From Verrucomicrobiota bacterium (GTDB lineage Bacteria > Verrucomicrobiota > Verrucomicrobiia > Limisphaerales > J093): DNA of 64,000 nt. Made by a program: the position numbers and the translations under genes. The stretch spans positions 1 to 64,000 of the forward strand of contig JAKQDD010000033.1 of NCBI GenBank assembly GCA_029556615.1, read 5' to 3'. This document shows positions 1 through 64,000 of this stretch, piece by piece. Each line of letters starts with the position of its first letter. Within the stretch, counting starts at the first letter, position 1. A model generated the notes under the pieces. That model saw only the letters and a list, made by a program, of their open reading frames with translations. It was not told the DNA's origin and made no database searches.

Positions 1-49
1 TCAAGGCGCGGGCTGGACGCGGTTTGCCAGGCCTTGTGGGGGAGGTGGA

Positions 50-301
50 ATGACGCCAGGGTTTCACTACGTCTACATTCTCGAATCCAGCATTGATCGC
101 AAGCGATTCTACGTTGGATTGGCAACGAACTTGGAGGATCGCCTGGCGCGACACAACCGCGGCGATGTGCCTCACACATCCAAGTACCGCCCTTGGCAAG
201 TCAAGTCGGCTATCGCGTTCCGAGACGCTGATCGCGCCGCCGCTTTCGAACGCTACCTCAAAACCGGGTCCGGTCGCGCGTTCACCAAGAAACGGCTCTG
301 A
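50..301 (+). CDS. GIY-YIG family nuclease, small
   Basis: HYVYILES...FYVGLATNLEDRLARHNRG...W motif pattern of single-domain GIY-YIG proteins. Confidence 0.85.
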   Translation: MTPGFHYVYILESSIDRKRFYVGLATNLEDRLARHNRGDVPHTSKYRPWQVKSAIAFRDADRAAAFERYLKTGSGRAFTKKRL

Positions 302-302
302 G

Positions 303-480
303 CTGTCGAACTGGGCTGAGCGCGCCAAAGCTGCTGGTTACCCGGAGCGCTTCGCCACGGAAGCACTCGGCCACAACAGCGCGGCCGTTCATCGAGCCTA
401 CGCCAGAAATGGGCAGGTCCTGCTCCCGGCACTCGTGGTATACGAGCAGGAAGCCGTGCAAGTTCCGGCTCTTGAACGGC
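303..480 (+). pseudogene. C-terminal fragment of a tyrosine recombinase/integrase
   Basis: Peptide ERAKAAGYPERFATEALGHNSAAVHRAYARNGQVLLPALVVYE resembles integrase C-termini (LGHNSxAVHRAYA); no N-terminal part. Confidence 0.5.
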
Positions 481-533
481 CGCCGCGAAGAAGATCAACG
501 GCAACTGGCCGGGTGCTTCGGTGACCGTCCCTT

Positions 534-1145
534 TCAGTGTGGCTTCAATCGTGGTCGGTCCGCTGTTGGATGCCGCCTGCCGAACTTGCCATCGATCTCG
601 GATGCCAATTCGGCCAGGCGTTTCTGGAACTGCGCCTCCGTCACAAACCGGTTGTTCTCCGCTTTCACCTCAACATCGGCGCTCAAGTCGAGGCTGTGCG
701 CCAGATTACCCCGGACCGTGTTGCCGCGGGCCAGGTTCTTCTTCTGCCCCACCTGCACCCACGGCCTCGCCCGCCCGGACCAGCGGCTGAAGCAGGCGTT
801 GTTCCGGATGTCGCAACCCTGGGCGTCTCCCAGCGTGATGCCATGCCAATGGTTCACCCCGACCACGTTATCCTCGACCGTGAAACGCACCAGCGGCCCG
901 TCGAAACAGCCGATGCCCTGCAGCTCGTTTGGAAACGACAGGCCGTCGGTCTCTCGGGCGAGGATGATGTTCCCGCGCAAGGTCACGTCGCGCACCGTCC
1001 CAGGTTCGGCAAGATGTTCTGCCGGTACGCCGCATTGGGAAGGAAGGTGGTGAAGTGGATCCGCCTTTCGATGCAGTGCCGACGGTCGAGCAAAGCAGAT
1101 GGCCAATGGGGCGCCAGTACAAGTAGCGGGGCCTGGGATGCCCAA
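534..1145 (-). pseudogene. Right-handed beta-helix (parallel beta-helix) protein fragment
   Basis: Repeated VTLRGNIIL / FTVEDNVV / CDIRNNACF / NTVRGNLAH strands; lacks a clear start or signal peptide. Confidence 0.45.
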
Positions 1146-1434
1146 GCCAAAACGCGAGGAGAGTGTCCACTACGTGCTCCACACCAAGCACTTCGGATTC
1201 GTAGAGCCCGACGTGCCCTTCCGCAGGTTGATCTTGTGCAGCACGCGGCCTCGCGGACTCCATGCCTGAGATCGGAACAGTCCGCGCTCAGGATCCTGCA
1301 GCGGGCCGCCCCCCCGCCATTCCAGGATAAAGCGACCCGGTCGAAGGCACGCCACCTGAACAAAGCAGCCCCGCTCGTCCTCGATGACCAGGCGGGCGAT
1401 ACTCATGGAAGGCTGAAGACTGGTTCCTCGACCT

Positions 1435-2130
1435 TCAAATGCTCAGGCTTCTCACTCTTCCTTCATGCTTCAGCCTTTCCAGGGCGGTGCGGTCCTTCTC
1501 GGTGAGTCGGTACTGTTGCAGGCGGCTCTGGGGTTTGTCGGGGATCGTGCGCTCGATAAGGCCGTTGGCCAGGGCTGGGGCCAGATATCGGTCGCGAAAA
1601 TTCGCCTGCCCCTTCAAACCCATCGCAACCTGGATTGCAGTCCGAGTCATGGGGGTGTTCAGCACCTGCAACAGTCGTCCGACTTCACCCGTGACTTCAC
1701 CCGTGACTCTGCCTGGACCTTGCCGGGGTGGTTTCGCGTCCGCTTGAGACACCGGCCAGAACGTCACGATGATGTCGCCAGTGGGTTGTTCTTCCCATCG
1801 GGGCGGCGGATTCCCGTTTTCCTGGCACCAGTCGAGGATGTTCAGCGTGCCGATGCCCCACTGCTCGATGACGCCCGCGCGGTAGAAGACCGATGCGATG
1901 AGCGGATTCCACGGCTTGGACGCGTGCGGCCTGCTGAGGTCGTCGGCCTTGAGACCGAAGTGGAACCTGCCAGGGTTCGTGCTCTCGAGATGGTCGTCGT
2001 ACATGGCCACAGCGACGGCGCCGCCAGGGACAATATAATCGCGATGGCAGAGCGAATTGGCGATGGCTTCGCGGGTGGCGCGAGACGGATACCACGGACG
2101 ATCTTCGCGGATCATTTTGCCCGGTACCAC
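1435..2130 (-). CDS. ATP-binding protein, AlbA/RecG-like C-terminal part (probably 5' truncated)
   Basis: REAIANSLCHRDY, NPGRFHFGL, NPLIASVFYRAGVIEQWGIGTLNIL motifs. Confidence 0.6.
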   Translation of the reverse strand: MVPGKMIREDRPWYPSRATREAIANSLCHRDYIVPGGAVAVAMYDDHLESTNPGRFHFGLKADDLSRPHASKPWNPLIASVFYRAGVIEQWGIGTLNILDWCQENGNPPPRWEEQPTGDIIVTFWPVSQADAKPPRQGPGRVTGEVTGEVGRLLQVLNTPMTRTAIQVAMGLKGQANFRDRYLAPALANGLIERTIPDKPQSRLQQYRLTEKDRTALERLKHEGRVRSLSI

Positions 2131-2190
2131 GCCACCAGGAAGAAAAACCCCGCCGATTGCATGACCGCTTTCCGGCGGCTGCGTTTACGT

Positions 2191-3516
2191 TTACTCGCCT
2201 GAGACAAGCAGGACGCCGTGGCAGGAACGGAGCGGAACCGAGCAGGATCCATCCGGCAGTATTCTCACGGGGACGCGACCGTCGCCCCCGTAAGCCTTGG
2301 GGCCTGGCGCGCGGAAGATGACTTCGAACGAAGCTGGCTTCGCATCCTCGGGGTTGTCCGCCGCCGTTACGAAGAGCGCTCGCGCCGTGCAGGCGGGATC
2401 GCGCGCGGACATCTCACCCACGAGGAGCGGCGCGCCGTTCGCGGCGCGCACACCCTTGAAGAAGGCAGTGTCAAGCGCGTCGGGGCAGGATACCGGCTCC
2501 TTCGGGTTGCGCGACGACTCGCTCGGGAAGCCGACGAAGTGCGTGGCCGTGGATCTGAACTTCATGTACTCGGGCCCGAGGCGTTTCAGTTCGGCGTTGA
2601 CCTTCTTCAGCTTCGCATACTGCGCCGTCGGCATGCCCGCGGCGTCGAGCACATTGTTCGTCCACCAGCCCTTGCTCCAGCACGCCCAGGTGATCACCTC
2701 CGCGCCGAAGCTCATAGCGGCACAGGCCTGGAACCGCAGGCTGTTCTCGCTCGTCGGCGGCTGGTCCTCGCGCGAGTTCACTTGCGGAATGTACCAGAAT
2801 CCACGTCCGGTGCGGCGGCAGGCATCCGCCACCAGGATGAAGTTGTCGTAGCACTTCGAGAGGAACCTGTCTAAGCCCGCGGGCCCGACGTAGGGATAGA
2901 AGTCGTACGAGATGTAGTCCAGCGGCACGTGGCGGCAGTACTCGGCCACGTGCTCCGCGTAGGTCGTGGTGCCGAGCTGATTAACAGTCTGCTTGCCCGT
3001 GTTCTGGGCGACGCTCGCGTAGTTCGGATAGAGGTTCAGGTAGAGGGGCACGCCCGGCAGTTCGCGGTTCAATTGGGGCACGACCTCGCCGTAATACGGA
3101 AAGTCGAGCGCGGAAGGTTCGTCGCCGATGTCGACCGCCCAGATCGCCGGGTGGTCCTGCAGCGTGGCCGCGCCCTTCGAATAGACGTCGGGCGGATTCT
3201 TCTCGCGCAGCTTGCCGGCGTTCTCTCCGTCGCCGCCCCACCAGCCGGGCACAACTCCGTTGACAATTGCGCCCACACCGTGCTTCGCGAAGAGGTCGAG
3301 CGTGGAGCGGTCGTCGGCGCCCACGCCGACGATAAAGTCCACGCTGCACTCCCTGATCGCCTTCACGTGCGCTTCGGTACGCGCGTTCGCCTGCAGGCAG
3401 TACGCGCCGATGAGCAGTTTCGAACGGTCCATGCGCGGTGCCGCCGCGCAAACCGCGGAGGCCGCGTAAATGGCGGCCAGTGTGCAGGCGATGGTTCTCT
3501 GGACTGCATGTTTCAT
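2191..3516 (-). CDS. Secreted glycosidase-like (TIM-barrel-like) protein
   Basis: Signal peptide; AIWAVDIGDEPSALDFPYYGEVV and DYISYDFYPYVG segments typical of glycosidase-like folds. Confidence 0.5.
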   Translation of the reverse strand: MKHAVQRTIACTLAAIYAASAVCAAAPRMDRSKLLIGAYCLQANARTEAHVKAIRECSVDFIVGVGADDRSTLDLFAKHGVGAIVNGVVPGWWGGDGENAGKLREKNPPDVYSKGAATLQDHPAIWAVDIGDEPSALDFPYYGEVVPQLNRELPGVPLYLNLYPNYASVAQNTGKQTVNQLGTTTYAEHVAEYCRHVPLDYISYDFYPYVGPAGLDRFLSKCYDNFILVADACRRTGRGFWYIPQVNSREDQPPTSENSLRFQACAAMSFGAEVITWACWSKGWWTNNVLDAAGMPTAQYAKLKKVNAELKRLGPEYMKFRSTATHFVGFPSESSRNPKEPVSCPDALDTAFFKGVRAANGAPLLVGEMSARDPACTARALFVTAADNPEDAKPASFEVIFRAPGPKAYGGDGRVPVRILPDGSCSVPLRSCHGVLLVSGE

Positions 3517-3517
3517 T

Positions 3518-3540
3518 GGTCTGAGGCGCGCCTCGCTAGG
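3518..3540. repeat. Short derivative of the bipartite inverted-repeat element (GGTCTGAGGCGCGCCTCGCTAGG)
   Basis: Matches GGTCTGAGGCG(G)CGCCTCGCTAG at 53147-53170 and the complement at 25862-25884; directly upstream of the gene starting at 3516. Confidence 0.5.
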
Positions 3541-3631
3541 GGTTTCGTTCGTGTTGACAGAATCGTTCTACCAGAACGTCCGCCCGTCGGCAAGTCCCCG
3601 ACTCGCGGTTCCGCGGAAAATGATTGGCAGG

Positions 3632-3984
3632 GGCAAACGATGATGTCAGCCGAACCACCGGCAACCGGGCCGGAAGCCAGGCACGGACGGTGTGGGCGAG
3701 TTTGGCATGGCCGAGAGTTTCGAGGAGATACCCAAGCCGCTGCGCCGTGGTTGGTTCGTCCTCCGCCTCCAGCACGCGCCGTAGTTCACCCGGACGCAGA
3801 AGCGGCAGCAGCGAGGTAAGGGTCTCAGCCACGCCGCCAATCCCCCCAACGCGTGGCGCATATCGGACGAGATCGAACGCGGTCGTCTCGGGCGTGCTGA
3901 TTAGGAGGGGAGCAAAGGCATTTGCCTGCGGCTGACTTCACGCCGATTGGATCCGCCGCTTCACGTAGAACACGATCCGGAGTC
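3632..3984 (-). pseudogene. Partial copy of abiEi (C-terminal part), direct repeat of 9545-9897
   Basis: 353-bp near-identical block (offset 5913 bp, about 3 substitutions seen); encodes MAETLTSLLPLLRPGELRRVLEAEDEPTTAQRLGYLLETLGHAKLAHTV. Confidence 0.88.
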
Positions 3985-3989
3985 CAGAA

Positions 3990-4037
3990 CTCCTGAAATG
4001 GTATGATGCGAAAATGTCCGCTTTTTCGCTTCAGGAG
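3990..4037. terminator. Nested hairpin CTCCTGAA..GCGAAAA-loop-TTTTCGC-TTCAGGAG (terminator or structured-RNA candidate)
   Basis: 8-bp outer arms and 7-bp inner arms, intergenic. Confidence 0.4.
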
Positions 4038-4168
4038 GTCTCCCGCACCGCGTAGCGCAGGCGTAAGTGCTAGCCTGGAAAGCAGGTTTTGGTTCGATTG
4101 AGTTCTTCGCAGAGCGCGGCGAGCGCGCGGGTGCGATGAGGTGAGCTCTGGGGTGCCAGCGTTTTCAT

Positions 4169-6919
4169 TCAATAGTTCGCCTGCACGAGGACTTTGCCCG
4201 CCAGGCCCTTCAGCACAATCAACTCCTTGTCCGGATCGAAGTCTGGCCAGGCCTTTCCGCCCAGCGCGACACTCCGAATGCGGGCGCCCCGGGGATGGCG
4301 GAATCGCAACCGCACCGCCTGGGGCGCCAGGCGGGACGGCAGTTCGATGCTCGCGCGAATCGCGGCGTGGTCCACATCGGAAACGATCTCGTACGCAACG
4401 GTGCCAAAACAACTCGGCGCGTTTCTCACGGAGATCCTCTGGCCCTGGGCCAACCAGGCCCGCGGGGTGGCCCGCGCCAGCCAGAGCTGGTCGCCGTCTT
4501 CGAGGACGAACAGGGCGCGCATCCGCTCGAGGAAAGCGCCCACCTCGAACGTCTTGTCGCCGCCGTTGCCCTCGCCGGTGCGGTTGGGATGTTCGCGGAA
4601 CTGGTACCCCTTATCCGGGTCCACGTCCGCCGCATACTGGTTGAAAGTCGATCGTAGATAGTTAGGCACGTCATCGCGCAGAAGATGCGCCAGGGCCGAT
4701 TGCGAGTAGCCGCATTGGTAGTAGTAGCCCCCGATGCTGAACCAGGCTTCCGGGTTGGACGGTTGCCGTGCCTGCGTGTGCAGCCGAACCATCCAGTTAT
4801 CCCGGTACAGGTTGTCTTCGAGTACATCGAGCCACTCGTCGAGGCGGGGATCATCCGCCGGCACCACACCTAGACCGAGCGCCGCCGCGCCGAGGTCGCT
4901 GTCCATGACAAGGCTGCCGGCGTGGGCCCCGCCAAACGGATTGCCGATCTCGCTAAACAGACCGCGCAGATACGGCGCCGGCGGAATGGACCGGCGATAA
5001 GAGCCGTCGCTGACGCGAATCACGGGGGCGACGGCGCTCGAGCGGTCCGCTGCCCGAATGATCGCCTGGCGCAACTGTTCGGCCTCGTCGCGGTACTTCG
5101 CCCCTGTGTCCGGTTCGAGCTCCGCGATGGCCTCGGCGGCGTGCTTGAGTCCCCGCCAGTAGAAGACGCTCGTCTGGTAGAGACAGCGCCAATCGGCGTA
5201 GTCGCCCATCTCGCAAGGGGGGATGAGTCCCGCGGACCACGTATCGGGCCCGGCGGTCTCGATCCACCGCTGGCGTTGTTGGACGATCCACTCGCAGGCC
5301 GCCTTGAAGTTTGCCAGGTGTTCCGTCAGCCAAGGTTTGTCGCCCGAAAGCCGGTAGTGCTGCGCCATGGCGTAGAGCATCGAGCCGTGTCCCTGCGCAT
5401 GGTTCAGATCCCAACCGCTGACGTTGAGCGCACCCGCTCGGCCGGAAAACATACCGCGGGCCACCATCTGACCCTGCGACTTGAACCAAGGCCCAAAGCC
5501 CGATCGCGGGATGTCGTGTTCCCCCAACTGATCAAGCGCATTGAAGATGCGCCAGGACTCCTGCCCGAGCAGGGCTCGGTAAGGCCAGATCACAATCTGA
5601 TAGGTGCCGCTCTCGAGCACGCACCGCCGTTTGACGTGCCAGAAAGCCAGCCGCCAGGCGGCCGAGGCCAGCTCATCGGGCACCTCGATCTGCATGGGCG
5701 GCTCGGCCTCCGGCTTCGGATATGCCGGTCGCTGAGCCCCGTAATGGTCGGCCAAAACCTGCGCGAGGCTTTGCTCAGGCCTCTGCCGCACGCGCTGTCG
5801 GGTCGTCGCGAGCTTCTTGTCCACCCATTGCCGCAATAATGACGTGGCCGATTGCCCACTCCCACCTCGGCTCACGCAGAAGCCCAGGCTGGGAACGAAG
5901 ACCGGTTCACCCGCTTCCAGGTCTCGCGGCGCGAAGGAGAAGGTCCCGCCCGCGGTCCGCACCGTGACCACCGTGCGGTTGGGGTGATACGTCAGCAAGC
6001 CATTGGAGCCGGTCGGAAGATCGCCTGCCGGCTTGAACCGGACCTCCTGCGCGTCGTTGGCCACATAAAAGAGCTCGACCGCAATCCCGCGTCGGCCTCG
6101 GGCCGCCGGGGCCGAACGCCATGCGCCCGGCCCATTCAAGGTAACGCCCACTCCGTCCGCGAGGGGTCTGAGGGATCCCAACCGCCCGTTGTAGATCTCC
6201 AGGTGGCCATCGAAGGCCCGACTTCGCTGTCCGGTCTGCAGGCCCCATTCGATCTCGACGCGCAAGGGCGTAACGGAGGAAACGCCGTACGCGCGCAACG
6301 CGGTGACCGCTGGCCGCGGTCCCATTCCCTGGAAGCGCACCCGGAGCCTGTCGATCAAGATCAGCCCATGCGGATCCGCTTCGTAGCGAAAGCCACTGTC
6401 ATACTGGGCTAACCGCTGGACAATTGCCTCCCGTTCGGTCGTGTAGACCACCTGGCGTCCATTGGCGCCTCTCGTGGCCGCCCCCGGGAATGGCTCGTAT
6501 TTCCTGGTCCACCAGCTCGGCCGGTTGTCCTGCTTCTCGGTGGGCGTATTCGTGGCCACTTCGAGAATCAGCGGCGATCGATCCGGGACGTCCTGGGCAA
6601 AAGTCACTTCCACTTGCCGTACGGGGCGATGCTCCTCCCACATCACGCCAGCCAACGCGTCTTCCTTGCCCTCGGTCAGCCACTGCGTCTCCTTGGGGTT
6701 CTGGCCCGCCGGAGCGCCAGCCCGGAACACATAGCCGGAAGCGACTAAGTCCAACAACGAGCCGTTCGCACTGCCGCCGGCGCCCTCAGCCGCCTCCGGC
6801 GCGACGTGGGATAGTCCCTCCGCCTGCCAGCACCGCGCGGCCTGAGGTTGGACGCCCCACGCCGATCCGGCCAGAACGACCGTCCCCTTGATGAACTCAC
6901 GACGCGTGGTTGACTTCAT
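4169..6919 (-). CDS. Tat-exported glycoside-hydrolase-like protein, 916 aa
   Basis: N-terminal STTRREFIKGTVVLAGSAWG Tat signal; W-rich helical C-terminal half similar in style to six-hairpin glycosidases. Confidence 0.6.
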   Translation of the reverse strand: MKSTTRREFIKGTVVLAGSAWGVQPQAARCWQAEGLSHVAPEAAEGAGGSANGSLLDLVASGYVFRAGAPAGQNPKETQWLTEGKEDALAGVMWEEHRPVRQVEVTFAQDVPDRSPLILEVATNTPTEKQDNRPSWWTRKYEPFPGAATRGANGRQVVYTTEREAIVQRLAQYDSGFRYEADPHGLILIDRLRVRFQGMGPRPAVTALRAYGVSSVTPLRVEIEWGLQTGQRSRAFDGHLEIYNGRLGSLRPLADGVGVTLNGPGAWRSAPAARGRRGIAVELFYVANDAQEVRFKPAGDLPTGSNGLLTYHPNRTVVTVRTAGGTFSFAPRDLEAGEPVFVPSLGFCVSRGGSGQSATSLLRQWVDKKLATTRQRVRQRPEQSLAQVLADHYGAQRPAYPKPEAEPPMQIEVPDELASAAWRLAFWHVKRRCVLESGTYQIVIWPYRALLGQESWRIFNALDQLGEHDIPRSGFGPWFKSQGQMVARGMFSGRAGALNVSGWDLNHAQGHGSMLYAMAQHYRLSGDKPWLTEHLANFKAACEWIVQQRQRWIETAGPDTWSAGLIPPCEMGDYADWRCLYQTSVFYWRGLKHAAEAIAELEPDTGAKYRDEAEQLRQAIIRAADRSSAVAPVIRVSDGSYRRSIPPAPYLRGLFSEIGNPFGGAHAGSLVMDSDLGAAALGLGVVPADDPRLDEWLDVLEDNLYRDNWMVRLHTQARQPSNPEAWFSIGGYYYQCGYSQSALAHLLRDDVPNYLRSTFNQYAADVDPDKGYQFREHPNRTGEGNGGDKTFEVGAFLERMRALFVLEDGDQLWLARATPRAWLAQGQRISVRNAPSCFGTVAYEIVSDVDHAAIRASIELPSRLAPQAVRLRFRHPRGARIRSVALGGKAWPDFDPDKELIVLKGLAGKVLVQANY

Positions 6920-6937
6920 GCAATCAACGCCTTCCCT

Positions 6938-7357
6938 CTACGCAGCCAGCACCCGGCACCTTCTCGCCACGTAACTTGTCAGCGCCCGACGGAGCCAGGC
7001 CAATCGCCCCGCGGCCAAGGCATCGCGCATGCGCAACTCAAACTCGTCCATGCCGGGATTCCGGTTGGCAGACGATCGAGCTTTTGCCATCGCCGCGAGA
7101 GTTCGTTCCGCCTCCGTGCGCAGTTGCGTCACGATCGGCTCCGGGGGCGTTGCCGCGAAGCCTGTGATTTGCACGTCCGGAGCGACCGCGACAGCGCGCA
7201 GTTCATAAGGCCCGAGGACCAATCCCCATCGTTGCGGAAGGCCGAGCGCCAGCCCGGTCGCCAAGTCCCTAGCCCCGGTCGGTTTGCCGCTGAAAGTCAT
7301 CTCGAGCGGGATGGAATAGTGGCTCCGTAGCAGAACTTGTGGGTCAGAATGGCACAT
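6938..7357 (-). pseudogene. C-terminal fragment of a glycosidase-like protein
   Basis: Peptide LVLGPYELRAVAVAPDVQITGFAATPPEPIVTQLRTEAERTLAAM; no proper N-terminus. Confidence 0.3.
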
Positions 7358-7381
7358 CCCAAGGGCAGGCAGGCGAGTCCG

Positions 7382-7867
7382 TTACGCGTGGCGACCGGTG
7401 GCGACGCGACCTGGAGGCTCGAAGGCCGTCGCCACGATCTCGGCGACGCTGCGGAAGGTGTTGCGCCCATTGGAGAGCCACGGGTTGACGAGGTCTCCCT
7501 CGCCCACGTTTTCCATGCGGACCGAGCGTTTGGATTCCCAAGTCTGGAGGTAGGCACCTTCACGCGCGATGCCACAGCCCATCGGCGAACGGCAATTCCG
7601 ACCATCCATCGTACCACCCTGGCCGTCCCGGTTCTCGTACCAAGTGTCGGCGCGAAGAACGTCAAGGTCCCCGTCGCCATCAAGGTCCATGGCCCCGTTG
7701 GGCGTGATTGCGCCGTGAACCGGCGGGCCGATCAGATGCCGCGACCACGGCTGCCGAGGATTGGCCGGGATGGAAAACCAGCAGAGCGAGTTGAGTTGGG
7801 TACGCTCGTCGCCCATCAGGCCGACATCAGGCTTGCGATCACCGTCGATGCCCACCTCGTGTCGCAC
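7382..7867 (-). pseudogene. FG-GAP/VCBS repeat protein fragment
   Basis: NGAMDLDGDGDLDVLRADTWYENRDG repeat; truncated at both ends. Confidence 0.5.
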
Positions 7868-8034
7868 CCACCGATCGGCCGATTGAAACTCGAACCTCCA
7901 GCGAAAGCTCCAGCGATTGCCTCGTAAGCGCCTCCGTTCGGATAGTGGCGGCCTACTGCTTGCCTAGCCTTAGAGAACGTGCCACATTGGCGCGTCTGAA
8001 GCCGGTTTTAGGTTCGATTCTGACCCTCGCCTCC

Positions 8035-8190
8035 AGCCTTCGCTGGCCTGGCGGCCAGCTACGGCTGGCAGGCCAGCGAAGGCTGCGCGCCATAGCCCGA
8101 AGGGCGACGGCGGGCTTCCCTCAGCGCGAAGCGCCTGGCGGCCAGCTACGGCCGGCAGGCCAGCGAAGGCTGCGCGCCATCGCCCGAAGG
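8035..8190. repeat. Two 57-bp direct repeats (8047-8103, 8134-8190), first one embedded in a long hairpin
   Basis: CCTGGCGGCCAGCTACGG[CT/CC]GGCAGGCCAGCGAAGGCTGCGCGCCAT..CCCGAAGG twice; arms AGCCTTCGCTGGCCTG (8035-8050) / CAGGCCAGCGAAGGCT (8069-8084). Confidence 0.7.
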
Positions 8191-8219
8191 TCGACAACTA
8201 CGCAACGGGCGCGATCGAT

Positions 8220-8471
8220 GTGAGAAAGGCAGCGCCACCCGGGTGGCCGTCTGCCCTGGACCGGTTCGCCGCGCTGCACGCTGCGAATTCCGAACTCAGA
8301 GTTCGGCTAAGGCGGCGCCAACGAGTTCTGCGCCAACTGCACCGGAACGCCAGGCGAGCACACAACGCCCGAACTCCGGCACAGGCCCGGCGGCCACCGA
8401 CGAAAGTCGGGCGCAATGGACCCTGCCCGTGCGGCAGCGGCAAGGAATTCAAACATTGCTGCGGTCGATGA
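8220..8471 (+). CDS. Small protein with C-terminal SEC-C metal-binding motif
   Basis: C-terminal KVGRNGPCPCGSGKEFKHCCGR. Confidence 0.7.
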   Translation: MRKAAPPGWPSALDRFAALHAANSELRVRLRRRQRVLRQLHRNARRAHNARTPAQARRPPTKVGRNGPCPCGSGKEFKHCCGR

Positions 8472-8615
8472 CCGATTGCGTTTGTGGTGAGGGAGTCAGG
8501 CGTGGACGTCGAGGGGCATGTCAACGCGGAGATGGCTACCAGCCCACAGCTCCGCAATTCGCGTCGATGCGCAATGCCATCTCTCTTACTTCGTAACGGG
8601 CGCCGGGGCGACTGA

Positions 8616-9470
8616 TCACGCCGGAAGCAGCGACAGCAGATTCGTCTTCACGTACTCTCCAGCGATCTGCGGATCGTACACCACGCCAGTGCGCAGCAAC
8701 GACGCAGTGTCGGAGCAGAATCCCCGATCGGCCAGATGCCCTTCGAGCAACCCGATGAACTCCCGGCGGTTGGCCACGCTGCCTTCCTGCTGCAGGTAGT
8801 ACTGAAACGACTCGATGACCGCGCGAGGATCAACGGGCGGTACGGCTCGCGTCAACGCCCAGTAGAGGTCGAATAAGTCCCGTCCCCGGCGTCGCTGGAA
8901 CAAGGCCCGGAGTTTCGTTCCCAGCATCTCCGCCAGATCATAAGCCTTGAGTTGCGCCCTCACCTCCGCGTCGCGAAACGTGAATCCGAAAGGAATCTCG
9001 ACCATCGGCCGATGAGCGGCGCGCTCGGTCACGTTCGCCTCGACTACGATGCCCAGTGTCGTGCCGGGGTCGATGAGGGATGGAACGGCATACGTCATCC
9101 GGAGAACTCGTGAAGGCCTGACCGTGTTGCGAATCGCCAGGCTCAGTGCATCCCAGACCGATGTTGCCGGGGCGCCCAGCATCGGATTCAACACCCGGCG
9201 CAGGGCCTTCCGGATGTGGTCTTCGGGACGATTGCCGACCACCACCAGATCAACGTCCTCGCTGTAGCGGGCGGCGGGCGCCAGATGGACCTTGTGCAAC
9301 AGCGTGCCACCCCGCATCGCGATCTGGTGGCGGAGAAACTCGTCGGTGAACAACGCCACCATAGCACGGCACAAGATGAGATCCTGCTCGACCTGTCTTT
9401 GGCTGGGCCAGGGCACCGCCACCTGGTGCGCCAGAATATCGCGGCGGGTGATCGGGAGTGTCGACGTCAT
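8616..9470 (-). CDS. abiEii: Nucleotidyltransferase toxin, AbiEii/AbiGii family (type IV TA)
   Basis: RGGTLLHKVHLAPAARYSEDVDLVVV nucleotidyltransferase motif; start overlaps stop of AbiEi ORF. Confidence 0.9.
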   Translation of the reverse strand: MTSTLPITRRDILAHQVAVPWPSQRQVEQDLILCRAMVALFTDEFLRHQIAMRGGTLLHKVHLAPAARYSEDVDLVVVGNRPEDHIRKALRRVLNPMLGAPATSVWDALSLAIRNTVRPSRVLRMTYAVPSLIDPGTTLGIVVEANVTERAAHRPMVEIPFGFTFRDAEVRAQLKAYDLAEMLGTKLRALFQRRRGRDLFDLYWALTRAVPPVDPRAVIESFQYYLQQEGSVANRREFIGLLEGHLADRGFCSDTASLLRTGVVYDPQIAGEYVKTNLLSLLPA

Positions 9471-10294
9471 GGCAGGTGCAATCTGGCTTCACCCGAATTG
9501 TTCAGGACCTTCCAGCGCGGATTAACTTGAGCCTTCCGTTCTCCGGCAAACGATGATGTCAGCCGAACCACCGGCAACCGGGCCGGAAGCCAGGCACGGA
9601 CGGTGTGGGCGAGTTTGGCATGGCCGAGAGTTTCGAGGAGATACCCAAGCCGCTGCGCCGTGGTCGGTTCGTCCTCCGCCTCCAGCACGCGCCGTAGTTC
9701 ACCCGGACGCAGAAGCGGCAGCAGCGAGGTAAGGGTCTCAGCCACGCCGCCAATCCCCCCAACGCGTGGGGCATATCGGACGAGATCGAACGCGGTCGTC
9801 TCGGGCGTGCTGATTAGGAGGGGAGCAAAGGCATTTGCCTGCGGCTGACTTGACGCCGATTGGATCCGCCGCTTCACGTAGAACACGATCCGGAGTCGAC
9901 CGACCCTGACCTCGCGGCGCGGTCGGTCGGTTATCACTTGGGTCACTTGGAGCGCCTGGGGATTAGCGCCATACGTGCTGGCGGCGGATTGCAGCGCCAA
10001 ATAGTAGGGTTGCCTGAGCCAACTCATGTAATCATGAAGCCACCAGAGAACGGGCGGAGCGCCGATCGCCCGGTGTTCAGGGGCCACGATTAGGAAGAAC
10101 TGCTGGCGAGGGGAGACTCGGATTACCTGCGGGCCCAGCCTGAGCAACTGGTTCTTCGCTGCGATGGGGGAAAGGCCGGTCCGCTGAACCAGTTCAGCCA
10201 GCGAGAAGGCCACTCGGCCTGAGGCGAGATGGGCGTCGACGAACGCCGCCGCCGCGCCGACCAGGCGGCCTCGGGCTGGTTCTTCCGGTTTCAT
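9467..10294 (-). CDS. abiEi: Type IV toxin-antitoxin system antitoxin, AbiEi family
   Basis: N-terminal winged-helix-like region (FSLAELVQRTGLSPIAAKNQLLRLG), STPETTAFDLVRY motif, 4-nt overlap with abiEii. Confidence 0.9.
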   Translation of the reverse strand: MKPEEPARGRLVGAAAAFVDAHLASGRVAFSLAELVQRTGLSPIAAKNQLLRLGPQVIRVSPRQQFFLIVAPEHRAIGAPPVLWWLHDYMSWLRQPYYLALQSAASTYGANPQALQVTQVITDRPRREVRVGRLRIVFYVKRRIQSASSQPQANAFAPLLISTPETTAFDLVRYAPRVGGIGGVAETLTSLLPLLRPGELRRVLEAEDEPTTAQRLGYLLETLGHAKLAHTVRAWLPARLPVVRLTSSFAGERKAQVNPRWKVLNNSGEARLHLP

Positions 10295-10305
10295 TCGGTT
10301 GGCGC

Positions 10306-10334
10306 ATCATAGCGTTTTACGCTCCATTGTGCAA
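10306..10334 (-). promoter_or_regulatory. Sigma70-like promoter TTGCAC-N17-TATGAT with AGCGTAAAACGCT palindrome in the spacer, upstream of abiEi
   Basis: -35 at 10329-10334, -10 at 10306-10311 (minus strand), palindrome 10311-10323, abiEi ATG at 10294. Confidence 0.6.
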
Positions 10335-10455
10335 ATGAAACTGAATGCCTCATATTTCTGGATCGATTCCAGGAGCGAGGTGATTGAAGCAGATCCGACC
10401 CGGACGGTGAGAGGACGCGCGCTGCATGCCTCAACGCGGTTGGATGGAATAGTGC

Positions 10456-11002
10456 GGGTTCGGCAACTTGATCGCCCTGCCTCTGCAGCGGCACGCGCGA
10501 GATCATGGTCACAGCGTCTTCATTGATGACGCCTTCGAGCCTCATTCGGACCAGTGGGCGTTGCTCGCCTCGGTGCAGCGCGTGTCGAGGGCGCAACTCG
10601 AAGGGTTGGTGCAGTCGGCCGAGGGGCGCGGTCGCATTCTCGGCGTCAGGATGGCCGCGACCGAAGGTGAAGATGATGCCCCCTGGACAGCTCCTCCTTC
10701 GCGACGAAGGAAGGAAGCCCCGATCGAGGGTCCGTTTGCCGGTGGAACTGGAGTTGGCGTTGGCCGACCAGATCTACCTCGCCAAGGAGGACCTGCCGCC
10801 CGCGCTGCGGAACCGCCTGATCCGCCTGGCCGCTTTCCAGAACCCGGAGTTCTACCGGGCCCAGGCGATGCGGCTGCCGACCTATGACACGTCGCGGGTG
10901 ATCGGCTGCGCGGAGGATTGCGCGCAACACATCGGTCTTCCTCGCGGTTGCCTTGAAGAGGTCAACGGGATGCTCAAAGAACGCCTTGACCTCTGTGACT
11001 GA
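10456..11002 (+). pseudogene. TOTE conflict-system primase/helicase remnant (frameshifted)
   Basis: GFGNLIALPLQRHARDHGHSVFIDDAFEPHSDQWALLASVQRVSRAQLE, then in another frame LPVELELALADQIYLAKEDLPPALRNRLIRLAAFQNPEFYRAQAMRLPTYDTSRVIGCAEDCAQHIGLPRGC. Confidence 0.75.
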
Positions 11003-11173
11003 TGAGCAACGACGCCAGCGAGCCCAAGCCCCCCAGCCCTTCGGGGCGGGGCGGCACCGAGCCCGCTGCATCGTTCCTCGGTCGGTCGAGTGTCTCAGAG
11101 GATACACTCCGTCCCTCGGGCGGCTCGACCGATCTCGCCGAGGTCCTCGCATCGGGCCCGGTGGCGCTCCCGC

Positions 11174-11206
11174 CAAAATCGGAAGTAATTCTTGCACAGA
11201 CCCTCA
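11174..11206 (-). repeat. Interspersed motif AGGGTCTGTGCAAGAATTACTTCCGATTTT (also at 47127-47160)
   Basis: About 5 mismatches over 31 nt with the copy at 47127. Confidence 0.5.
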
Positions 11207-11224
11207 ACTGCGTTTGCGCCTGAA

Positions 11225-11282
11225 GACTACGAATTCCCCGGGCCAGGCTTCTCAAGATGGCAGCCCTGGAATACCCTTCGCG
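11225..11282 (+). repeat. 58-bp repeat GACTACGAATTC..GGCTTCTCAAGATGGCAGCCCTGGAATACCCTTCGCG (copy 1; copy 2 at 53353-53410)
   Basis: Nearly identical blocks 42 kb apart, same strand. Confidence 0.85.
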
Positions 11283-11287
11283 GCTTG

Positions 11288-12295
11288 ATGAATGACCGCC
11301 CGTATTCCCTCACGCTGTCGACACGGCGTGAGTTCATCCGTCGCCTGAGCCTCGGGCCAGCCCTCCTGGCTGGCGCCGCCCATGCCGCTGGCAAGACCAA
11401 GCCCGCACGCCGGGTGCGGTTCGGATTGATCGCTGACATCCATCCCGATGTGATGCCCGACGGGATCGAGCGGGTACGCGCCTTCGTGGCAGCCATGCAG
11501 AGAGCCAAGGTGGATTTCATCCTGCAGCTTGGCGATTTCTGCTGGCCGGCCCCGCGCAATCGACCGTTCCTTGATGCCTGGAACCAGTTTCCCGGCCCCC
11601 GGTTCCACGTGCTTGGCAACCACGACATGGATGGCGGCTTCGCGCGCGAGCAAACCGTCGCCTTTTACGGCATGCCGGACAAACACTACGTGTTCTCGGC
11701 CGGTCCGGTCCGGGGCCTTGTCCTGGACGGCAACGAGCCCGGCGGCAAGGCCGCAGGATACAAGCGGTTCGTCGGAGCCGACCAACTCGCCTGGCTCGAA
11801 CGCGAACTCGCAGCCACCGACCGACCGGTGTTGGTGTTCATCCATCAGCCGTTCGATGCCGACCACGAAGGTTGCCTGGAGAACAGCGCCGCAGTCCGGG
11901 CCGTCCTCGAGCGGGCCGAGCAGCGAAGGCGGGGCAGCGTCGTGGCCGTGTTCGGCGGCCACCTGCACTTGGACTACGCGCGGGCGGTCAACGGCATCCG
12001 TTACATCCAAATCAACAGCGCTTCGTATTGGTGGCTGAATAACCCGGCGGCCCGCCGGGAGACGTACCCACCCGAGGTGCACAAGGCCTACCCCTACTTG
12101 ACGCACGTGGCGGCGTACCGAAACCCCGTCTGGGCCCTGGTGACGCTGGATTTCGAGCGCGCCGAGTTGGTCATCAAGGGGAGACGCACTCGATGGGTCG
12201 GCCCTGATCCCTGGGCTCGGGGTGAGCAGGCGCCCTGGCCGCGCGAGCAGCTTCGCCCTGCCGTCTCCAGCCGGCGACTGAAACTGAATGCGTAA
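11288..12295 (+). CDS. Tat-exported metallophosphoesterase
   Basis: STRREFIRRLSLGPALLAGAAHA Tat signal; GLIADIH, QLGDFCW, VLGNHDMD, GGHLH motifs. Confidence 0.85.
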   Translation: MNDRPYSLTLSTRREFIRRLSLGPALLAGAAHAAGKTKPARRVRFGLIADIHPDVMPDGIERVRAFVAAMQRAKVDFILQLGDFCWPAPRNRPFLDAWNQFPGPRFHVLGNHDMDGGFAREQTVAFYGMPDKHYVFSAGPVRGLVLDGNEPGGKAAGYKRFVGADQLAWLERELAATDRPVLVFIHQPFDADHEGCLENSAAVRAVLERAEQRRRGSVVAVFGGHLHLDYARAVNGIRYIQINSASYWWLNNPAARRETYPPEVHKAYPYLTHVAAYRNPVWALVTLDFERAELVIKGRRTRWVGPDPWARGEQAPWPREQLRPAVSSRRLKLNA

Positions 12296-12452
12296 ACCGC
12301 CCGCTTTGGGATGTTCTTGTGAGCGTCTGTGCAGCCTGCAACGCGTTGGCCGGGCCGAAGCAGATCTTCAACGACCCGCCCAGCACGCACACGGTTTCGG
12401 CGAGGGCAAGCGAAGCGATGCGCCTGGCCATTATCGCGCCCATCGAACAGTC

Positions 12453-12617
12453 ATGCCGGGGATCATCCGCCACATCCACACCACCCGGCACCACAATCCC
12501 GATCTCACCGCGCGGGGGATCGTCCTCGAGATCACCTTCGACGATGCGTCGGAGCCGGCGGTCTTGTGCCCGCTTGCCGATTTCTTCGGCGACGGCTACA
12601 ACGGCTGCTTTCGATGA
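12453..12617 (+). pseudogene. DUF2961-like fragment
   Basis: PGIIRHIHTTRHHNPDLTARGIVLEITFDDASEPAVLCPLADFFGDGYNG. Confidence 0.45.
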
Positions 12618-12685
12618 GATCAGTGTCATCGCGCAGACCCCGTGACCCAGAAGATTCCGACGATGCGTTCGCCAAGAACCCCCCT

Positions 12686-14041
12686 ATGAACAGCAACCCC
12701 TCCATTCCACGCCGCGCCTTTATCGAGAAGGCCGCTACCATCACCGCCATCGGCTTCGCCGCGCCGCATCTGGCCTCTGCGGCCGATCCTACACCTTCCG
12801 CCAGTCCGCGTCCAAACAGCCGGATTCACGTCGGTCTTATCGGCTGCGGCAACATGGGGCGGGTCAACCTGAGCAACTGCGCCGTGCATCCGGACGTGGT
12901 GGTCACCGCGGTCTGCGATGTGGACGAGAACCGGCTCGAACCGATTGTCGAGCGGTTCAAAGGCAGCCGGGGATACCGGGACTATCGGGAAATGCTCGAG
13001 CAGCGGGACCTCGATGCGGTGATCATCGGCACGCTCCCCCACTGGCATGCGCTCCAGGCCATCGCCGCCTGCGAGGCGGGCAAGGACATCTACATTCAGA
13101 AACCCATGACCATGCACCTCGCCGAGAGCCTCGCGGTGCGCAACGCCGTCAAGAAACACCAGCGCATCAGCCAGGTGGGCACGCAGCACCACGCCCGTGA
13201 AGAGCATCACCGCGTCATTGAATACGTCCAGTCCGGCAACCTCGGACCCATCGGCGTGGCGCGCGCGTTCAACGTCATGAACCAGACTCCACGGGGGATC
13301 GGCACCGGGGGTCAGCAGGACGTTCCGGAAGGCATGGACTGGGACCTGTGGTGTGGACCCGGACCGCTGGTGCGCTACAACCGGCTGCTGGCGACGGATG
13401 CGTATCACCACTGTTCCTGGATGGATTTCAGCGGAGGTTGGACTCCCGGTAACGGACCGCACATGCTCGACCTTCCCATCACGGCACTCGACCTGGGTTA
13501 CCCGCTGGTGACCAGCGCCTCCGGCGGCCGCTTCGTGGTCCGCGATGATGGCGACGCCTACGATCATCACGAGGTGCTCTGGCGCTACCCCAACCTCACG
13601 CTCACCTGGATGATGTCGCTCACCAACAGTTACGGTTTTGATTTGCAGGGGGACCCGCGGCCCCGGACCCGCCTGGGTGTCTATTTCCACGGAGCCAACG
13701 GCACGTTCTACGCCGATTACCTCGGCGCCGCCACACTGGTGCCCGAGGGTGATGCGCTCAAGGGCAAGTCCGTCCCGGCAAAGTCCATCCCTCCTTCCCC
13801 CGGTCAGGAGCGGGAATGGCTCGACTGCATCAGATCGCGTCAGCAGCCCAGTTGCAGTGTCTTCCACCATGTGAAGGTGGATGTGCCGATTGTGCTCAGC
13901 CTGCTCTCCCTGCAGTTGGGCCGCTCGATCCGCTTCGATCCGCAAAGCGAGCGCATCGTCGGGGACGAAGAAGCAGCCCGTCGGGCGGTTCCGGAATACC
14001 GTGCACCGTGGAAGTTCCCCCGTGAGTACCTGACGGCATGA
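12686..14041 (+). CDS. Gfo/Idh/MocA family oxidoreductase with Tat signal
   Basis: PRRAFIEKAATITAIGFAAPHLASA; HVGLIGCGNMGRVNL nucleotide-binding motif; DIYIQKPMT. Confidence 0.92.
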   Translation: MNSNPSIPRRAFIEKAATITAIGFAAPHLASAADPTPSASPRPNSRIHVGLIGCGNMGRVNLSNCAVHPDVVVTAVCDVDENRLEPIVERFKGSRGYRDYREMLEQRDLDAVIIGTLPHWHALQAIAACEAGKDIYIQKPMTMHLAESLAVRNAVKKHQRISQVGTQHHAREEHHRVIEYVQSGNLGPIGVARAFNVMNQTPRGIGTGGQQDVPEGMDWDLWCGPGPLVRYNRLLATDAYHHCSWMDFSGGWTPGNGPHMLDLPITALDLGYPLVTSASGGRFVVRDDGDAYDHHEVLWRYPNLTLTWMMSLTNSYGFDLQGDPRPRTRLGVYFHGANGTFYADYLGAATLVPEGDALKGKSVPAKSIPPSPGQEREWLDCIRSRQQPSCSVFHHVKVDVPIVLSLLSLQLGRSIRFDPQSERIVGDEEAARRAVPEYRAPWKFPREYLTA

Positions 14042-14105
14042 ACACGTGTGCTCAGCAGATCAGTTTCAGGTAAGGGTCTGTGCCAGAGCATCGTGCCCTT
14101 CGTTT

Positions 14106-14245
14106 TCACTCGCCGCAGCGCATGACGGCTTGGTAGTCCGATAGGACGGCCCCGGAAACCCAGGTGCGGTTGCCGGGCAGATAATTGAGGAGCAAGCGAT
14201 CCGTCACTCGCCCGCGCTCGGCTCCTTTTGCGGCCAGGTAAACCG
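14106..14245 (-). pseudogene. C-terminal fragment of an unidentified protein
   Basis: Frame reads ...GRVTDRLLLNYLPGNRTWVSGAVLSDYQAVMRCGE*; no upstream gene body. Confidence 0.3.
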
Positions 14246-15505
14246 CCCGCACCTTGAACGATCAGGCACGACCGCAGCCAGCCCGGCGACGCAAGCCAGT
14301 TGTCGCTGCCGCGCGCTCGCCGGACGATGGTGTCCTTGGGCGCCCATCGGATCTCGCGGATGATCGGGCTGGGGGGGGACCGGAGCGCTTTCGGGCGGGT
14401 GTTCGGACTCCGAACGAACGGCGGCGCAGATCGGCCCCAGAAACGGTTCGAGCACACCGTAGTGGCCCGCGCCGTTCTGGCGCAACCACGATTTGCCGGC
14501 GCGCGCGATGACGAGGTCCAGGCTGGGGATCACCACAATCAGGCTGTCGTAAAGTCCCCAAGTCCAGAAGGCGTCCCGCGGCACGTCCGCGAGGGTGCCA
14601 TCGTTGTTGTTCCACCACAGCAATCCGTAATGCGCCGAGGCAGAACCAAAGCGGTCGGCCGGAGTCGGCGGCTCCAGGACAGGCAACCGAGCCACCTCGG
14701 GCGCCGTGCGGCGGGCCAGTTCGACGAAGCTGCGCGGCAGGATGGCGCGGTCCTTCCAACGACCTTCGCGCAAGTAGAGGTAACCGAACCGCGACATGGC
14801 CGCGATGTTGGCACTGATGCCGGCCCCAAACTCGCGACGCGGGATGCCGTCCCCTTGCGGCGGGCGGTACGCGTTGTTTCGCCAGCGCAAGTCGTTCCGG
14901 CCGATGCCGATGGGGCCGAACACCCGCTCGAACATCAACTCGTTCAAGTCGCGGCGATACACGCGCGTCAGACAGTCCGCGAGCCAGTTGGGGCCGCCGT
15001 CGCTGTAATGCCACTGCGTGCCCGGCTCGAAAAGCAATCTGCCGAAGCCCCCGGGCTTCTCGAAGCCGCCAGTCTGGGTCGCCAGCATGCGCAGCGTGAT
15101 CTTGTCGAGCCAACCGGTCGGCACCTTTGTGTCTGGCGGCACACCCAGGTCGGGGCAGAACTTTATCGCCGGATCATCGAGCTGCACTTTGCCGTCCATC
15201 ACCGCCAGGCCGAGCGCCGTAGCGCCAAACGATTTGGTCGTGGATTTCAGATCGTAAAGCTGCTTCGGGTCGCCCCAGGCCATGACCGATTGGCCGTAGC
15301 GTAGGATGCAACCGGAACCGCCGCCGGTGAGCGCATAGTCGCGGGCCTGTGCGAGCGTCGCTTCATCCAATCCGACTTCCGCCGGGGTGGCGCGGGGCCA
15401 ATCCGGAATCGGCCACGAAGGTCCGGTCGTCGTTTGGGGCACCCCAGCGCCTGTCAAGAAGAGAACCAGCGCCATCGAGGCAGTCAACGAGCGGAATGTC
15501 TTCAT
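14204..15505 (-). CDS. Serine hydrolase, beta-lactamase family (C-terminus disrupted)
   Basis: Signal peptide; SxxK-type LKSTTKSFGA, YSDGGPNWLADCL; frame breaks at poly-C tract 14371-14378. Confidence 0.85.
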   Translation of the reverse strand: MKTFRSLTASMALVLFLTGAGVPQTTTGPSWPIPDWPRATPAEVGLDEATLAQARDYALTGGGSGCILRYGQSVMAWGDPKQLYDLKSTTKSFGATALGLAVMDGKVQLDDPAIKFCPDLGVPPDTKVPTGWLDKITLRMLATQTGGFEKPGGFGRLLFEPGTQWHYSDGGPNWLADCLTRVYRRDLNELMFERVFGPIGIGRNDLRWRNNAYRPPQGDGIPRREFGAGISANIAAMSRFGYLYLREGRWKDRAILPRSFVELARRTAPEVARLPVLEPPTPADRFGSASAHYGLLWWNNNDGTLADVPRDAFWTWGLYDSLIVVIPSLDLVIARAGKSWLRQNGAGHYGVLEPFLGPICAAVRSESEHPPESAPVPPQPDHPRDPMGAQGHHRPASARQRQLACVAGLAAVVPDRSRCGRFTWPQKEPSAGE

Positions 15506-15575
15506 CGCAGAATGTCGGCGGGCGACGGTAGCTTGGAAAAGACATGCATCATCATATCCATGGGTGGGGCCGGTG

Positions 15576-17792
15576 TCATGGTCTTGACACTTTCACCAGG
15601 CACAACCGCCGGGCCGGCAGTTGCAGCGAGACGCGGACGCGCGGGCCTTCAACATGAACTGCCCGTTGCTGAAGTGGCGTCGCGTTGTCTGTGCCGGCCG
15701 CCGTCAAAGTGAGTTGGTACTCTCCGGGCGACAACAGGAAGAACTCGGCCTCGAGGGCCCGCGGTTGGGCGCCGAAGTGGTACAATGCCGCGGCGAAGGA
15801 CGTCCGGCTCGAGTCGGTGACGAGCGCGGCGATCTCTCGCGGCGGCGTCCGCCAGCGCACGGCGTTCAGCGGGAACACCAGGGGATTCCCCGGATCCCCG
15901 GTCGCGCTGCTATACAGGATCTCCGGCGACGGCGCGGGCGGAGCGGGTTCGGGGAGATGGATCAAGAAGTTGCGCGTGAACGACAGCACGCGGTCGGTCC
16001 AGCGCATTTCGGCGGTGTAGGCCTCCCAGTTCGAGCGAAAGGCTTCGGCGTTGCGCCGCAGCGCGGCTTCGAGCGGAGCGGCATCGCCCGTCAACCGGTA
16101 GCGGACATAGCCCGAGGCAGCCGCCCGGAGCAACGGGTCGTACTGCGTGTCGCCGGTGAGCAGCCGGTATTTGGCCAGCGCGTCGGACAGGAACCCTGAC
16201 ATTCTCCGCGCACACCAGGACTCGGAGCCGGGCTCGCCTTCGGGCGCTTGCCGATGCTTCACGCAGAGCGCGGCCATCGAGCGAATGGGTTCAAGGTATC
16301 GCTCTTCCCGGGCCGTGTGATAGGCCAGCAAGAGCGTGGACGTCATCAGCCGTGTGGCGCCCGGCCAGTTGTAGAGCGCGTCATTGTGGCCAAGGGAAAA
16401 CGGCTCCCACCAGGGCCGGTCGGCCTTGGCGAGGCCGCCATCGGGCCAGCGAATGGCCGAGGGCAACACGCCGGCAGGCTTGCCGTTCTCCGCGCGCGAG
16501 GCCGCATCCACCCACACCTTGAGCCACTCGCTGAACAGTGCCGTCAACGCCGGGTCGCCGGTGCGCTGCCAGTAGAGGAGCGCCGGCTGGATGATCGACG
16601 GATGATAGACGGTGTCGAACGCGCGGGCGACGCTGGTATCGACTCTGTCCACGCTGAAATACATGGACTTGAACTGCAAGAAGCCGCGCTCATTGCGCGC
16701 CGTCCAACGCTCGCGCATCAGCTCGGCCAGGCGCAGGGCACGCTGCTTCCACACCGGATCATCCGGTTGCAGGTGCATCATGGGCAAAATCGTGTCGGTC
16801 GTGTCTTCGTTGGAATGTTCGACGTCGGTGACGCGGGAGGTGAAGCCCTCGCGCAGGTGCGGTTGCTGGAAAATGCCGCCCGAGAGGCGTTCCTGGGCGG
16901 ACGTCACGGCCGGGTCCTCGAACGCGATCATCACCGGCACCCACCAGCGCCACATTTCGACGTCGTCGCCCCAACCGCCGCCGAACTGGCCGTCGGGAAG
17001 CTGGCGTTCTGCGATCCACCAATGAATCACGTCGGCGAGCTTCTCCAGCCCCTCGCGCTGGAGGTTGGCCCAGGCGGGAGCCGCGGGGTCGGCGGGGTAG
17101 GACTTGGGCCACGGGATGGGTTCGCCCAGGTACATGCGCACGACGCGGTTCTCGGGAAACGCCGCGCGGGTTTCCTGGAGCAACTCCCGGGCTTCGCCGA
17201 AGTACTTCTCGCGACGCTCCTTCACCGACAGCAGCGGGCTGCTTTGAATCACCTGCCAGATCAACATGCGCCCGCGGTAGAACGCCCACAGGGGCCGCAG
17301 GGGCGAACCGGGAGACAGCTCCCGCGGGTACAACGGTCCGTCGCCCGCCGGGCGCACCCGGCCTGTGAAGAAGCGACAGAGGTAACCGTTTTCCGCCGCG
17401 CGGCTGTGGTCTGCGACGACGCGCGACTTGCCATCAGCCCAGTCGTCCACCACCGGCAGCAGCTGGGTCAGATCCGCCCGCAGCGTCGCATCGAGATCCG
17501 TGCGCGCCTCGAGCTCGCGGAGCCGGCGCAACCGATCCCGCTCATCGTGAGTCGTGCCCGCCAGGTGAATGAGGCGGGTCAGGTCCGCTCGCTGCGGGGC
17601 TTGGCCGGGCATCTCGAGGATCACCGGAGGATCGAGAACATCACCGGCCCGGACGGCTCGAGTGTCGGCGGCGTTCGCGACCGTCGCCGCACCCGCCAGA
17701 GCAACGAGCCAGCCCGTCAAGGACAAGATCCGAGGGCGCCACGAGCCCGACGACGGGCGCGTCGACGGTGAGGGTCGTTCAGCGTGCTGCAT
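15576..17792 (-). CDS. Secreted glycosidase-like (six-hairpin-like) protein
   Basis: Signal peptide, long W/H-rich helical protein without frame breaks; family inferred from style only. Confidence 0.5.
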   Translation of the reverse strand: MQHAERPSPSTRPSSGSWRPRILSLTGWLVALAGAATVANAADTRAVRAGDVLDPPVILEMPGQAPQRADLTRLIHLAGTTHDERDRLRRLRELEARTDLDATLRADLTQLLPVVDDWADGKSRVVADHSRAAENGYLCRFFTGRVRPAGDGPLYPRELSPGSPLRPLWAFYRGRMLIWQVIQSSPLLSVKERREKYFGEARELLQETRAAFPENRVVRMYLGEPIPWPKSYPADPAAPAWANLQREGLEKLADVIHWWIAERQLPDGQFGGGWGDDVEMWRWWVPVMIAFEDPAVTSAQERLSGGIFQQPHLREGFTSRVTDVEHSNEDTTDTILPMMHLQPDDPVWKQRALRLAELMRERWTARNERGFLQFKSMYFSVDRVDTSVARAFDTVYHPSIIQPALLYWQRTGDPALTALFSEWLKVWVDAASRAENGKPAGVLPSAIRWPDGGLAKADRPWWEPFSLGHNDALYNWPGATRLMTSTLLLAYHTAREERYLEPIRSMAALCVKHRQAPEGEPGSESWCARRMSGFLSDALAKYRLLTGDTQYDPLLRAAASGYVRYRLTGDAAPLEAALRRNAEAFRSNWEAYTAEMRWTDRVLSFTRNFLIHLPEPAPPAPSPEILYSSATGDPGNPLVFPLNAVRWRTPPREIAALVTDSSRTSFAAALYHFGAQPRALEAEFFLLSPGEYQLTLTAAGTDNATPLQQRAVHVEGPRVRVSLQLPARRLCLVKVSRP

Positions 17793-17818
17793 GGGAACCT
17801 GCGTTTTTGGTGGAAGGG

Positions 17819-18208
17819 TCAGTTCTCGAAGACGGCGTTGACCATGCGCACGTTCATCAGCAGGCCCGCCGCGGCGCTGCCGGGATGGGTGAGGCGGTCG
17901 TTGATGATCCAGCGGCCCTCGCGCAGAGTGACGCGCGTGCGCGGGAGTTCTCCGGTGGCGAGGCCGATGCCGGTGCACGGACGGCGATAGAAGTTCAGCA
18001 TCAGCAACTCCATGTTCATCGCGTGCGCCTTCAGGTCACGGAACAGTCCATCCAAGCCGCGGAAGAAAACCGGATTCAAGCGGTCCAAGTCCGGTGTAGC
18101 CGGTGTGCCGCCCCAAGGCAGCAAAAATCCGAGCGTGCTGTCAATCAGGTGGCCGTCGCGTGGGGGATTCCTGGCTGCGAAATCACCGGCGCCCAGAAGC
18201 CGATACAC
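17819..18208 (-). pseudogene. Glycosidase-like fragment
   Basis: DSTLGFLLPWGGTPATPDLDRLNPVFFRGLD...GLLMNVRMVNAVFED-like tail; truncated. Confidence 0.3.
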
Positions 18209-18506
18209 GGGCGCGGCGGCACCGAGGCGCTGGAGTCTGCAGGACGAACTCCGTCCAGCTCGTGCCCGCGCCGGCGTCGAGCAGCAGCTTGAGGCCGCGA
18301 TCCCGCGGTTGCGTCATGCCGCCCACCAGCAGCTCCACATCGCCGTCCAGGTCCCAGTCCGCGGCCTGGAGGGTGTGGCAATAGTCCACGACAGCGACGG
18401 GGTGTTGGGCCCACGGTTCCGCGCGGCCAGGCCATCTTCCGCCGTTGTGGTGGTCTCTGGCTTGATTTGCAGGGACTTGCGCACCCCAGACCCCGGTTGT
18501 CTCCAC
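18183..18506 (-). pseudogene. VCBS/FG-GAP fragment
   Basis: YCHTLQAADWDLDGDVELLVGGM. Confidence 0.4.
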
Positions 18507-18786
18507 GACACCGTCCGTGATGTCGCTTGGCCCACGCCATCCTCAGGGGCCGATGCTGAACCTGTCGCCCGCTCGCCGCGGGCTGCATTCATCCCCCCGT
18601 CCGAAAAAAGCGGCAGGGGGCTGCCGCACTCCAAAAACTGGCGTCCGCGCCGACCGCCTTTCGTCCCGCGCGCGAGCGTCGTGGAGTGCGGTGCCGCGCT
18701 CCAAGCGGCACCGCTTTCCAGGGGGCCCAGCCCCGGAGGACCCCGCCGCCGCGGGCCTTGGCCGAGACGGCCTGCCCCGAGCGCCA

Positions 18787-21312
18787 TCAAGGGGCCGGGC
18801 GTTGGGGGATCGAGTCGAGCCGGCGCAACCCTGGGGACTGCGATGGCGGCGCAGCGTCGCTGGCGGACTGCGAACTGGACGCGTCCGTGAAGATGTCGTT
18901 GCCTTCCATTCCGGCTTGGTTGCCACCGAATGAGCAGTGTTGCATCACGCCAATCGAACTATCGCAAAAGGCCGCGCCACCGCCGTCTCCCTTGGCGGTG
19001 TTGCTCTGAAACTGACAGCCTTCGAGCGTGACGATGGTGCTTTCGAGTTGCGACGCGCGGCTGACGCTGAACACCGCGCCGCCATGGCCGCCGGTCGTGT
19101 TCTCGCGGAACAGGCAATCCGTCAGTTTCGGGCGCGAACCGTAGTCGAAATAGACCGCGCCGCCGCGCCAGCGCGCGGTGTTGCCGGTGAAGGTGCAGTT
19201 CGTGAACACGGACTCAACGCCGACGCGATCGAGCACTGCCCCACCGTTATCCGCGCGGTTACCGGTGAAGGCGCAGTCCGTGAAAATCGGTTTCGCACGG
19301 TCGTAGCTGTAAACCGCGCCGCCATCGCGGGCGAAGTTATTGGTGAACGTGCAGTGGCTGATGGTCATCGCGAAGCCGGTCACGACCTCGGAATTTGGCC
19401 GGGTCTGTGGTCCGCGCCGGTAGTTGATCAGGCCGCCGCCCTTGCCGTTGTAGCCACTGCCGTCGGCGCAACCGCCGGTGATGGTGAAGCCGTCGAGCAC
19501 CGCGCCGTCCGCGCCTATGAGCACGTGATAGGCGCGGTTGCCATCCAAGACCGTCGGATTCTTCGCGGGGTCGCGCTGCGGCTCCGTGGCGTTCCATCCG
19601 CCGTAAAGCCGGACGCCAGGACGTAGAACGAAAGACTCCGACCGGTCCGCGCCGAGCCGGTAGGTTCCCGCGGCCACGCGCACCTCCGCGCCGTCTTTCC
19701 CGGCATCGGCAAGCGCGGTTTGCAGCGACGAGTAAGCCGAGGCCCATGACCGGCCATCGCCTGCCGCCCCGGCGGCGGCATTAGCATACACAATTCGTTC
19801 TGACGACGGGACTCTCTCAGGCGCAGCGTCAAACGGCTCACGGGCGGGCTGCGCTTGGTATTGCTTAAGTTCGCTCAACAATTGGGGCAGTTGTGCCTCC
19901 GCGAAACGGCCGGGTCTGTAGCCGGCGTCGCCGTTCGCGGCTTCCATGATGAGCGGCGCGCAGTCGTGCCAGTTGTAGATGCCGGGATCTTCCCAGTCGC
20001 AGGTGTTGTTGGTGATCCGGCAGTTGATCAGCGACGGGTCACTGGCCGGGCCGGTGCCCTGATATAGCGGCGCGCCGTAGTCCACCGCGTGGTTGTTCGT
20101 GAACGTGCAAAAGTAGAGCACCGGCGAGGAGCCGCCGTCGTTGCCCATGCCACCGGCGCTCTGCGCGCTGTTGCCGGTAAACACGCAGTTGATGAGCGTC
20201 GGCGAACAACCGAAGTCGTTATACATGCCCCCGCCCTTCTGGGGCGTCGTGTTCGACTCAAATACGCAATTCAGAAAGGTCGGCGCGGTGCCGAGATCGT
20301 TGCTGACGCCGCCGCCGCGACCGCGCGCGGTGTTCTTCCGGAAAGTGCAGTTACTAAAGACCGGCGCTTTGCCGTTAGCGTCGGGACGTGGCGGGAACGA
20401 GGTGCTGGTCATGTTATAGACGGCGCCGCCCTTGCCCGCCTGATTGTTCTCGAATATGCAGTTCCGCACGGTCGGCGAGGCATGGACGTTAAGCATGCCG
20501 GCGCCCGAGCCGTTGTTGCTTCCGCCCATGATCGCCTGCGGCGTCATGTGAATGGGCCGTCCCCCGCCCTGACCGGGAGGCCCGCCGGTAGGTGGGCCGC
20601 CGCCCGGGAATCTGCCACCACCGCCCGGCCGGCCGCCGCCCTCGCCGCCCATCGCGCTACCACCGGTGATCATGAAGCCATCCAGCACGGCGTCGTCCGC
20701 GCCGGTAACGACGTGATAAGCGCCACGGCCGTCCAGAATGGTTCGGTTCTGCTGCCAATTGCGCTGGTCGCGTTGGGTTTCGTTGCCGACGAATCCGCCG
20801 TAGAGCGCGCCGCCCTTGCGGAGTTGGAAGGTCGCATTGCGATCGTTGCCGGGCGTGTAGGTTCCGCGCGCCACCCAGATCTCGGCGGCGCCGAGGGCGA
20901 GCGCGTCCTGAAGCGACGCGAAGGCGGTCGCCCAGGTTTTGCCATCGCGGGTGCCGGCGGTATGAGCGGCATTCACGTAGGCGTGCGGACCGCGGATGGC
21001 TGAAGGCACGGCCGGCGGTTGGGTGGCCGGTTGTGGGGAGGCCTCACGAGCGGGCCGATTGTCCATGACGGCCACGCGGGCATCGCGAGCCTTGAGTTCT
21101 TCGAGCGTGATGAAGCCATCGTGGTCCGTGTCAATCTGCTCCCAGCGCTGCAACATTCTCGGCGGCGCCTCGTCTCGGCTGATCTTGCCGTCGCCGTTGC
21201 GGTCGAATTGCCGGAGCAGTTCCTCCGGAGACAAACGCGGGGGCAGTTGGCCTTGCTGGCCAAACACCGGAAGGACCACGGCTAGCGCCAAAATGGTCAA
21301 TGCTCGATTCAT
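18787..21312 (-). CDS. Secreted EF-hand plus parallel beta-helix (choice-of-anchor/POMP-like) protein
   Basis: FDRNGDGKISRDEA and IDTDHDGFITLEEL EF-hands; many CTFxxNxAxxGGAVY repeats; G-rich tract. Confidence 0.82.
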   Translation of the reverse strand: MNRALTILALAVVLPVFGQQGQLPPRLSPEELLRQFDRNGDGKISRDEAPPRMLQRWEQIDTDHDGFITLEELKARDARVAVMDNRPAREASPQPATQPPAVPSAIRGPHAYVNAAHTAGTRDGKTWATAFASLQDALALGAAEIWVARGTYTPGNDRNATFQLRKGGALYGGFVGNETQRDQRNWQQNRTILDGRGAYHVVTGADDAVLDGFMITGGSAMGGEGGGRPGGGGRFPGGGPPTGGPPGQGGGRPIHMTPQAIMGGSNNGSGAGMLNVHASPTVRNCIFENNQAGKGGAVYNMTSTSFPPRPDANGKAPVFSNCTFRKNTARGRGGGVSNDLGTAPTFLNCVFESNTTPQKGGGMYNDFGCSPTLINCVFTGNSAQSAGGMGNDGGSSPVLYFCTFTNNHAVDYGAPLYQGTGPASDPSLINCRITNNTCDWEDPGIYNWHDCAPLIMEAANGDAGYRPGRFAEAQLPQLLSELKQYQAQPAREPFDAAPERVPSSERIVYANAAAGAAGDGRSWASAYSSLQTALADAGKDGAEVRVAAGTYRLGADRSESFVLRPGVRLYGGWNATEPQRDPAKNPTVLDGNRAYHVLIGADGAVLDGFTITGGCADGSGYNGKGGGLINYRRGPQTRPNSEVVTGFAMTISHCTFTNNFARDGGAVYSYDRAKPIFTDCAFTGNRADNGGAVLDRVGVESVFTNCTFTGNTARWRGGAVYFDYGSRPKLTDCLFRENTTGGHGGAVFSVSRASQLESTIVTLEGCQFQSNTAKGDGGGAAFCDSSIGVMQHCSFGGNQAGMEGNDIFTDASSSQSASDAAPPSQSPGLRRLDSIPQRPAP

Positions 21313-21375
21313 GACGATCCAATCGCGGCAGGTTTGTAGCACGAAAGGTGGCGTGGACAAAGTCTTTGCCTCGGC

Positions 21376-22797
21376 CTACCTGGCCTTGTCAGCCTTGAGG
21401 ATGTAGGAATCGGCGATCTTGAAACTGCCATCGCTTCCGCAGCGATAGTCGACGGTCATTTCGTCTGGGGCGACCTTGACGCGCAGATAGCCGGAACCGC
21501 CGAGGATGGTGCCGCTCTGGTAACCGTATTCGGCGGCGCTGCGAGGCACACGATGGCTGCCGGGATTCCCCGGCTGGGGGACTTCTTGATAGACAATGCC
21601 ATCGAGGACCTGCTTGGCATAGAAGTGATCGTGACCATGGAACACTGCGCTGACGTGGTTCTGCACCAGGACTTGGTGAATCGGGGCGGGCCAGCCAGGG
21701 CGGTGCTGCTTGAAGCCATCGGTGCCGTCGGCGCTCTTGCCGCCCCATTCGTAGAAAGGCGCGGCCTCCGCACCGCCGCGGCATTGTTCGTCCGCGCCAC
21801 CGACGAGGTGGTGGATGAAGATGAATTTGAACTTCGCTTGGCTTCCTTCGAGCGTCTGCTTGAGCCACCGATACTGGTCCTCGCCGAGCGTGCGGCTCCA
21901 GTTGTCGTCTTTGCCGCGCTGCTTCTGTGTGAACCAGAACGGGTCAAGAACGACGAAGAGCGCGTCGCCCCATTCCCACGCGTAATAGTCCTGCAACAGG
22001 CCGGCTTCCGGGTGCTTCTCTGCGTTGCCGGTGAAGAAGCTGTCGGGCACCGGGTTCGGGAAGTAGCGCTTCCGCATCTGGTTGGACCAGACGGCGAGGC
22101 TGTCGGCGTCGCTGCCGCGCCCGCGCGGGCTTTCGCCGTCGTGATTGCCGAGCACGAGGAACAGCGGTGCGCACCGGCAAAGCTGGCCGAAGTAAAACCG
22201 CTGCGCGAGGTATTGGCGGGCCGCATTCTCGCGGTTGTCGTGCTTCTCCGCCATGAACGTGTCGCCGAGGTCCACGTGAAAATCCGGAGCGTCGGCAAGC
22301 GCGTTGGCCAGCGTGTGCTGATACACCTCGGGGCTGACGTTGCTGTCGAGATGCGAGTCCGCTGTGATGGTAAAGGAAACAGTGCTGCCCGGCGGACGCT
22401 GCGTGTGGAAGGAGCCCTCCACGGCGTTCGTGCCGCCGATGCGAAGTTGGTAGAAGTACTGCGTGTCCGGCCGCAGCGAGCCGATCACGACTTCAACCGG
22501 TTCGCCTTTGTTGAACAGCCGCGTCGGCGTCTGTTGTGAGTAGGCGTCCCGCCCCATTTCGTATACGATGCAGCCTTCAGCATCCTGGTCGGCGAGAACA
22601 CTGACAGTGACCGAATCCCGCGTGGGCCGGCCCAGCACCACATCGAACGGATGCGCCGGCACGTTGAGGCAGGCGGAGTTCTGGGTGGGCTGAGTTGCGC
22701 CGCCCTTGCCGCCGCCGCGCCGGCCCTCCGCCGCTACCGCCGCCACGCCCAGGCCCAGGCACACCCCAAGCGCTGTCAGGAAGAGTCGAAGTCTCAT
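21376..22797 (-). CDS. Purple-acid-phosphatase-like metallophosphoesterase
   Basis: N-terminal FN3-like LRPDTQYFYQLRIGG, then FTITADSHLD, DLGDTFM, LGNHDGE, VFHGHDHFY; 4-nt overlap with sulfatase. Confidence 0.9.
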   Translation of the reverse strand: MRLRLFLTALGVCLGLGVAAVAAEGRRGGGKGGATQPTQNSACLNVPAHPFDVVLGRPTRDSVTVSVLADQDAEGCIVYEMGRDAYSQQTPTRLFNKGEPVEVVIGSLRPDTQYFYQLRIGGTNAVEGSFHTQRPPGSTVSFTITADSHLDSNVSPEVYQHTLANALADAPDFHVDLGDTFMAEKHDNRENAARQYLAQRFYFGQLCRCAPLFLVLGNHDGESPRGRGSDADSLAVWSNQMRKRYFPNPVPDSFFTGNAEKHPEAGLLQDYYAWEWGDALFVVLDPFWFTQKQRGKDDNWSRTLGEDQYRWLKQTLEGSQAKFKFIFIHHLVGGADEQCRGGAEAAPFYEWGGKSADGTDGFKQHRPGWPAPIHQVLVQNHVSAVFHGHDHFYAKQVLDGIVYQEVPQPGNPGSHRVPRSAAEYGYQSGTILGGSGYLRVKVAPDEMTVDYRCGSDGSFKIADSYILKADKAR

Positions 22798-24215
22798 GGG
22801 GCTTTCCTGCCGCCTCGTCCCCGGCGGTCGGGCGGCTCTTCGGAGGGCTTGCTGGGATCGTAATTCGGATTGGGCTTCGGCATCTGCGCGTTTACGGCTG
22901 CGAGGTAATCACCCAGCCGTTGATCGAGTTCTTTCGCTTTGTCCGGCATTTCGCGGGCGAGGTCGTAGCGCTCGCCGGGGTCGTTGGTGAGGTTGAAGAG
23001 CTTCAGCGCGCCCGTTTCGTAAACACGGATCAGTTTGAAATCGCCAAGGTAGATCGCCGAGGCCGGGCCGAGGGCGTCCTTGTCGTAGTGCGGGAAATGG
23101 ACGACGAACTCGTCGCGTGGTCGCTTGAGCGCGCCGTTGCCCGCGTTGGCGAGCACTGACGCGAAGCTGCCGCCTTCAACGCCGTTCGGCAGCGGCTCGG
23201 CGACGTGCGCCAGTTCCGCGATGGTCGGGAACAGGTCTTCGCCAATCACGCGGACGTGCGAGCAAGCGCCCGCTTGAATGCCCGGCCCGCGAATGATGCA
23301 CGGCACGCGGAGGCCGCCTTCGGAGACCGTGCCTTTGCCGCCGGACAGCGGCGGATTGCGTCCGGGCGTGCCGTGGTCGGTGGTGAAGATGACGTAGGTG
23401 TTCATCGCGATGCCGACTTCGTCGAGCTTCTTCAGCACCTGGCCAAGAGCGATGTCGAGGTCGAGGTCTGCTGCGGCTTCGGCGAGTTCGCGCTCGCTCA
23501 AATTGCCGCCCCAACTTTTCACCGTGGCGAGCGTCTCCGGGCGCGCATCGCCGCCTTGGCGCGAGGCGTAGTGATCAAGTTGAAGATAGAACGGCTTGCC
23601 CGCCTTGACCTGCCGCGTCATGAAATCCATGCCGCGCTCGGTCATGGCGTAGAGTTGCTTCGGGTGCGGATTGGCGACGTTGTCCGGCCCGCCGTTGCCG
23701 TTGGCACCGTCGTTTTCGTCAAAGCCGTGCTCGCGCGGATTGGCGCGGCCCATGTGCCATTTGCCAAAGTGCGCCGTGGCGTAGCCGGCGCGCTTGAGCA
23801 CTTCAGCGAGCGTCGTCTCGCTCGCCGGCAATTCCATCGAAGCCGAGGGCGCGATAACACGACCGTTCGGATTGTCGCCGCTGTCGCGCTTGCCCTCGTT
23901 GATGAACGTCATGTGCAGCTGCGCCGGGCTCTTGCCTGTAAACAGCGCCACGCGCGACGGCGTGCAGCGCGGCGACGGCGCGTAGAAATTGGCGAAGCGC
24001 ATTCCGCCCGCGGCGAGCTTCTCCAGATTCGGCGTGCGGATGAAGGCGCTCTTCGACTCCGGCACGGCGTCATCCATTTGCACCGACGTGCTGCTCCAGC
24101 CGTGGCCTTCGCCGAGGATGAAGACGAAGTTGGGCTGCGGTGTAGCGGCACTGGACAGTCTCGCACCAAGCAGTGCGGCGACGAGACAATTACGGAAAAG
24201 GAACGGGCTTTTCAT
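22794..24215 (-). CDS. Type I sulfatase
   Basis: SPRCTPSRVALFTGKSP (C-x-P-S-R sulfatase signature), FGKWHMG, signal peptide. Confidence 0.95.
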   Translation of the reverse strand: MKSPFLFRNCLVAALLGARLSSAATPQPNFVFILGEGHGWSSTSVQMDDAVPESKSAFIRTPNLEKLAAGGMRFANFYAPSPRCTPSRVALFTGKSPAQLHMTFINEGKRDSGDNPNGRVIAPSASMELPASETTLAEVLKRAGYATAHFGKWHMGRANPREHGFDENDGANGNGGPDNVANPHPKQLYAMTERGMDFMTRQVKAGKPFYLQLDHYASRQGGDARPETLATVKSWGGNLSERELAEAAADLDLDIALGQVLKKLDEVGIAMNTYVIFTTDHGTPGRNPPLSGGKGTVSEGGLRVPCIIRGPGIQAGACSHVRVIGEDLFPTIAELAHVAEPLPNGVEGGSFASVLANAGNGALKRPRDEFVVHFPHYDKDALGPASAIYLGDFKLIRVYETGALKLFNLTNDPGERYDLAREMPDKAKELDQRLGDYLAAVNAQMPKPNPNYDPSKPSEEPPDRRGRGGRKAP

Positions 24216-24237
24216 CTGCGTCACCGATGTTACGCGA

Positions 24238-25848
24238 TCACTCGTCCCGTTGAGCCTTGCGTTCGGGACGATCTTCACGATCGTCATCCCCACCCCCATG
24301 TTGGCTGCCGCCGCGGCGTTCGCCGCCGCCACCTTGGCCTTGCGTGCGGTCGCCTTGGGGGCGCTTGCGATAGACATCAATGCCTTTCTCGGCGCGCTCG
24401 GTGATCGTGCCATTCGGTGTCAGGTCGCGACCTTTGAAGGCGGGATGATCGAGGGGATAGCGATAGGCACGGAAGGCGGAGTTCACCATCGGCAGGACGT
24501 CACCGAGTGTCTTCACCGGGCCGTCGCGCGTGACGGGGTTGATGTATTCCCAAGCCAACTCGCCCTTGGCCGTGATCTCGAAGAAATGGCCCTCGGTGTC
24601 GGAGCAGATGAAGGTGCTGCCGTTCGGCAGACGCTGGCCGCTGGAGCCAATGTGGCTGAAGAAACCGTGGCTGTTCACGGAACTGTAGCTCCAGATAACC
24701 TGCTTCGAAATCTGGCGCGGTTGGTTGTGCGTGTCTTTGTCGTAGGTTTCGCGACGGTAGCCGGCATCCGGCGGGTTGACATACTTGCCGGTGTCGCGCC
24801 CGCTCACGTCGAGGAACGGGTTGATCTCCAGAATCGAGGAACCCGGTGTGCGTTGGAAGAGGTACTGCCCATTGTTGAAGACCATGAGGTGCCCCGCCCC
24901 AGGCAGGCCGGGCCGGATCCAATGGACATCGTGCGCGCCGCCCATCTGTTTGTGACCGGAGGTGGCCGAGTCCCAGTTCTCCAGGACGCGCGGCGGGTCG
25001 CCCTGCGCGTAGCGGGCTGGGTCGCCGAAACGGTAGAGGAAATCGCCCGCGGGGCCGGCAGCCTTGGCGATGCTGGCCTTCGGGTCGCCGGCGACGAACG
25101 TGCCGTCGTGGTTCACCACGTAGAGTTCGCCTTGCACGGAGTTGATGACGATGTGGCCCGACTCCGGACTGTAATCGAGCGAATTGCAGTGGAGCCAATC
25201 GCGCCGGAGCGGCCGGCCCGGCAGGTTGATGTTGATGCGACCGGGATGGTCCGCAACGGTCTTGCCTGCACCGACATGGTTGGGCTTCGACGGGTCCAAG
25301 TCCTGGACGACGTGATCAAAGAAGCACCATTCCCAGACGACGTTGCCGTGCATGTCCACCTCGACGACCGCGTCCATCTGACCGCCCTCCTGCGAGGCTT
25401 TCTTCGGGTCGGCCCCAGCGGTGACGGCCTGGTCGTAAGAGACCGTCTTGTTGGCAATGTAAAGCGTGGTGGGGGCGTTGAGCTGCTTGTTGAAGATGCG
25501 CACCCAATCGTGATGCGGCGCGTAGTTCTCGCGCTTCTCGGTGTATTCCCAAACCGTCCTGCCGTCCCAATCCACTTCCTTGAAACCGGGGAAACCGCTC
25601 GGGTCATCCTTGGACGCATCGAGGATGTTGCCGTTGTCGAGCAAGTGCGGATTCGTGCCCACCGGCCACGTGTGGACGACCTTGCCGTCGAGGTCGAGGA
25701 GGAACGTGCGGTTTCCGACGCCGAAGAGCGTATAGCCAGCCAGAGCTTTGTTTGTGTCGCAGAACAGCAGCTCGGTCGGGCCTTGAAGCCGTTCGTAAGC
25801 ACAGGCCGAAGTGGCGATCAAACCACAGAGGATCAGCGCGCGTTTCAT
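24238..25848 (-). CDS. Aryl-sulfate sulfotransferase-like (ASST) protein A
   Basis: YTLFGVGNRTFLLDLDGKVVHTWPVGTNPHLLDNGNIL, APHHDWVRIFN; G/R-rich C-terminal tail. Confidence 0.85.
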   Translation of the reverse strand: MKRALILCGLIATSACAYERLQGPTELLFCDTNKALAGYTLFGVGNRTFLLDLDGKVVHTWPVGTNPHLLDNGNILDASKDDPSGFPGFKEVDWDGRTVWEYTEKRENYAPHHDWVRIFNKQLNAPTTLYIANKTVSYDQAVTAGADPKKASQEGGQMDAVVEVDMHGNVVWEWCFFDHVVQDLDPSKPNHVGAGKTVADHPGRININLPGRPLRRDWLHCNSLDYSPESGHIVINSVQGELYVVNHDGTFVAGDPKASIAKAAGPAGDFLYRFGDPARYAQGDPPRVLENWDSATSGHKQMGGAHDVHWIRPGLPGAGHLMVFNNGQYLFQRTPGSSILEINPFLDVSGRDTGKYVNPPDAGYRRETYDKDTHNQPRQISKQVIWSYSSVNSHGFFSHIGSSGQRLPNGSTFICSDTEGHFFEITAKGELAWEYINPVTRDGPVKTLGDVLPMVNSAFRAYRYPLDHPAFKGRDLTPNGTITERAEKGIDVYRKRPQGDRTQGQGGGGERRGGSQHGGGDDDREDRPERKAQRDE

Positions 25849-25862
25849 GGTCGTGTCTCCTC

Positions 25863-26041
25863 TAGCGAGGCGCCGCCTCAGACCTAACGAAGTCCGCGAT
25901 CCCATGAAGCCTTCCTGCCTCTTCGGACTCTCTCTCCCGCGCCTCGCTAACATAGAGTCCTCGGAGGCGGGGGGTCGGGTTTGGAACGGCAGGGGCCAAG
26001 TTTGTCCTGTTTGCCACATATTCCACAAGTCGAGGACTCTA
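25863..26041. repeat. Bipartite inverted-repeat element, copy A
   Basis: Unit 1: TAGCGAGGCGC 25863-25873 / GCGCCTCGCTA 25939-25949 (87 bp). Unit 2: TAGAGTCCTCG 25953-25963 / CGAGGACTCTA 26031-26041 (89 bp). Confidence 0.88.
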
Positions 26042-27730
26042 GCGTTGCGGTTGGCCGTCACGAGCGGGGCGGTTGCCACCTTGTCCACCTTGCCCGCCGC
26101 GACCCCCACCGCCGCCCGGGCCGCGGTCGGGGCGCTGCGCCTCGGTCATGAGGTGGAGGCCGGTCTTGCCCTTTTCCGAAGCTGGCAGTTCGATAACGCC
26201 TTTCGGGGTCAGGTCGCGCCCGGCCAGGCCGGGATATTCTGGCCCGTAGCGATGGGCTTTGAACACGGCGTTCCAGAGATGGCCGCGCATGTCTTTGCCC
26301 GGAAGCTCGCCTTGCGCGAGAATGCCGCCGCGCACCATCGGGTTCACGTATTGCCAGACCATTTCACCGTCAGGCGTAATCTCGAACAAGTGCCCGACAA
26401 CTCCGGCGCAGATGAGCGTGTTGCCGTTCGGCAGGCGTTGCGCGCCGGAGATTTCCGACGAGAAGAAGTCGGTGCGGTTCTCGGCCTCGTAGTGCCAGAT
26501 GGGTTTGGCGGGGCCATAGGCCTCGCCCGCTTCGAGGGTGTAGCGCCCATTCGCGTCCATCGGCAGCACGATTTCCTCAACGCTCGACCAACCCCGGTCG
26601 TAGCCGTTGTTGAAGATGGTCATGTGGCCCGCGCCGGGATACCCGTCGGGAATCCACAGGCCATCGTGCTGTTGCACGAGTTGCTTGTCACTCGCCTTGC
26701 CACGTCCATAGGCGGCAGGGTTTCCCCAGCGATAAATCAGGTCGCCGCCTTTGCCGTGCTTGCCGCCAGTGTGCCCCGCGGCTTCCTGGGTCGTGGTGCT
26801 GTGATCGATGATCCAGATCTCGTTGCAGCCCCGCACGCTCAGGGAGATCTGGTCGAGCGTGGCATGGTAATCGAGCGAGTTCATGTGGTTCCAAAAGGCA
26901 GCCGTGGCGCGGCCATTGCAGGCGACATCCACCAGCTCGGGATGCGCGGCGGGATCGCCGTAGTTCGGCTTCGTCTGATCGGTGTTCTGAATGAGGTGGT
27001 CCCACACGTGCCATTCCCAGACGATCTTGCCGCCTTTCGGATAGACCGGCTCGATCTCGACCACGGCGTCGGGCACCAGGAAATCGTCGCGGAGCATTCG
27101 GGGATCAAAGCCGGCCGCGATCGCCTCTTCGCGTGACTTGCGCTCGACCATGAGCGCGAGGATGTGGCCGTTGGGCATCGGCTTGAAATCATGGTGCAAC
27201 TGGTAGTCGCGGGTGGCGTGGTTGAACTCCCAAACCAGGTTGCCGTCCCAATCATATTCTTCAAGGCGTCCGCCCTCGCCGCCGCCCGTGCCGCCTTGCA
27301 CGCGCAACATGCAGGCGCGCACGAGATGTCCGTTCGGCAGCAGGTAGGCGGACTGGCCTGGCTCGTAAGCGCTCTTCCATTGGTGAACGACGCGGCCCTC
27401 GTTGTCCATAAGGTAGGTCACGGTGTTGTGCTTCGGCGCGAACAGCGTGTAGCCGGGGCAGGCCTTCGGGGTGTTCAGGAACAGGCCGATCGTCTGGCCC
27501 GGATTGGGCGAAGTCGGCGTCTTGTTCTCGGCCATCTCGCGGCGGCCACCGCCGCCCTCTCGGCCGCGGCCCGGACCAGATTCTTGGACACGGCCCCGGC
27601 CCTCGGGCCGAGAGGGTCGATCGTTGGGCTGTTCTTGTGCCACAGCCAATAGAGTGGCGCTCGCCACCGTCAGGAAGGCGAACAGGACCTTTGGCAAGGG
27701 CCGCTTCATTGCTTGGTATTTGTCGTTCAT
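26039..27730 (-). CDS. Aryl-sulfate sulfotransferase-like (ASST) protein B
   Basis: GLFLNTPKACPGYTLFAPKHNTVTYLMDNEGRVVHQWKS, HHDFKPMPNGHIL; R/G-rich tracts at both ends; stop codon lies in terminus of the repeat element. Confidence 0.85.
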   Translation of the reverse strand: MNDKYQAMKRPLPKVLFAFLTVASATLLAVAQEQPNDRPSRPEGRGRVQESGPGRGREGGGGRREMAENKTPTSPNPGQTIGLFLNTPKACPGYTLFAPKHNTVTYLMDNEGRVVHQWKSAYEPGQSAYLLPNGHLVRACMLRVQGGTGGGEGGRLEEYDWDGNLVWEFNHATRDYQLHHDFKPMPNGHILALMVERKSREEAIAAGFDPRMLRDDFLVPDAVVEIEPVYPKGGKIVWEWHVWDHLIQNTDQTKPNYGDPAAHPELVDVACNGRATAAFWNHMNSLDYHATLDQISLSVRGCNEIWIIDHSTTTQEAAGHTGGKHGKGGDLIYRWGNPAAYGRGKASDKQLVQQHDGLWIPDGYPGAGHMTIFNNGYDRGWSSVEEIVLPMDANGRYTLEAGEAYGPAKPIWHYEAENRTDFFSSEISGAQRLPNGNTLICAGVVGHLFEITPDGEMVWQYVNPMVRGGILAQGELPGKDMRGHLWNAVFKAHRYGPEYPGLAGRDLTPKGVIELPASEKGKTGLHLMTEAQRPDRGPGGGGGRGGQGGQGGNRPARDGQPQR

Positions 27731-27802
27731 GTCAAGAGTGCCTTTTTTGAGTGCTGATTCGTTCACCAGAGATTGGGTTCACTGATCGGGAGACGCACGG
27801 CC

Positions 27803-29044
27803 TTAGCCCGGCTGCCGGTTGGAATCACGCGGCGGACGATCCCCGCCTTGTCCTCCGCCACCTTGACGCGGACGACCTTCCGGGCGCGGAGGGCGGCCAC
27901 CGCCACCCTGGCCGCCTTCGCGACCTCGGACTTGCTGAACCGGCGTCGGTTTGATGACCGGCCGGCTCTCGGCATCCACCGGAAGCACGACGCGGAAGCC
28001 GAGATGGTAGTAAGGATGATCCGGATCCTGCGGGCCGCGGAAGTATGACGGGTTGCGATTCGACACGCGGCCGTGGCCGTTCTCGCCGTTATACCAATTG
28101 CCGCCGCGCATGCCGCGATACGGCTTGCCGTCGGGCATGATGCTGCCGCTGGCTGGCCCCGCGGGATTGTTGGTCGGGCTGTAAGCGTAATAGTCGCGCC
28201 CATACCAATCGTTGATGAACTGCCAGACGTTGCCAGTCATGTCGTAAAGGCCGTAGCCGTTCGCACCGTTGCCGGTCTGGAAAGTCTCCGCCGCGCCCGG
28301 CCAGCCGAAGTCGGCCTTGCGATGCAACTGACCGTTGAAGAAACCCACTGGCGTTGTCCACGGTTGCGGGCCGGCGCGAAATGGGTTTCTCGACTCCGGC
28401 CAGTTTGCTTTCGTGGCGTCCGGCTCGTCGCCCCAAGGGAAATTGCGATACGGATTCTGCAAGCCACCGCGCGCGGCGTATTCCCACTCGGCCTCGGTCG
28501 GCAGGCGGAAACCACTCCTGTTGAAGTCGCAGTCCCAAGTCGTCGTGTCGTAGCAAAGCGGCTTGCCTTGTTTCCCGCTCAGCCAATTGCAATAGGCCGC
28601 CGCGCCCGGCCAGCGGATGCAGAACACCGGATGATTCTCCTTCTTGTCCAGCACCGCGAAGCTCTTACCGTCCCAGCCGATGCGGCTGAACGGTGACATC
28701 GCCCGCGTCTCGCACAGCAGCTCCTTGCCGCCGACGAGATAAGCGCCGCCCTCGCGGATCTCGATCTGCTTCGCCGCCAGCGCAGAGTTCAGGAACTCGC
28801 AATACTCCTTCGTGGTGACAGTGTAGATTCCCATGTAGAAGGCATCCAGCCGCATCGCGTGGACCGGCGTTTCGTCGCCACCGTGCTTCGGGTCAACGAA
28901 GTTGTGATGGTCGCCCATTTCAAAGGTGCCCGCCGGAATCAGGGTGAAGCCGGCGAGTGCTTCTTTTGCAGCCACTTCCTCAATACATGCGGCAAGTGCG
29001 ATCACGGCGAGTGCCGCGTGCTTGATCCATTTGAGCGTCATCAT
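27803..29044 (-). CDS. SUMF1/formylglycine-generating-enzyme-fold protein (probably non-catalytic)
   Basis: FTLIPAGTFEMGDHHNFVD, RLPTEAEWEYAARGG, YDMTGNVWQFINDWYG, GMRGGNWYN; Cys residues of catalytic FGE motif not seen; G/R-rich tail. Confidence 0.88.
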   Translation of the reverse strand: MMTLKWIKHAALAVIALAACIEEVAAKEALAGFTLIPAGTFEMGDHHNFVDPKHGGDETPVHAMRLDAFYMGIYTVTTKEYCEFLNSALAAKQIEIREGGAYLVGGKELLCETRAMSPFSRIGWDGKSFAVLDKKENHPVFCIRWPGAAAYCNWLSGKQGKPLCYDTTTWDCDFNRSGFRLPTEAEWEYAARGGLQNPYRNFPWGDEPDATKANWPESRNPFRAGPQPWTTPVGFFNGQLHRKADFGWPGAAETFQTGNGANGYGLYDMTGNVWQFINDWYGRDYYAYSPTNNPAGPASGSIMPDGKPYRGMRGGNWYNGENGHGRVSNRNPSYFRGPQDPDHPYYHLGFRVVLPVDAESRPVIKPTPVQQVRGREGGQGGGGRPPRPEGRPRQGGGGQGGDRPPRDSNRQPG

Positions 29045-29089
29045 TCCAGAGGGTTAAACGGAAAGTGAGGCGTCCATTCTACAGCCAGC

Positions 29090-32000
29090 TCAAGGCAACT
29101 GAACTACCCGGTAAAACCCTTGCGGCTGGGCGAGCCGCGTTGTGTTGCTTTCTATGAACGAGGTTAGTGGGCCGACGCTGCGGTTGGTGGCGATGCTGGC
29201 CCAGGCGGCGGTGGTGAGGCTGGGCGTGTATTGCACGACGTAACTGCGATTGGGCACGCTGGCCCATGTCATCTCCGCCGCGGTTGAGTCGACGGACATT
29301 GTCGTAACGAGCAGAGTCTGATCCACCGGAAGCTCGATGGTGCCTCGAGGGATCAGGTCTTTGCCCAGCAGGCCGGCGTAGCTGGCGGGGTAGCGGCGGA
29401 CTTTGAAGACGGCATTGTATTGGTGGCCGCGGTCATCCAACCCCGGAGTCTCGCCTTGGGTCAGCGGACCCGTTTGCACAACGGGGCACACATAGCGCCA
29501 GACAATTTCAGCCGCGGCGGTGACTTCGGTGAGAATGCCGTGAACACCATCGCACATGAGGGTGTTGCCGTTGGGCAATCGCTGCGCGCCGGAGATCGCC
29601 TCCGAATACATGCTGGAAGGGGGTGTCGCCGCGTAGGTCCAAGTGAGCACGGTCGGGCCGAAAGCCGATCCGGAGGCGATGGAGTAAAGTCCATCCGTCC
29701 GCAGGGGCGGAGTGATTTCGTCCACGGTCGAATAGTTGCGGCCAATCCCGTTGTTGAAGATGATCAGATTCCCAGCACCGGGGCAGTCAGGATCAATCCA
29801 CTGTGCGTCGTGTTGATCGAAGAGCAGCTGACTGGCGGCGGTGCCGAGGCCGTAATTCACGGGATTGCCCCAGCGATAGAGGAGATCGCCGCCCTTGCCT
29901 CGCGTTCCGCCCGTGTGACCGGCGGCTTGGGCGGTTGTGGTGCCGTGGTCAATCACCCACAGTTCGCTGCTGCCGCGAACGCTCAGGACGATCTGATCCA
30001 ACTCGGGGTTGTAGGCGATCGAGTTCATGTGGTTCCAAAAGGGCATGATGCCATGGGCGCTTTCCACCCAGCCATTCACGTTCACCCGTTCAGGATGTTC
30101 CGAAACCACGCCGTAGTTGTTCCGGGCCGGATCGAAGTCCTGGATCAAGTGATCCCACACATGCCATTCCCACACGACGATTCCGCCTTGAGGACGGGTG
30201 GGCTGCACCTCCACGACTGAATCGGGCAGCAGGTAGCCCTTGCCCGCAACGTCGGGATGCAGGAGGGCCGGATTGAAGCCTGCCGCCAGCACCTCGGCGT
30301 AAGATTTCGTCTCGACGACCAGCATCAACACGTTGCCATTGGGGAGCGGCGTAACGTCGTGATGCGACATGTGGGTGGCCGTGGCGTAGTCCAGCTCCCA
30401 CACGAGGTTGCCGTCCCAATCGTATTCCTCCAGCCGGCCGCCCTCGCCGCCGCCCGTCAAGGCGCCGCTCTTCACGAAGCCGCAGCGGAGCAGATGGCCG
30501 TTGGTGAGCAGGTAGGCCGACTGGCCAGGCTCGTAGCGACTGGTCCAGCGGTTCACCACCTCGCCCGCATTGTCGATGAGGTAGGTGTTGGTGTGATGTT
30601 TGGGCGCCATGAGCGTGTACCCCGGAAAGGCCCGAACGTCGTTGGTGAACAGTCCGACCGTCTGAACCAGGTTCGCCGGCGCGCTCGCCACCGTATAGGA
30701 GCGAGTGTTCCCGGGTGCGCCGATCGGGTCGGTGGTGACCATGCCCGCGCTATCCGAGGCCGTCAGGTAGTAGTTCACCGTGGTGCCGACCGACTGTGCG
30801 GGGATTGGCGCGCCGTAGGTGCCGTCGCCTGCGCTGCCATCGTGGTGGGTGCCATCGTCCAGCATGGGAACCGTGGTCGAAACGCTGCCGCTGGTGACCA
30901 CCTTGACCGTGATTTGATCGAGATCGATGCGACTCTCGGTGCTGCCTCCGCGGAACTGGAAGCGCATCTTGAGCGTGCTGATCAACTCGCCGGGCTGCAG
31001 GTCATAGTGGTATTGCCGCCAGGCGTGATTGGTGCTGGTCAGTTCGCTCAAGCGCGTCACGTAGCCGGTGCCCGGATCGAGTTGGAAGGTCCAACCGGCA
31101 TTGCCATACTGATTGCTAAGGGTCAGCGTCTGCAGCCAGAACTCCACAAGTCCCGAACTGCCCCGCGCGTCGATGGCACTCGAGGTGGTCACCATGCTGT
31201 CGGTCAGGTTCGTCGTGCCGCCTTTGAATTCCATGCCGTTGGTGTTGCCGGGGCCGTAGTTCGCCTGGCCGCGTTGCTCCAACGGGCTATTCGCGCCCGC
31301 CGACGTCACCGTCCAGGCGTTGTTGCAGTTGCCGCCCGTCCACGGTTTGCTGCTGGTGGTCGCCATTGTTTCCGAGAACGCGCTATGGGTTTCGCCTGGC
31401 CCGCCGCCTGTGCCAGTGCTGTAGGTCAAAGCGACCAGGGCCACGTTCGCGTCATCGGTGACCCCAGCGGTCACCCAGACGGGATCGGCTGCCGTCGGCG
31501 ACGCGGGGGTGATGGCGGTGTTCGCGATCACTGGGGGTTGATTCGTCGTGGCGCCCGGGTGGGTCGCGCCTTGCACGCGCATCCGGAGGGAGTAGAGCGA
31601 CCCGGCCTCCGTGGTGATGAACAGGGTCTTTCGATCGCTGCCGCCGAATTCCAGATTCGTTGGTCGCTCCGGCAGGGTGATGTGCTCGACCTGATTGCCG
31701 GCGGAGTCATAGACCAACACGGCGTTCTCGCAGCAATAGAGGTTGCCCTCGGCGTCCAGCGTCATGCCATCGCACTTGACCGGGGCGAACAGCGTCGGGT
31801 CGGTCAGGCTGCCGTCGTCGTTGATGCGGTACCGGAACACGTTCGCGGTGCCCCAATCAGCAAGATAGAGCGTCTTGCCATCCGGCGTGCCGACGAGGCC
31901 GTTGGGCCGCACCGTGTCCCCCACGACGCGCAGCACCGCGCTCCCATCCGGCTGGAGGTAATAGACGTATTCCCCGCCCTGCACGGCCGTGTGCCCGAAA

Positions 32001-35000
32001 TAGACCGGGTCGGTGAAGTAGACGCCACCGGCCGGATCCACCCAGAGATCGTTGGGTTCGTTGAAGCGGAGGCCGCCGTAGGTGCTCGCCAGAACCGTGA
32101 CGCTGCCTTGCGGTGTGATGGACGTGATGCGGCCGTTGTCCCCTTCACAGGCCAGCAGGTTGCCGGATGCGTCGAAGGAGAGGCCATTCGCACCGCCGGC
32201 GTTCGTCCGGAAGACGGAAAGCTGATTGGACACAGACCACTGGTAGATCGTGTCGGAGGGGATGTCCGAGAACAACACATTGCCTGCCGCGTCGGCTGCC
32301 GGGCCTTCGGTGAAATGCAAACCGGCAGCGAGCTGCGTGAGCGTGGCGCCCGGGGCCACTACGCTGGCTGCGCCACGCCGCATCACGCGGAAGCCCATGT
32401 GGAACCACGGGCCGTTCGGGTCGCCCGGACCGCGGTAGTAGGAGGGATTACGGTTGGCGACACGGCCGTGGCCATAGAACTCCTGGCCGTTGAACCAGTT
32501 GCCCCCGCGCAAACCACGATAGGCATGGCCGTCGGGCATGGGATCGCCCGCGGCCGGCCCCGGCGGGTTGGTGACCACGTTGTTGGCCACACAGGACTGA
32601 TAGTAATCCTTGGCGTACCAATCGTTCACCCATTCCCAGACGTTGCCGGACATGTCGTAAAGCCCGAAGCCGTTCGCATTATTGCGGGTCTGGTAGGTGT
32701 CATTCGTGCCTGGCCAGCCGAACTCGGCTTGGGCACGGAGTTGGCCGTTGTAGAATCCGACCGGCGTGGTCCAAGGATAAGGACCGGTCGCGTAAGGATT
32801 CGATGTGCCAGCCCAGTTCGCCAGGGTCCCGTCGGCGTTCGTATCGCTGCCCCAGGGGAACGTGCCGTAAGGGCTGTAAAGGCCGCCGCGGGCGGCGTAT
32901 TCCCATTCCGCTTCGGTCGGGAGGCGGTACCCGTTCCTGGACAGGTCGCAGTCGCCGTTGGCCAGGTTGTAGCAGGGCGCATAGCCATCGCGCGCGCTGG
33001 CCCAGTTGCAGTAGGCGATCGCCCCGAACCAACGCACGCCCGTGATCGGATGGAGGTCACGCTGGTCGCGGATGGTGAAGGCGCTTCCACTCCATTGCAC
33101 GCGGCTGTTTGTGTCCGAACCGTAGGTGTCGCAGTAGATGTTCGCGCCGCCGGCGCCATAGACGTGGTTCGACCGGACCTCGATCAAGCTCTGCGCCAGT
33201 GCCGAGTTGAGGAACTGGACGTATTCTTGACAGGTCAGCAAGGTCGTCTCCATCTCGAACGCGGCCACGTAGACGCTATGAACCGGGACTTCATCGCTCG
33301 GATGCTGGGGATCGGTGAACCCGTCATGATCGCCCATCTCGAATTGCCCGGCGGGGATGTGGGCGAACTGCGGCGTGAACGAATGGGTCGGCGGAAGGTC
33401 GTTGGTGACACCGCCGCGCACGCAGCGCACCCAGAAGTTCGTGGCCTTGCTGTCGTAACCCACGATGCCAAGCTGGAAGTCCACATACCAGGCGCGGTGG
33501 GTGCCGTTGATTTCCGTCGTGGACGACCAGTAGCGGGCCGGCTTGGCGGCGGGGAAGAAATTCGTGTCCACGCTCGGGCTGGTGCAGGTTTCGTCGTTCA
33601 GCGACTGGAGTTCCTTGATGTTCGGCAGCCGCCAGTCCGCGCGGCCGGCCAGGGAGAGGCTTTCGGCATAGTCCAGGGCACTTTCCCAAGACGCTGCGCT
33701 CGCAACCTCGGTCTGCTGCCAGGTCAAGCCGGTGTCCCGGTCCGTCACGGTGCCGTCGCCGTTGCCGACGAAGTCGTGCATCGGCTGACGCGCCGGGGCC
33801 GGCGCCCCGCGCACGCAGCGGACGTGGAACCGTTTCGTCCCCCCGGCGCCGAGGGTCTCGGTCTTCGGATGCGGGCCAATGCCGCCGCCCGCATTGGCCG
33901 CCCAGACCCGATTGGAATCGGTGGGCTGGACGTCGGCGGTCCACCAGTACTGCGCCCCGGTTGCGGTGAAGGCGTTGGTGTCCAAGGCCGGGTTGACCGC
34001 GCCGTGATTGAGGATGCTGAACAGTTCGTGCGCGGTGGGCAGGCGCCAATCGCTTTGTCCTCCCAGCACGAGCGCGTCGGCGTAGGTCGCCGCGCTCTCC
34101 CACGTCATCTCGCCGCCGTCGGCCTGTTGCCAGATGAGGCCGGTCACGTTGTCGGTGACCGTTCCATCGCCGCTCTCCGTGAACGAGGGTGGGTGGAGCG
34201 TGTAGTCGGAATCCTCACCCAGCGCGGCGGTGTAGCTCTGCGTCTGGCCGGTGTCCGGGAGATTCAACATGCTCCAATCCCCAGAGGGCGGAACGTTCGT
34301 GCCCGTAACGATGACCGTGAACCATTGCGCCGTGAAGAGGCTCGGCACGCCGTTGTCGGAGACGCTGACCAGGAAGTCGTTGGTGGTGCCAGCGTCTGCC
34401 GCCGTTGCGGTCCAGGTGACGAGCCCGTTGGTCACGTTGATCGTGGCCGTCGCGGGTGCCAAAGGGAGTTCGAAGCTGAGCCATTGCGGTGGCGCCTCTG
34501 CGTCGCTGGCGGCAGCCGCAACCACCAGGGAGTCACCCGCGTTGAGGGTGCGGTCGGACAGCGGTGCCAACACCGGCGCGGTGTTGGCGATCACCCATGC
34601 CTTGAAGCTGTTCGTCGCGCGCATGGGCGGTGTGCCGCTGTCCGTCGCAATCACGGTGAGCGTCGGCGTCGAGCCGAACTGGGCGAGCGTCGGGCTGAAG
34701 GTGAGGATGCCGTTGCTCGGGTTGATGGATGCGTTGGCCGGCGGATTCAGGAGGCCGAACACGACGGACTGGGTGGGCACGTCGACATCGTGAGCGACGT
34801 TGGTCACCAGCAAGGTGTAGCCAGGCGCAACGGTGCGGTCGATCTGCGCTTCCAGGGTTGGCGGCGTGTTCCCCAGGGTGGTCTGGACGGTGTAGGAGTA
34901 CGCCGCGGCCGGCGCGGCGCTGGGATCGCTGGCCGCGTTGCCGAAGTCGTCCTGCGCGGTCACGGAGTAGCCGACGGTTGTGCCCTCGGGGAAAGCCGGG

Positions 35001-36694
35001 ATGGCGCCGCCATAGCGACCATCTCCCGCCGCGCCGTCCTGCTGCGCCCCATCGTCGAGCATCGTCACGGCGTTCGTGCTGCCCGCCGCGATGTAGGTCA
35101 GGGTCACTTGCGCCACGGCCCGGCTGTTGGTCACCGTGCTCGTGACCCAGACGCTGTTTGTGGCGTTCGGTGCGGCCGGCGAGTGCGTGGTGCCGCTGAT
35201 CGTGGGCGCGGACACATACGAGGGCGTCCGGCCCGTGATGGTGTCCAGCGGAACCAACGTGCGCCCCGTCAGCGCCGGATCGTTCGTGCCGATGCGGAAA
35301 GCCCGGAAAACGGAGTTGACCATCGGCCAGTTGTCCCGCTTGTATTTGAGCATGCCGGCGGAGGTCACCGGGCTGACGTATTCCCACACGACTTCGCCGC
35401 TGGAGGTGACCTCGAAGATGTGGCCCTCGGTGTCCGCGCATATCAGCGTGTTGCCGTTCGGCAGCCGCTGCGCGCTGGAGCCGATGTGGCTGAAGCAAGC
35501 CTGGTTGGCTTTTGAGAAGTACATCCAGGTCACCTGCCGCGAGAGGTTCTTGGTCTGCTTGTGGGTGTCCTTGTTCGGTGACGCCCAACTGATGTAGCCG
35601 GCCGTCGGCGGATTCACATAGCTGCCGGTGTCGTTGGTGCCGGCGTTCAAGTAGCCGTTGATCTGGAACATGTACGATTGCGGCGTGCGCTCGAACAGAT
35701 ACTGGCCATTGTTGAACACCAGGAATTGTCCGGCCCCGGGCGAGCCGGCGGGAATCCAGCTCACGTGATGCGAGCCGCCAATCTGCTTGTGACCGGTCGT
35801 GGAGGACGTCCAGTCCTCCAACACCGACGGCGGGTCGCCCTGTTCGTAGCGGGCGGGATCGCCGAAGCGGTAGAGAAAGTCCCCGGCGGGCGAAGCGGCC
35901 AGCGCCAGGCCGGCGGTCGGATCGCCGGCGACAAAGGTGTTCCCGTGGTCAATCACGTAGAACTCGCCCTGCACCGAGTTGATGACGATCTGGTCGAGCG
36001 CCTGGTTGTAGTCGATCGAGTTGCAGTGCAGCCAGTCGCGCCGTAGCGGTCGACCCGGAAGGTTGAGATTGAGGCGGCCGGGCGCGTCGGAAATGGAGGT
36101 GACGTAGTTGGCCTTGGTGGGGTCGAAATCCTGAACGACATGGTCGAAGAAATTCCACTCCCAGATGACATTGCCGGCCATGTCCACCTCGACGACGGCA
36201 TCCATTTGCGCGCCGGTGTAGGGGCCGTTGGCCGGGTCGCAACCCGCGGCGATGGCCTGTTCGTGGGTGATGGTCTTGTTGGCGATGTAGAGCGTGGTGA
36301 AGGCGTTGAGCTTCGGGTTGAAGATGCGGACGAAATCGTGGTGCGGGGCGTAGTTGGTGCGCGTCTCCGTGTATTGCCAGACGATGTTGCCACTCCAGTC
36401 CACTTCGGTGAAACCGCTGAAGCCGCTGGGATCGTCTTTTGAGGTGTCGAGCACGTTGCCGTTGGTGAGCAGGTGCGGGTTCGTGCCGAGGGGCCACGTG
36501 TGCACCACCCGCCCCTCCATGTCCAGCAAGTAGGTCGTGCCCCGCGCCCCAAACCATGTGTAGCCGGGATAGGCCCCGGCCTTGTCCCAGTAAAGCAATT
36601 CGGTTGGGCCTTGCAGGGATTCGTACGCGAAGAGAGACGACGCCGCGAAGACCGCGAGTAGTCCCGAATGGAAGCGGGCTGAGGTTGTTCTCAT
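29090..36694 (-). CDS. Giant secreted multidomain protein (2534 aa): ASST - Ig/cadherin-like - DUF1566 x2 - SUMF1 - SMP-30/gluconolactonase-like - ASST - C-terminal beta domain
   Basis: Single uninterrupted ORF with signal peptide; domains recognised by motif, see findings for approximate boundaries. Confidence 0.9.
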   Translation of the reverse strand: MRTTSARFHSGLLAVFAASSLFAYESLQGPTELLYWDKAGAYPGYTWFGARGTTYLLDMEGRVVHTWPLGTNPHLLTNGNVLDTSKDDPSGFSGFTEVDWSGNIVWQYTETRTNYAPHHDFVRIFNPKLNAFTTLYIANKTITHEQAIAAGCDPANGPYTGAQMDAVVEVDMAGNVIWEWNFFDHVVQDFDPTKANYVTSISDAPGRLNLNLPGRPLRRDWLHCNSIDYNQALDQIVINSVQGEFYVIDHGNTFVAGDPTAGLALAASPAGDFLYRFGDPARYEQGDPPSVLEDWTSSTTGHKQIGGSHHVSWIPAGSPGAGQFLVFNNGQYLFERTPQSYMFQINGYLNAGTNDTGSYVNPPTAGYISWASPNKDTHKQTKNLSRQVTWMYFSKANQACFSHIGSSAQRLPNGNTLICADTEGHIFEVTSSGEVVWEYVSPVTSAGMLKYKRDNWPMVNSVFRAFRIGTNDPALTGRTLVPLDTITGRTPSYVSAPTISGTTHSPAAPNATNSVWVTSTVTNSRAVAQVTLTYIAAGSTNAVTMLDDGAQQDGAAGDGRYGGAIPAFPEGTTVGYSVTAQDDFGNAASDPSAAPAAAYSYTVQTTLGNTPPTLEAQIDRTVAPGYTLLVTNVAHDVDVPTQSVVFGLLNPPANASINPSNGILTFSPTLAQFGSTPTLTVIATDSGTPPMRATNSFKAWVIANTAPVLAPLSDRTLNAGDSLVVAAAASDAEAPPQWLSFELPLAPATATINVTNGLVTWTATAADAGTTNDFLVSVSDNGVPSLFTAQWFTVIVTGTNVPPSGDWSMLNLPDTGQTQSYTAALGEDSDYTLHPPSFTESGDGTVTDNVTGLIWQQADGGEMTWESAATYADALVLGGQSDWRLPTAHELFSILNHGAVNPALDTNAFTATGAQYWWTADVQPTDSNRVWAANAGGGIGPHPKTETLGAGGTKRFHVRCVRGAPAPARQPMHDFVGNGDGTVTDRDTGLTWQQTEVASAASWESALDYAESLSLAGRADWRLPNIKELQSLNDETCTSPSVDTNFFPAAKPARYWSSTTEINGTHRAWYVDFQLGIVGYDSKATNFWVRCVRGGVTNDLPPTHSFTPQFAHIPAGQFEMGDHDGFTDPQHPSDEVPVHSVYVAAFEMETTLLTCQEYVQFLNSALAQSLIEVRSNHVYGAGGANIYCDTYGSDTNSRVQWSGSAFTIRDQRDLHPITGVRWFGAIAYCNWASARDGYAPCYNLANGDCDLSRNGYRLPTEAEWEYAARGGLYSPYGTFPWGSDTNADGTLANWAGTSNPYATGPYPWTTPVGFYNGQLRAQAEFGWPGTNDTYQTRNNANGFGLYDMSGNVWEWVNDWYAKDYYQSCVANNVVTNPPGPAAGDPMPDGHAYRGLRGGNWFNGQEFYGHGRVANRNPSYYRGPGDPNGPWFHMGFRVMRRGAASVVAPGATLTQLAAGLHFTEGPAADAAGNVLFSDIPSDTIYQWSVSNQLSVFRTNAGGANGLSFDASGNLLACEGDNGRITSITPQGSVTVLASTYGGLRFNEPNDLWVDPAGGVYFTDPVYFGHTAVQGGEYVYYLQPDGSAVLRVVGDTVRPNGLVGTPDGKTLYLADWGTANVFRYRINDDGSLTDPTLFAPVKCDGMTLDAEGNLYCCENAVLVYDSAGNQVEHITLPERPTNLEFGGSDRKTLFITTEAGSLYSLRMRVQGATHPGATTNQPPVIANTAITPASPTAADPVWVTAGVTDDANVALVALTYSTGTGGGPGETHSAFSETMATTSSKPWTGGNCNNAWTVTSAGANSPLEQRGQANYGPGNTNGMEFKGGTTNLTDSMVTTSSAIDARGSSGLVEFWLQTLTLSNQYGNAGWTFQLDPGTGYVTRLSELTSTNHAWRQYHYDLQPGELISTLKMRFQFRGGSTESRIDLDQITVKVVTSGSVSTTVPMLDDGTHHDGSAGDGTYGAPIPAQSVGTTVNYYLTASDSAGMVTTDPIGAPGNTRSYTVASAPANLVQTVGLFTNDVRAFPGYTLMAPKHHTNTYLIDNAGEVVNRWTSRYEPGQSAYLLTNGHLLRCGFVKSGALTGGGEGGRLEEYDWDGNLVWELDYATATHMSHHDVTPLPNGNVLMLVVETKSYAEVLAAGFNPALLHPDVAGKGYLLPDSVVEVQPTRPQGGIVVWEWHVWDHLIQDFDPARNNYGVVSEHPERVNVNGWVESAHGIMPFWNHMNSIAYNPELDQIVLSVRGSSELWVIDHGTTTAQAAGHTGGTRGKGGDLLYRWGNPVNYGLGTAASQLLFDQHDAQWIDPDCPGAGNLIIFNNGIGRNYSTVDEITPPLRTDGLYSIASGSAFGPTVLTWTYAATPPSSMYSEAISGAQRLPNGNTLMCDGVHGILTEVTAAAEIVWRYVCPVVQTGPLTQGETPGLDDRGHQYNAVFKVRRYPASYAGLLGKDLIPRGTIELPVDQTLLVTTMSVDSTAAEMTWASVPNRSYVVQYTPSLTTAAWASIATNRSVGPLTSFIESNTTRLAQPQGFYRVVQLP

Positions 36695-36769
36695 GGAATT
36701 CGCAAGCGGCTCGGGGTGCTATGGAAGTGTTGGGTGAAGGGAATCGCGGCAGCGTTCACTTGTTGTGCC

Positions 36770-38944
36770 TTACCGGGGCAGGCCGGAAAGCACGTCTCCG
36801 CGGCTTTCACCTTCTTGGCTGAACACGCCCTCGGACCGCGTGTAAACAACGTTCAACTCTGCCGTCGCCAGCGTCTTGTCCTTCACGGCCGCCAGCAGCA
36901 CCTCGCGGGTGACTTGGGCTGGCGGCACGTCGAGCTTCAGGGGCGCGGACAACGCGTAGAGCGTGTAGATGTAGGTCTTCGCACCTGGCCCTTTCGAGTG
37001 CGGCGGGGCGTATTCCGTGCGGCCATTGACGCTGTTGTTGCCCAGCATGCCGACGCCGCTGACGTTCTTGGGCAGGCTGCGCGTGCTCGCCGGCAGATCG
37101 TAGAGCACCCAGTACCACTTGGTTTTGCCCTCGGGATCCACGTGGTGCATGACCACAGCGAATCTCTTCGTGTCCTCCGGCGAGCCGGTCCATTCCAACG
37201 GCAGCGTGGCACTTGCCCCGTCGCCGGTGAATTCCACGGGGAGCTGCCCGCCGTCAGCCACGGCGGGACTGCGCAGCGCCATGCCGGACTTGGCAGTGGC
37301 AGGCGCTACGGTGCTGGTGCCGGAGGCAGACTTGGCCGCGCCAGTTGCGGCGAAAAGGAAATCCGTGTTGGGCACCTCAGGCATCGGGATGGCGCGTGAG
37401 AAGAGATATGCGCTGGTGCAAGCGAACTTCGCGTCGAGGTTGCGGAGTTTGAGCAGCGTGGCTTTCTGCTCGGCCGTCAGCGTTTTCGCCACTTGCGCGA
37501 AGGCCGTGGCGTAGAGGTAGGAGATTTCGCCGTCCAGTTCGCCGTAGCGTTTCGAGAGGGCCATCACCTTGTCCTTGTCCACCGAGGCTTCGTTCATGAA
37601 ACGCCGCAGTTCGGTCGCGATGGCGCGGCGCGTCTTGACGATTTCGTCGAGGTCCGCGCGTTGTTGGTCCACCAGGCTGGTGACGAGTTGGCGTTGCGAG
37701 TCGGTGAGCGCTGCCAGGAACGCCTCGCCGCTGTCGCCGGTCAACGAGGTGCTGATGGAATAGTTCGCGTTACCCATCGCCGGAATGTCCTTCATGTAGA
37801 ACGACCCAAAATAGGTCGCGTGCCGCTCGGGGCAGAAATACACGTCCGCCTCCACGTTGCCGGCATACCAGCTGAACATCTCGCTGGCGTAGGTCATCAC
37901 GGCCACGTGCGCGGTGTGCGACAGGCTGTGCTTGTCAATCTGGTCCGGCAATTCCGGCCAGGTGGACGAGTTGTTGAACACCATCTTGGCTAGATGCGCC
38001 TTCTGCTCGGTGGTGAGCGAACGGACGATGCCACCCAGCACTTCCGCGCGCCGGTAGCTCAGCAAGCCATCAATCTCGAACACCTGCGCCGTGCATTTCA
38101 TCACCGCCTCGCGATTGAGACCGGCGCTGCCCGCGGGAATGTCGCCTTGGAGTTGCCGACAGAATGCTTTAACCAGCGGGAAGCGCTTGTGCGCGAAGTC
38201 GGTGAGCATCTGCTCCTGCTCCTTGGCCAGCGCGACAAGCTGCGCCTTCTGCGCATCGGTGAGGATGTGGAGGACGTTGTTCGCGGCGCGAGGCACGAAC
38301 GACGTGTTGTGGCCCAGTTCGTTCTGGTCCAGGTCGCGCATGGATTGGAAGCCGCAGAAATCCGCGACCTTGCCCGGCGGCAGGAAGGTGTTGCAACCAA
38401 AGTCGCCCGTCAGGAACGCCAGTCCATCGAAGGCGATCGTGTTCAACTGCGCCCGATCCGAGATCGCCTGCTCGATTGAGTAGCCGCCTTGACCGCCCGG
38501 TTGCCGGCCTTGCGGCTCGCGCTGATCCGGTCCGCCCTGACGGACCTTTCGGTCTTCGCCTCCGCCTCTCGGTGGCCCGCCGTCACGGTCATGATCGCCC
38601 TCGCCGCGGCCCGGTGGCGGCGCAAGATCACGCAGTCTGTCCGGGTCGAACCCGGCGGCCTGGATCGTCTCCGCCATGGCCGGCCCGCCGCGCAAGCCCG
38701 CCTGGCGGAACGCCTCATGGATGGCCTTGGCGGTTTCCGCCGTGAGCGCGTTCGCGTCGAACTTCGAGAGGATGGCCTTCACCTGCGCCTGCTGTGCGTC
38801 AGTGAGGGTTTCGTTGTCGCGTGGCCGCTCGCCGCGGCGTTCGTTGCCCCGGCCGGCTATGCGCGGCGGGTTTCCATCTTGGGCCTTGAGGAGGCAAGTC
38901 GAGGCGCTGAGCGCCAACGCGAGGAGGATCACTTTCGTTCTCAT
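36770..38944 (-). CDS. Secreted protein with LTxxQ-like repeats fused to C-terminal PEBP (YbhB/YbcL) domain
   Basis: LTDAQQAQV, LTDAQKAQL, LTTEQKAHL, LTDSQRQLV, LTAEQKATL; C-terminal LPLEWTGSPEDTKRFAVVMHHVDPEGKTKWYWVLYDLPAS. Confidence 0.8.
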   Translation of the reverse strand: MRTKVILLALALSASTCLLKAQDGNPPRIAGRGNERRGERPRDNETLTDAQQAQVKAILSKFDANALTAETAKAIHEAFRQAGLRGGPAMAETIQAAGFDPDRLRDLAPPPGRGEGDHDRDGGPPRGGGEDRKVRQGGPDQREPQGRQPGGQGGYSIEQAISDRAQLNTIAFDGLAFLTGDFGCNTFLPPGKVADFCGFQSMRDLDQNELGHNTSFVPRAANNVLHILTDAQKAQLVALAKEQEQMLTDFAHKRFPLVKAFCRQLQGDIPAGSAGLNREAVMKCTAQVFEIDGLLSYRRAEVLGGIVRSLTTEQKAHLAKMVFNNSSTWPELPDQIDKHSLSHTAHVAVMTYASEMFSWYAGNVEADVYFCPERHATYFGSFYMKDIPAMGNANYSISTSLTGDSGEAFLAALTDSQRQLVTSLVDQQRADLDEIVKTRRAIATELRRFMNEASVDKDKVMALSKRYGELDGEISYLYATAFAQVAKTLTAEQKATLLKLRNLDAKFACTSAYLFSRAIPMPEVPNTDFLFAATGAAKSASGTSTVAPATAKSGMALRSPAVADGGQLPVEFTGDGASATLPLEWTGSPEDTKRFAVVMHHVDPEGKTKWYWVLYDLPASTRSLPKNVSGVGMLGNNSVNGRTEYAPPHSKGPGAKTYIYTLYALSAPLKLDVPPAQVTREVLLAAVKDKTLATAELNVVYTRSEGVFSQEGESRGDVLSGLPR

Positions 38945-39159
38945 TGTCAGTCTTAAATTCGTTGTCGTCGTTGCTGTCCGGTCACTGCGGCCCTTGTCGC
39001 CAGCGTTGCCGAACGTTTTTGGCATCTCCATGGCCAAGGGGATGAACGGAAACCAGCGGCGGCTTTCTACAGGGTGAGATCGAAAATTTTCAAAGTTGGA
39101 AATCCGCTTCCCCAGCGGTAGAAGATTGTCGGCTGGATGCGTTCTGAACCACATGGGCA

Positions 39160-39834
39160 ATGAGCATGGCCGGCAATTCCAGCGTTGGGATGGGGCCGAC
39201 CGGGCCAGCGCCGTCTCTTGAGCAGCGCCTGCGCAACGGTGACACCCTGGCTCTGGCCGAGTTGTTCACCCAGGAGCGCGAGCGGCTGTGGCGGGGAGTT
39301 CATTTCCGCATGGCCGAGGCGCTGCGGGGCCGGTTGGAGCCGGATGACGTGCTGCAGGAGGCGTTCCTGGCCGCGAGCCAGCGGCTCAGCCATTACGCGG
39401 AGAGTCCGGCCACGTCGCCGTTCATCTGGTTGCGCATGATTGTGAATCAGACACTCGTGGACTTGCATCGGCAGCACTTGGGTGCGCAGCGACGCGACGC
39501 TGCGCGCGAGGTCAGCCTCGATGGCGCGCCGTTCGCACAGGCGACGTCGGCGTCGGTGGCGATTCAGTTGGTCGGCTTGTTCACGTCGCCCAGCGGCGCG
39601 GCCCAGCGAGCGGACGTGCTGAGCCTGGTCCAATCGGCGATCGAACAGATGGACCCGATTGACCGCGAGGTGCTGGCGTTGCGGCATTTCGAGGAACTGA
39701 GCAACAGCGAGGTGGCCGAGACGCTGGGCATCGCGCAGAAGGCGGCGAGCATCCGCTACGTGCGGGCGCTGCGGCGTCTCAAGGAAATCCTCGCCCAGGT
39801 GCCAGGCACTTCCAGCGGAGGGCAATATGGCTGA
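39160..39834 (+). CDS. ECF-type RNA polymerase sigma factor
   Basis: PDDVLQEAFLAASQRL (region 2), QMDPIDREVLALRHFEELSNSEVAETLGI (region 4). Confidence 0.92.
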   Translation: MSMAGNSSVGMGPTGPAPSLEQRLRNGDTLALAELFTQERERLWRGVHFRMAEALRGRLEPDDVLQEAFLAASQRLSHYAESPATSPFIWLRMIVNQTLVDLHRQHLGAQRRDAAREVSLDGAPFAQATSASVAIQLVGLFTSPSGAAQRADVLSLVQSAIEQMDPIDREVLALRHFEELSNSEVAETLGIAQKAASIRYVRALRRLKEILAQVPGTSSGGQYG

Positions 39835-42583
39835 TCAGAATGTTGAACGCGAACCGCTGGAGGTGCTGGCGGCCGAATACATGGAGCGCCTGCGGCAAGG
39901 TGAGCAGCCGTCGGTCGAGGATTACGCCACCCAGCATCCCGCGCTCGCGGAAGAAATCCGCGAGCTTTTTCCCACGATTGTCGTCACGGAACGGCTCAAG
40001 GCACGGCAGGCAAGGTCCAGCGGTGGTCGTGCGACCCTTGGTCCCGCCCGACTCGAACGACTGGGCGACTTTCGGATCATCCGCGAAATCGGGCGCGGCG
40101 GCATGAGCGTGGTTTTTGAGGCCGAACAGGAGTCGTTGGGCCGCCGGGTGGCCGTCAAAGTTCTGCCCCGGCAAGTGCTGCTGGACGAGAAGCACCTCAA
40201 ACGCTTCGAGCGCGAGGCCCGCATTGCGGCCAATCTGCACCACACCAACATCGTGGAAGTGTTCGGCGTCGGCGAGCAGGAGGGTTTCCACTATTACGTG
40301 ATGCAGTATATCGAGGGCGTCGGGTTGGACGCTATCGTTCCGGCGTTGTTGAAAGCCGTCCGCAAACAAGACGGACAGCATGCACCATCGTCCCAGCCCC
40401 GCGTCGCTGGCTCTCCTGCAGACCACGCGAGCGTGGCGGCCATCACACAGCAACTGCTTGGTGAGGAGGACCTCCGGACCGGGCGACTGGGACCGACCTA
40501 TTGGCGCAGCGTGGCTCGGATTGGTCTGCAGGCCGCCGAGGCGTTGACCTACGCGCACAGCCAGGGCGTTTTGCATCGCGACATCAAGCCCGCCAACCTG
40601 CTGCTGGGCGCTCAGGGCACCGTCTGGTTGACGGACTTCGGTCTGGCCAAGGCGGCTCAATCCGACGATGTCTCTCTTTCAAAGGACGTCGTTGGCACGC
40701 TGCGCTACATGGCGCCGGAACAATTCCAAGGCCAAACGAATCAGAAGAGCGACATCTACAGTCTGGGCCTGACGCTGTATGAACTGCTCGCTTTGAAGCC
40801 GGCATTCGAGGAAACCGACCAAAGCCGCTTGATGCAACGAATCGCGCAAGGCTCGCCGTCGCCGCCGGGAGCCACCACGCCTGGAATCCCGCGTGACCTC
40901 GAGACCATCATTCTCAAAGCCATCAGCCCGGAAGCTGGCAATCGCTACGCATCCGCTCGAGACCTGGCGGAGGATCTGCGGTGCTTCCTCGAAGACCGGC
41001 CCATTCACGCCCGGCGGGTAAGCCCCGTGGAGCGCTTGGGCCGATGGTGCCGACGCAATCCCGCGCTGGCCGGCCTGACAGGAACGACCCTGCTGCTGCT
41101 CGTGCTGGTGGCGGTGGCTTCGTCCGTGGGCTACGTGCGCACCAAGCGTGCTCTGAACGGTGAGGCAACACAGCGTGCGAAAGCCGAAGCCAACGCGAAT
41201 CTCGCGATCGAAGCGCTCGACCGCACTTTCGAACGGCTCTATCCGACACGGATGTCGGCCCAACCACAGCCCACGATCGAAGGATTGCGAGGCGAAGTCA
41301 TCGCGGCGCCCAACGCCCCGATCCTGTCGAAGGAAACCGCCGCGCTGCTGGAAGAGATGCTGCCTTTCTATGACCGGCTGGCTCAACAGATCGGCAACGG
41401 CAATGATCTGCGGTTCAGGACCGCCGAAGCCAACCGGCGCGTGGGGGCGATCCGGCAGCGCCTGGGCCAGTCTGAGGAAGCCGTTCAGGCGTATCAGCGC
41501 GCCATGTCTCTGTTCCGGGAACTGGGTTCCCGCTCCCCCACCAATTCAAATCTCACGCTAAAGATGGCGCAGATTCAGAATGAGCTGGGCCGATTGTTCA
41601 CGGCACGGCGAGAGGCATCCGAAGCCCGGCAAGCGCACTTGGCGGCTTTGGCGCTGCTCGAAGCCGAAGCGGCGGGACCTTCCGCTCTGTCTGGAGTGCA
41701 CTTCGAGTTGGCGCGCACTTACTTCTTCCTCGGCTTGCGCGAACGGCCACTGCCGGCGACGGCCCAGCCGGGCCGAATCCGTCCATCACCCATTCCCGAC
41801 GAGCGACAAGACAGCCTGGCCAAAGCCGTCGTCTTGCTTAAACGCCTTTCGGACTCATCCCCAACCAACCCGGAATACCAGCATCTCCTTGCTCTGTGCT
41901 ATCTGGAAGGAGCAGAGGTGGAGGATGGTCCCCGAGGTGAAGGCCGTGACCCAGACGAGCGCGCCATCGAAATTCTGCAAGGCTTGGTTAAGGCGTTTCC
42001 AGCTATTCCTGACTACGCCTATGACCTGAGCGAGGCCTATGTGCGGATACACCTCCCAGACCCGCCGATTCCACGCGACGTCGAGGACAGGATCGAGGAG
42101 CGGTTTGGAAGAGCGCTTGCGGTAATCGAACGGCTTGTGATCAAGCATCCGGATGTTCCGGATTACGCCTCCTCGGAAGCGCGCGTCCACCACAAGCTCG
42201 GCTCATTTCACCGAAAAATGGACCGTTGGGATAGCGCGGAGCAGAGCTTCCGCAAGGCCATCGAGATCCAAGCCCCTCTCGTGAAGCAGTTCCCGGACAC
42301 GCCCCATTACGGTTTCTGGCTGGGCACCTTCCGCCTCGCTTTGGCCGATGCGTTGATTCGGCGCGACCAACCCGGTGCGGCGCGTACGGAGGTGGAAGGA
42401 ACCATTGCTGTCGTGTCGCTACAACTTCAGCGGCGGCCAGAGATGGACTCCCTGCATGACTTGCTCGCGTTGGGTTATTCCCAGCTTGAGAAGGCTTTGC
42501 GTCAAATCGGAGAAAAGCGGCTTGCCGACGAAGCGGCACGCAAGGCTGAGCAAGAACGAATCGCTGTTCGACGCTTGCCCTAA
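39827..42583 (+). CDS. Serine/threonine protein kinase with C-terminal TPR-like region
   Basis: IGRGGMSVVFEAEQ, VAVKVL, HRDIKPANLLL, DFGLAKA, TM segment, then TPR-like repeats; 8-nt overlap with sigma factor. Confidence 0.95.
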   Translation: MADQNVEREPLEVLAAEYMERLRQGEQPSVEDYATQHPALAEEIRELFPTIVVTERLKARQARSSGGRATLGPARLERLGDFRIIREIGRGGMSVVFEAEQESLGRRVAVKVLPRQVLLDEKHLKRFEREARIAANLHHTNIVEVFGVGEQEGFHYYVMQYIEGVGLDAIVPALLKAVRKQDGQHAPSSQPRVAGSPADHASVAAITQQLLGEEDLRTGRLGPTYWRSVARIGLQAAEALTYAHSQGVLHRDIKPANLLLGAQGTVWLTDFGLAKAAQSDDVSLSKDVVGTLRYMAPEQFQGQTNQKSDIYSLGLTLYELLALKPAFEETDQSRLMQRIAQGSPSPPGATTPGIPRDLETIILKAISPEAGNRYASARDLAEDLRCFLEDRPIHARRVSPVERLGRWCRRNPALAGLTGTTLLLLVLVAVASSVGYVRTKRALNGEATQRAKAEANANLAIEALDRTFERLYPTRMSAQPQPTIEGLRGEVIAAPNAPILSKETAALLEEMLPFYDRLAQQIGNGNDLRFRTAEANRRVGAIRQRLGQSEEAVQAYQRAMSLFRELGSRSPTNSNLTLKMAQIQNELGRLFTARREASEARQAHLAALALLEAEAAGPSALSGVHFELARTYFFLGLRERPLPATAQPGRIRPSPIPDERQDSLAKAVVLLKRLSDSSPTNPEYQHLLALCYLEGAEVEDGPRGEGRDPDERAIEILQGLVKAFPAIPDYAYDLSEAYVRIHLPDPPIPRDVEDRIEERFGRALAVIERLVIKHPDVPDYASSEARVHHKLGSFHRKMDRWDSAEQSFRKAIEIQAPLVKQFPDTPHYGFWLGTFRLALADALIRRDQPGAARTEVEGTIAVVSLQLQRRPEMDSLHDLLALGYSQLEKALRQIGEKRLADEAARKAEQERIAVRRLP

Positions 42584-42594
42584 AACCGGGCAAG
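42574..42594. terminator. Hairpin CTTGCCC-TAAAACC-GGGCAAG spanning the kinase stop codon
   Basis: 7-bp perfect arms; no T-tract, so intrinsic termination uncertain. Confidence 0.35.
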
Positions 42595-43932
42595 TTGCCA
42601 CACCGTCCAAGGAGTACCTTCTAAGAAAACAAGCATCCAGGAGGGGCCGAAAACTCGCTCCCTTCGCCTCGCAGCATCTGGTCGGCAGCGGCTCTGGGCT
42701 TTTGCATGAATTCGGCGCGGTTCATTCTCTGACTGCGCCCAGTCCGGCGTATTGATTCGACGGAGGCAATCTCCGAAGATGGCAGCAGTAAAACCGATGA
42801 TATGAATGAGCCGAAGCCACCGCTGGAGGTCTTGGAGCGGGTCCAGGGCGCGCCAGGTTTGTAGCGTCTGAAACAGGGTTTGTTCCAGCCAGAACCCGGC
42901 GTCGGGACGGCTCGTGGCCTCCGTCGGAGCCCTGATGCCGGCCAGCGACGCCGCCAGGCCGCAATCGGTCCACAGCAGCTTGGGCGTCTTGACCAGGGCC
43001 ACGTTGGGGTTGGTGGCCAAGGGCCGGATGCGCGTGACGAGGCAGCCGGCTTCCAGCAGGTTCAGATAGCGGTGAGCGGTGGGATGCGTGAGGGCGGCGT
43101 CGCGGGCGAGGTCGGCCTGGTTGAGCAGCCGTCCGGTGCGATGCGCCGCCAGCGCCATCATGCGCTGGAAGTCCGGCAAGCTGGATACGGCGCTCAGTTG
43201 GCGGAGGTCGCGCTCCAGGTAGGTCTGGACATAGGCCGAGAACCACAGGGCGCGGTCGCTGTCCGCCGCGATGGCCAGAGCGGGTGGAAAACCACCCCGC
43301 AGCAACCAGGCCGGCCAGTCACCCGGTTCAGCCGGCCATTCGCGGAAGTCGAAATCGGGGGCAAACAAGCGGTCCAGCGGCGACAGCGCGCCCCTGCCCT
43401 GCTGCCATTCCGCCGGGCAAAATGGAGGCAGTTCCAGGTAGATGGCTCGCCCCGCCAGCGTGTCGGCGACCCGGCCCATCAGCAGGAGATTGGCCGAGCC
43501 GGTGAGCAGGAAATCGCCGGCGCGCCGGCGCTCATCCACGGCCCGTTTGACGGCCAGGAGCATCGGCGGGGCGCGCTGCACTTCATCCAGCGTAACCGGA
43601 CGGCTGCTCAGGAGCGCCTCGGGATGGCGCTCGGCCTGATCGAGGATGCCGACATCGTCCAACGTGAAGCAGGCGCGGGCGGAGCGGGCCACCCGCTCGG
43701 CGGCCAGGTGCTCTCTCGGCGGCCAGCGCGACCGCCGTTTGCCGCTCCGGCGGCCCTCTGACCGGCCCTCCTGGAGATCACGACGGCCTTTCGGGGCAGG
43801 TGGGCGGCCGCCCACCTGCCCCGAAAGGCCGTCCAGGCGCGTTGGCGGGGACACCTCCGCTGCGTTTCGCCTTGAATGGCCACAACTGGTCGGGCACACT
43901 CCATCCACGTCCAAAAGGCAAATGCCTGTCAA
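42580..43932 (-). pseudogene. Degenerate AAA/DUF4143 ATPase (P-loop missing)
   Basis: CFTLDDVGILDQAERHPEALL...LDEVQRAPPMLLAVKRAVDERRRAGDFLLTGSANLLL, ELPPFCPAEW, YVQTYLERDLRQL; no GKTT motif, C-terminus runs on into unrelated sequence. Confidence 0.7.
43782..43833. repeat. Perfect 52-bp palindrome without spacer
   Basis: GACGGCCTTTCGGGGCAGGTGGGCGG/CCGCCCACCTGCCCCGAAAGGCCGTC checked base by base. Confidence 0.95.
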
Positions 43933-43934
43933 TC

Positions 43935-45029
43935 ATGCCCGCCTCGACTACGCTCGCCAACCTGCTGCGGATTCTGGTGGAGAACCAGGGATCCGATCTG
44001 CACCTCCAGTGTGGCGAGGTTCCCATGGGCCGGTTCCAGGGCCGCTTGGGGCGCTTTGAACTGCCAGCGCTCACCCGCGAGGAGGTGCTCCGACTGGCCC
44101 GCGAGGTCCTGGGCAGCGACGAGAAGCTCCAGGAGTTTCTGGCAAGGCGAGATTGCGACGCCGCCGTCGCCCTGCCGGAACTGGGCCGCTTTCGTGCCAA
44201 TCTGTTCTTCCAGCGCGACCAGCCGGGTTTGGTGCTGCGGACCATCGGCACGAAGATCCTGGGCCTCGACGACTTGGAGCTGCCGCAGGTGCTCAAGGAG
44301 ATCGCGGGAGCCAACGACGGTCTGGTCCTGGTCACCGGCGCGACCGGCAGCGGCAAGTCCACCACGCTGGCGGCGATGATTGACCACATCAACGCCACCG
44401 AGGCGGTCCACATCATGACGCTGGAGGACCCGATCGAGTTTGTTCACCCGAACAAGCAGGCGCTGATCAACCAGCGCGAGATGGCGCTGGACTCGGCGGA
44501 TTTCGCCAGCGCGCTCAAGCACGTGCTCCGGCAGGACCCGGACGTGATCCTGATCGGCGAGTTGCGGGACATGGAATCGGCGGCGGTCGCGCTCACGGCG
44601 GCGGAAACCGGCCACCTCGTCTTCGGCACGCTGCACACGCAGGATGCGGCGGAATCGCTGGACCGCCTGATCAACATGTTCCCGACCGATCGCGGCCCGC
44701 AGATTCGCATGCAGCTCTCGCTGGGACTGCGGGCGATCATCTGCCAGAAACTCGTGGCGCGCGCCGGCGGCGGCCGGGTGGCGGCGCTGGAGATCTTGCT
44801 CAACTCCCCGCGCCTCAAGAAGCTCATCCTCGAGGGCGACACCACCAGGATTCCGGCCGCCATCCAGGCGTCGTACCACGACGGCATGCAGACGTTCAAC
44901 CAGGCGCTGCTGGATCTGCTCAAGGCCGGCAAGATCGAGGATACCGAGGCGTTGCGCGTCTCGCCCAAGCCCGACGAACTCCGCATGAACATCAAAGGCG
45001 TCTTCTCCGGCACCAGCGGTCTCGTCTGA
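43935..45029 (+). CDS. PilT/PilU-family twitching motility ATPase
   Basis: GATGSGKSTTLAAMIDHIN, MTLEDPIEFVH, GELRDMES, LHTQDAAE. Confidence 0.95.
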   Translation: MPASTTLANLLRILVENQGSDLHLQCGEVPMGRFQGRLGRFELPALTREEVLRLAREVLGSDEKLQEFLARRDCDAAVALPELGRFRANLFFQRDQPGLVLRTIGTKILGLDDLELPQVLKEIAGANDGLVLVTGATGSGKSTTLAAMIDHINATEAVHIMTLEDPIEFVHPNKQALINQREMALDSADFASALKHVLRQDPDVILIGELRDMESAAVALTAAETGHLVFGTLHTQDAAESLDRLINMFPTDRGPQIRMQLSLGLRAIICQKLVARAGGGRVAALEILLNSPRLKKLILEGDTTRIPAAIQASYHDGMQTFNQALLDLLKAGKIEDTEALRVSPKPDELRMNIKGVFSGTSGLV

Positions 45030-45073
45030 CCCGCCCGGAGGCCGCTTCAATCTCCTCACCCTCCAAGGAAGTC

Positions 45074-46177
45074 ATGGACCTTGCTGAACTCCTGAAGTAC
45101 GCCGTCGAGTACGGCGCCTCCGACCTTCACATCACGGTCGGGCGACCCCCCATGGTCCGCATCGCGGGCCGGCTGATCCCCAGCGGGTACGAAATGGAAC
45201 TGAGTCCGGAGGACACCAAGACGCTCATCTACAGCGTGCTGACCGACGACCAGAAGGCGAAGTTCGAGGAGGATCGCGAACTGGATTTCTCCATCGGCAT
45301 CCCCGGCGTCTCGCGCTTTCGCGTGAACGTCTTCCTGCAACGGGGCTGCGTGGCCGGAGTCTTTCGCGCCATTGGCGAGAACATCCCCACGGTCGAGGAC
45401 CTCGGCCTGGTGGAAACCATGTGCCAACTGGCGCTGCTGCCCCGTGGTCTGGTGGTGGTGACCGGCCCCACCGGGTCCGGCAAGTCCACCACGCTCGCGG
45501 CGATGATCAACCTCGTGAATCAGCAAAAGGAGGCGCATATCGTCACGATCGAGGACCCCATCGAGTTTGTGCATCCGCACATCCGCTGCACGGTCAACCA
45601 GCGCGAACTGGGCCACGACACGCACTCATTCCCGCGCGCGCTCAAGAGCGTGTTGCGCGAAGACCCGAACGTCATTCTCGTCGGCGAGATGCGCGACTTG
45701 GAGACCATTGCCGCCGCGCTGACGCTCGCCGAAACCGGCCACCTGGTGCTGTCCACTCTCCACACGCAGGACGCGGCGCAGACGGTGGACCGCATCATTG
45801 ACGTCTTCCCGCCGTACCAGCAGGAGCAGATTCGCGTAATGCTCGCCTCCAGTCTCAAGGGCGTGATCTCGCAGATTCTGCTGCCGAAGGCGGACGGCAC
45901 TGGCCGCGTTGCCGCCCGTGAAGTCATGGTGGTCACGCCCGCCATCGCCGCGATCATCCGCGAAGGCAAGACGCATCAGATTTACTCGGCCATCCAGACC
46001 GGTACGCGCGAAGGCATGTGTACCATGGAGAAGTCGCTCGCCGAGCTGTTCGCGGCCGGGTTGATCACAGAGGAAGACGCGCTGAGCAAGGCGAACCATC
46101 CGCTGGAATTCAGGGCGCTGGCCACGCCCCAAGAGGACTACCGTCCTCAGGGCGGAGGAGGACGGGGGCGCCAATGA
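45074..46177 (+). CDS. pilT: PilT-family twitching motility ATPase (second paralogue)
   Basis: GASDLHITVGRPP, GPTGSGKSTTLAAMIN, GEMRDLETI, LHTQDAAQTVDRIIDVFP. Confidence 0.95.
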   Translation: MDLAELLKYAVEYGASDLHITVGRPPMVRIAGRLIPSGYEMELSPEDTKTLIYSVLTDDQKAKFEEDRELDFSIGIPGVSRFRVNVFLQRGCVAGVFRAIGENIPTVEDLGLVETMCQLALLPRGLVVVTGPTGSGKSTTLAAMINLVNQQKEAHIVTIEDPIEFVHPHIRCTVNQRELGHDTHSFPRALKSVLREDPNVILVGEMRDLETIAAALTLAETGHLVLSTLHTQDAAQTVDRIIDVFPPYQQEQIRVMLASSLKGVISQILLPKADGTGRVAAREVMVVTPAIAAIIREGKTHQIYSAIQTGTREGMCTMEKSLAELFAAGLITEEDALSKANHPLEFRALATPQEDYRPQGGGGRGRQ

Positions 46178-47130
46178 ACCTCGACACCCTCAAAGGCATC
46201 GCGCTCCTGAAGGCGATGGATGACGAGGCGCTTGGCCGCCTGGCCGCGGTGCTCGAACCGCGCTCATTCGCCGCCCGGCAGGCGGTTTTTCAAGAAGGCG
46301 ACCCCGGCGACGGCATGTACTTCATCGTGTCGGGCGCGGTGCGGATCGAGAAATGCACCGGCACGGGCGCCGGCGCCGTCAAGACTCTCGCGGTTCTCGA
46401 GCCGGGCGATTACTTCGGCGAGATGGCCCTCTTTGACCAGCAACCGCGCTCCGCGTCGGCGGTGGCTGCCGGCGCCACCGAAACGCTGCGACTGTCCACG
46501 GCGTCGTTTGGCGAGTTGCATGGCAGTGCGGGACATGCCGGCCTCAGCGTGCTCTTTGCCATGATCCGGACCGCCGGCGACCGCATTCGCCGTCTGAACG
46601 CCCAGGTGGTCGTGTACGACGAAATCGGCAAGGCGATCGGCGAATCCAAGACGCTTGACCAACTGCTCGAGGTGGTGCTGCGTCAGCTCGGCCAGGCCAC
46701 GCTGGCGGACTGGGGCCTGGTTGTGCTGCGCTCGCAGTTTTCGGAGCGCCTCGAACTGCGCGGCACCTTGAACCTCGCCCTCGCGCCGGCGCAGAAGGAC
46801 GACGTCGCCCTCGGCAGGGGTTTCCTGGCGCCGGCGCTGCGCGAAAACGAGGGCCGGCTCCTGCGGGACTTCGAGGCCGATGAACCCTTCAAATCGTGCG
46901 CCCGGCTGGGTTTTGAGAGCGCGACGATGCTTCTCATGCCGGTCGCTGTCCAAGACCAGGTGCTTGGGTTGATTGTACTGGGCGCGCGGGAGGCGGACCA
47001 GTTCGACCTGAACGATCTGAATCTTGCCCGGGGCGTTGCCCGCCAGGCGGCACAGGCGATCGTGAACGCCCGCCATCGCGAGGAAGAGCAGGCCCGCGCG
47101 CTCCACGGCCGTCAGTTTGTGCGGTTTTAG
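46174..47130 (+). CDS. Cyclic-nucleotide-binding domain plus GAF domain protein
   Basis: VFQEGDPGDGMYFIVSGAVRIEK...LEPGDYFGEMALFDQQPRSASAVA; ATGA overlap with upstream pilT-family gene. Confidence 0.85.
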   Translation: MNLDTLKGIALLKAMDDEALGRLAAVLEPRSFAARQAVFQEGDPGDGMYFIVSGAVRIEKCTGTGAGAVKTLAVLEPGDYFGEMALFDQQPRSASAVAAGATETLRLSTASFGELHGSAGHAGLSVLFAMIRTAGDRIRRLNAQVVVYDEIGKAIGESKTLDQLLEVVLRQLGQATLADWGLVVLRSQFSERLELRGTLNLALAPAQKDDVALGRGFLAPALRENEGRLLRDFEADEPFKSCARLGFESATMLLMPVAVQDQVLGLIVLGAREADQFDLNDLNLARGVARQAAQAIVNARHREEEQARALHGRQFVRF

Positions 47131-47160
47131 GGTCTGTGCAAAAACTGCTTCCGCTTTTCG

Positions 47161-47338
47161 CCTTGACCGCTTCAATGGAGAAGCGGTTGGTCCCGCCCCC
47201 TGCGCTGAACGGCAGTTCGATCACGGCTTCCTGACCGCCCTTCACATTGAAGGTCGTGCAACGCTGGTCCCCGGCCCGGACGGCGTATTCCCCCGCGCGC
47301 AACCCGGACAGGTGCATGACGGAAGCGAATGACCACAT
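47161..47338 (-). pseudogene. C-terminal fragment of a glycosidase-associated beta domain
   Basis: SGLRAGEYAVRAGDQRCTTFNVKGGQEAVIELPFSAGG; upstream continuation shifted in frame. Confidence 0.4.
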
Positions 47339-47427
47339 CCCCAGACCGTCCGCCGGGTTGGATGTATTCCGTGCCGAACGAATCGCGGCCGGACTTCAGG
47401 CTGACGATGGCTCCGGAGCCGAACCGT

Positions 47428-49965
47428 TCATTCTTTCCAAGCCAGAATCTCCGTCACGCCGCTGCGCGCCTTGTCTTGGTGAGCAAACACCACTCGGAAC
47501 TTCGTCGTGGTTACCTTGGGAAAACAAACTGCGTTCACCGCGCTGCCGGCCGGCTTCGCCGGAGACTTGGTTTGATCCCGCACGTCCTTCCATTCGAGGC
47601 CAGTCCAGGATTGCACGGTGTAGGAAGCCGGCGGTTGCACGCCGCCGTGATCATCGTAGAGACAAAGCTCGATGCGGCCGATTTCCTTGGGCTCGCCGAA
47701 GTCCACCTCCAGCCAGTCGGTCGCGTTGGTGGAGCCGTAGGAAGTCCAGCGGTTCACGGGATTGGGGCGATACACGGTGCGTCCGTCGTTCGCGAGGCGC
47801 GGCACGCCCCCAAAGACATCGTGAAACGACGCGCTCGCCTTGGGAAAGCCCTGGCCGCGCTGATTCAAAGCCAGGTTGCCCGCCGGCGGTGGAGCAACCT
47901 GAAACGCACCGGCCAGTTGGCCCCACGCCTCCAACTCGGTCAGCCCGGTGCGCCCGCCCTTGCCGTGGGTGAAGACCACGCGAAGCTGCTGCACGCCGAG
48001 GGTGGGAAAGCTCACGACATTGGCGCGGTGACCGGTCGGCTGCGCGGGCGCACGCCTCTGCCCGGGCACGGCGGCCCAAGCCTGGCCGTTCCAATGCTCC
48101 ACCGCGTAGCTCTCCGGCGCGACGACGTTCTCGCCGTCGTCGAGGAAATAGAGCTTCACGTTGTCGAGCGGCCGAGCAACGCCCAAGTCCAATTCCAGCG
48201 AGTCGGTGGCGCGGGGCGAGCCTTCGGTGGTCCAGCGATTGGGCGGGTGGAGATGATACCAGTAATTGCCGTCGTTGAGCCGCGCCAACGGGGTCCGCTC
48301 GTTGGTAAAGGAAGCCTTGACCTGCGGAAAGTGGTCCCCGTCGTTGTTCACGAGGTAGTTCACCTCGGGTTTGCGCACCGGAGCCGGGGCGCCGACAGGC
48401 AGCTTGGCAGTCAGCACACCCAGCGTGGCCGAGGACGCCACGTGCTTGCCATCCACCAGCAGGCGAAGTCCCTTCCCCAGGCCGTAACGCGTGCCGTCCT
48501 TGTCCCACACCACGCTGACGCGGCGACCGTGGTAGGGAAGATCATCAAGCGCGAACCACGGCCAGTCCGTCGGCGCCAGCGGGTCCACTTCGAGAACATC
48601 ATCCGCGCGCGGCTTCACGCCGATCAGGCCCGTGATGATGAGGTCGTTGAAGCCGCTGTGGAAATAGTGCTCGCTGTGATTGTAGCCGTCATGCCCTTCC
48701 CAGGAGCCGGTGTCCGGATGCGCGGCCTCGGCAATGTAGGGCTTGCCTTGTTTGCGGTGCGTCAGCGCATAGAGGCGCAGGAGCCGATAGTAGTCGGCGC
48801 GAGAGATCACGCCCTGGCGATAGTTCTGGAGCACGTTCGCCAGCGCCTTGAGCGTCTGCGTGGTGGCATAGGGCCACGACTGGCCGCTCCACCAGCAGCA
48901 GGATTTCATAAGCAGGAACATCGGATCGTGGCGGCCGACGAAGCTCGGGCCGAAGGGCGCGAGGAAGTAGTTCGTGTCCATGAGGAATTTCCACGCCGCC
49001 TCGTAGCCCGGATCGGGCAGGTTGAACTGCCACGGCACGTAGCCGATCAACTCGCGCCCCTCCGGGCTGCCGGCGAAGGGACCATCTTCGTAAATCAGCG
49101 TCCCAGCCTTGATCGGTTTGCCGGGGTAATCCTTCTCGTTCGACTCGTTGTTCTTGAACCGGATGAGGAAGAACTCGCGCTCGGGATCCCAGAGCATGGC
49201 CTGCAACGTCGCCTTCAAAGCGTCCGCCTTGGCGCGGTATTTCTCGGCGTTGGCCTTGTCGCCGGCGAGATCGGCGATGCGCGTGATGGCCTGGGCGTCG
49301 GCCCACATGTAAGCGTTGAAGGAGGGCCGGTAGCTGGGCGCGCCGCGGAGGATGTCGCGCGTCTGCCGGCTGGCGATGTTGAATTCCATGCCGTCGTCGT
49401 GGCCGATTTGCCAGAACATGCCCATCTCGGGAACGAACATCCGCTGCTCCCAGCCTTCGAAGTTCTTGATGAGATCAGCGAGCAGGTCCTTGGTGAACGC
49501 CTCGTCGGGATGGGCCAGATGGACGGCCCACACAGAATCCGCCAGCCAGGTGCTGTAGTTGCGCGGCTGCGCCCCGGGCGTGCGCAGCCAGTAACGGCTG
49601 TAGTCGCGGGCGTAGCGTGGATCGCGCAGCCAGCGCACCTCGTAAAGCTGATGCCCCGCCGGACAGCTGATCGCGCCGTACGCGCCGGACCAGAACGGTC
49701 GGTCGATGAACTCGGTGTACGAATAGCCGCTGGTCGGCGAGCCGTAAGTCAGATGCTTGGTCGTCAGTTCCCAGCGGTAGTAGTAGGTGGTGGTGATCTC
49801 CGTGTCCGGGCATTCGAAGAACGGAATGTTGGCCTTGTACCAATCCCAGTCCCGATTATCCCAGAAGGTCTGGACGTCAAGCTGGGCCTGCTTGTCGAGC
49901 AGGGCGGCGCTCGCAGGGGCGAGAGAGGCCGACAGGGCGAGAAGTGAGACAAGCAGGCGTTTCAT
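47428..49965 (-). CDS. Six-hairpin glycosidase-like enzyme with two discoidin-like (F5/8 C) domains
   Basis: Signal peptide; MWADAQAITRIADLAGD, WPYATTQTLKALANVL; two RWTxxGSxxATDWLEVDFG..-type repeats. Confidence 0.75.
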   Translation of the reverse strand: MKRLLVSLLALSASLAPASAALLDKQAQLDVQTFWDNRDWDWYKANIPFFECPDTEITTTYYYRWELTTKHLTYGSPTSGYSYTEFIDRPFWSGAYGAISCPAGHQLYEVRWLRDPRYARDYSRYWLRTPGAQPRNYSTWLADSVWAVHLAHPDEAFTKDLLADLIKNFEGWEQRMFVPEMGMFWQIGHDDGMEFNIASRQTRDILRGAPSYRPSFNAYMWADAQAITRIADLAGDKANAEKYRAKADALKATLQAMLWDPEREFFLIRFKNNESNEKDYPGKPIKAGTLIYEDGPFAGSPEGRELIGYVPWQFNLPDPGYEAAWKFLMDTNYFLAPFGPSFVGRHDPMFLLMKSCCWWSGQSWPYATTQTLKALANVLQNYRQGVISRADYYRLLRLYALTHRKQGKPYIAEAAHPDTGSWEGHDGYNHSEHYFHSGFNDLIITGLIGVKPRADDVLEVDPLAPTDWPWFALDDLPYHGRRVSVVWDKDGTRYGLGKGLRLLVDGKHVASSATLGVLTAKLPVGAPAPVRKPEVNYLVNNDGDHFPQVKASFTNERTPLARLNDGNYWYHLHPPNRWTTEGSPRATDSLELDLGVARPLDNVKLYFLDDGENVVAPESYAVEHWNGQAWAAVPGQRRAPAQPTGHRANVVSFPTLGVQQLRVVFTHGKGGRTGLTELEAWGQLAGAFQVAPPPAGNLALNQRGQGFPKASASFHDVFGGVPRLANDGRTVYRPNPVNRWTSYGSTNATDWLEVDFGEPKEIGRIELCLYDDHGGVQPPASYTVQSWTGLEWKDVRDQTKSPAKPAGSAVNAVCFPKVTTTKFRVVFAHQDKARSGVTEILAWKE

Positions 49966-50250
49966 TTTCGGGTAGTGAGTTTCAAGCCACTGAACGTGAT
50001 GAAGCTGCTGTCGCCGCCGTAGCTGGCGTGGCAGAGGCCAACTTGCAGCGGGAGACCGGCCATGCCCTTGCGGTCGACCGGTGAGCCGGACATGTCCTGC
50101 CAATGCTCGCCGTCCGCGCTCGTGCGGAAGTCGAGCAATCCGTCTTGCGTCCGACGGCTGAGGTGGACCCATTCCTTGGACCGCGGAACGGGGAAAGTGA
50201 AACTGTTGCTTTCGCGTTCTGCTCGAGGTTGTTGTGGTGGTGGTTGATCT
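49962..50250 (-). pseudogene. C-terminal fragment of a DUF1349/LamG-like protein
   Basis: FTFPVPRSKEWVHLSRRTQDGLLDFRTSADGEHWQDMSGSPV...VGLCHASYGGDSSFITFSGLKL; ATGA overlap with downstream gene. Confidence 0.45.
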
Positions 50251-50439
50251 CCCTTCGCAGTTCCATTGCGAAGGCAAGTGTCCCGCTCAAGGCCGGCGCC
50301 GTCAAGCCAAGGGCAGGAGGTCCGGGGCAGGAGGGAGGCCGTGGCGCATTGAGGTTGCGCACGCAGGATATCCTGTGCCGGATTGGAGGCCTCGATGTCG
50401 GCGGGGAGCAGTGCTCCTCGATGATCCGGATCGGCGCGG

Positions 50440-50580
50440 CACACTGCGTGCCGTGGCCGGTGGCGGAGTTGGCAGAGCGTTTCGCGCAGAGGCTGGCCGA
50501 TCATCCGGAGCGCCGGCGCCATCGGCGCTGCGACGCTCAAAAGCAATTTGTAAACTATTCAGATGCGACCCCAGTGCCTG
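50440..50580 (+). repeat. Degenerate direct repeat, copy 1
   Basis: CACxCTGCGTGC.GTGGCCGGTGGCG.AGTxGGC.GAGCGTTTCGCGC...GATGCGACCCCA..GCC shared with 51077-51215. Confidence 0.55.
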
Positions 50581-51076
50581 CCCCATGGCCTTCCCTGCTG
50601 TCGGCGGACGACAGACGCCCGCCGTCGCGGGCAGCCGCTTCCCAAGCCTTCGACTCGGCGGCGCGCAACTGGCGCAGGTACTCCCGATTGGCCGGCGTTA
50701 CCGGAATCCGCAGTGACGCCTGGGGCCGGAGGGGCCCTGGCGGTGGCTGGTTCCGTTCCCATACAACCCGGACGATGGACCGGCTCACATTCGACTTGGT
50801 GGACGGGACTGCCGTGTTCATAAACTCGCCTCGCTTTGTCTCGACACCGGCCGCACTGCAACCGGGCAGCAACGGATTTCGCATTGATCAGGTCGAGCAT
50901 GCTGCATACGTGAATAGGACACTCGATGCCCGGATTTCTTAGTCGATGCGCACTCGTTACCCCTCAGCGCAGAAGTGAACGACAAGGTATCTTCCACGCA
51001 GAACGACCTGAACCGGCACGCCCTGACCGCCCTCTTGACCCCATCCCGTTCGCGCCCTTGGCCCCTCGACCCGATC

Positions 51077-51215
51077 CACTCTGCGTGCGGTGGCCGGTGG
51101 CGCAGTCGGCGGAGCGTTTCGCGCGGAGGCCGCCCGATCACCCGGCGCGCCGGCGCCACGTTGCGTTGCTCAAAAGCGACTGGTCAACGATTTCGATGCG
51201 ACCCCATTGCCTTGC
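51077..51215 (+). repeat. Degenerate direct repeat, copy 2
   Basis: See copy 1 at 50440; encoded peptides WPVAELAERFAQRLADHPERRRH vs WPVAQSAERFARRPPDHPARRRH. Confidence 0.55.
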
Positions 51216-51229
51216 CATCTTGAAGGCCC

Positions 51230-52981
51230 CTAATGCCGCTGGGTCGTATTCGCCAGTGCTTCTCCGTAGTTCTTGATCGCCGCCGGCTCGCCAAACCGCT
51301 TCAAATAGTCCGCATCAATCCAGACCGCGAAGGTCGTCATGTGTCGGATCCCCATTTCAGTGTAGGTCTCGGCATCGTCTGCCAGAACGCGCTCGTCCCA
51401 TGGCAATTCAACCGCCGGGCGCTTCCATTGAGAAAAGCGCGAGACGTCCAGCCAGTATTCCAGCACCTGCGCTGTGGCCCTCGGAAACACCGCCAGGTTC
51501 GCGCTCAAGGCAGACAGCGCGTCCTTTGCTTCCGGCCCCGTTTGCCGGGCGTAGGGCACGTCGTATCGGCGGTGAATCGGCGCAAACTCCAGGAACACCC
51601 CTGGCGCGGGCTTCACGTTCGAGGGCGGCGTGAGCGTGTTGGCGTAAGCCAGATGCGCCAGCGCTGCGCCCGGGTCGAGCTTCCGCAGTTCCCCGGCAAT
51701 CCGATTCTCCAGCAGCAATGCCTGCTCGGAGTCGGAAAACCCACCACAACGGGGACAGCGGCACCATGGCAACCCATCATCGCCCCAAAAGAAGTAACGG
51801 TTTGTGGTCGGCCGTAGACGACGCGCCAGCCGCAGCGCATTCGCGGCCACGATCTCGAGCGCGAGCTCGGAGCTCACACAGAGGTTCGCGTCCGGCGTCC
51901 GCTTCCCCTGCTCGTCCATCCGAAACCACTCAGGGTGCCGGCCAAACAAATGACGCGGAAGCAAGTCTCGCATGGCGTGCAGCTCGTATTCCACATGCAG
52001 ACCGAGCCGCGCGCACTCGTCCAAGAACTCCTGCCCGCGCGCCGACTCGATGAAGCTGGCCACAGTCTCCGTCGACGTGCCGTGATGCAGCGCAATGGTC
52101 GTCAGCCCAGCCCGGGCCGCACGCGCCGGCCAATCCGCATCCGGCACATCCTCCGGCACCAGCACAACACCGCGCGTCCGGAATGCCTCCGGGCCCGCCG
52201 GCTCCGCGTCCGGCAGAGGCCAATCGGCAAACGCCGAGGGAACGTGAAAATCCGGCGTGACCGTGTCCGGCTTCACTCGGCTCATCCAGTTCTCGTCGGC
52301 AGCGCCGAGCACGCCCTTGCGAAACGCGGCTCGAAACAGGCCCACGCGCACGCTTGCTCCCGGTGAAATCCGCCGGCCCAGCAGCTGGCTGAGGCTCTGC
52401 AGCGGAATGGCAGCCTCGACCGTATATCCGCGCGTACCGATTCTCCCGGCGGTGCGAAGCCCCGGACAATTCCAGCTACTGTCAAATTGCCGATAAGAGC
52501 TGGCAGCGTAGTCGTGCACCCGGCCAAGAGGATCGATCTCGACGCAGAAATAGCGGTCCAGAGCAGCGTCCCGAGCAAAGAAGATCTCCACCCGGTCTTC
52601 CTGGTCGACACTCGATTCTCCGGCAAATTCTTCCGCCAGCACGATATCCGCATCCTCCACCTCGAACGCAAACCAAAGCCGCTCGCTGTCGACAAGGGCC
52701 CGGAACTGAGTCGCCGGCGGCGTCCGTTTCGACCACGGGCACACGAACCCGGTCAGCTTCTCTGCCTTGCTCCACGCGGGCTCGAGCAACTGCCCGTCAA
52801 CCTGGATCGGCAGCAGTGCGGGGGTGCGTGAGACCTCCGCCGGGCCGGGGGCTGGGGCAGAGGCAACCGCTGGCTGCCTCGCGCTGCCGGCCGCGGCGTC
52901 CAAGCCGAAATGCACCCCCCCGAGAACCAGCCAGACCCCCACACCCCAACCGAACCGGATGATCCTTCGTTTTGTTCGCAT
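51230..52981 (-). CDS. CBM9-like plus DUF4838-like secreted protein
   Basis: VDGQLLEPAWSKAEKLTGFV...DRVEIFFA (CBM9-like); RYFFWGDDGLPWCRCPRCGGFSDSEQAL (DUF4838-like). Confidence 0.7.
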   Translation of the reverse strand: MRTKRRIIRFGWGVGVWLVLGGVHFGLDAAAGSARQPAVASAPAPGPAEVSRTPALLPIQVDGQLLEPAWSKAEKLTGFVCPWSKRTPPATQFRALVDSERLWFAFEVEDADIVLAEEFAGESSVDQEDRVEIFFARDAALDRYFCVEIDPLGRVHDYAASSYRQFDSSWNCPGLRTAGRIGTRGYTVEAAIPLQSLSQLLGRRISPGASVRVGLFRAAFRKGVLGAADENWMSRVKPDTVTPDFHVPSAFADWPLPDAEPAGPEAFRTRGVVLVPEDVPDADWPARAARAGLTTIALHHGTSTETVASFIESARGQEFLDECARLGLHVEYELHAMRDLLPRHLFGRHPEWFRMDEQGKRTPDANLCVSSELALEIVAANALRLARRLRPTTNRYFFWGDDGLPWCRCPRCGGFSDSEQALLLENRIAGELRKLDPGAALAHLAYANTLTPPSNVKPAPGVFLEFAPIHRRYDVPYARQTGPEAKDALSALSANLAVFPRATAQVLEYWLDVSRFSQWKRPAVELPWDERVLADDAETYTEMGIRHMTTFAVWIDADYLKRFGEPAAIKNYGEALANTTQRH

Positions 52982-52990
52982 AGAGCCCAA

Positions 52991-53169
52991 TAGAGTCCTC
53001 GACTTGTGGAATATGGGGTCAACAGGGCAAGTTTGGCCCCTGCGGTTCCAGGCCATCCCTCCTTCCGTCGAGGACTCTACATTAGCGAGGCGCGGAAGAG
53101 AGGGTCCGGAAAGGCAGGGAGGCTTCATGGGATCGCGGACTTCGTTAGGTCTGAGGCGGCGCCTCGCTA
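52991..53169. repeat. Bipartite inverted-repeat element, copy B (inverted relative to copy A)
   Basis: TAGAGTCCTCG 52991-53001 / CGAGGACTCTA 53069-53079; TAGCGAGGCGC 53083-53093 / GCGCCTCGCTA 53159-53169; unit lengths identical to copy A. Confidence 0.88.
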
Positions 53170-53352
53170 GGAGGTCTCACGGCGTGTCATATCGAATCGC
53201 ATGTCCCGTCGTCAATCGGTAATCAAGACTGCCTCCAGGCCGGCCCGCACCTGGCCGTGCTCGTCGAACTGCCAGCGCGGACACCGGGCCGCTTGCAGCC
53301 GTGCCTTCCGCCATGCCGCCAACCGGCCGGAAGCCGGCTGTTTGTGTGCGTA

Positions 53353-53410
53353 GACTACGAATTCTCCGCTCCAGGCTTCTCAAGATGGCAGCCCTGGAAT
53401 ACCCTTCGCG
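53353..53410 (+). repeat. 58-bp repeat, copy 2 (copy 1 at 11225-11282)
   Basis: Same sequence block on the same strand. Confidence 0.85.
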
Positions 53411-53411
53411 C

Positions 53412-53657
53412 ATGGACCGCTTTGAGAGAATTGCCACGCTCGATGACGAAGTCCAGGCAGAGGCCCTCGATGCCCTGCTCTCGGGCCAGAACATTCCCCA
53501 TGTCATGGCTTGCTACCACGACACCGCGTTGGATGGGATCTTCCAGGGATCACGAGGCTGGGGGCATGTTGAAGCACCCGCGGCCTTCAAGGCCCAGATC
53601 CTGGCGATCTTGGCGGACCTCAAGAACACACCATCCCCTTCCCCGCCTGATGAGTGA
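53412..53657 (+). CDS. Small DUF2007-like putative signal-transducing protein
   Basis: MDRFERIATLDDEVQAEALDALLSGQNIPHVMACYHDTALDGIFQ. Confidence 0.55.
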   Translation: MDRFERIATLDDEVQAEALDALLSGQNIPHVMACYHDTALDGIFQGSRGWGHVEAPAAFKAQILAILADLKNTPSPSPPDE

Positions 53658-53715
53658 CCACCCGGGTTTCCTCACGCCGTCGACACGGCGTGAGTTCAAC
53701 AGCAGGCTGTCGCCC
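53650..53715 (+). pseudogene. Tat signal peptide fragment (MSDHPGFLTPSTRREFNSRLSP)
   Basis: Matches MNDRPYSLTLSTRREFIRRLSL at 11288; no enzyme body follows. Confidence 0.5.
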
Positions 53716-53849
53716 TTGCCGCGATGTCCACAGACAGTCGGTTCTGCGGGTGCGCGGATTCCGGTTCAGCCGTCGCCTGGATCGGCAGGGGCGAAAGGTC
53801 GTGTCCTCCGCTCCCGCGGAGACGGCCCCTGCAACCAAGCCCAAGCAGG

Positions 53850-54106
53850 CCACGCGCCAGCCAGACAACGTCTACGTCCCCACCCCGCAGTTCATCGTCG
53901 ACACAATGCTCGAGATGGCCGAAGTGAAGAGAGGCAACGTGGTTTAGGACTTGAGATGCGGCGACGGTCGGATCGTCGTCACCGCCGCCAAGAAGTGCGG
54001 CGTGAAGACAGTCGGCTTCGACATCAACCCCGAGCGAGTCAGCGAGTCGATCGCCAACGTCAAGTCCAACCGGGTCGAACACCTCGTCTCTGTGTCTCTG
54101 TGTTGA
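53850..54106 (+). pseudogene. SAM-dependent methyltransferase fragment with in-frame TAG
   Basis: DNVYVPTPQFIVDTMLEMAEVKRGNVV*DLRCGDGRIVVTAAKKCGVKTVGFDINPERVSESIANVKSN; TAG at 53945-53947. Confidence 0.78.
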
Positions 54107-54482
54107 AGACCCTTCGATGACCGTCGCCGCCGAGCAATTCGTAATGCGCCTTGGCCATCGGCGAGGTCCTTCTCGAAGTCGCTCAGCCGCGTCGGGCACG
54201 AGCAGCCCCGACGTGACGCCGTGGCGCTCGGCGACGCCGCGCTCGGCCTGACCGGCGTCTATTACCCCGAGGGACGTTTCTCCACAGCCCGTATGCTGGC
54301 CGCGTGGAAGTTGACTACGACCCTGGCAGCACCCTGCGCGTCGCAACCGAGCGTGAGATCCGCGTGCGGACAGGAGTCAGCGGCCCCAGAACACCTCAGG
54401 TCAAGCGCCTGAATCCCGAGACCGACGGCCTATAGAAGGGAAAGTGAAGCCCGCAACCCACTAATCCGCGATCTATCATGCC

Positions 54483-55148
54483 ATGAGGAATCTGAGCGCA
54501 ACGGTGTTGGTCGCCGCGGCGATGCTCGCGGGCGGAGGCAGAGCATCGGACCTGAAGGAACCGCGCGTGCGCGATTCAGGCATCACCGTCGCGTGCTACT
54601 ACTTCGGGCAATACCACCCGAACCATCCACGCAACCTCAAGGAGCGAGGAGGTCCGTGGAGCGAGTGGGAACTGATCAAGGCCGCCAAGCCGCGCTTCCC
54701 GGGACACGCGCAGCCGAAGGTCCCGCAGTGGGGCTACGAAGACGAGTCGGATCCGCGCGTCATGGCGAAGAAGATCGACGCAGCGGCGGACCACGGCATC
54801 GATGCGTTCATCTTCGACTGGTACCACTACGAGGACGGGCCGTTTCTCGAGCGCACGGTGAACGAGGGCTTCCTCAAGGCGAAGAACAACGGCCGCATCA
54901 AGTTCGCCTTCATGTGGGCCAACCGCGATTGGATCAAGAACCTGTTCCCCTACTCCAAGGGCGATCCACAGGTGGTCCTCTATCCGGGCAAGGTGAGCCC
55001 GGCGGGCTTTGAGCGCATCGCCGACCATCTGCTTAAGGGCTACTATCCGAACGTCTCGATCCTGATCAATCACAAGAGCGCGACGAATTACGGCATCAAT
55101 TCACTCTGGCGGCGGCAAATCACCGTCAGCACACAGCCGTCCCGGTAA
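54483..55148 (+). CDS. GH99/WbsX-like glycosidase, truncated
   Basis: VACYYFGQYHPNHPRN...GPWSEWELIKAAKPRFPGHAQPKVPQWGYEDESDP...IDAFIFDWYHYEDGPFLE; ends abruptly at 221 aa. Confidence 0.65.
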   Translation: MRNLSATVLVAAAMLAGGGRASDLKEPRVRDSGITVACYYFGQYHPNHPRNLKERGGPWSEWELIKAAKPRFPGHAQPKVPQWGYEDESDPRVMAKKIDAAADHGIDAFIFDWYHYEDGPFLERTVNEGFLKAKNNGRIKFAFMWANRDWIKNLFPYSKGDPQVVLYPGKVSPAGFERIADHLLKGYYPNVSILINHKSATNYGINSLWRRQITVSTQPSR

Positions 55149-55158
55149 GCCAACGACC

Positions 55159-55725
55159 ATGAAGCCCTCCCTGCTACTCTTCACCGCCCTCCTGCTGGCC
55201 GCGGAGCATGCCACAGGTGCTGAAGCCGTCACCACCGCCCCCCAATGGCAGGAGACCGAACTCACCTTCACCAGCACGCGCGACGCGGCCAATCCCCACA
55301 CCGACACCGAAGCCTGGGCCGACTTCACCCACGACGACGGCACGAAGCTGCGGCGGCCGATGTTCTGGGATGGCGGACGCACGTTCCGCGTGCGGTTCGC
55401 TTCGACCAAGTCTTCAGGTACGTGGCGCTGGACCACGTCCGACCGCGATGGCGACCCCGGGTTGCGCGGACGCTCGGGTACTCTCGCGGCCGGCCCCGCC
55501 GCGTCGGAACCTCCTACGATCTTCATGCGCCATGGGTTCTGGAGCATTCCGCCGGGCGGCCGGAATCTGGTTCATGCCGAAGGCCTCGTGGTGGCGGAGG
55601 ACAAACAGCCGACCCAGTTGCACGAAGGCCCGATGGCGGTGCTGGAGCGCATGGCCCTCGGAGACAAAGCCGGTCTGATGGGAGGCATCGCCCTGGCCCG
55701 CCGCGGTGGAATCCAACAAAGCTGA
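55159..55725 (+). CDS. DUF5060-domain protein, truncated
   Basis: WQETELTFTSTRDAANPHTDTEAWADFTHDDGTKLRRPMFWDGGRTFRVRFASTKSSGTWRW. Confidence 0.65.
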   Translation: MKPSLLLFTALLLAAEHATGAEAVTTAPQWQETELTFTSTRDAANPHTDTEAWADFTHDDGTKLRRPMFWDGGRTFRVRFASTKSSGTWRWTTSDRDGDPGLRGRSGTLAAGPAASEPPTIFMRHGFWSIPPGGRNLVHAEGLVVAEDKQPTQLHEGPMAVLERMALGDKAGLMGGIALARRGGIQQS

Positions 55726-55749
55726 CATATACCCAACCCGAGGCACTGC

Positions 55750-56544
55750 ATGAAGCACACCTACGAACAACTGGCGAAGATGATCGATCACTCCCTCCTG
55801 CACCCAACGATGACGGATCAGGAGCTCGAGGACGGCTGCAAGCTCGCCGCGCAATACGGCGTCGCTTCCGTCTGCATCAAACCCTACGCCGTCCGACGCG
55901 CCGCCGAACTCCTCCGCGGGAGCGGGGTCAACGTCGGCGCCGTCATCGGCTTCCCGCATGGCAACTCCTGCACCGAATCCAAGCGCTACGAAACCGAACT
56001 GGCCTGCCGCGACGGCGCCGTCGAGATCGACATGGTCCTCAACATCGGCAAGGCGCTGAGCGGCGACTGGGACTACGTCGAACGCGACGTGAAGGCGGTT
56101 TGTGACGAGGCCCATCGGCGCGGCGCGAAGGTCAAGGTCATCTTCGAGAACGACTACCTGACCCAGGGCGGCGCCGGCCTGGGCAGTGACGACTTCAAGC
56201 GGAAGCTCTGCGAACTGTGCGAACGGGCCGGTGCCGATTGGGTGAAGACTTCCACCGGCTACGGTTTCGTCAAACAACCGGACGGCAACTACAATTACAA
56301 AGGCGCGACCGAGCACGATTTGGCCCTCATGCGGGCCAGCGTCTCCGCGAAGGTCCAGGTGAAGGCCGCCGGCGGCGTGCGCGATCTGGACGGCCTGATC
56401 AGGGTCCGCGACCTCGGGGCAACCCGCTGCGGCGCCACCGCCACCGCTGTCATGCTCGACGAATACCGCCGGCGCGAAGCGGCCGGGAAAGCGGGCGGTG
56501 CCGAGGATGGACGATCCGCCACCCTTGGCGCGGGAGGTTACTGA
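55750..56544 (+). CDS. deoC: Deoxyribose-phosphate aldolase
   Basis: IDHSLLHPTMTDQE, VIGFPHGN, EIDMVLNIGKALSGDWDYV, DWVKTSTGY, VKAAGGVRDLDGLI. Confidence 0.95.
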   Translation: MKHTYEQLAKMIDHSLLHPTMTDQELEDGCKLAAQYGVASVCIKPYAVRRAAELLRGSGVNVGAVIGFPHGNSCTESKRYETELACRDGAVEIDMVLNIGKALSGDWDYVERDVKAVCDEAHRRGAKVKVIFENDYLTQGGAGLGSDDFKRKLCELCERAGADWVKTSTGYGFVKQPDGNYNYKGATEHDLALMRASVSAKVQVKAAGGVRDLDGLIRVRDLGATRCGATATAVMLDEYRRREAAGKAGGAEDGRSATLGAGGY

Positions 56545-56568
56545 ACCAGCTCAACTCCAAACGTGTTG

Positions 56569-56732
56569 ATTCAACCGCTCGGCAAGGGCACCTACGACGT
56601 GGCGGGCCTGATGAAGCCGCTGCGGGAGCTGGGGTACCTGGCCCCGTTGGCTTTCAGGGCTACGGCATCAAGGGAGACTCGCGGGGAATCCTGAGCCAGA
56701 CCATGAATGCTTGGCGCGCCATGAGGCCTTGA
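56569..56732 (+). pseudogene. Sugar phosphate isomerase/epimerase C-terminal fragment (frameshifted)
   Basis: QPLGKGTYDVAGLMKPLRELGY then in another frame GPVGFQGYGIKGDSRGILSQTMNAWRAM. Confidence 0.5.
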
Positions 56733-56753
56733 AAGCGGGAAAAGTCGGTCAAG

Positions 56754-56794
56754 TTTCTTGAAATCATGGATTTTCGCTCCATAGTTTCAAGAAA
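56754..56794. promoter_or_regulatory. Hairpin/operator TTTCTTGAAATCATGGA-ttttcgc-TCCATAGTTTCAAGAAA abutting the DUF4143 start codon
   Basis: 17-nt arms, 15/17 paired; last arm base is the A of the ATG at 56794. Confidence 0.65.
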
Positions 56795-57948
56795 TGCATG
56801 CGACAAAGATCCTCCGCCCCGCTCGCCTGGCGGAGTTGCGATCCGCCCTTGATCGTGCGCCGATTGTGGCCTTGCTGGGCGCCCGCCAATGCGGCAAGAC
56901 CACGCTCGCCCGCGGATTGGTGGGCGACACGACGCAGTTCTACGATCTCGAAAGCTCGACCGACCGGCAAGCACTGGCGGCCGCGCCGGAACGTACGCTG
57001 GCGGCCATGCGCGGTTTGGTGATCCTGGATGAAGCGCAGACAATGCCGGAGCTTCTGCCTGTGCTCCGTGTGCTGGCCGATCGACCGGACCTGCCCGCCC
57101 GGTTCCTTCTCCTGGGCAGCGCTTCCCCGGACTTGATTCGCGGTGCGTCGGAGACGCTGGCGGGACGGGTAGCGTTTGTCTATCTGACCGGTTTCGATGT
57201 GGCTGAGGTGGGGGCGGAAGCGATGCAGGAACGATGGTACCGCGGCGGATTCCCGCGGTCATTCCTCGCGCGGGATGACACGGCCAGTTACGCCTGGCGG
57301 CAGGAGTTCATCGAGACGTTTCTGACGCGCGACGCGGCCAGGTTTGGCATTACGCTGGCGCCGGAGGGTCTGCGGCGGTTCTGGACCATGCTGGCGCATG
57401 TGCATGGAGGGATCCTGAACGCGGCAGAACTGGGGCGGGCCGTATCGCTGGACCAGAAGACGGCCAGCCGCTATGTGGACATTCTGGCGGGCGCGTTCCT
57501 GGTGCGCCGGCTGCCCGCGTGGTTCGAGAATGTCGGCAAGCGAGTCGTCAAGGCACCGAAGCTCTATCTGCGGGACACCGGTTTGCTCCACGCGTTGTTG
57601 GGGCTGCGCCAAGGAACCGAAGTGCTGTCGCATCCCCGCTTTGGGGCATCGTGGGAGGGCTTCGCCTTGGAGCAGACCATCCGTTTCCTGGAGGCGGAAC
57701 GAGAGGCCTACTTCTGGGCCACGCACGGGGGCGCCGAACTGGACCTGCTGGTCGTCCGCGGGGGCCGACACTATGGCTTCGAGTTCAAGTACGCCGACGC
57801 TCCCAGCACCAGCAAGTCCATGCGCGTGGCGCTCGCCGATCTTCGTCTCGAGACTCTCTTCGTGATTTACCCCGGCCGACGACGGTTCGATCTGGATGAT
57901 CAGATCACGGTGCTGCCGCTGGCGGACCTCGCTCAGCTCCGACTCTAA
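56794..57948 (+). CDS. AAA (AAA_14) ATPase with DUF4143 domain
   Basis: GARQCGKTTLARGLVG P-loop; LDEAQTMPELLPVLRVLAD; RYVDILAGAFLVRRLPAW; LDLLVVRGGRHYGFEFKY. Confidence 0.92.
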   Translation: MHATKILRPARLAELRSALDRAPIVALLGARQCGKTTLARGLVGDTTQFYDLESSTDRQALAAAPERTLAAMRGLVILDEAQTMPELLPVLRVLADRPDLPARFLLLGSASPDLIRGASETLAGRVAFVYLTGFDVAEVGAEAMQERWYRGGFPRSFLARDDTASYAWRQEFIETFLTRDAARFGITLAPEGLRRFWTMLAHVHGGILNAAELGRAVSLDQKTASRYVDILAGAFLVRRLPAWFENVGKRVVKAPKLYLRDTGLLHALLGLRQGTEVLSHPRFGASWEGFALEQTIRFLEAEREAYFWATHGGAELDLLVVRGGRHYGFEFKYADAPSTSKSMRVALADLRLETLFVIYPGRRRFDLDDQITVLPLADLAQLRL

Positions 57949-58073
57949 ACCGGAGCCACCGCCGGTCGCACGGACTCCCGGGTCCTTTCAGTAAGGTTTT
58001 TCCTCACTTCAACGTCCTGACTTTCCAGCAATGGGCCATCCCGATCGAGTGGGATGAGGTCTATTGTGTAGAC

Positions 58074-58430
58074 ATGACCCTGAAGATCTCGAACACCCTG
58101 AACAACGGCGATGAGGTGGCGCACACTCTGGTCAAGGTGAGCGCCGGCAGCGGCCAGGCCGAGGCGACCTCCAACACCCAGACCGGCGAACTGATCTTCG
58201 AGGTCAGCGCCGGCGTGGGCGTCATTGGCATCGAGGCGCGCGGCCACTGGGCGATCACCCACGCGGCCGATGGGCCTTTCTTCGGCAAGGCGGCGACGCA
58301 GAGCGACGGGAAGGTCCTGGCCTGCTTCGACGCCAGCGGACTGCCGGTCGGCGAAGACCGCGTCGGGCTCAGCCTGCCCGTCGGGCCTATTTCGTCCAGA
58401 ATGCGTCACTTCGTTGGATCTGGTCGATGA
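58074..58430 (+). CDS. Hypothetical protein, possibly phage-derived
   Basis: ORF only; frame may extend upstream (FPHFNVLTFQQWAIPIEWDEVYCVD). Confidence 0.35.
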   Translation: MTLKISNTLNNGDEVAHTLVKVSAGSGQAEATSNTQTGELIFEVSAGVGVIGIEARGHWAITHAADGPFFGKAATQSDGKVLACFDASGLPVGEDRVGLSLPVGPISSRMRHFVGSGR

Positions 58431-58557
58431 CAACGCGGATCGTCGGGCGCCGGAGGCTCCTTCGAACGGAGCCGCTTGACGCATCGGCACAGCGGCCTGC
58501 CATGGTATCGAACGGCTTCTCCGGTGGCCGCGGCGACCGAATCGCGACCCTCGGCAT

Positions 58558-59442
58558 TCAGAAATCAACTTCGATGCGGGTCTCGAACACGCTGAGGTGG
58601 CCTTCGGGAGAGCGACCGCTGACGTCGGCGAAGAGGCCGTGCCGCCAGGTCGCCCGCCCGTCCAAGACCGGTCGGCCGATTTGCAGCCCGGCATTCACCC
58701 CCGGAGCCAGGGCCTGCAGCGCCGCTGCCGGTTCCATGAATGGGATGTCGCGGCTGCTGGTAATCACGTCCAGACCCATCGGCGCCTGGTATTGGCCGGC
58801 GCGAAGTTCGCCAATCAGCGGGATGTCCCGAAACGACAGGTAACTCTCCTCAATATAGAACTGATTGGGAATGTAGCCGACCTCCAGTTGGTAAGAGACC
58901 GGCAAGACCAGCAGACAGTCACCCTTGGCATAGAGACGCGCGCGCCGCAACTCGACGCCCGCATCGAAGCCGCGAAACTCGTTGCCGGTGACAAACGCGG
59001 CCCCGTCGAGCGCGAACTTGGCGCCGACCTTCCCGCTCATTTTCAGTTCTTCGAGATGGAAGACGGGCGAGGCGTTGGTCCCGGCCACCCGCGCGCGAAC
59101 CTCCGCCCACGGATCCGCAAGTTGCGTCTTGCGCGAGAGCCCGAGGTGCAGCCCGTCCCAGCCCGCCCACGAGGATCGCCATTCGAATGACGAGGTCTTG
59201 GGGATGGCAGCGCTGGCCGCGGCGAGTTCAGGCGCCACATGGGTGTGCACCGTGATGCACGCCTGCTGTGTGAGCGGCTGAGGGTTCTCCTGAGCCGGCG
59301 CCACGGCGCGGGCCGGTTCCGGTTCCGTGCCGACTTGGGGCTGGGCCGCCAGGAGGCATGGCTGCGACACCGCCTCGCCGCAGAAAACGAGAAAGAGGGC
59401 CAGCGAGGCGCGCCTCAGACGAATCCCACTCGTCAGCCTCAT
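58558..59442 (-). CDS. Phosphate-selective-porin-like outer membrane protein, short
   Basis: GAKFALDGAAF..FRGFDAGVELRRARLYAKG, LSFRDIPLIGELRAGQYQAPMGLDVITSSRDIPFME; C-terminal ...FETRIEVDF. Confidence 0.65.
   Translation of the reverse strand: MRLTSGIRLRRASLALFLVFCGEAVSQPCLLAAQPQVGTEPEPARAVAPAQENPQPLTQQACITVHTHVAPELAAASAAIPKTSSFEWRSSWAGWDGLHLGLSRKTQLADPWAEVRARVAGTNASPVFHLEELKMSGKVGAKFALDGAAFVTGNEFRGFDAGVELRRARLYAKGDCLLVLPVSYQLEVGYIPNQFYIEESYLSFRDIPLIGELRAGQYQAPMGLDVITSSRDIPFMEPAAALQALAPGVNAGLQIGRPVLDGRATWRHGLFADVSGRSPEGHLSVFETRIEVDF
59400..59420. repeat. Short derivative of the bipartite inverted-repeat element inside the porin signal-peptide codons
   Basis: CCAGCGAGGCGCGCCTCAGAC, close to CTAGCGAGGCGCGCCTCAGAC at 3519-3539 (complement). 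Confidence 0.4.
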
Positions 59443-59562
59443 GAATCGGTTCAATGTCTCGCCTCGGTTTCCTCCCGCCCCCCCGGCCTGCGTGCCAACC
59501 TCTGGGGGGATTCCCGTGTTGCGATCCTCCAGGACCGTGAGCCCGAGAGGCTCGAGCGAATC

Positions 59563-60618
59563 TCAGGTCGCTTCAGAAATGTGAACCGTGACTGGTGCCG
59601 ACCGGTTCTTGACTTGAACCGTCCTGGCTCGCCAGCCGTGACCAGGGTTTCGCAACCGGGCAAAAGTCGCCTCGGAAATCCCCACGCACATCGGGTCCGT
59701 GACCGATTCGATGCGAGCGGCGGTGTTGACCACGTCGCCGATCACGGTGACGTCCTTGCGGCTCGAGGTCCCGATCTCCCCCTGGATCACGGAACCGGAG
59801 TTGATCCCGATGCGGATGCGGACGCCTTCCAGCCCACGCGCCGCGCGCGGCTCGTTGAGACGCCCTAACGCCCCCAGCACCTTCCGGCCCGCGGCGACCG
59901 CATCGTTGCCATCAATGAACACCGCCATGATCGCGTCGCCAATGAACTTGTCGATGTCCCCGTGACATTCGTGCGTGATCACTTCGCAGACGCCGAACAG
60001 CTCGTTGACCATCGTGGCCACGGTTGCTGGCGAGTTGCGCTCGGAAAACGCCGTGAAACCCACCACATCCAGGTAGAGCACCGTCAGATCCCGAACCCGC
60101 GCCTGGCCCTCGACAGCGCCCTGGAGATGGTCCATCACCTCCTCCATCGTGGCAGCCGAGACGTATCGCCTGATCAGCACATTGAACTTCTCCTGCAGCA
60201 ACCGGAAGTCCTCCTCCTGGGTGATGTCGCGGAACACCTCGATTCCCGCGATGATGGCGCCGGTTTCATCCCGGATGGCGCCGATGTGCGTGTAAACCGG
60301 GAAACGCCGGCCCTCCTTATGCATCGGGTAGACCTTGGCGCGGATACTCTCGCCGGTCTGAATCGAGCGGGCCAACGGGCAGGCGGAGAAGCAGAGCATG
60401 GTCCCATGTTCATCGATGTGGTTCAGCATGCTGTCATGGCAGCAGCGCCCCATGACATCCTGCTTCCGATGTCCGGTGATCTCCTCCGCCGCGCAGTTCC
60501 AGAAGAGGATCCGACGGTCCAGATCCACGATGTAGACACCGTCAAAGATGCTGTCGAGCACGGTGGACAGCACGCTGCGGCCATCTTGCAGTTCTCGGTA
60601 GATCGCTCTCTTGTTCAT
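59563..60618 (-). CDS. PAS domain plus class III adenylate/guanylate cyclase
   Basis: PAS: LDSIFDGVYIVDLDRRILFWNCAAEEITG; cyclase: LTVLYLDVVGFTAFSE, DKFIGDAIMAVF, RIGINSGSVIQGEIGTSSRKDVTVIGDVVNTAARIE. Confidence 0.92.
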   Translation of the reverse strand: MNKRAIYRELQDGRSVLSTVLDSIFDGVYIVDLDRRILFWNCAAEEITGHRKQDVMGRCCHDSMLNHIDEHGTMLCFSACPLARSIQTGESIRAKVYPMHKEGRRFPVYTHIGAIRDETGAIIAGIEVFRDITQEEDFRLLQEKFNVLIRRYVSAATMEEVMDHLQGAVEGQARVRDLTVLYLDVVGFTAFSERNSPATVATMVNELFGVCEVITHECHGDIDKFIGDAIMAVFIDGNDAVAAGRKVLGALGRLNEPRAARGLEGVRIRIGINSGSVIQGEIGTSSRKDVTVIGDVVNTAARIESVTDPMCVGISEATFARLRNPGHGWRARTVQVKNRSAPVTVHISEAT

Positions 60619-60736
60619 CGGCTCAGCCCTTCACGTTCGGCGTTCGGCCGCCCCTGGCATCGGATTCACCTTCGTCGCGGGTTGTTCCACAACGATGGCA
60701 CAACCGTCTTCGGCGGCTTGTTTCCCTCCCACCCCC

Positions 60737-62053
60737 TGGAGATCGCTCACGGCTGACGAAATCCGGAACTATGCTCCCGGCCGCCTTGAAATGCTTCTGA
60801 AGCGGACACGGTCCTTCTGGAACTCGCGCCGGTTCCTCATCTCGACGCCGGGGACCAAGGGCGACGCCATGGACACCGCCTACCGCGCTGGGGACCAACG
60901 CGTCTGGAACTTCGAGTGCCCCGCCTGCGGTCAGCTTCAGCCCCTCAAGTTCGAGCAGTTGAAGTGGGACTCGAACGACATGACCAAGCCCGAAGGCAAG
61001 TGGCGGTTCGACGCCCTGGCCGAGACGATCCGCTTCGAGTGCGCCGGGTGCGGACACCGGATCAAGGACACGCCCGTGGACCGGCGGTGGATTGAGAACC
61101 ATGGGCGCTTTGTCCCGCAGAACCCCAACGCCCCGAGATCGCGGGTCAGCTACACGTGGAACGCCCTGCTGCCGCACTGGATCGAGTGGCGGTCGATCGT
61201 GGAAGAGTTCCTGGCGGCGGTGGACGCGATGCGGGTGGGTGGGGACATCGAGCCGATGTTCACCTTCGTCACCGAGACCCTGGGGGAACCTTGGGACCTG
61301 GACCGGTGGATGGTGACCGGAGATGACTACCTGCTGGAACGGAAAGGGGATTACGACTTCGGCGATCCGTGGCCCTTGGAACAGACGCGGTTCCTGGCGG
61401 CGGACCGGCAGGCCCGCGGGGGTGAGCACTACTTTTGGGTGGCACGCGCCTTCGGGCCAGGGGCCGCCAGCCGGTTACTGGCCTAAGGCCGCTGCGCCAC
61501 GACGACTGAGTTGGAGCAGATTCGGCAGCAACTGAAGGTCCCGCTGGTCAACGCCATGATCGACTCGGGGTTCAAAGCGTCGGAGGTGTATCGGTTCTGC
61601 ATGGGCGCCGGGTGGAAGGCGATGAAAGGGGATGAGGCGGAGTGGTTCCTGGGACAGGACCCGCGGACCCGCAAGACCGTGCGCCGGACGTGGCGGCGGG
61701 TGCTGGTCGATCCCAACTTGGGAAGCCGGAAGTCACGGGCGCCTCGGCACCTGCCGCTTTTCCAGTGGTCCAATCCGAGCATCAAAGACCATCTGGCCTT
61801 GTTCACGCATGGAGTGGTGGGCCAGTGGACCATCCCGAAGCAGACGGGCCGCGACTACATCGAGCAGATGACGGCGGAGGTCCGGGAAGAACGCGAGGAC
61901 TCGCGCGGGCGGATCAAGGTGCTGTGGATTCAGAAGCGCCGGGACAACCACTACCTCGACTGCGAGTTGATGATTGACGCGGCGGCAGTCATCTCGGGCG
62001 GCTTGAAGCCGGCGCAGTTAGATGACGGGCAGCGGTCAGAGGGAACGGCGTAA
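60737..62053 (+). pseudogene. Phage terminase large subunit (GpA-like), 5' truncated with in-frame TAA
   Basis: DEIRNYAPGRLEMLLKRTRSFWNSRRFLISTPGTKGDAMDTAYRAGDQR..CPACGQ; ASRLLA*GRCATTTELEQIRQQLKVPLVNAMIDSGFKASEVYRFC in the same frame. Confidence 0.85.
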
Positions 62054-62118
62054 GGTGCGAGCAGCCATCAGGCGCAGGGAAGTTGGCTCAATTCGCAATA
62101 TTCGACCTCATCTGCATG

Positions 62119-62379
62119 TCAATTCGTCCACTCGAAAAAGTCCATTCCCGCGATCTGACAACCAAGACCCGCCATCACTAGCCCGACCAGTGAAATACCC
62201 ACAGGCTTCCAGGTCGCCTTCAGGTTCAGAATGAAGAAGATGAGGGATACTGGCGGCAGGAGCATGCAACTCCAGAAGCACGCGGGTCCACTCCTACGGG
62301 CGATGACGAGGAACCCAATATCACCAGCCAAGGCGATCAGGCACCCCAGACAGAACAATAGATAACCAAGCGTGATCAT
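62119..62379 (-). CDS. Small membrane protein
   Basis: Three hydrophobic segments. Confidence 0.4.
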   Translation of the reverse strand: MITLGYLLFCLGCLIALAGDIGFLVIARRSGPACFWSCMLLPPVSLIFFILNLKATWKPVGISLVGLVMAGLGCQIAGMDFFEWTN

Positions 62380-62419
62380 GCTCAGGACGCGTCGTGCCGC
62401 GTCAGGCGGAACGATCAGC

Positions 62420-62740
62420 TCACCGAAGCCGGCCCCTCCCTGGCTTCCCAGTTGCCGACCAACGTCGCGGACCGATTTTCGGTGCAGCGCCTGGTTCGGC
62501 TTCCAGCTGCTGTCGAACGAGGTCACGTGCCTGCTCAACCGGCCTCATCGCTCTCTGAATAGCGGCGGCAACTTTTGCAAGTGTGGCATTCAGTTGCTTT
62601 GGAAACTCAGGTCCAAAGTTCAACCGGGACACATCTTCCCCTGCGAGACTCGCAAAGGCCTCATATGTCTGCCTGAGCCGCTCGATTTGCTCTTTGATTT
62701 GTGGCAGCGGCTCCAGGTCTTTCTTCGTAAGCTTCTTCAT
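62420..62740 (-). CDS. Hypothetical protein
   Basis: MKKLTKKDLEPLPQIKEQIERLRQTYEAF helical, K/E-rich; ORF only. Confidence 0.4.
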   Translation of the reverse strand: MKKLTKKDLEPLPQIKEQIERLRQTYEAFASLAGEDVSRLNFGPEFPKQLNATLAKVAAAIQRAMRPVEQARDLVRQQLEAEPGAAPKIGPRRWSATGKPGRGRLR

Positions 62741-62827
62741 AGGGTGGTTGCTTTCTCCGCCCAACACCAGATGTGAGGCACAGACGACCGTAAGCCGGTC
62801 TCCTGTGCAGTTCCCGAGCACGCCAGG

Positions 62828-63316
62828 TCAGGCCGTTGCCTTCACCGACCTGTCGGTGATACTCATGGAATCTGCAGCGGCTTTTCCCTCACAACACCGT
62901 CTCCCGACTCTACCTTCACGGATAGCATGGCGCGTCCGGTTCGCAGTTCGCCGCCTCACCGGTGTGCTCCGGCAGGGTGGCATGAGCCGCCCTTCGCTGA
63001 GGCGGTTCAAGCAGTAGCGGTCGCAGACGTCGATCGGACGGTTGTTCGTGTCGGAGTTGAAGACCACGCCGTACAGGCGAATGCCGCGCCAATACCACCA
63101 CACAACCTCGGTGTGCTTCCCGAGCAGGTCGCGGAATCCCACGCTGTCTGGTGACCCCAGCAGAGCCTGAACCTCCGAGGGAACCATCCGCGGGACAATG
63201 TCGCGCCACCGGAGGTGAAATCTGAAAAGTCCGAATGCGTATAGCACTAATAATATCACGCCAAGGATCCCGCCCCCCACGAACCAGCACCGAGGCTTCA
63301 CGCGCGAAGAACTCAT
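62828..63316 (-). CDS. Hypothetical membrane-anchored protein
   Basis: N-terminal TM segment; GSPDSVGFRDLLGKHTEVVWWYWRG; ORF only. Confidence 0.35.
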   Translation of the reverse strand: MSSSRVKPRCWFVGGGILGVILLVLYAFGLFRFHLRWRDIVPRMVPSEVQALLGSPDSVGFRDLLGKHTEVVWWYWRGIRLYGVVFNSDTNNRPIDVCDRYCLNRLSEGRLMPPCRSTPVRRRTANRTRHAIREGRVGRRCCEGKAAADSMSITDRSVKATA

Positions 63317-63519
63317 GGGCCAGACGATGAGTGCGACAGGTACTTGGCGAACTGTTTGACGCAGTGCAGTGCGTCAGACAGAGGCTTACTCCTGCGTGTC
63401 TGGTTTGTCGAGAGGGAGTTCGCATAGACGGCGTCTAAGCGTCTAGTGGGTCGTTCGGCAAGCGTGACCTTGAGCAGATCCGTCTCCCATGCATCGCAAA
63501 CCGCTCCTGGCGTCACGTT

Positions 63520-63882
63520 ATGCGCGCATCCGAACGTTACCCCTTCAGTGTGACGGCACGTCCAAGACTGGAAGTCCGGATGCTGGTCCGGGCGCTCAAA
63601 TCGCAACTGACCAAGGGGGCGACCCTGCTCGGCGCATTGGAAGCGTTGGTCACACAGAAGTGGGCCGCCAACGTGGTCAACGGCCAGACGGTCCTCTCGA
63701 CCGCCGAGGCCGGCGGTTCGGTCACGTTCACTTTCGAGCGCGCCTACACCCCGGCCGAACTCGCCGTGATGGCGGAGGAGGCGCTGGAGTGGGTGAACAC
63801 CCTCGCCGACCCGGAGAATCCGCCCCTGGACGTGCCCCGGTTCAACCGCCTGCACCCCACCTTCCACAAGGCTGTCCTGTGA
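63520..63882 (+). CDS. Hypothetical, possibly phage-derived
   Basis: ORF with coding character near terminase remnant; no recognised motif. Confidence 0.35.
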   Translation: MRASERYPFSVTARPRLEVRMLVRALKSQLTKGATLLGALEALVTQKWAANVVNGQTVLSTAEAGGSVTFTFERAYTPAELAVMAEEALEWVNTLADPENPPLDVPRFNRLHPTFHKAVL

Positions 63883-64000
63883 TTCCATTGCTCCGCAAGC
63901 TCTTGCACATTCGTACCGATCCCGTCCCACCGAAGGGACCCAAGGGACGGCAGGGACTCAAGAAATCCCCGCCGCAGGCCGGCAGTCTGGCCCCACCGGT

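Follow-up and report, generated by a model that had tools for sequence, protein, structure and literature searches.

Two repeats of 179 bp in a 64,000-nucleotide stretch of a verrucomicrobial genome (the window) belong to a family of mobile elements with hundreds of copies in the host genome and with ends that recur in several bacterial phyla. That these repeats are mobile elements is nearly certain, because dispersed copies lie at one short target, paralogous sites lack the element, copies form arrays, and lineage-specific interiors lie between constant ends. Probably, each is a gene-less transposable element of ~180 bp with two unlike hairpin ends, moved in trans, which inserts at CTAG with duplication of TA by the action of a DDE transposase resembling those of the IS630/Tc1-mariner family.

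Two-part anatomy and copy number

The initial annotation described two copies in opposite orientation, each built of units of 87 and 89 bp with 3 bp between them, and both are present as described, copy A at 25863-26041 (+) and copy B at 52991-53169 (-). In copy A, unit 1 (25863..25949, +; profile match E 1e-22) is the left-end stem-loop and opens with the motif TAGCGAGGCGCCGCCTCAGACC (25863..25884, +), the part that pattern scans with a reversed control found to be kept across phyla. The spacer ACA follows (25950..25952, +), and then the right-end stem-loop, unit 2 (25953..26041, +), which is delineated by the sequence, a profile match and stem covariation, and whose last three bases, CTA, are the TAG stop of the adjacent ORF on the - strand. 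Copy B, all on the - strand, has unit 1 at 53083..53169, a spacer that reads ATG in element orientation at 53080..53082, and unit 2 at 52991..53079, with profile matches to both units. Two fragments of unit 1 that keep the left end and have lost the 3′ side lie at 3489..3538 (-; E 1e-6) and 59402..59459 (+; E 5e-8). As annotated, both copies have perfect terminal inverted repeats, each of 11 bp (TAGCGAGGCGC/GCGCCTCGCTA and TAGAGTCCTCG/CGAGGACTCTA), and the ~94% identity given for unit 1, with a lower value for unit 2, agrees with the 94.3% and 80.9% that we measured between copies A and B. Each 11-bp inverted pair belongs to a single unit; matching between the outer ends of the composite is limited to TAG/CTA.

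Copy A lies between two arylsulfotransferase-like genes (both Pfam PF05935, - strand). The stop codon of one (26039..27535, ORF end at 26039) is the element's terminal TAG, and the likely start of the other (24238..25848) is 14 bp from the element's left end. Elsewhere in the window (29090-36694, -), a gene adjoined by separate genes of related kinds encodes a 2534-aa protein that joins arylsulfotransferase-like, Lcl C-terminal, FGE-sulfatase and SMP-30 domains.

The host genome is a metagenome assembly of 7.2 Mb in 260 contigs with 7.45% contamination. A search of it returned 539 first-look candidates, and scoring 40 of these gave 44 matches. We then built profile models of units 1 and 2 and ran them on 2.2 Mb of the 7.2 Mb, which contained 149 full composites (~68 per Mb). 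Extrapolation puts the genome-wide number of full copies at about 500, an approximate figure because the 2.2-Mb sample includes contigs picked for strong matches. These counts exclude a history of two copies only, derived from one segmental duplication.

Nearly all full copies were 177–182 bp long, and throughout the 2.2 Mb the order and strand of the units were fixed: left unit, a spacer usually of 3 bp, right unit. The exact 3-mer spacers were ATG (45), ACG (8), ACA (6) and ATA (5). Interiors fell into at least three types for unit 1 and several for unit 2, which combined freely. Whether the units also occur apart, a question raised by the initial annotation, has a qualified answer: unit 1 occurred alone about eight times and unit 2 two or three times, full-length and with C/TA..TA/G flanks, and otherwise the two were usually together. 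The usual mobile unit is thus the composite, with solo units a minority, and the proposal that each unit is a MITE of its own does not hold, the units corresponding instead to left and right ends that match across genera. Left-end-only fragments were common in the host genome, many copies were cut short, and interiors were mosaic. Short fusions and head-to-tail arrays were also present, in which adjacent copies share one CTAG.

Two kinds of irregular copy stood out. At C12:47455-47489 and 47478-47559, the left end runs both ways from a GAGGCGCGCCTC palindrome in an apparent head-to-head fusion. At C100:91725, C214:77036 and C255:70734, the right end is mutated to CTCCA, and the element's last ~16 bp (..CACGTCGAGGACTCTA) then appear once more, as if the polymerase had slipped back.

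Insertion at CTAG and at stop codons

The base immediately outside the left end was C in 112 of 126 cases, and the one outside the right end was G in 103 of 126. Of all tetramers in 1.8 Mb of the host genome, CTAG is the most strongly depleted (observed/expected 0.34), and element ends account for 236 of its 475 occurrences there. The empty sites that the initial annotation suggested looking for were found as element-free paralogous sequence at three places: one in a palindromic repeat family with at least seven empty copies, and two within a region present in duplicate (C83 versus C148). At these sites the flanks were separated by 2, 2 and 3 nt, and the third gap became 2 when we realigned the sequences ourselves. 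The empty dinucleotide was TA at none of the three; by our own reading, each site is one substitution away from the predicted C-TN-G, a difference easily accommodated by how far the paralogues have diverged. A second line of evidence came from copies with an end dinucleotide other than TA. Most of these were not matched at the opposite end, and yet the two ends agreed in 6 copies versus 1.9 expected (p = 0.004, permutation, host genome), whereas sets from other genomes, with few cases, gave no clear correlation. Because the empty-site spacing and the matched non-TA dinucleotides both fit it, a 2-bp TA duplication is supported, although not proven. A 4-bp duplication of CTAG was rejected, as the inner right base stayed C in 13 of the 14 copies in which the outer left base was not C. 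The TA-targeted, IS630/mariner-like mobile element that the initial annotation had considered thus gained support as to mobility and target, from the C/TA...TA/G flanks of ~500 copies, the three empty sites and the dinucleotide statistic; the IS630/mariner part of it is probable.

Two other modes of movement bear on the same junctions. In single-strand HUH transposition (IS200/IS605- or RAYT-like), the hairpins would be ends recognized as folded DNA, CTAG would be the left target tetranucleotide, and the right end would have a CTAG cleavage site of its own, with no true duplication. The spacing at the empty sites, taken alone, also fits this mode, against which stands the finding that matched end dinucleotides agree directly and not complementarily. 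Site-specific recombination at a 2-bp TA core, by an IS607-like serine, a tyrosine or a bridge-RNA recombinase, would leave the shared core as TA at both junctions without staggered cuts, and is compatible with the unlike ends, the 2-bp identity at both junctions and the matched non-TA dinucleotides. We nevertheless regard it as distinctly improbable: a very limited search found no such enzyme with these ends, and TnpB, which normally accompanies IS607 and IS605, went undetected in 12 of the 14 genomes with the element.

The host genome has other dispersed repeats as well. A second palindromic family (CGGCTCAACCTCCTGGGCTTGACCAGGCGCCTTGAGCCGCCCAGTCCGGGG) is found at C177:3325-3498, C12:264557-264612 and ~25 other places in the host genome, and one of its copies carries the element within its loop. 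Other dispersed modules repeatedly adjoin the element, CGCCTTTTCCCAGACTGCGCTGGG at its right and GACAACATGTTGG..GACAAGGGGC and ..ACCCATTTGAGGGACACCACAC at its left (C12:182355-182562, C177:25-144, C255:30-149, C100:136050-136094 and C227:92-129). Several of these modules are at contig ends and may be parts of longer unassembled repeats.

With a simple gene caller (1202 genes, 85% coding), only 2 of 130 elements fell inside a called gene. Genes ended facing an element in 132 cases. In 68 of these the gene stopped exactly at the terminal TAG of the element, and in only about five did it run into the element in another frame. Frame analysis found no continuation of the frame of stop-sharing genes beyond the element and so gave no support to the idea that insertion had truncated them. 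Thymidylate synthase (ThyA) is full length at the element, its final residue (264 of 264) aligning with the C-terminal residue of homologues of solved structure. Phytoene desaturase (CrtI), a sugar kinase and a RibD-type reductase likewise extend there to the end of their family profiles or close to it. The full-length neighbouring proteins and the frame analysis together indicate that the element sits on native stop codons. Another 52 genes called in the same sequence end in C-TAG without an element, which puts the occupied share of these stops at about one half. In Ca. Thiosymbion, within 400 kb, the element's TAG was the stop at 5 of 28 gene 3′ ends that face a copy. Selection against insertions within genes could produce the same positions.

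The location of copies at gene ends, the good folding of both units on both strands and compensatory changes of stem pairs across genera would also suit a dispersed regulatory or structured-RNA repeat (terminator-like, mRNA-stabilizing or a small RNA) kept for its function there, and a paired structured-RNA repeat had been one suggestion of the initial annotation. This suggestion fared poorly, and we consider it highly improbable. The elements had no orientation preference relative to genes, the four neighbour arrangements numbering 35, 32, 29 and 29; the window contained no Rfam match, and five loci gave only sub-threshold chance matches; interiors are unrelated between lineages, and within the host genome they are mosaic and many copies truncated; and the CTAG positions and empty sites indicate insertion.

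Conserved ends and changing interiors across phyla

The left-end motif, CTAGCGAGGC-NNN-GCCTCAGACC, is often present at high copy number in genomes of several phyla. Its exact pattern occurs in at least 69 stretches of public genomes, and the matches listed came from Verrucomicrobiota, Planctomycetota (including Brocadiaceae), Acidobacteria, deltaproteobacteria and purple-sulfur gammaproteobacteria, although some of the single ones will be chance. When two mismatches were allowed, 26 of these genomes contained between 0 and 436 copies, with the highest counts in Ca. Thiosymbion (436), a deltaproteobacterial MAG (139) and Thiohalocapsa sp. ML1 (137), whereas a reversed-pattern control gave 0 in 25 of the 26 genomes and 1 in the remaining one. 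Within Verrucomicrobiota the distribution is patchy, the left end being present at one mismatch in 3 of 289 sampled genomes, including the host genome. Plasmids and phages yielded no DNA match to the element, and a pattern scan of IMG/VR was likewise empty.

Across phyla, the right end, AACTTGACYY..TTCAAGGANTCTAG, often lies 100–250 bp past the left end; many left ends are followed after ~100–250 bp by AACTTGACTCATTTG.. or AACTTGACCTG.. and then by a terminal CAAGGANTC(C)TAG. The sequence between the two ends is lineage-specific, unrelated between lineages, and often itself a long hairpin. It is mainly because left and right ends recur paired across genera that we read units 1 and 2 as the two ends, left and right respectively, of a single element. 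Closer to the host, one genome of its family (L044) shares identical element sequence with a named Verrucomicrobia MAG (L205), which links the host genome to Verrucomicrobiota. In two genomes from a second genus of that family, the composite is present with both arms of its right-end stem altered, from GAGTCCTCG/CGAGGACTC to GAATCCTTG/CAAGGATTC. In an alignment of 18 right ends, 95.1% of stem cells were paired, and compensatory change affected three pairs and 13 cells, a cell count reached in 0 of 500 shuffles. Such covariation favours HUH transposition, as do two unlike hairpin ends in place of inverted repeats; it is expected of a hairpin and equally of two matched arms bound by one protein. 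The left-end stem, GAGGC/GCCTC, points the other way, since its sequence is the same in different phyla and showed no compensatory change, a pattern that double-strand recognition would predict.

Along a 400-kb contig of Ca. Thiosymbion (L287-L306), 48 left ends were found, and about one in two comes directly after the right end of another copy, in two- and three-unit arrays; the elements form two size classes with different right ends. Orientations on this contig are evenly mixed (24 + and 24 -), which also counts against HUH transposition.

Mode of movement and comparison with known systems

Since the element has no genes, its movement would have to be in trans. According to the transposon reading that we favour, a putative trans-supplied transposase would recognize the left and right ends, and insertion into the palindrome CTAG would duplicate TA. 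The element proper would start with G and end with C, so that each junction would again read CTAG, and a target gene with a TAG stop would keep its stop codon on either side. With the stop retained, insertion would be almost harmless and copies would accumulate, making stop preservation a plausible cause of the high copy number. Because the ends of the element are themselves CTAG, new copies would land beside old ones and form arrays. The predicted junction in excised circles or scars is CTCTAGCGAGG.

No transposase with these ends was found in the window, in agreement with the initial annotation, or in the host genome or the loci of its relatives. The sole full IS630-type gene of the host genome has, by our own reading of the sequence, ends that differ from those of the element, and no IS630-type locus in the host genome and its relatives carries the element's ends. 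IS630-type DDE_3 was undetected in 2 of 13 element-bearing genomes (MAGs). At the cross-phylum loci, no left end was accompanied by its own right end at a gene-sized distance, and the genes between directly repeated copies were ordinary ones, with no transposase recognizable by eye.

Both ends of the element flanked none of 20 Y1-transposase loci in the host genome and its relatives and none of 30 across six element-rich genomes, and the RAYT-like gene of the host adjoins repeats of its own (GGGGTCACATCT). We therefore consider HUH transposition unlikely, even though single units, composites and head-to-tail arrays recall the singletons, dimers and clusters of REPs, and GTAG REPs often provide the TAG stops of flanking ORFs (PMC3733652). 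The RAYT-like gene (G000:C78, L075) encodes a tyrosine transposase of 352 aa and, with its flanking repeats, resembles published TIRtrons; in two genomes of a related genus, long homologues of the protein adjoin similar GGGG(T/G)CACATCT repeats.

DDE transposases of the IS630/Tc1-mariner family normally need inverted-repeat ends, and because the two ends of the composite are unlike, a simple IS630 MITE is disfavoured. In other respects the element is like the IS630/Tc1-mariner MITEs (RUP, Correia/NEMIS): both are short and gene-less, with hundreds of intergenic copies and TA ends. Both also have terminal inverted repeats, which here belong to the single units, and share a target, as IS630-family elements transpose into TA with TA duplication and IS630 is described as preferring CTAG (PMC2170065, citing Tenzen and Ohtsubo 1991). 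The whole element differs in having two unlike hairpin ends rather than one inverted-repeat pair, and no autonomous relative with the same ends was found here. MITEPsy1 of Pseudomonas syringae, an IS5-type element of ~100 bp, is also gene-less and inserts at CTAG or YTAA, but it duplicates 4 bp, which is not seen here, and has matched 18-bp inverted repeats (PMC3189936).

GTAG REPs and REP dimers, which are associated with RAYT and occur in Verrucomicrobia too, are like the element in their hairpins, their singletons, dimers and arrays, their intergenic sites and a terminal TAG that often serves as a stop (PMC3733652). Because the stop-codon habit is common to GTAG REPs, it is not decisive. 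REPs are 20–40 bp with GTAG, whereas the units here are 87–89 bp and the tag, CTAG, is at the outer ends; the dimer here necessarily pairs a left with a right unit, has end motifs shared across phyla and shows a signal of 2-bp duplication; and its ends were found on no Y1 gene. Non-autonomous IS200/IS605 elements of the PATE type have unlike palindromic left and right ends and no genes. The element shares with this type its unlike hairpin ends and insertion 3′ of a fixed short target, and differs from it in that no partner transposase with the element's ends was found and that a short direct duplication has evidence here.

We also entertain, more tentatively, an unnamed family of small elements spanning several phyla, with two unlike conserved ends and free interiors, living on CTAG and rebuilding TAG stops on both sides, whose enzyme would lie outside both the inverted-repeat DDE and the RAYT patterns. 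The family appears to have no description in the sources searched: within the open-access literature, our search by end sequences and element traits found none.

If the transposon reading is right, the two end sequences have been preserved as a pair in different phyla even as all of the sequence between them was replaced, and the preserved ends would imply one conserved recognition machine, which is now searchable. Hundreds of copies would have been reached by a simple and cheap route, through a rare palindrome, one that often serves as a stop codon, with that stop restored on both sides. In its host genomes the element, which is not annotated in Rfam, will have effects on gene calling, on the annotation of repeats and on assembly.
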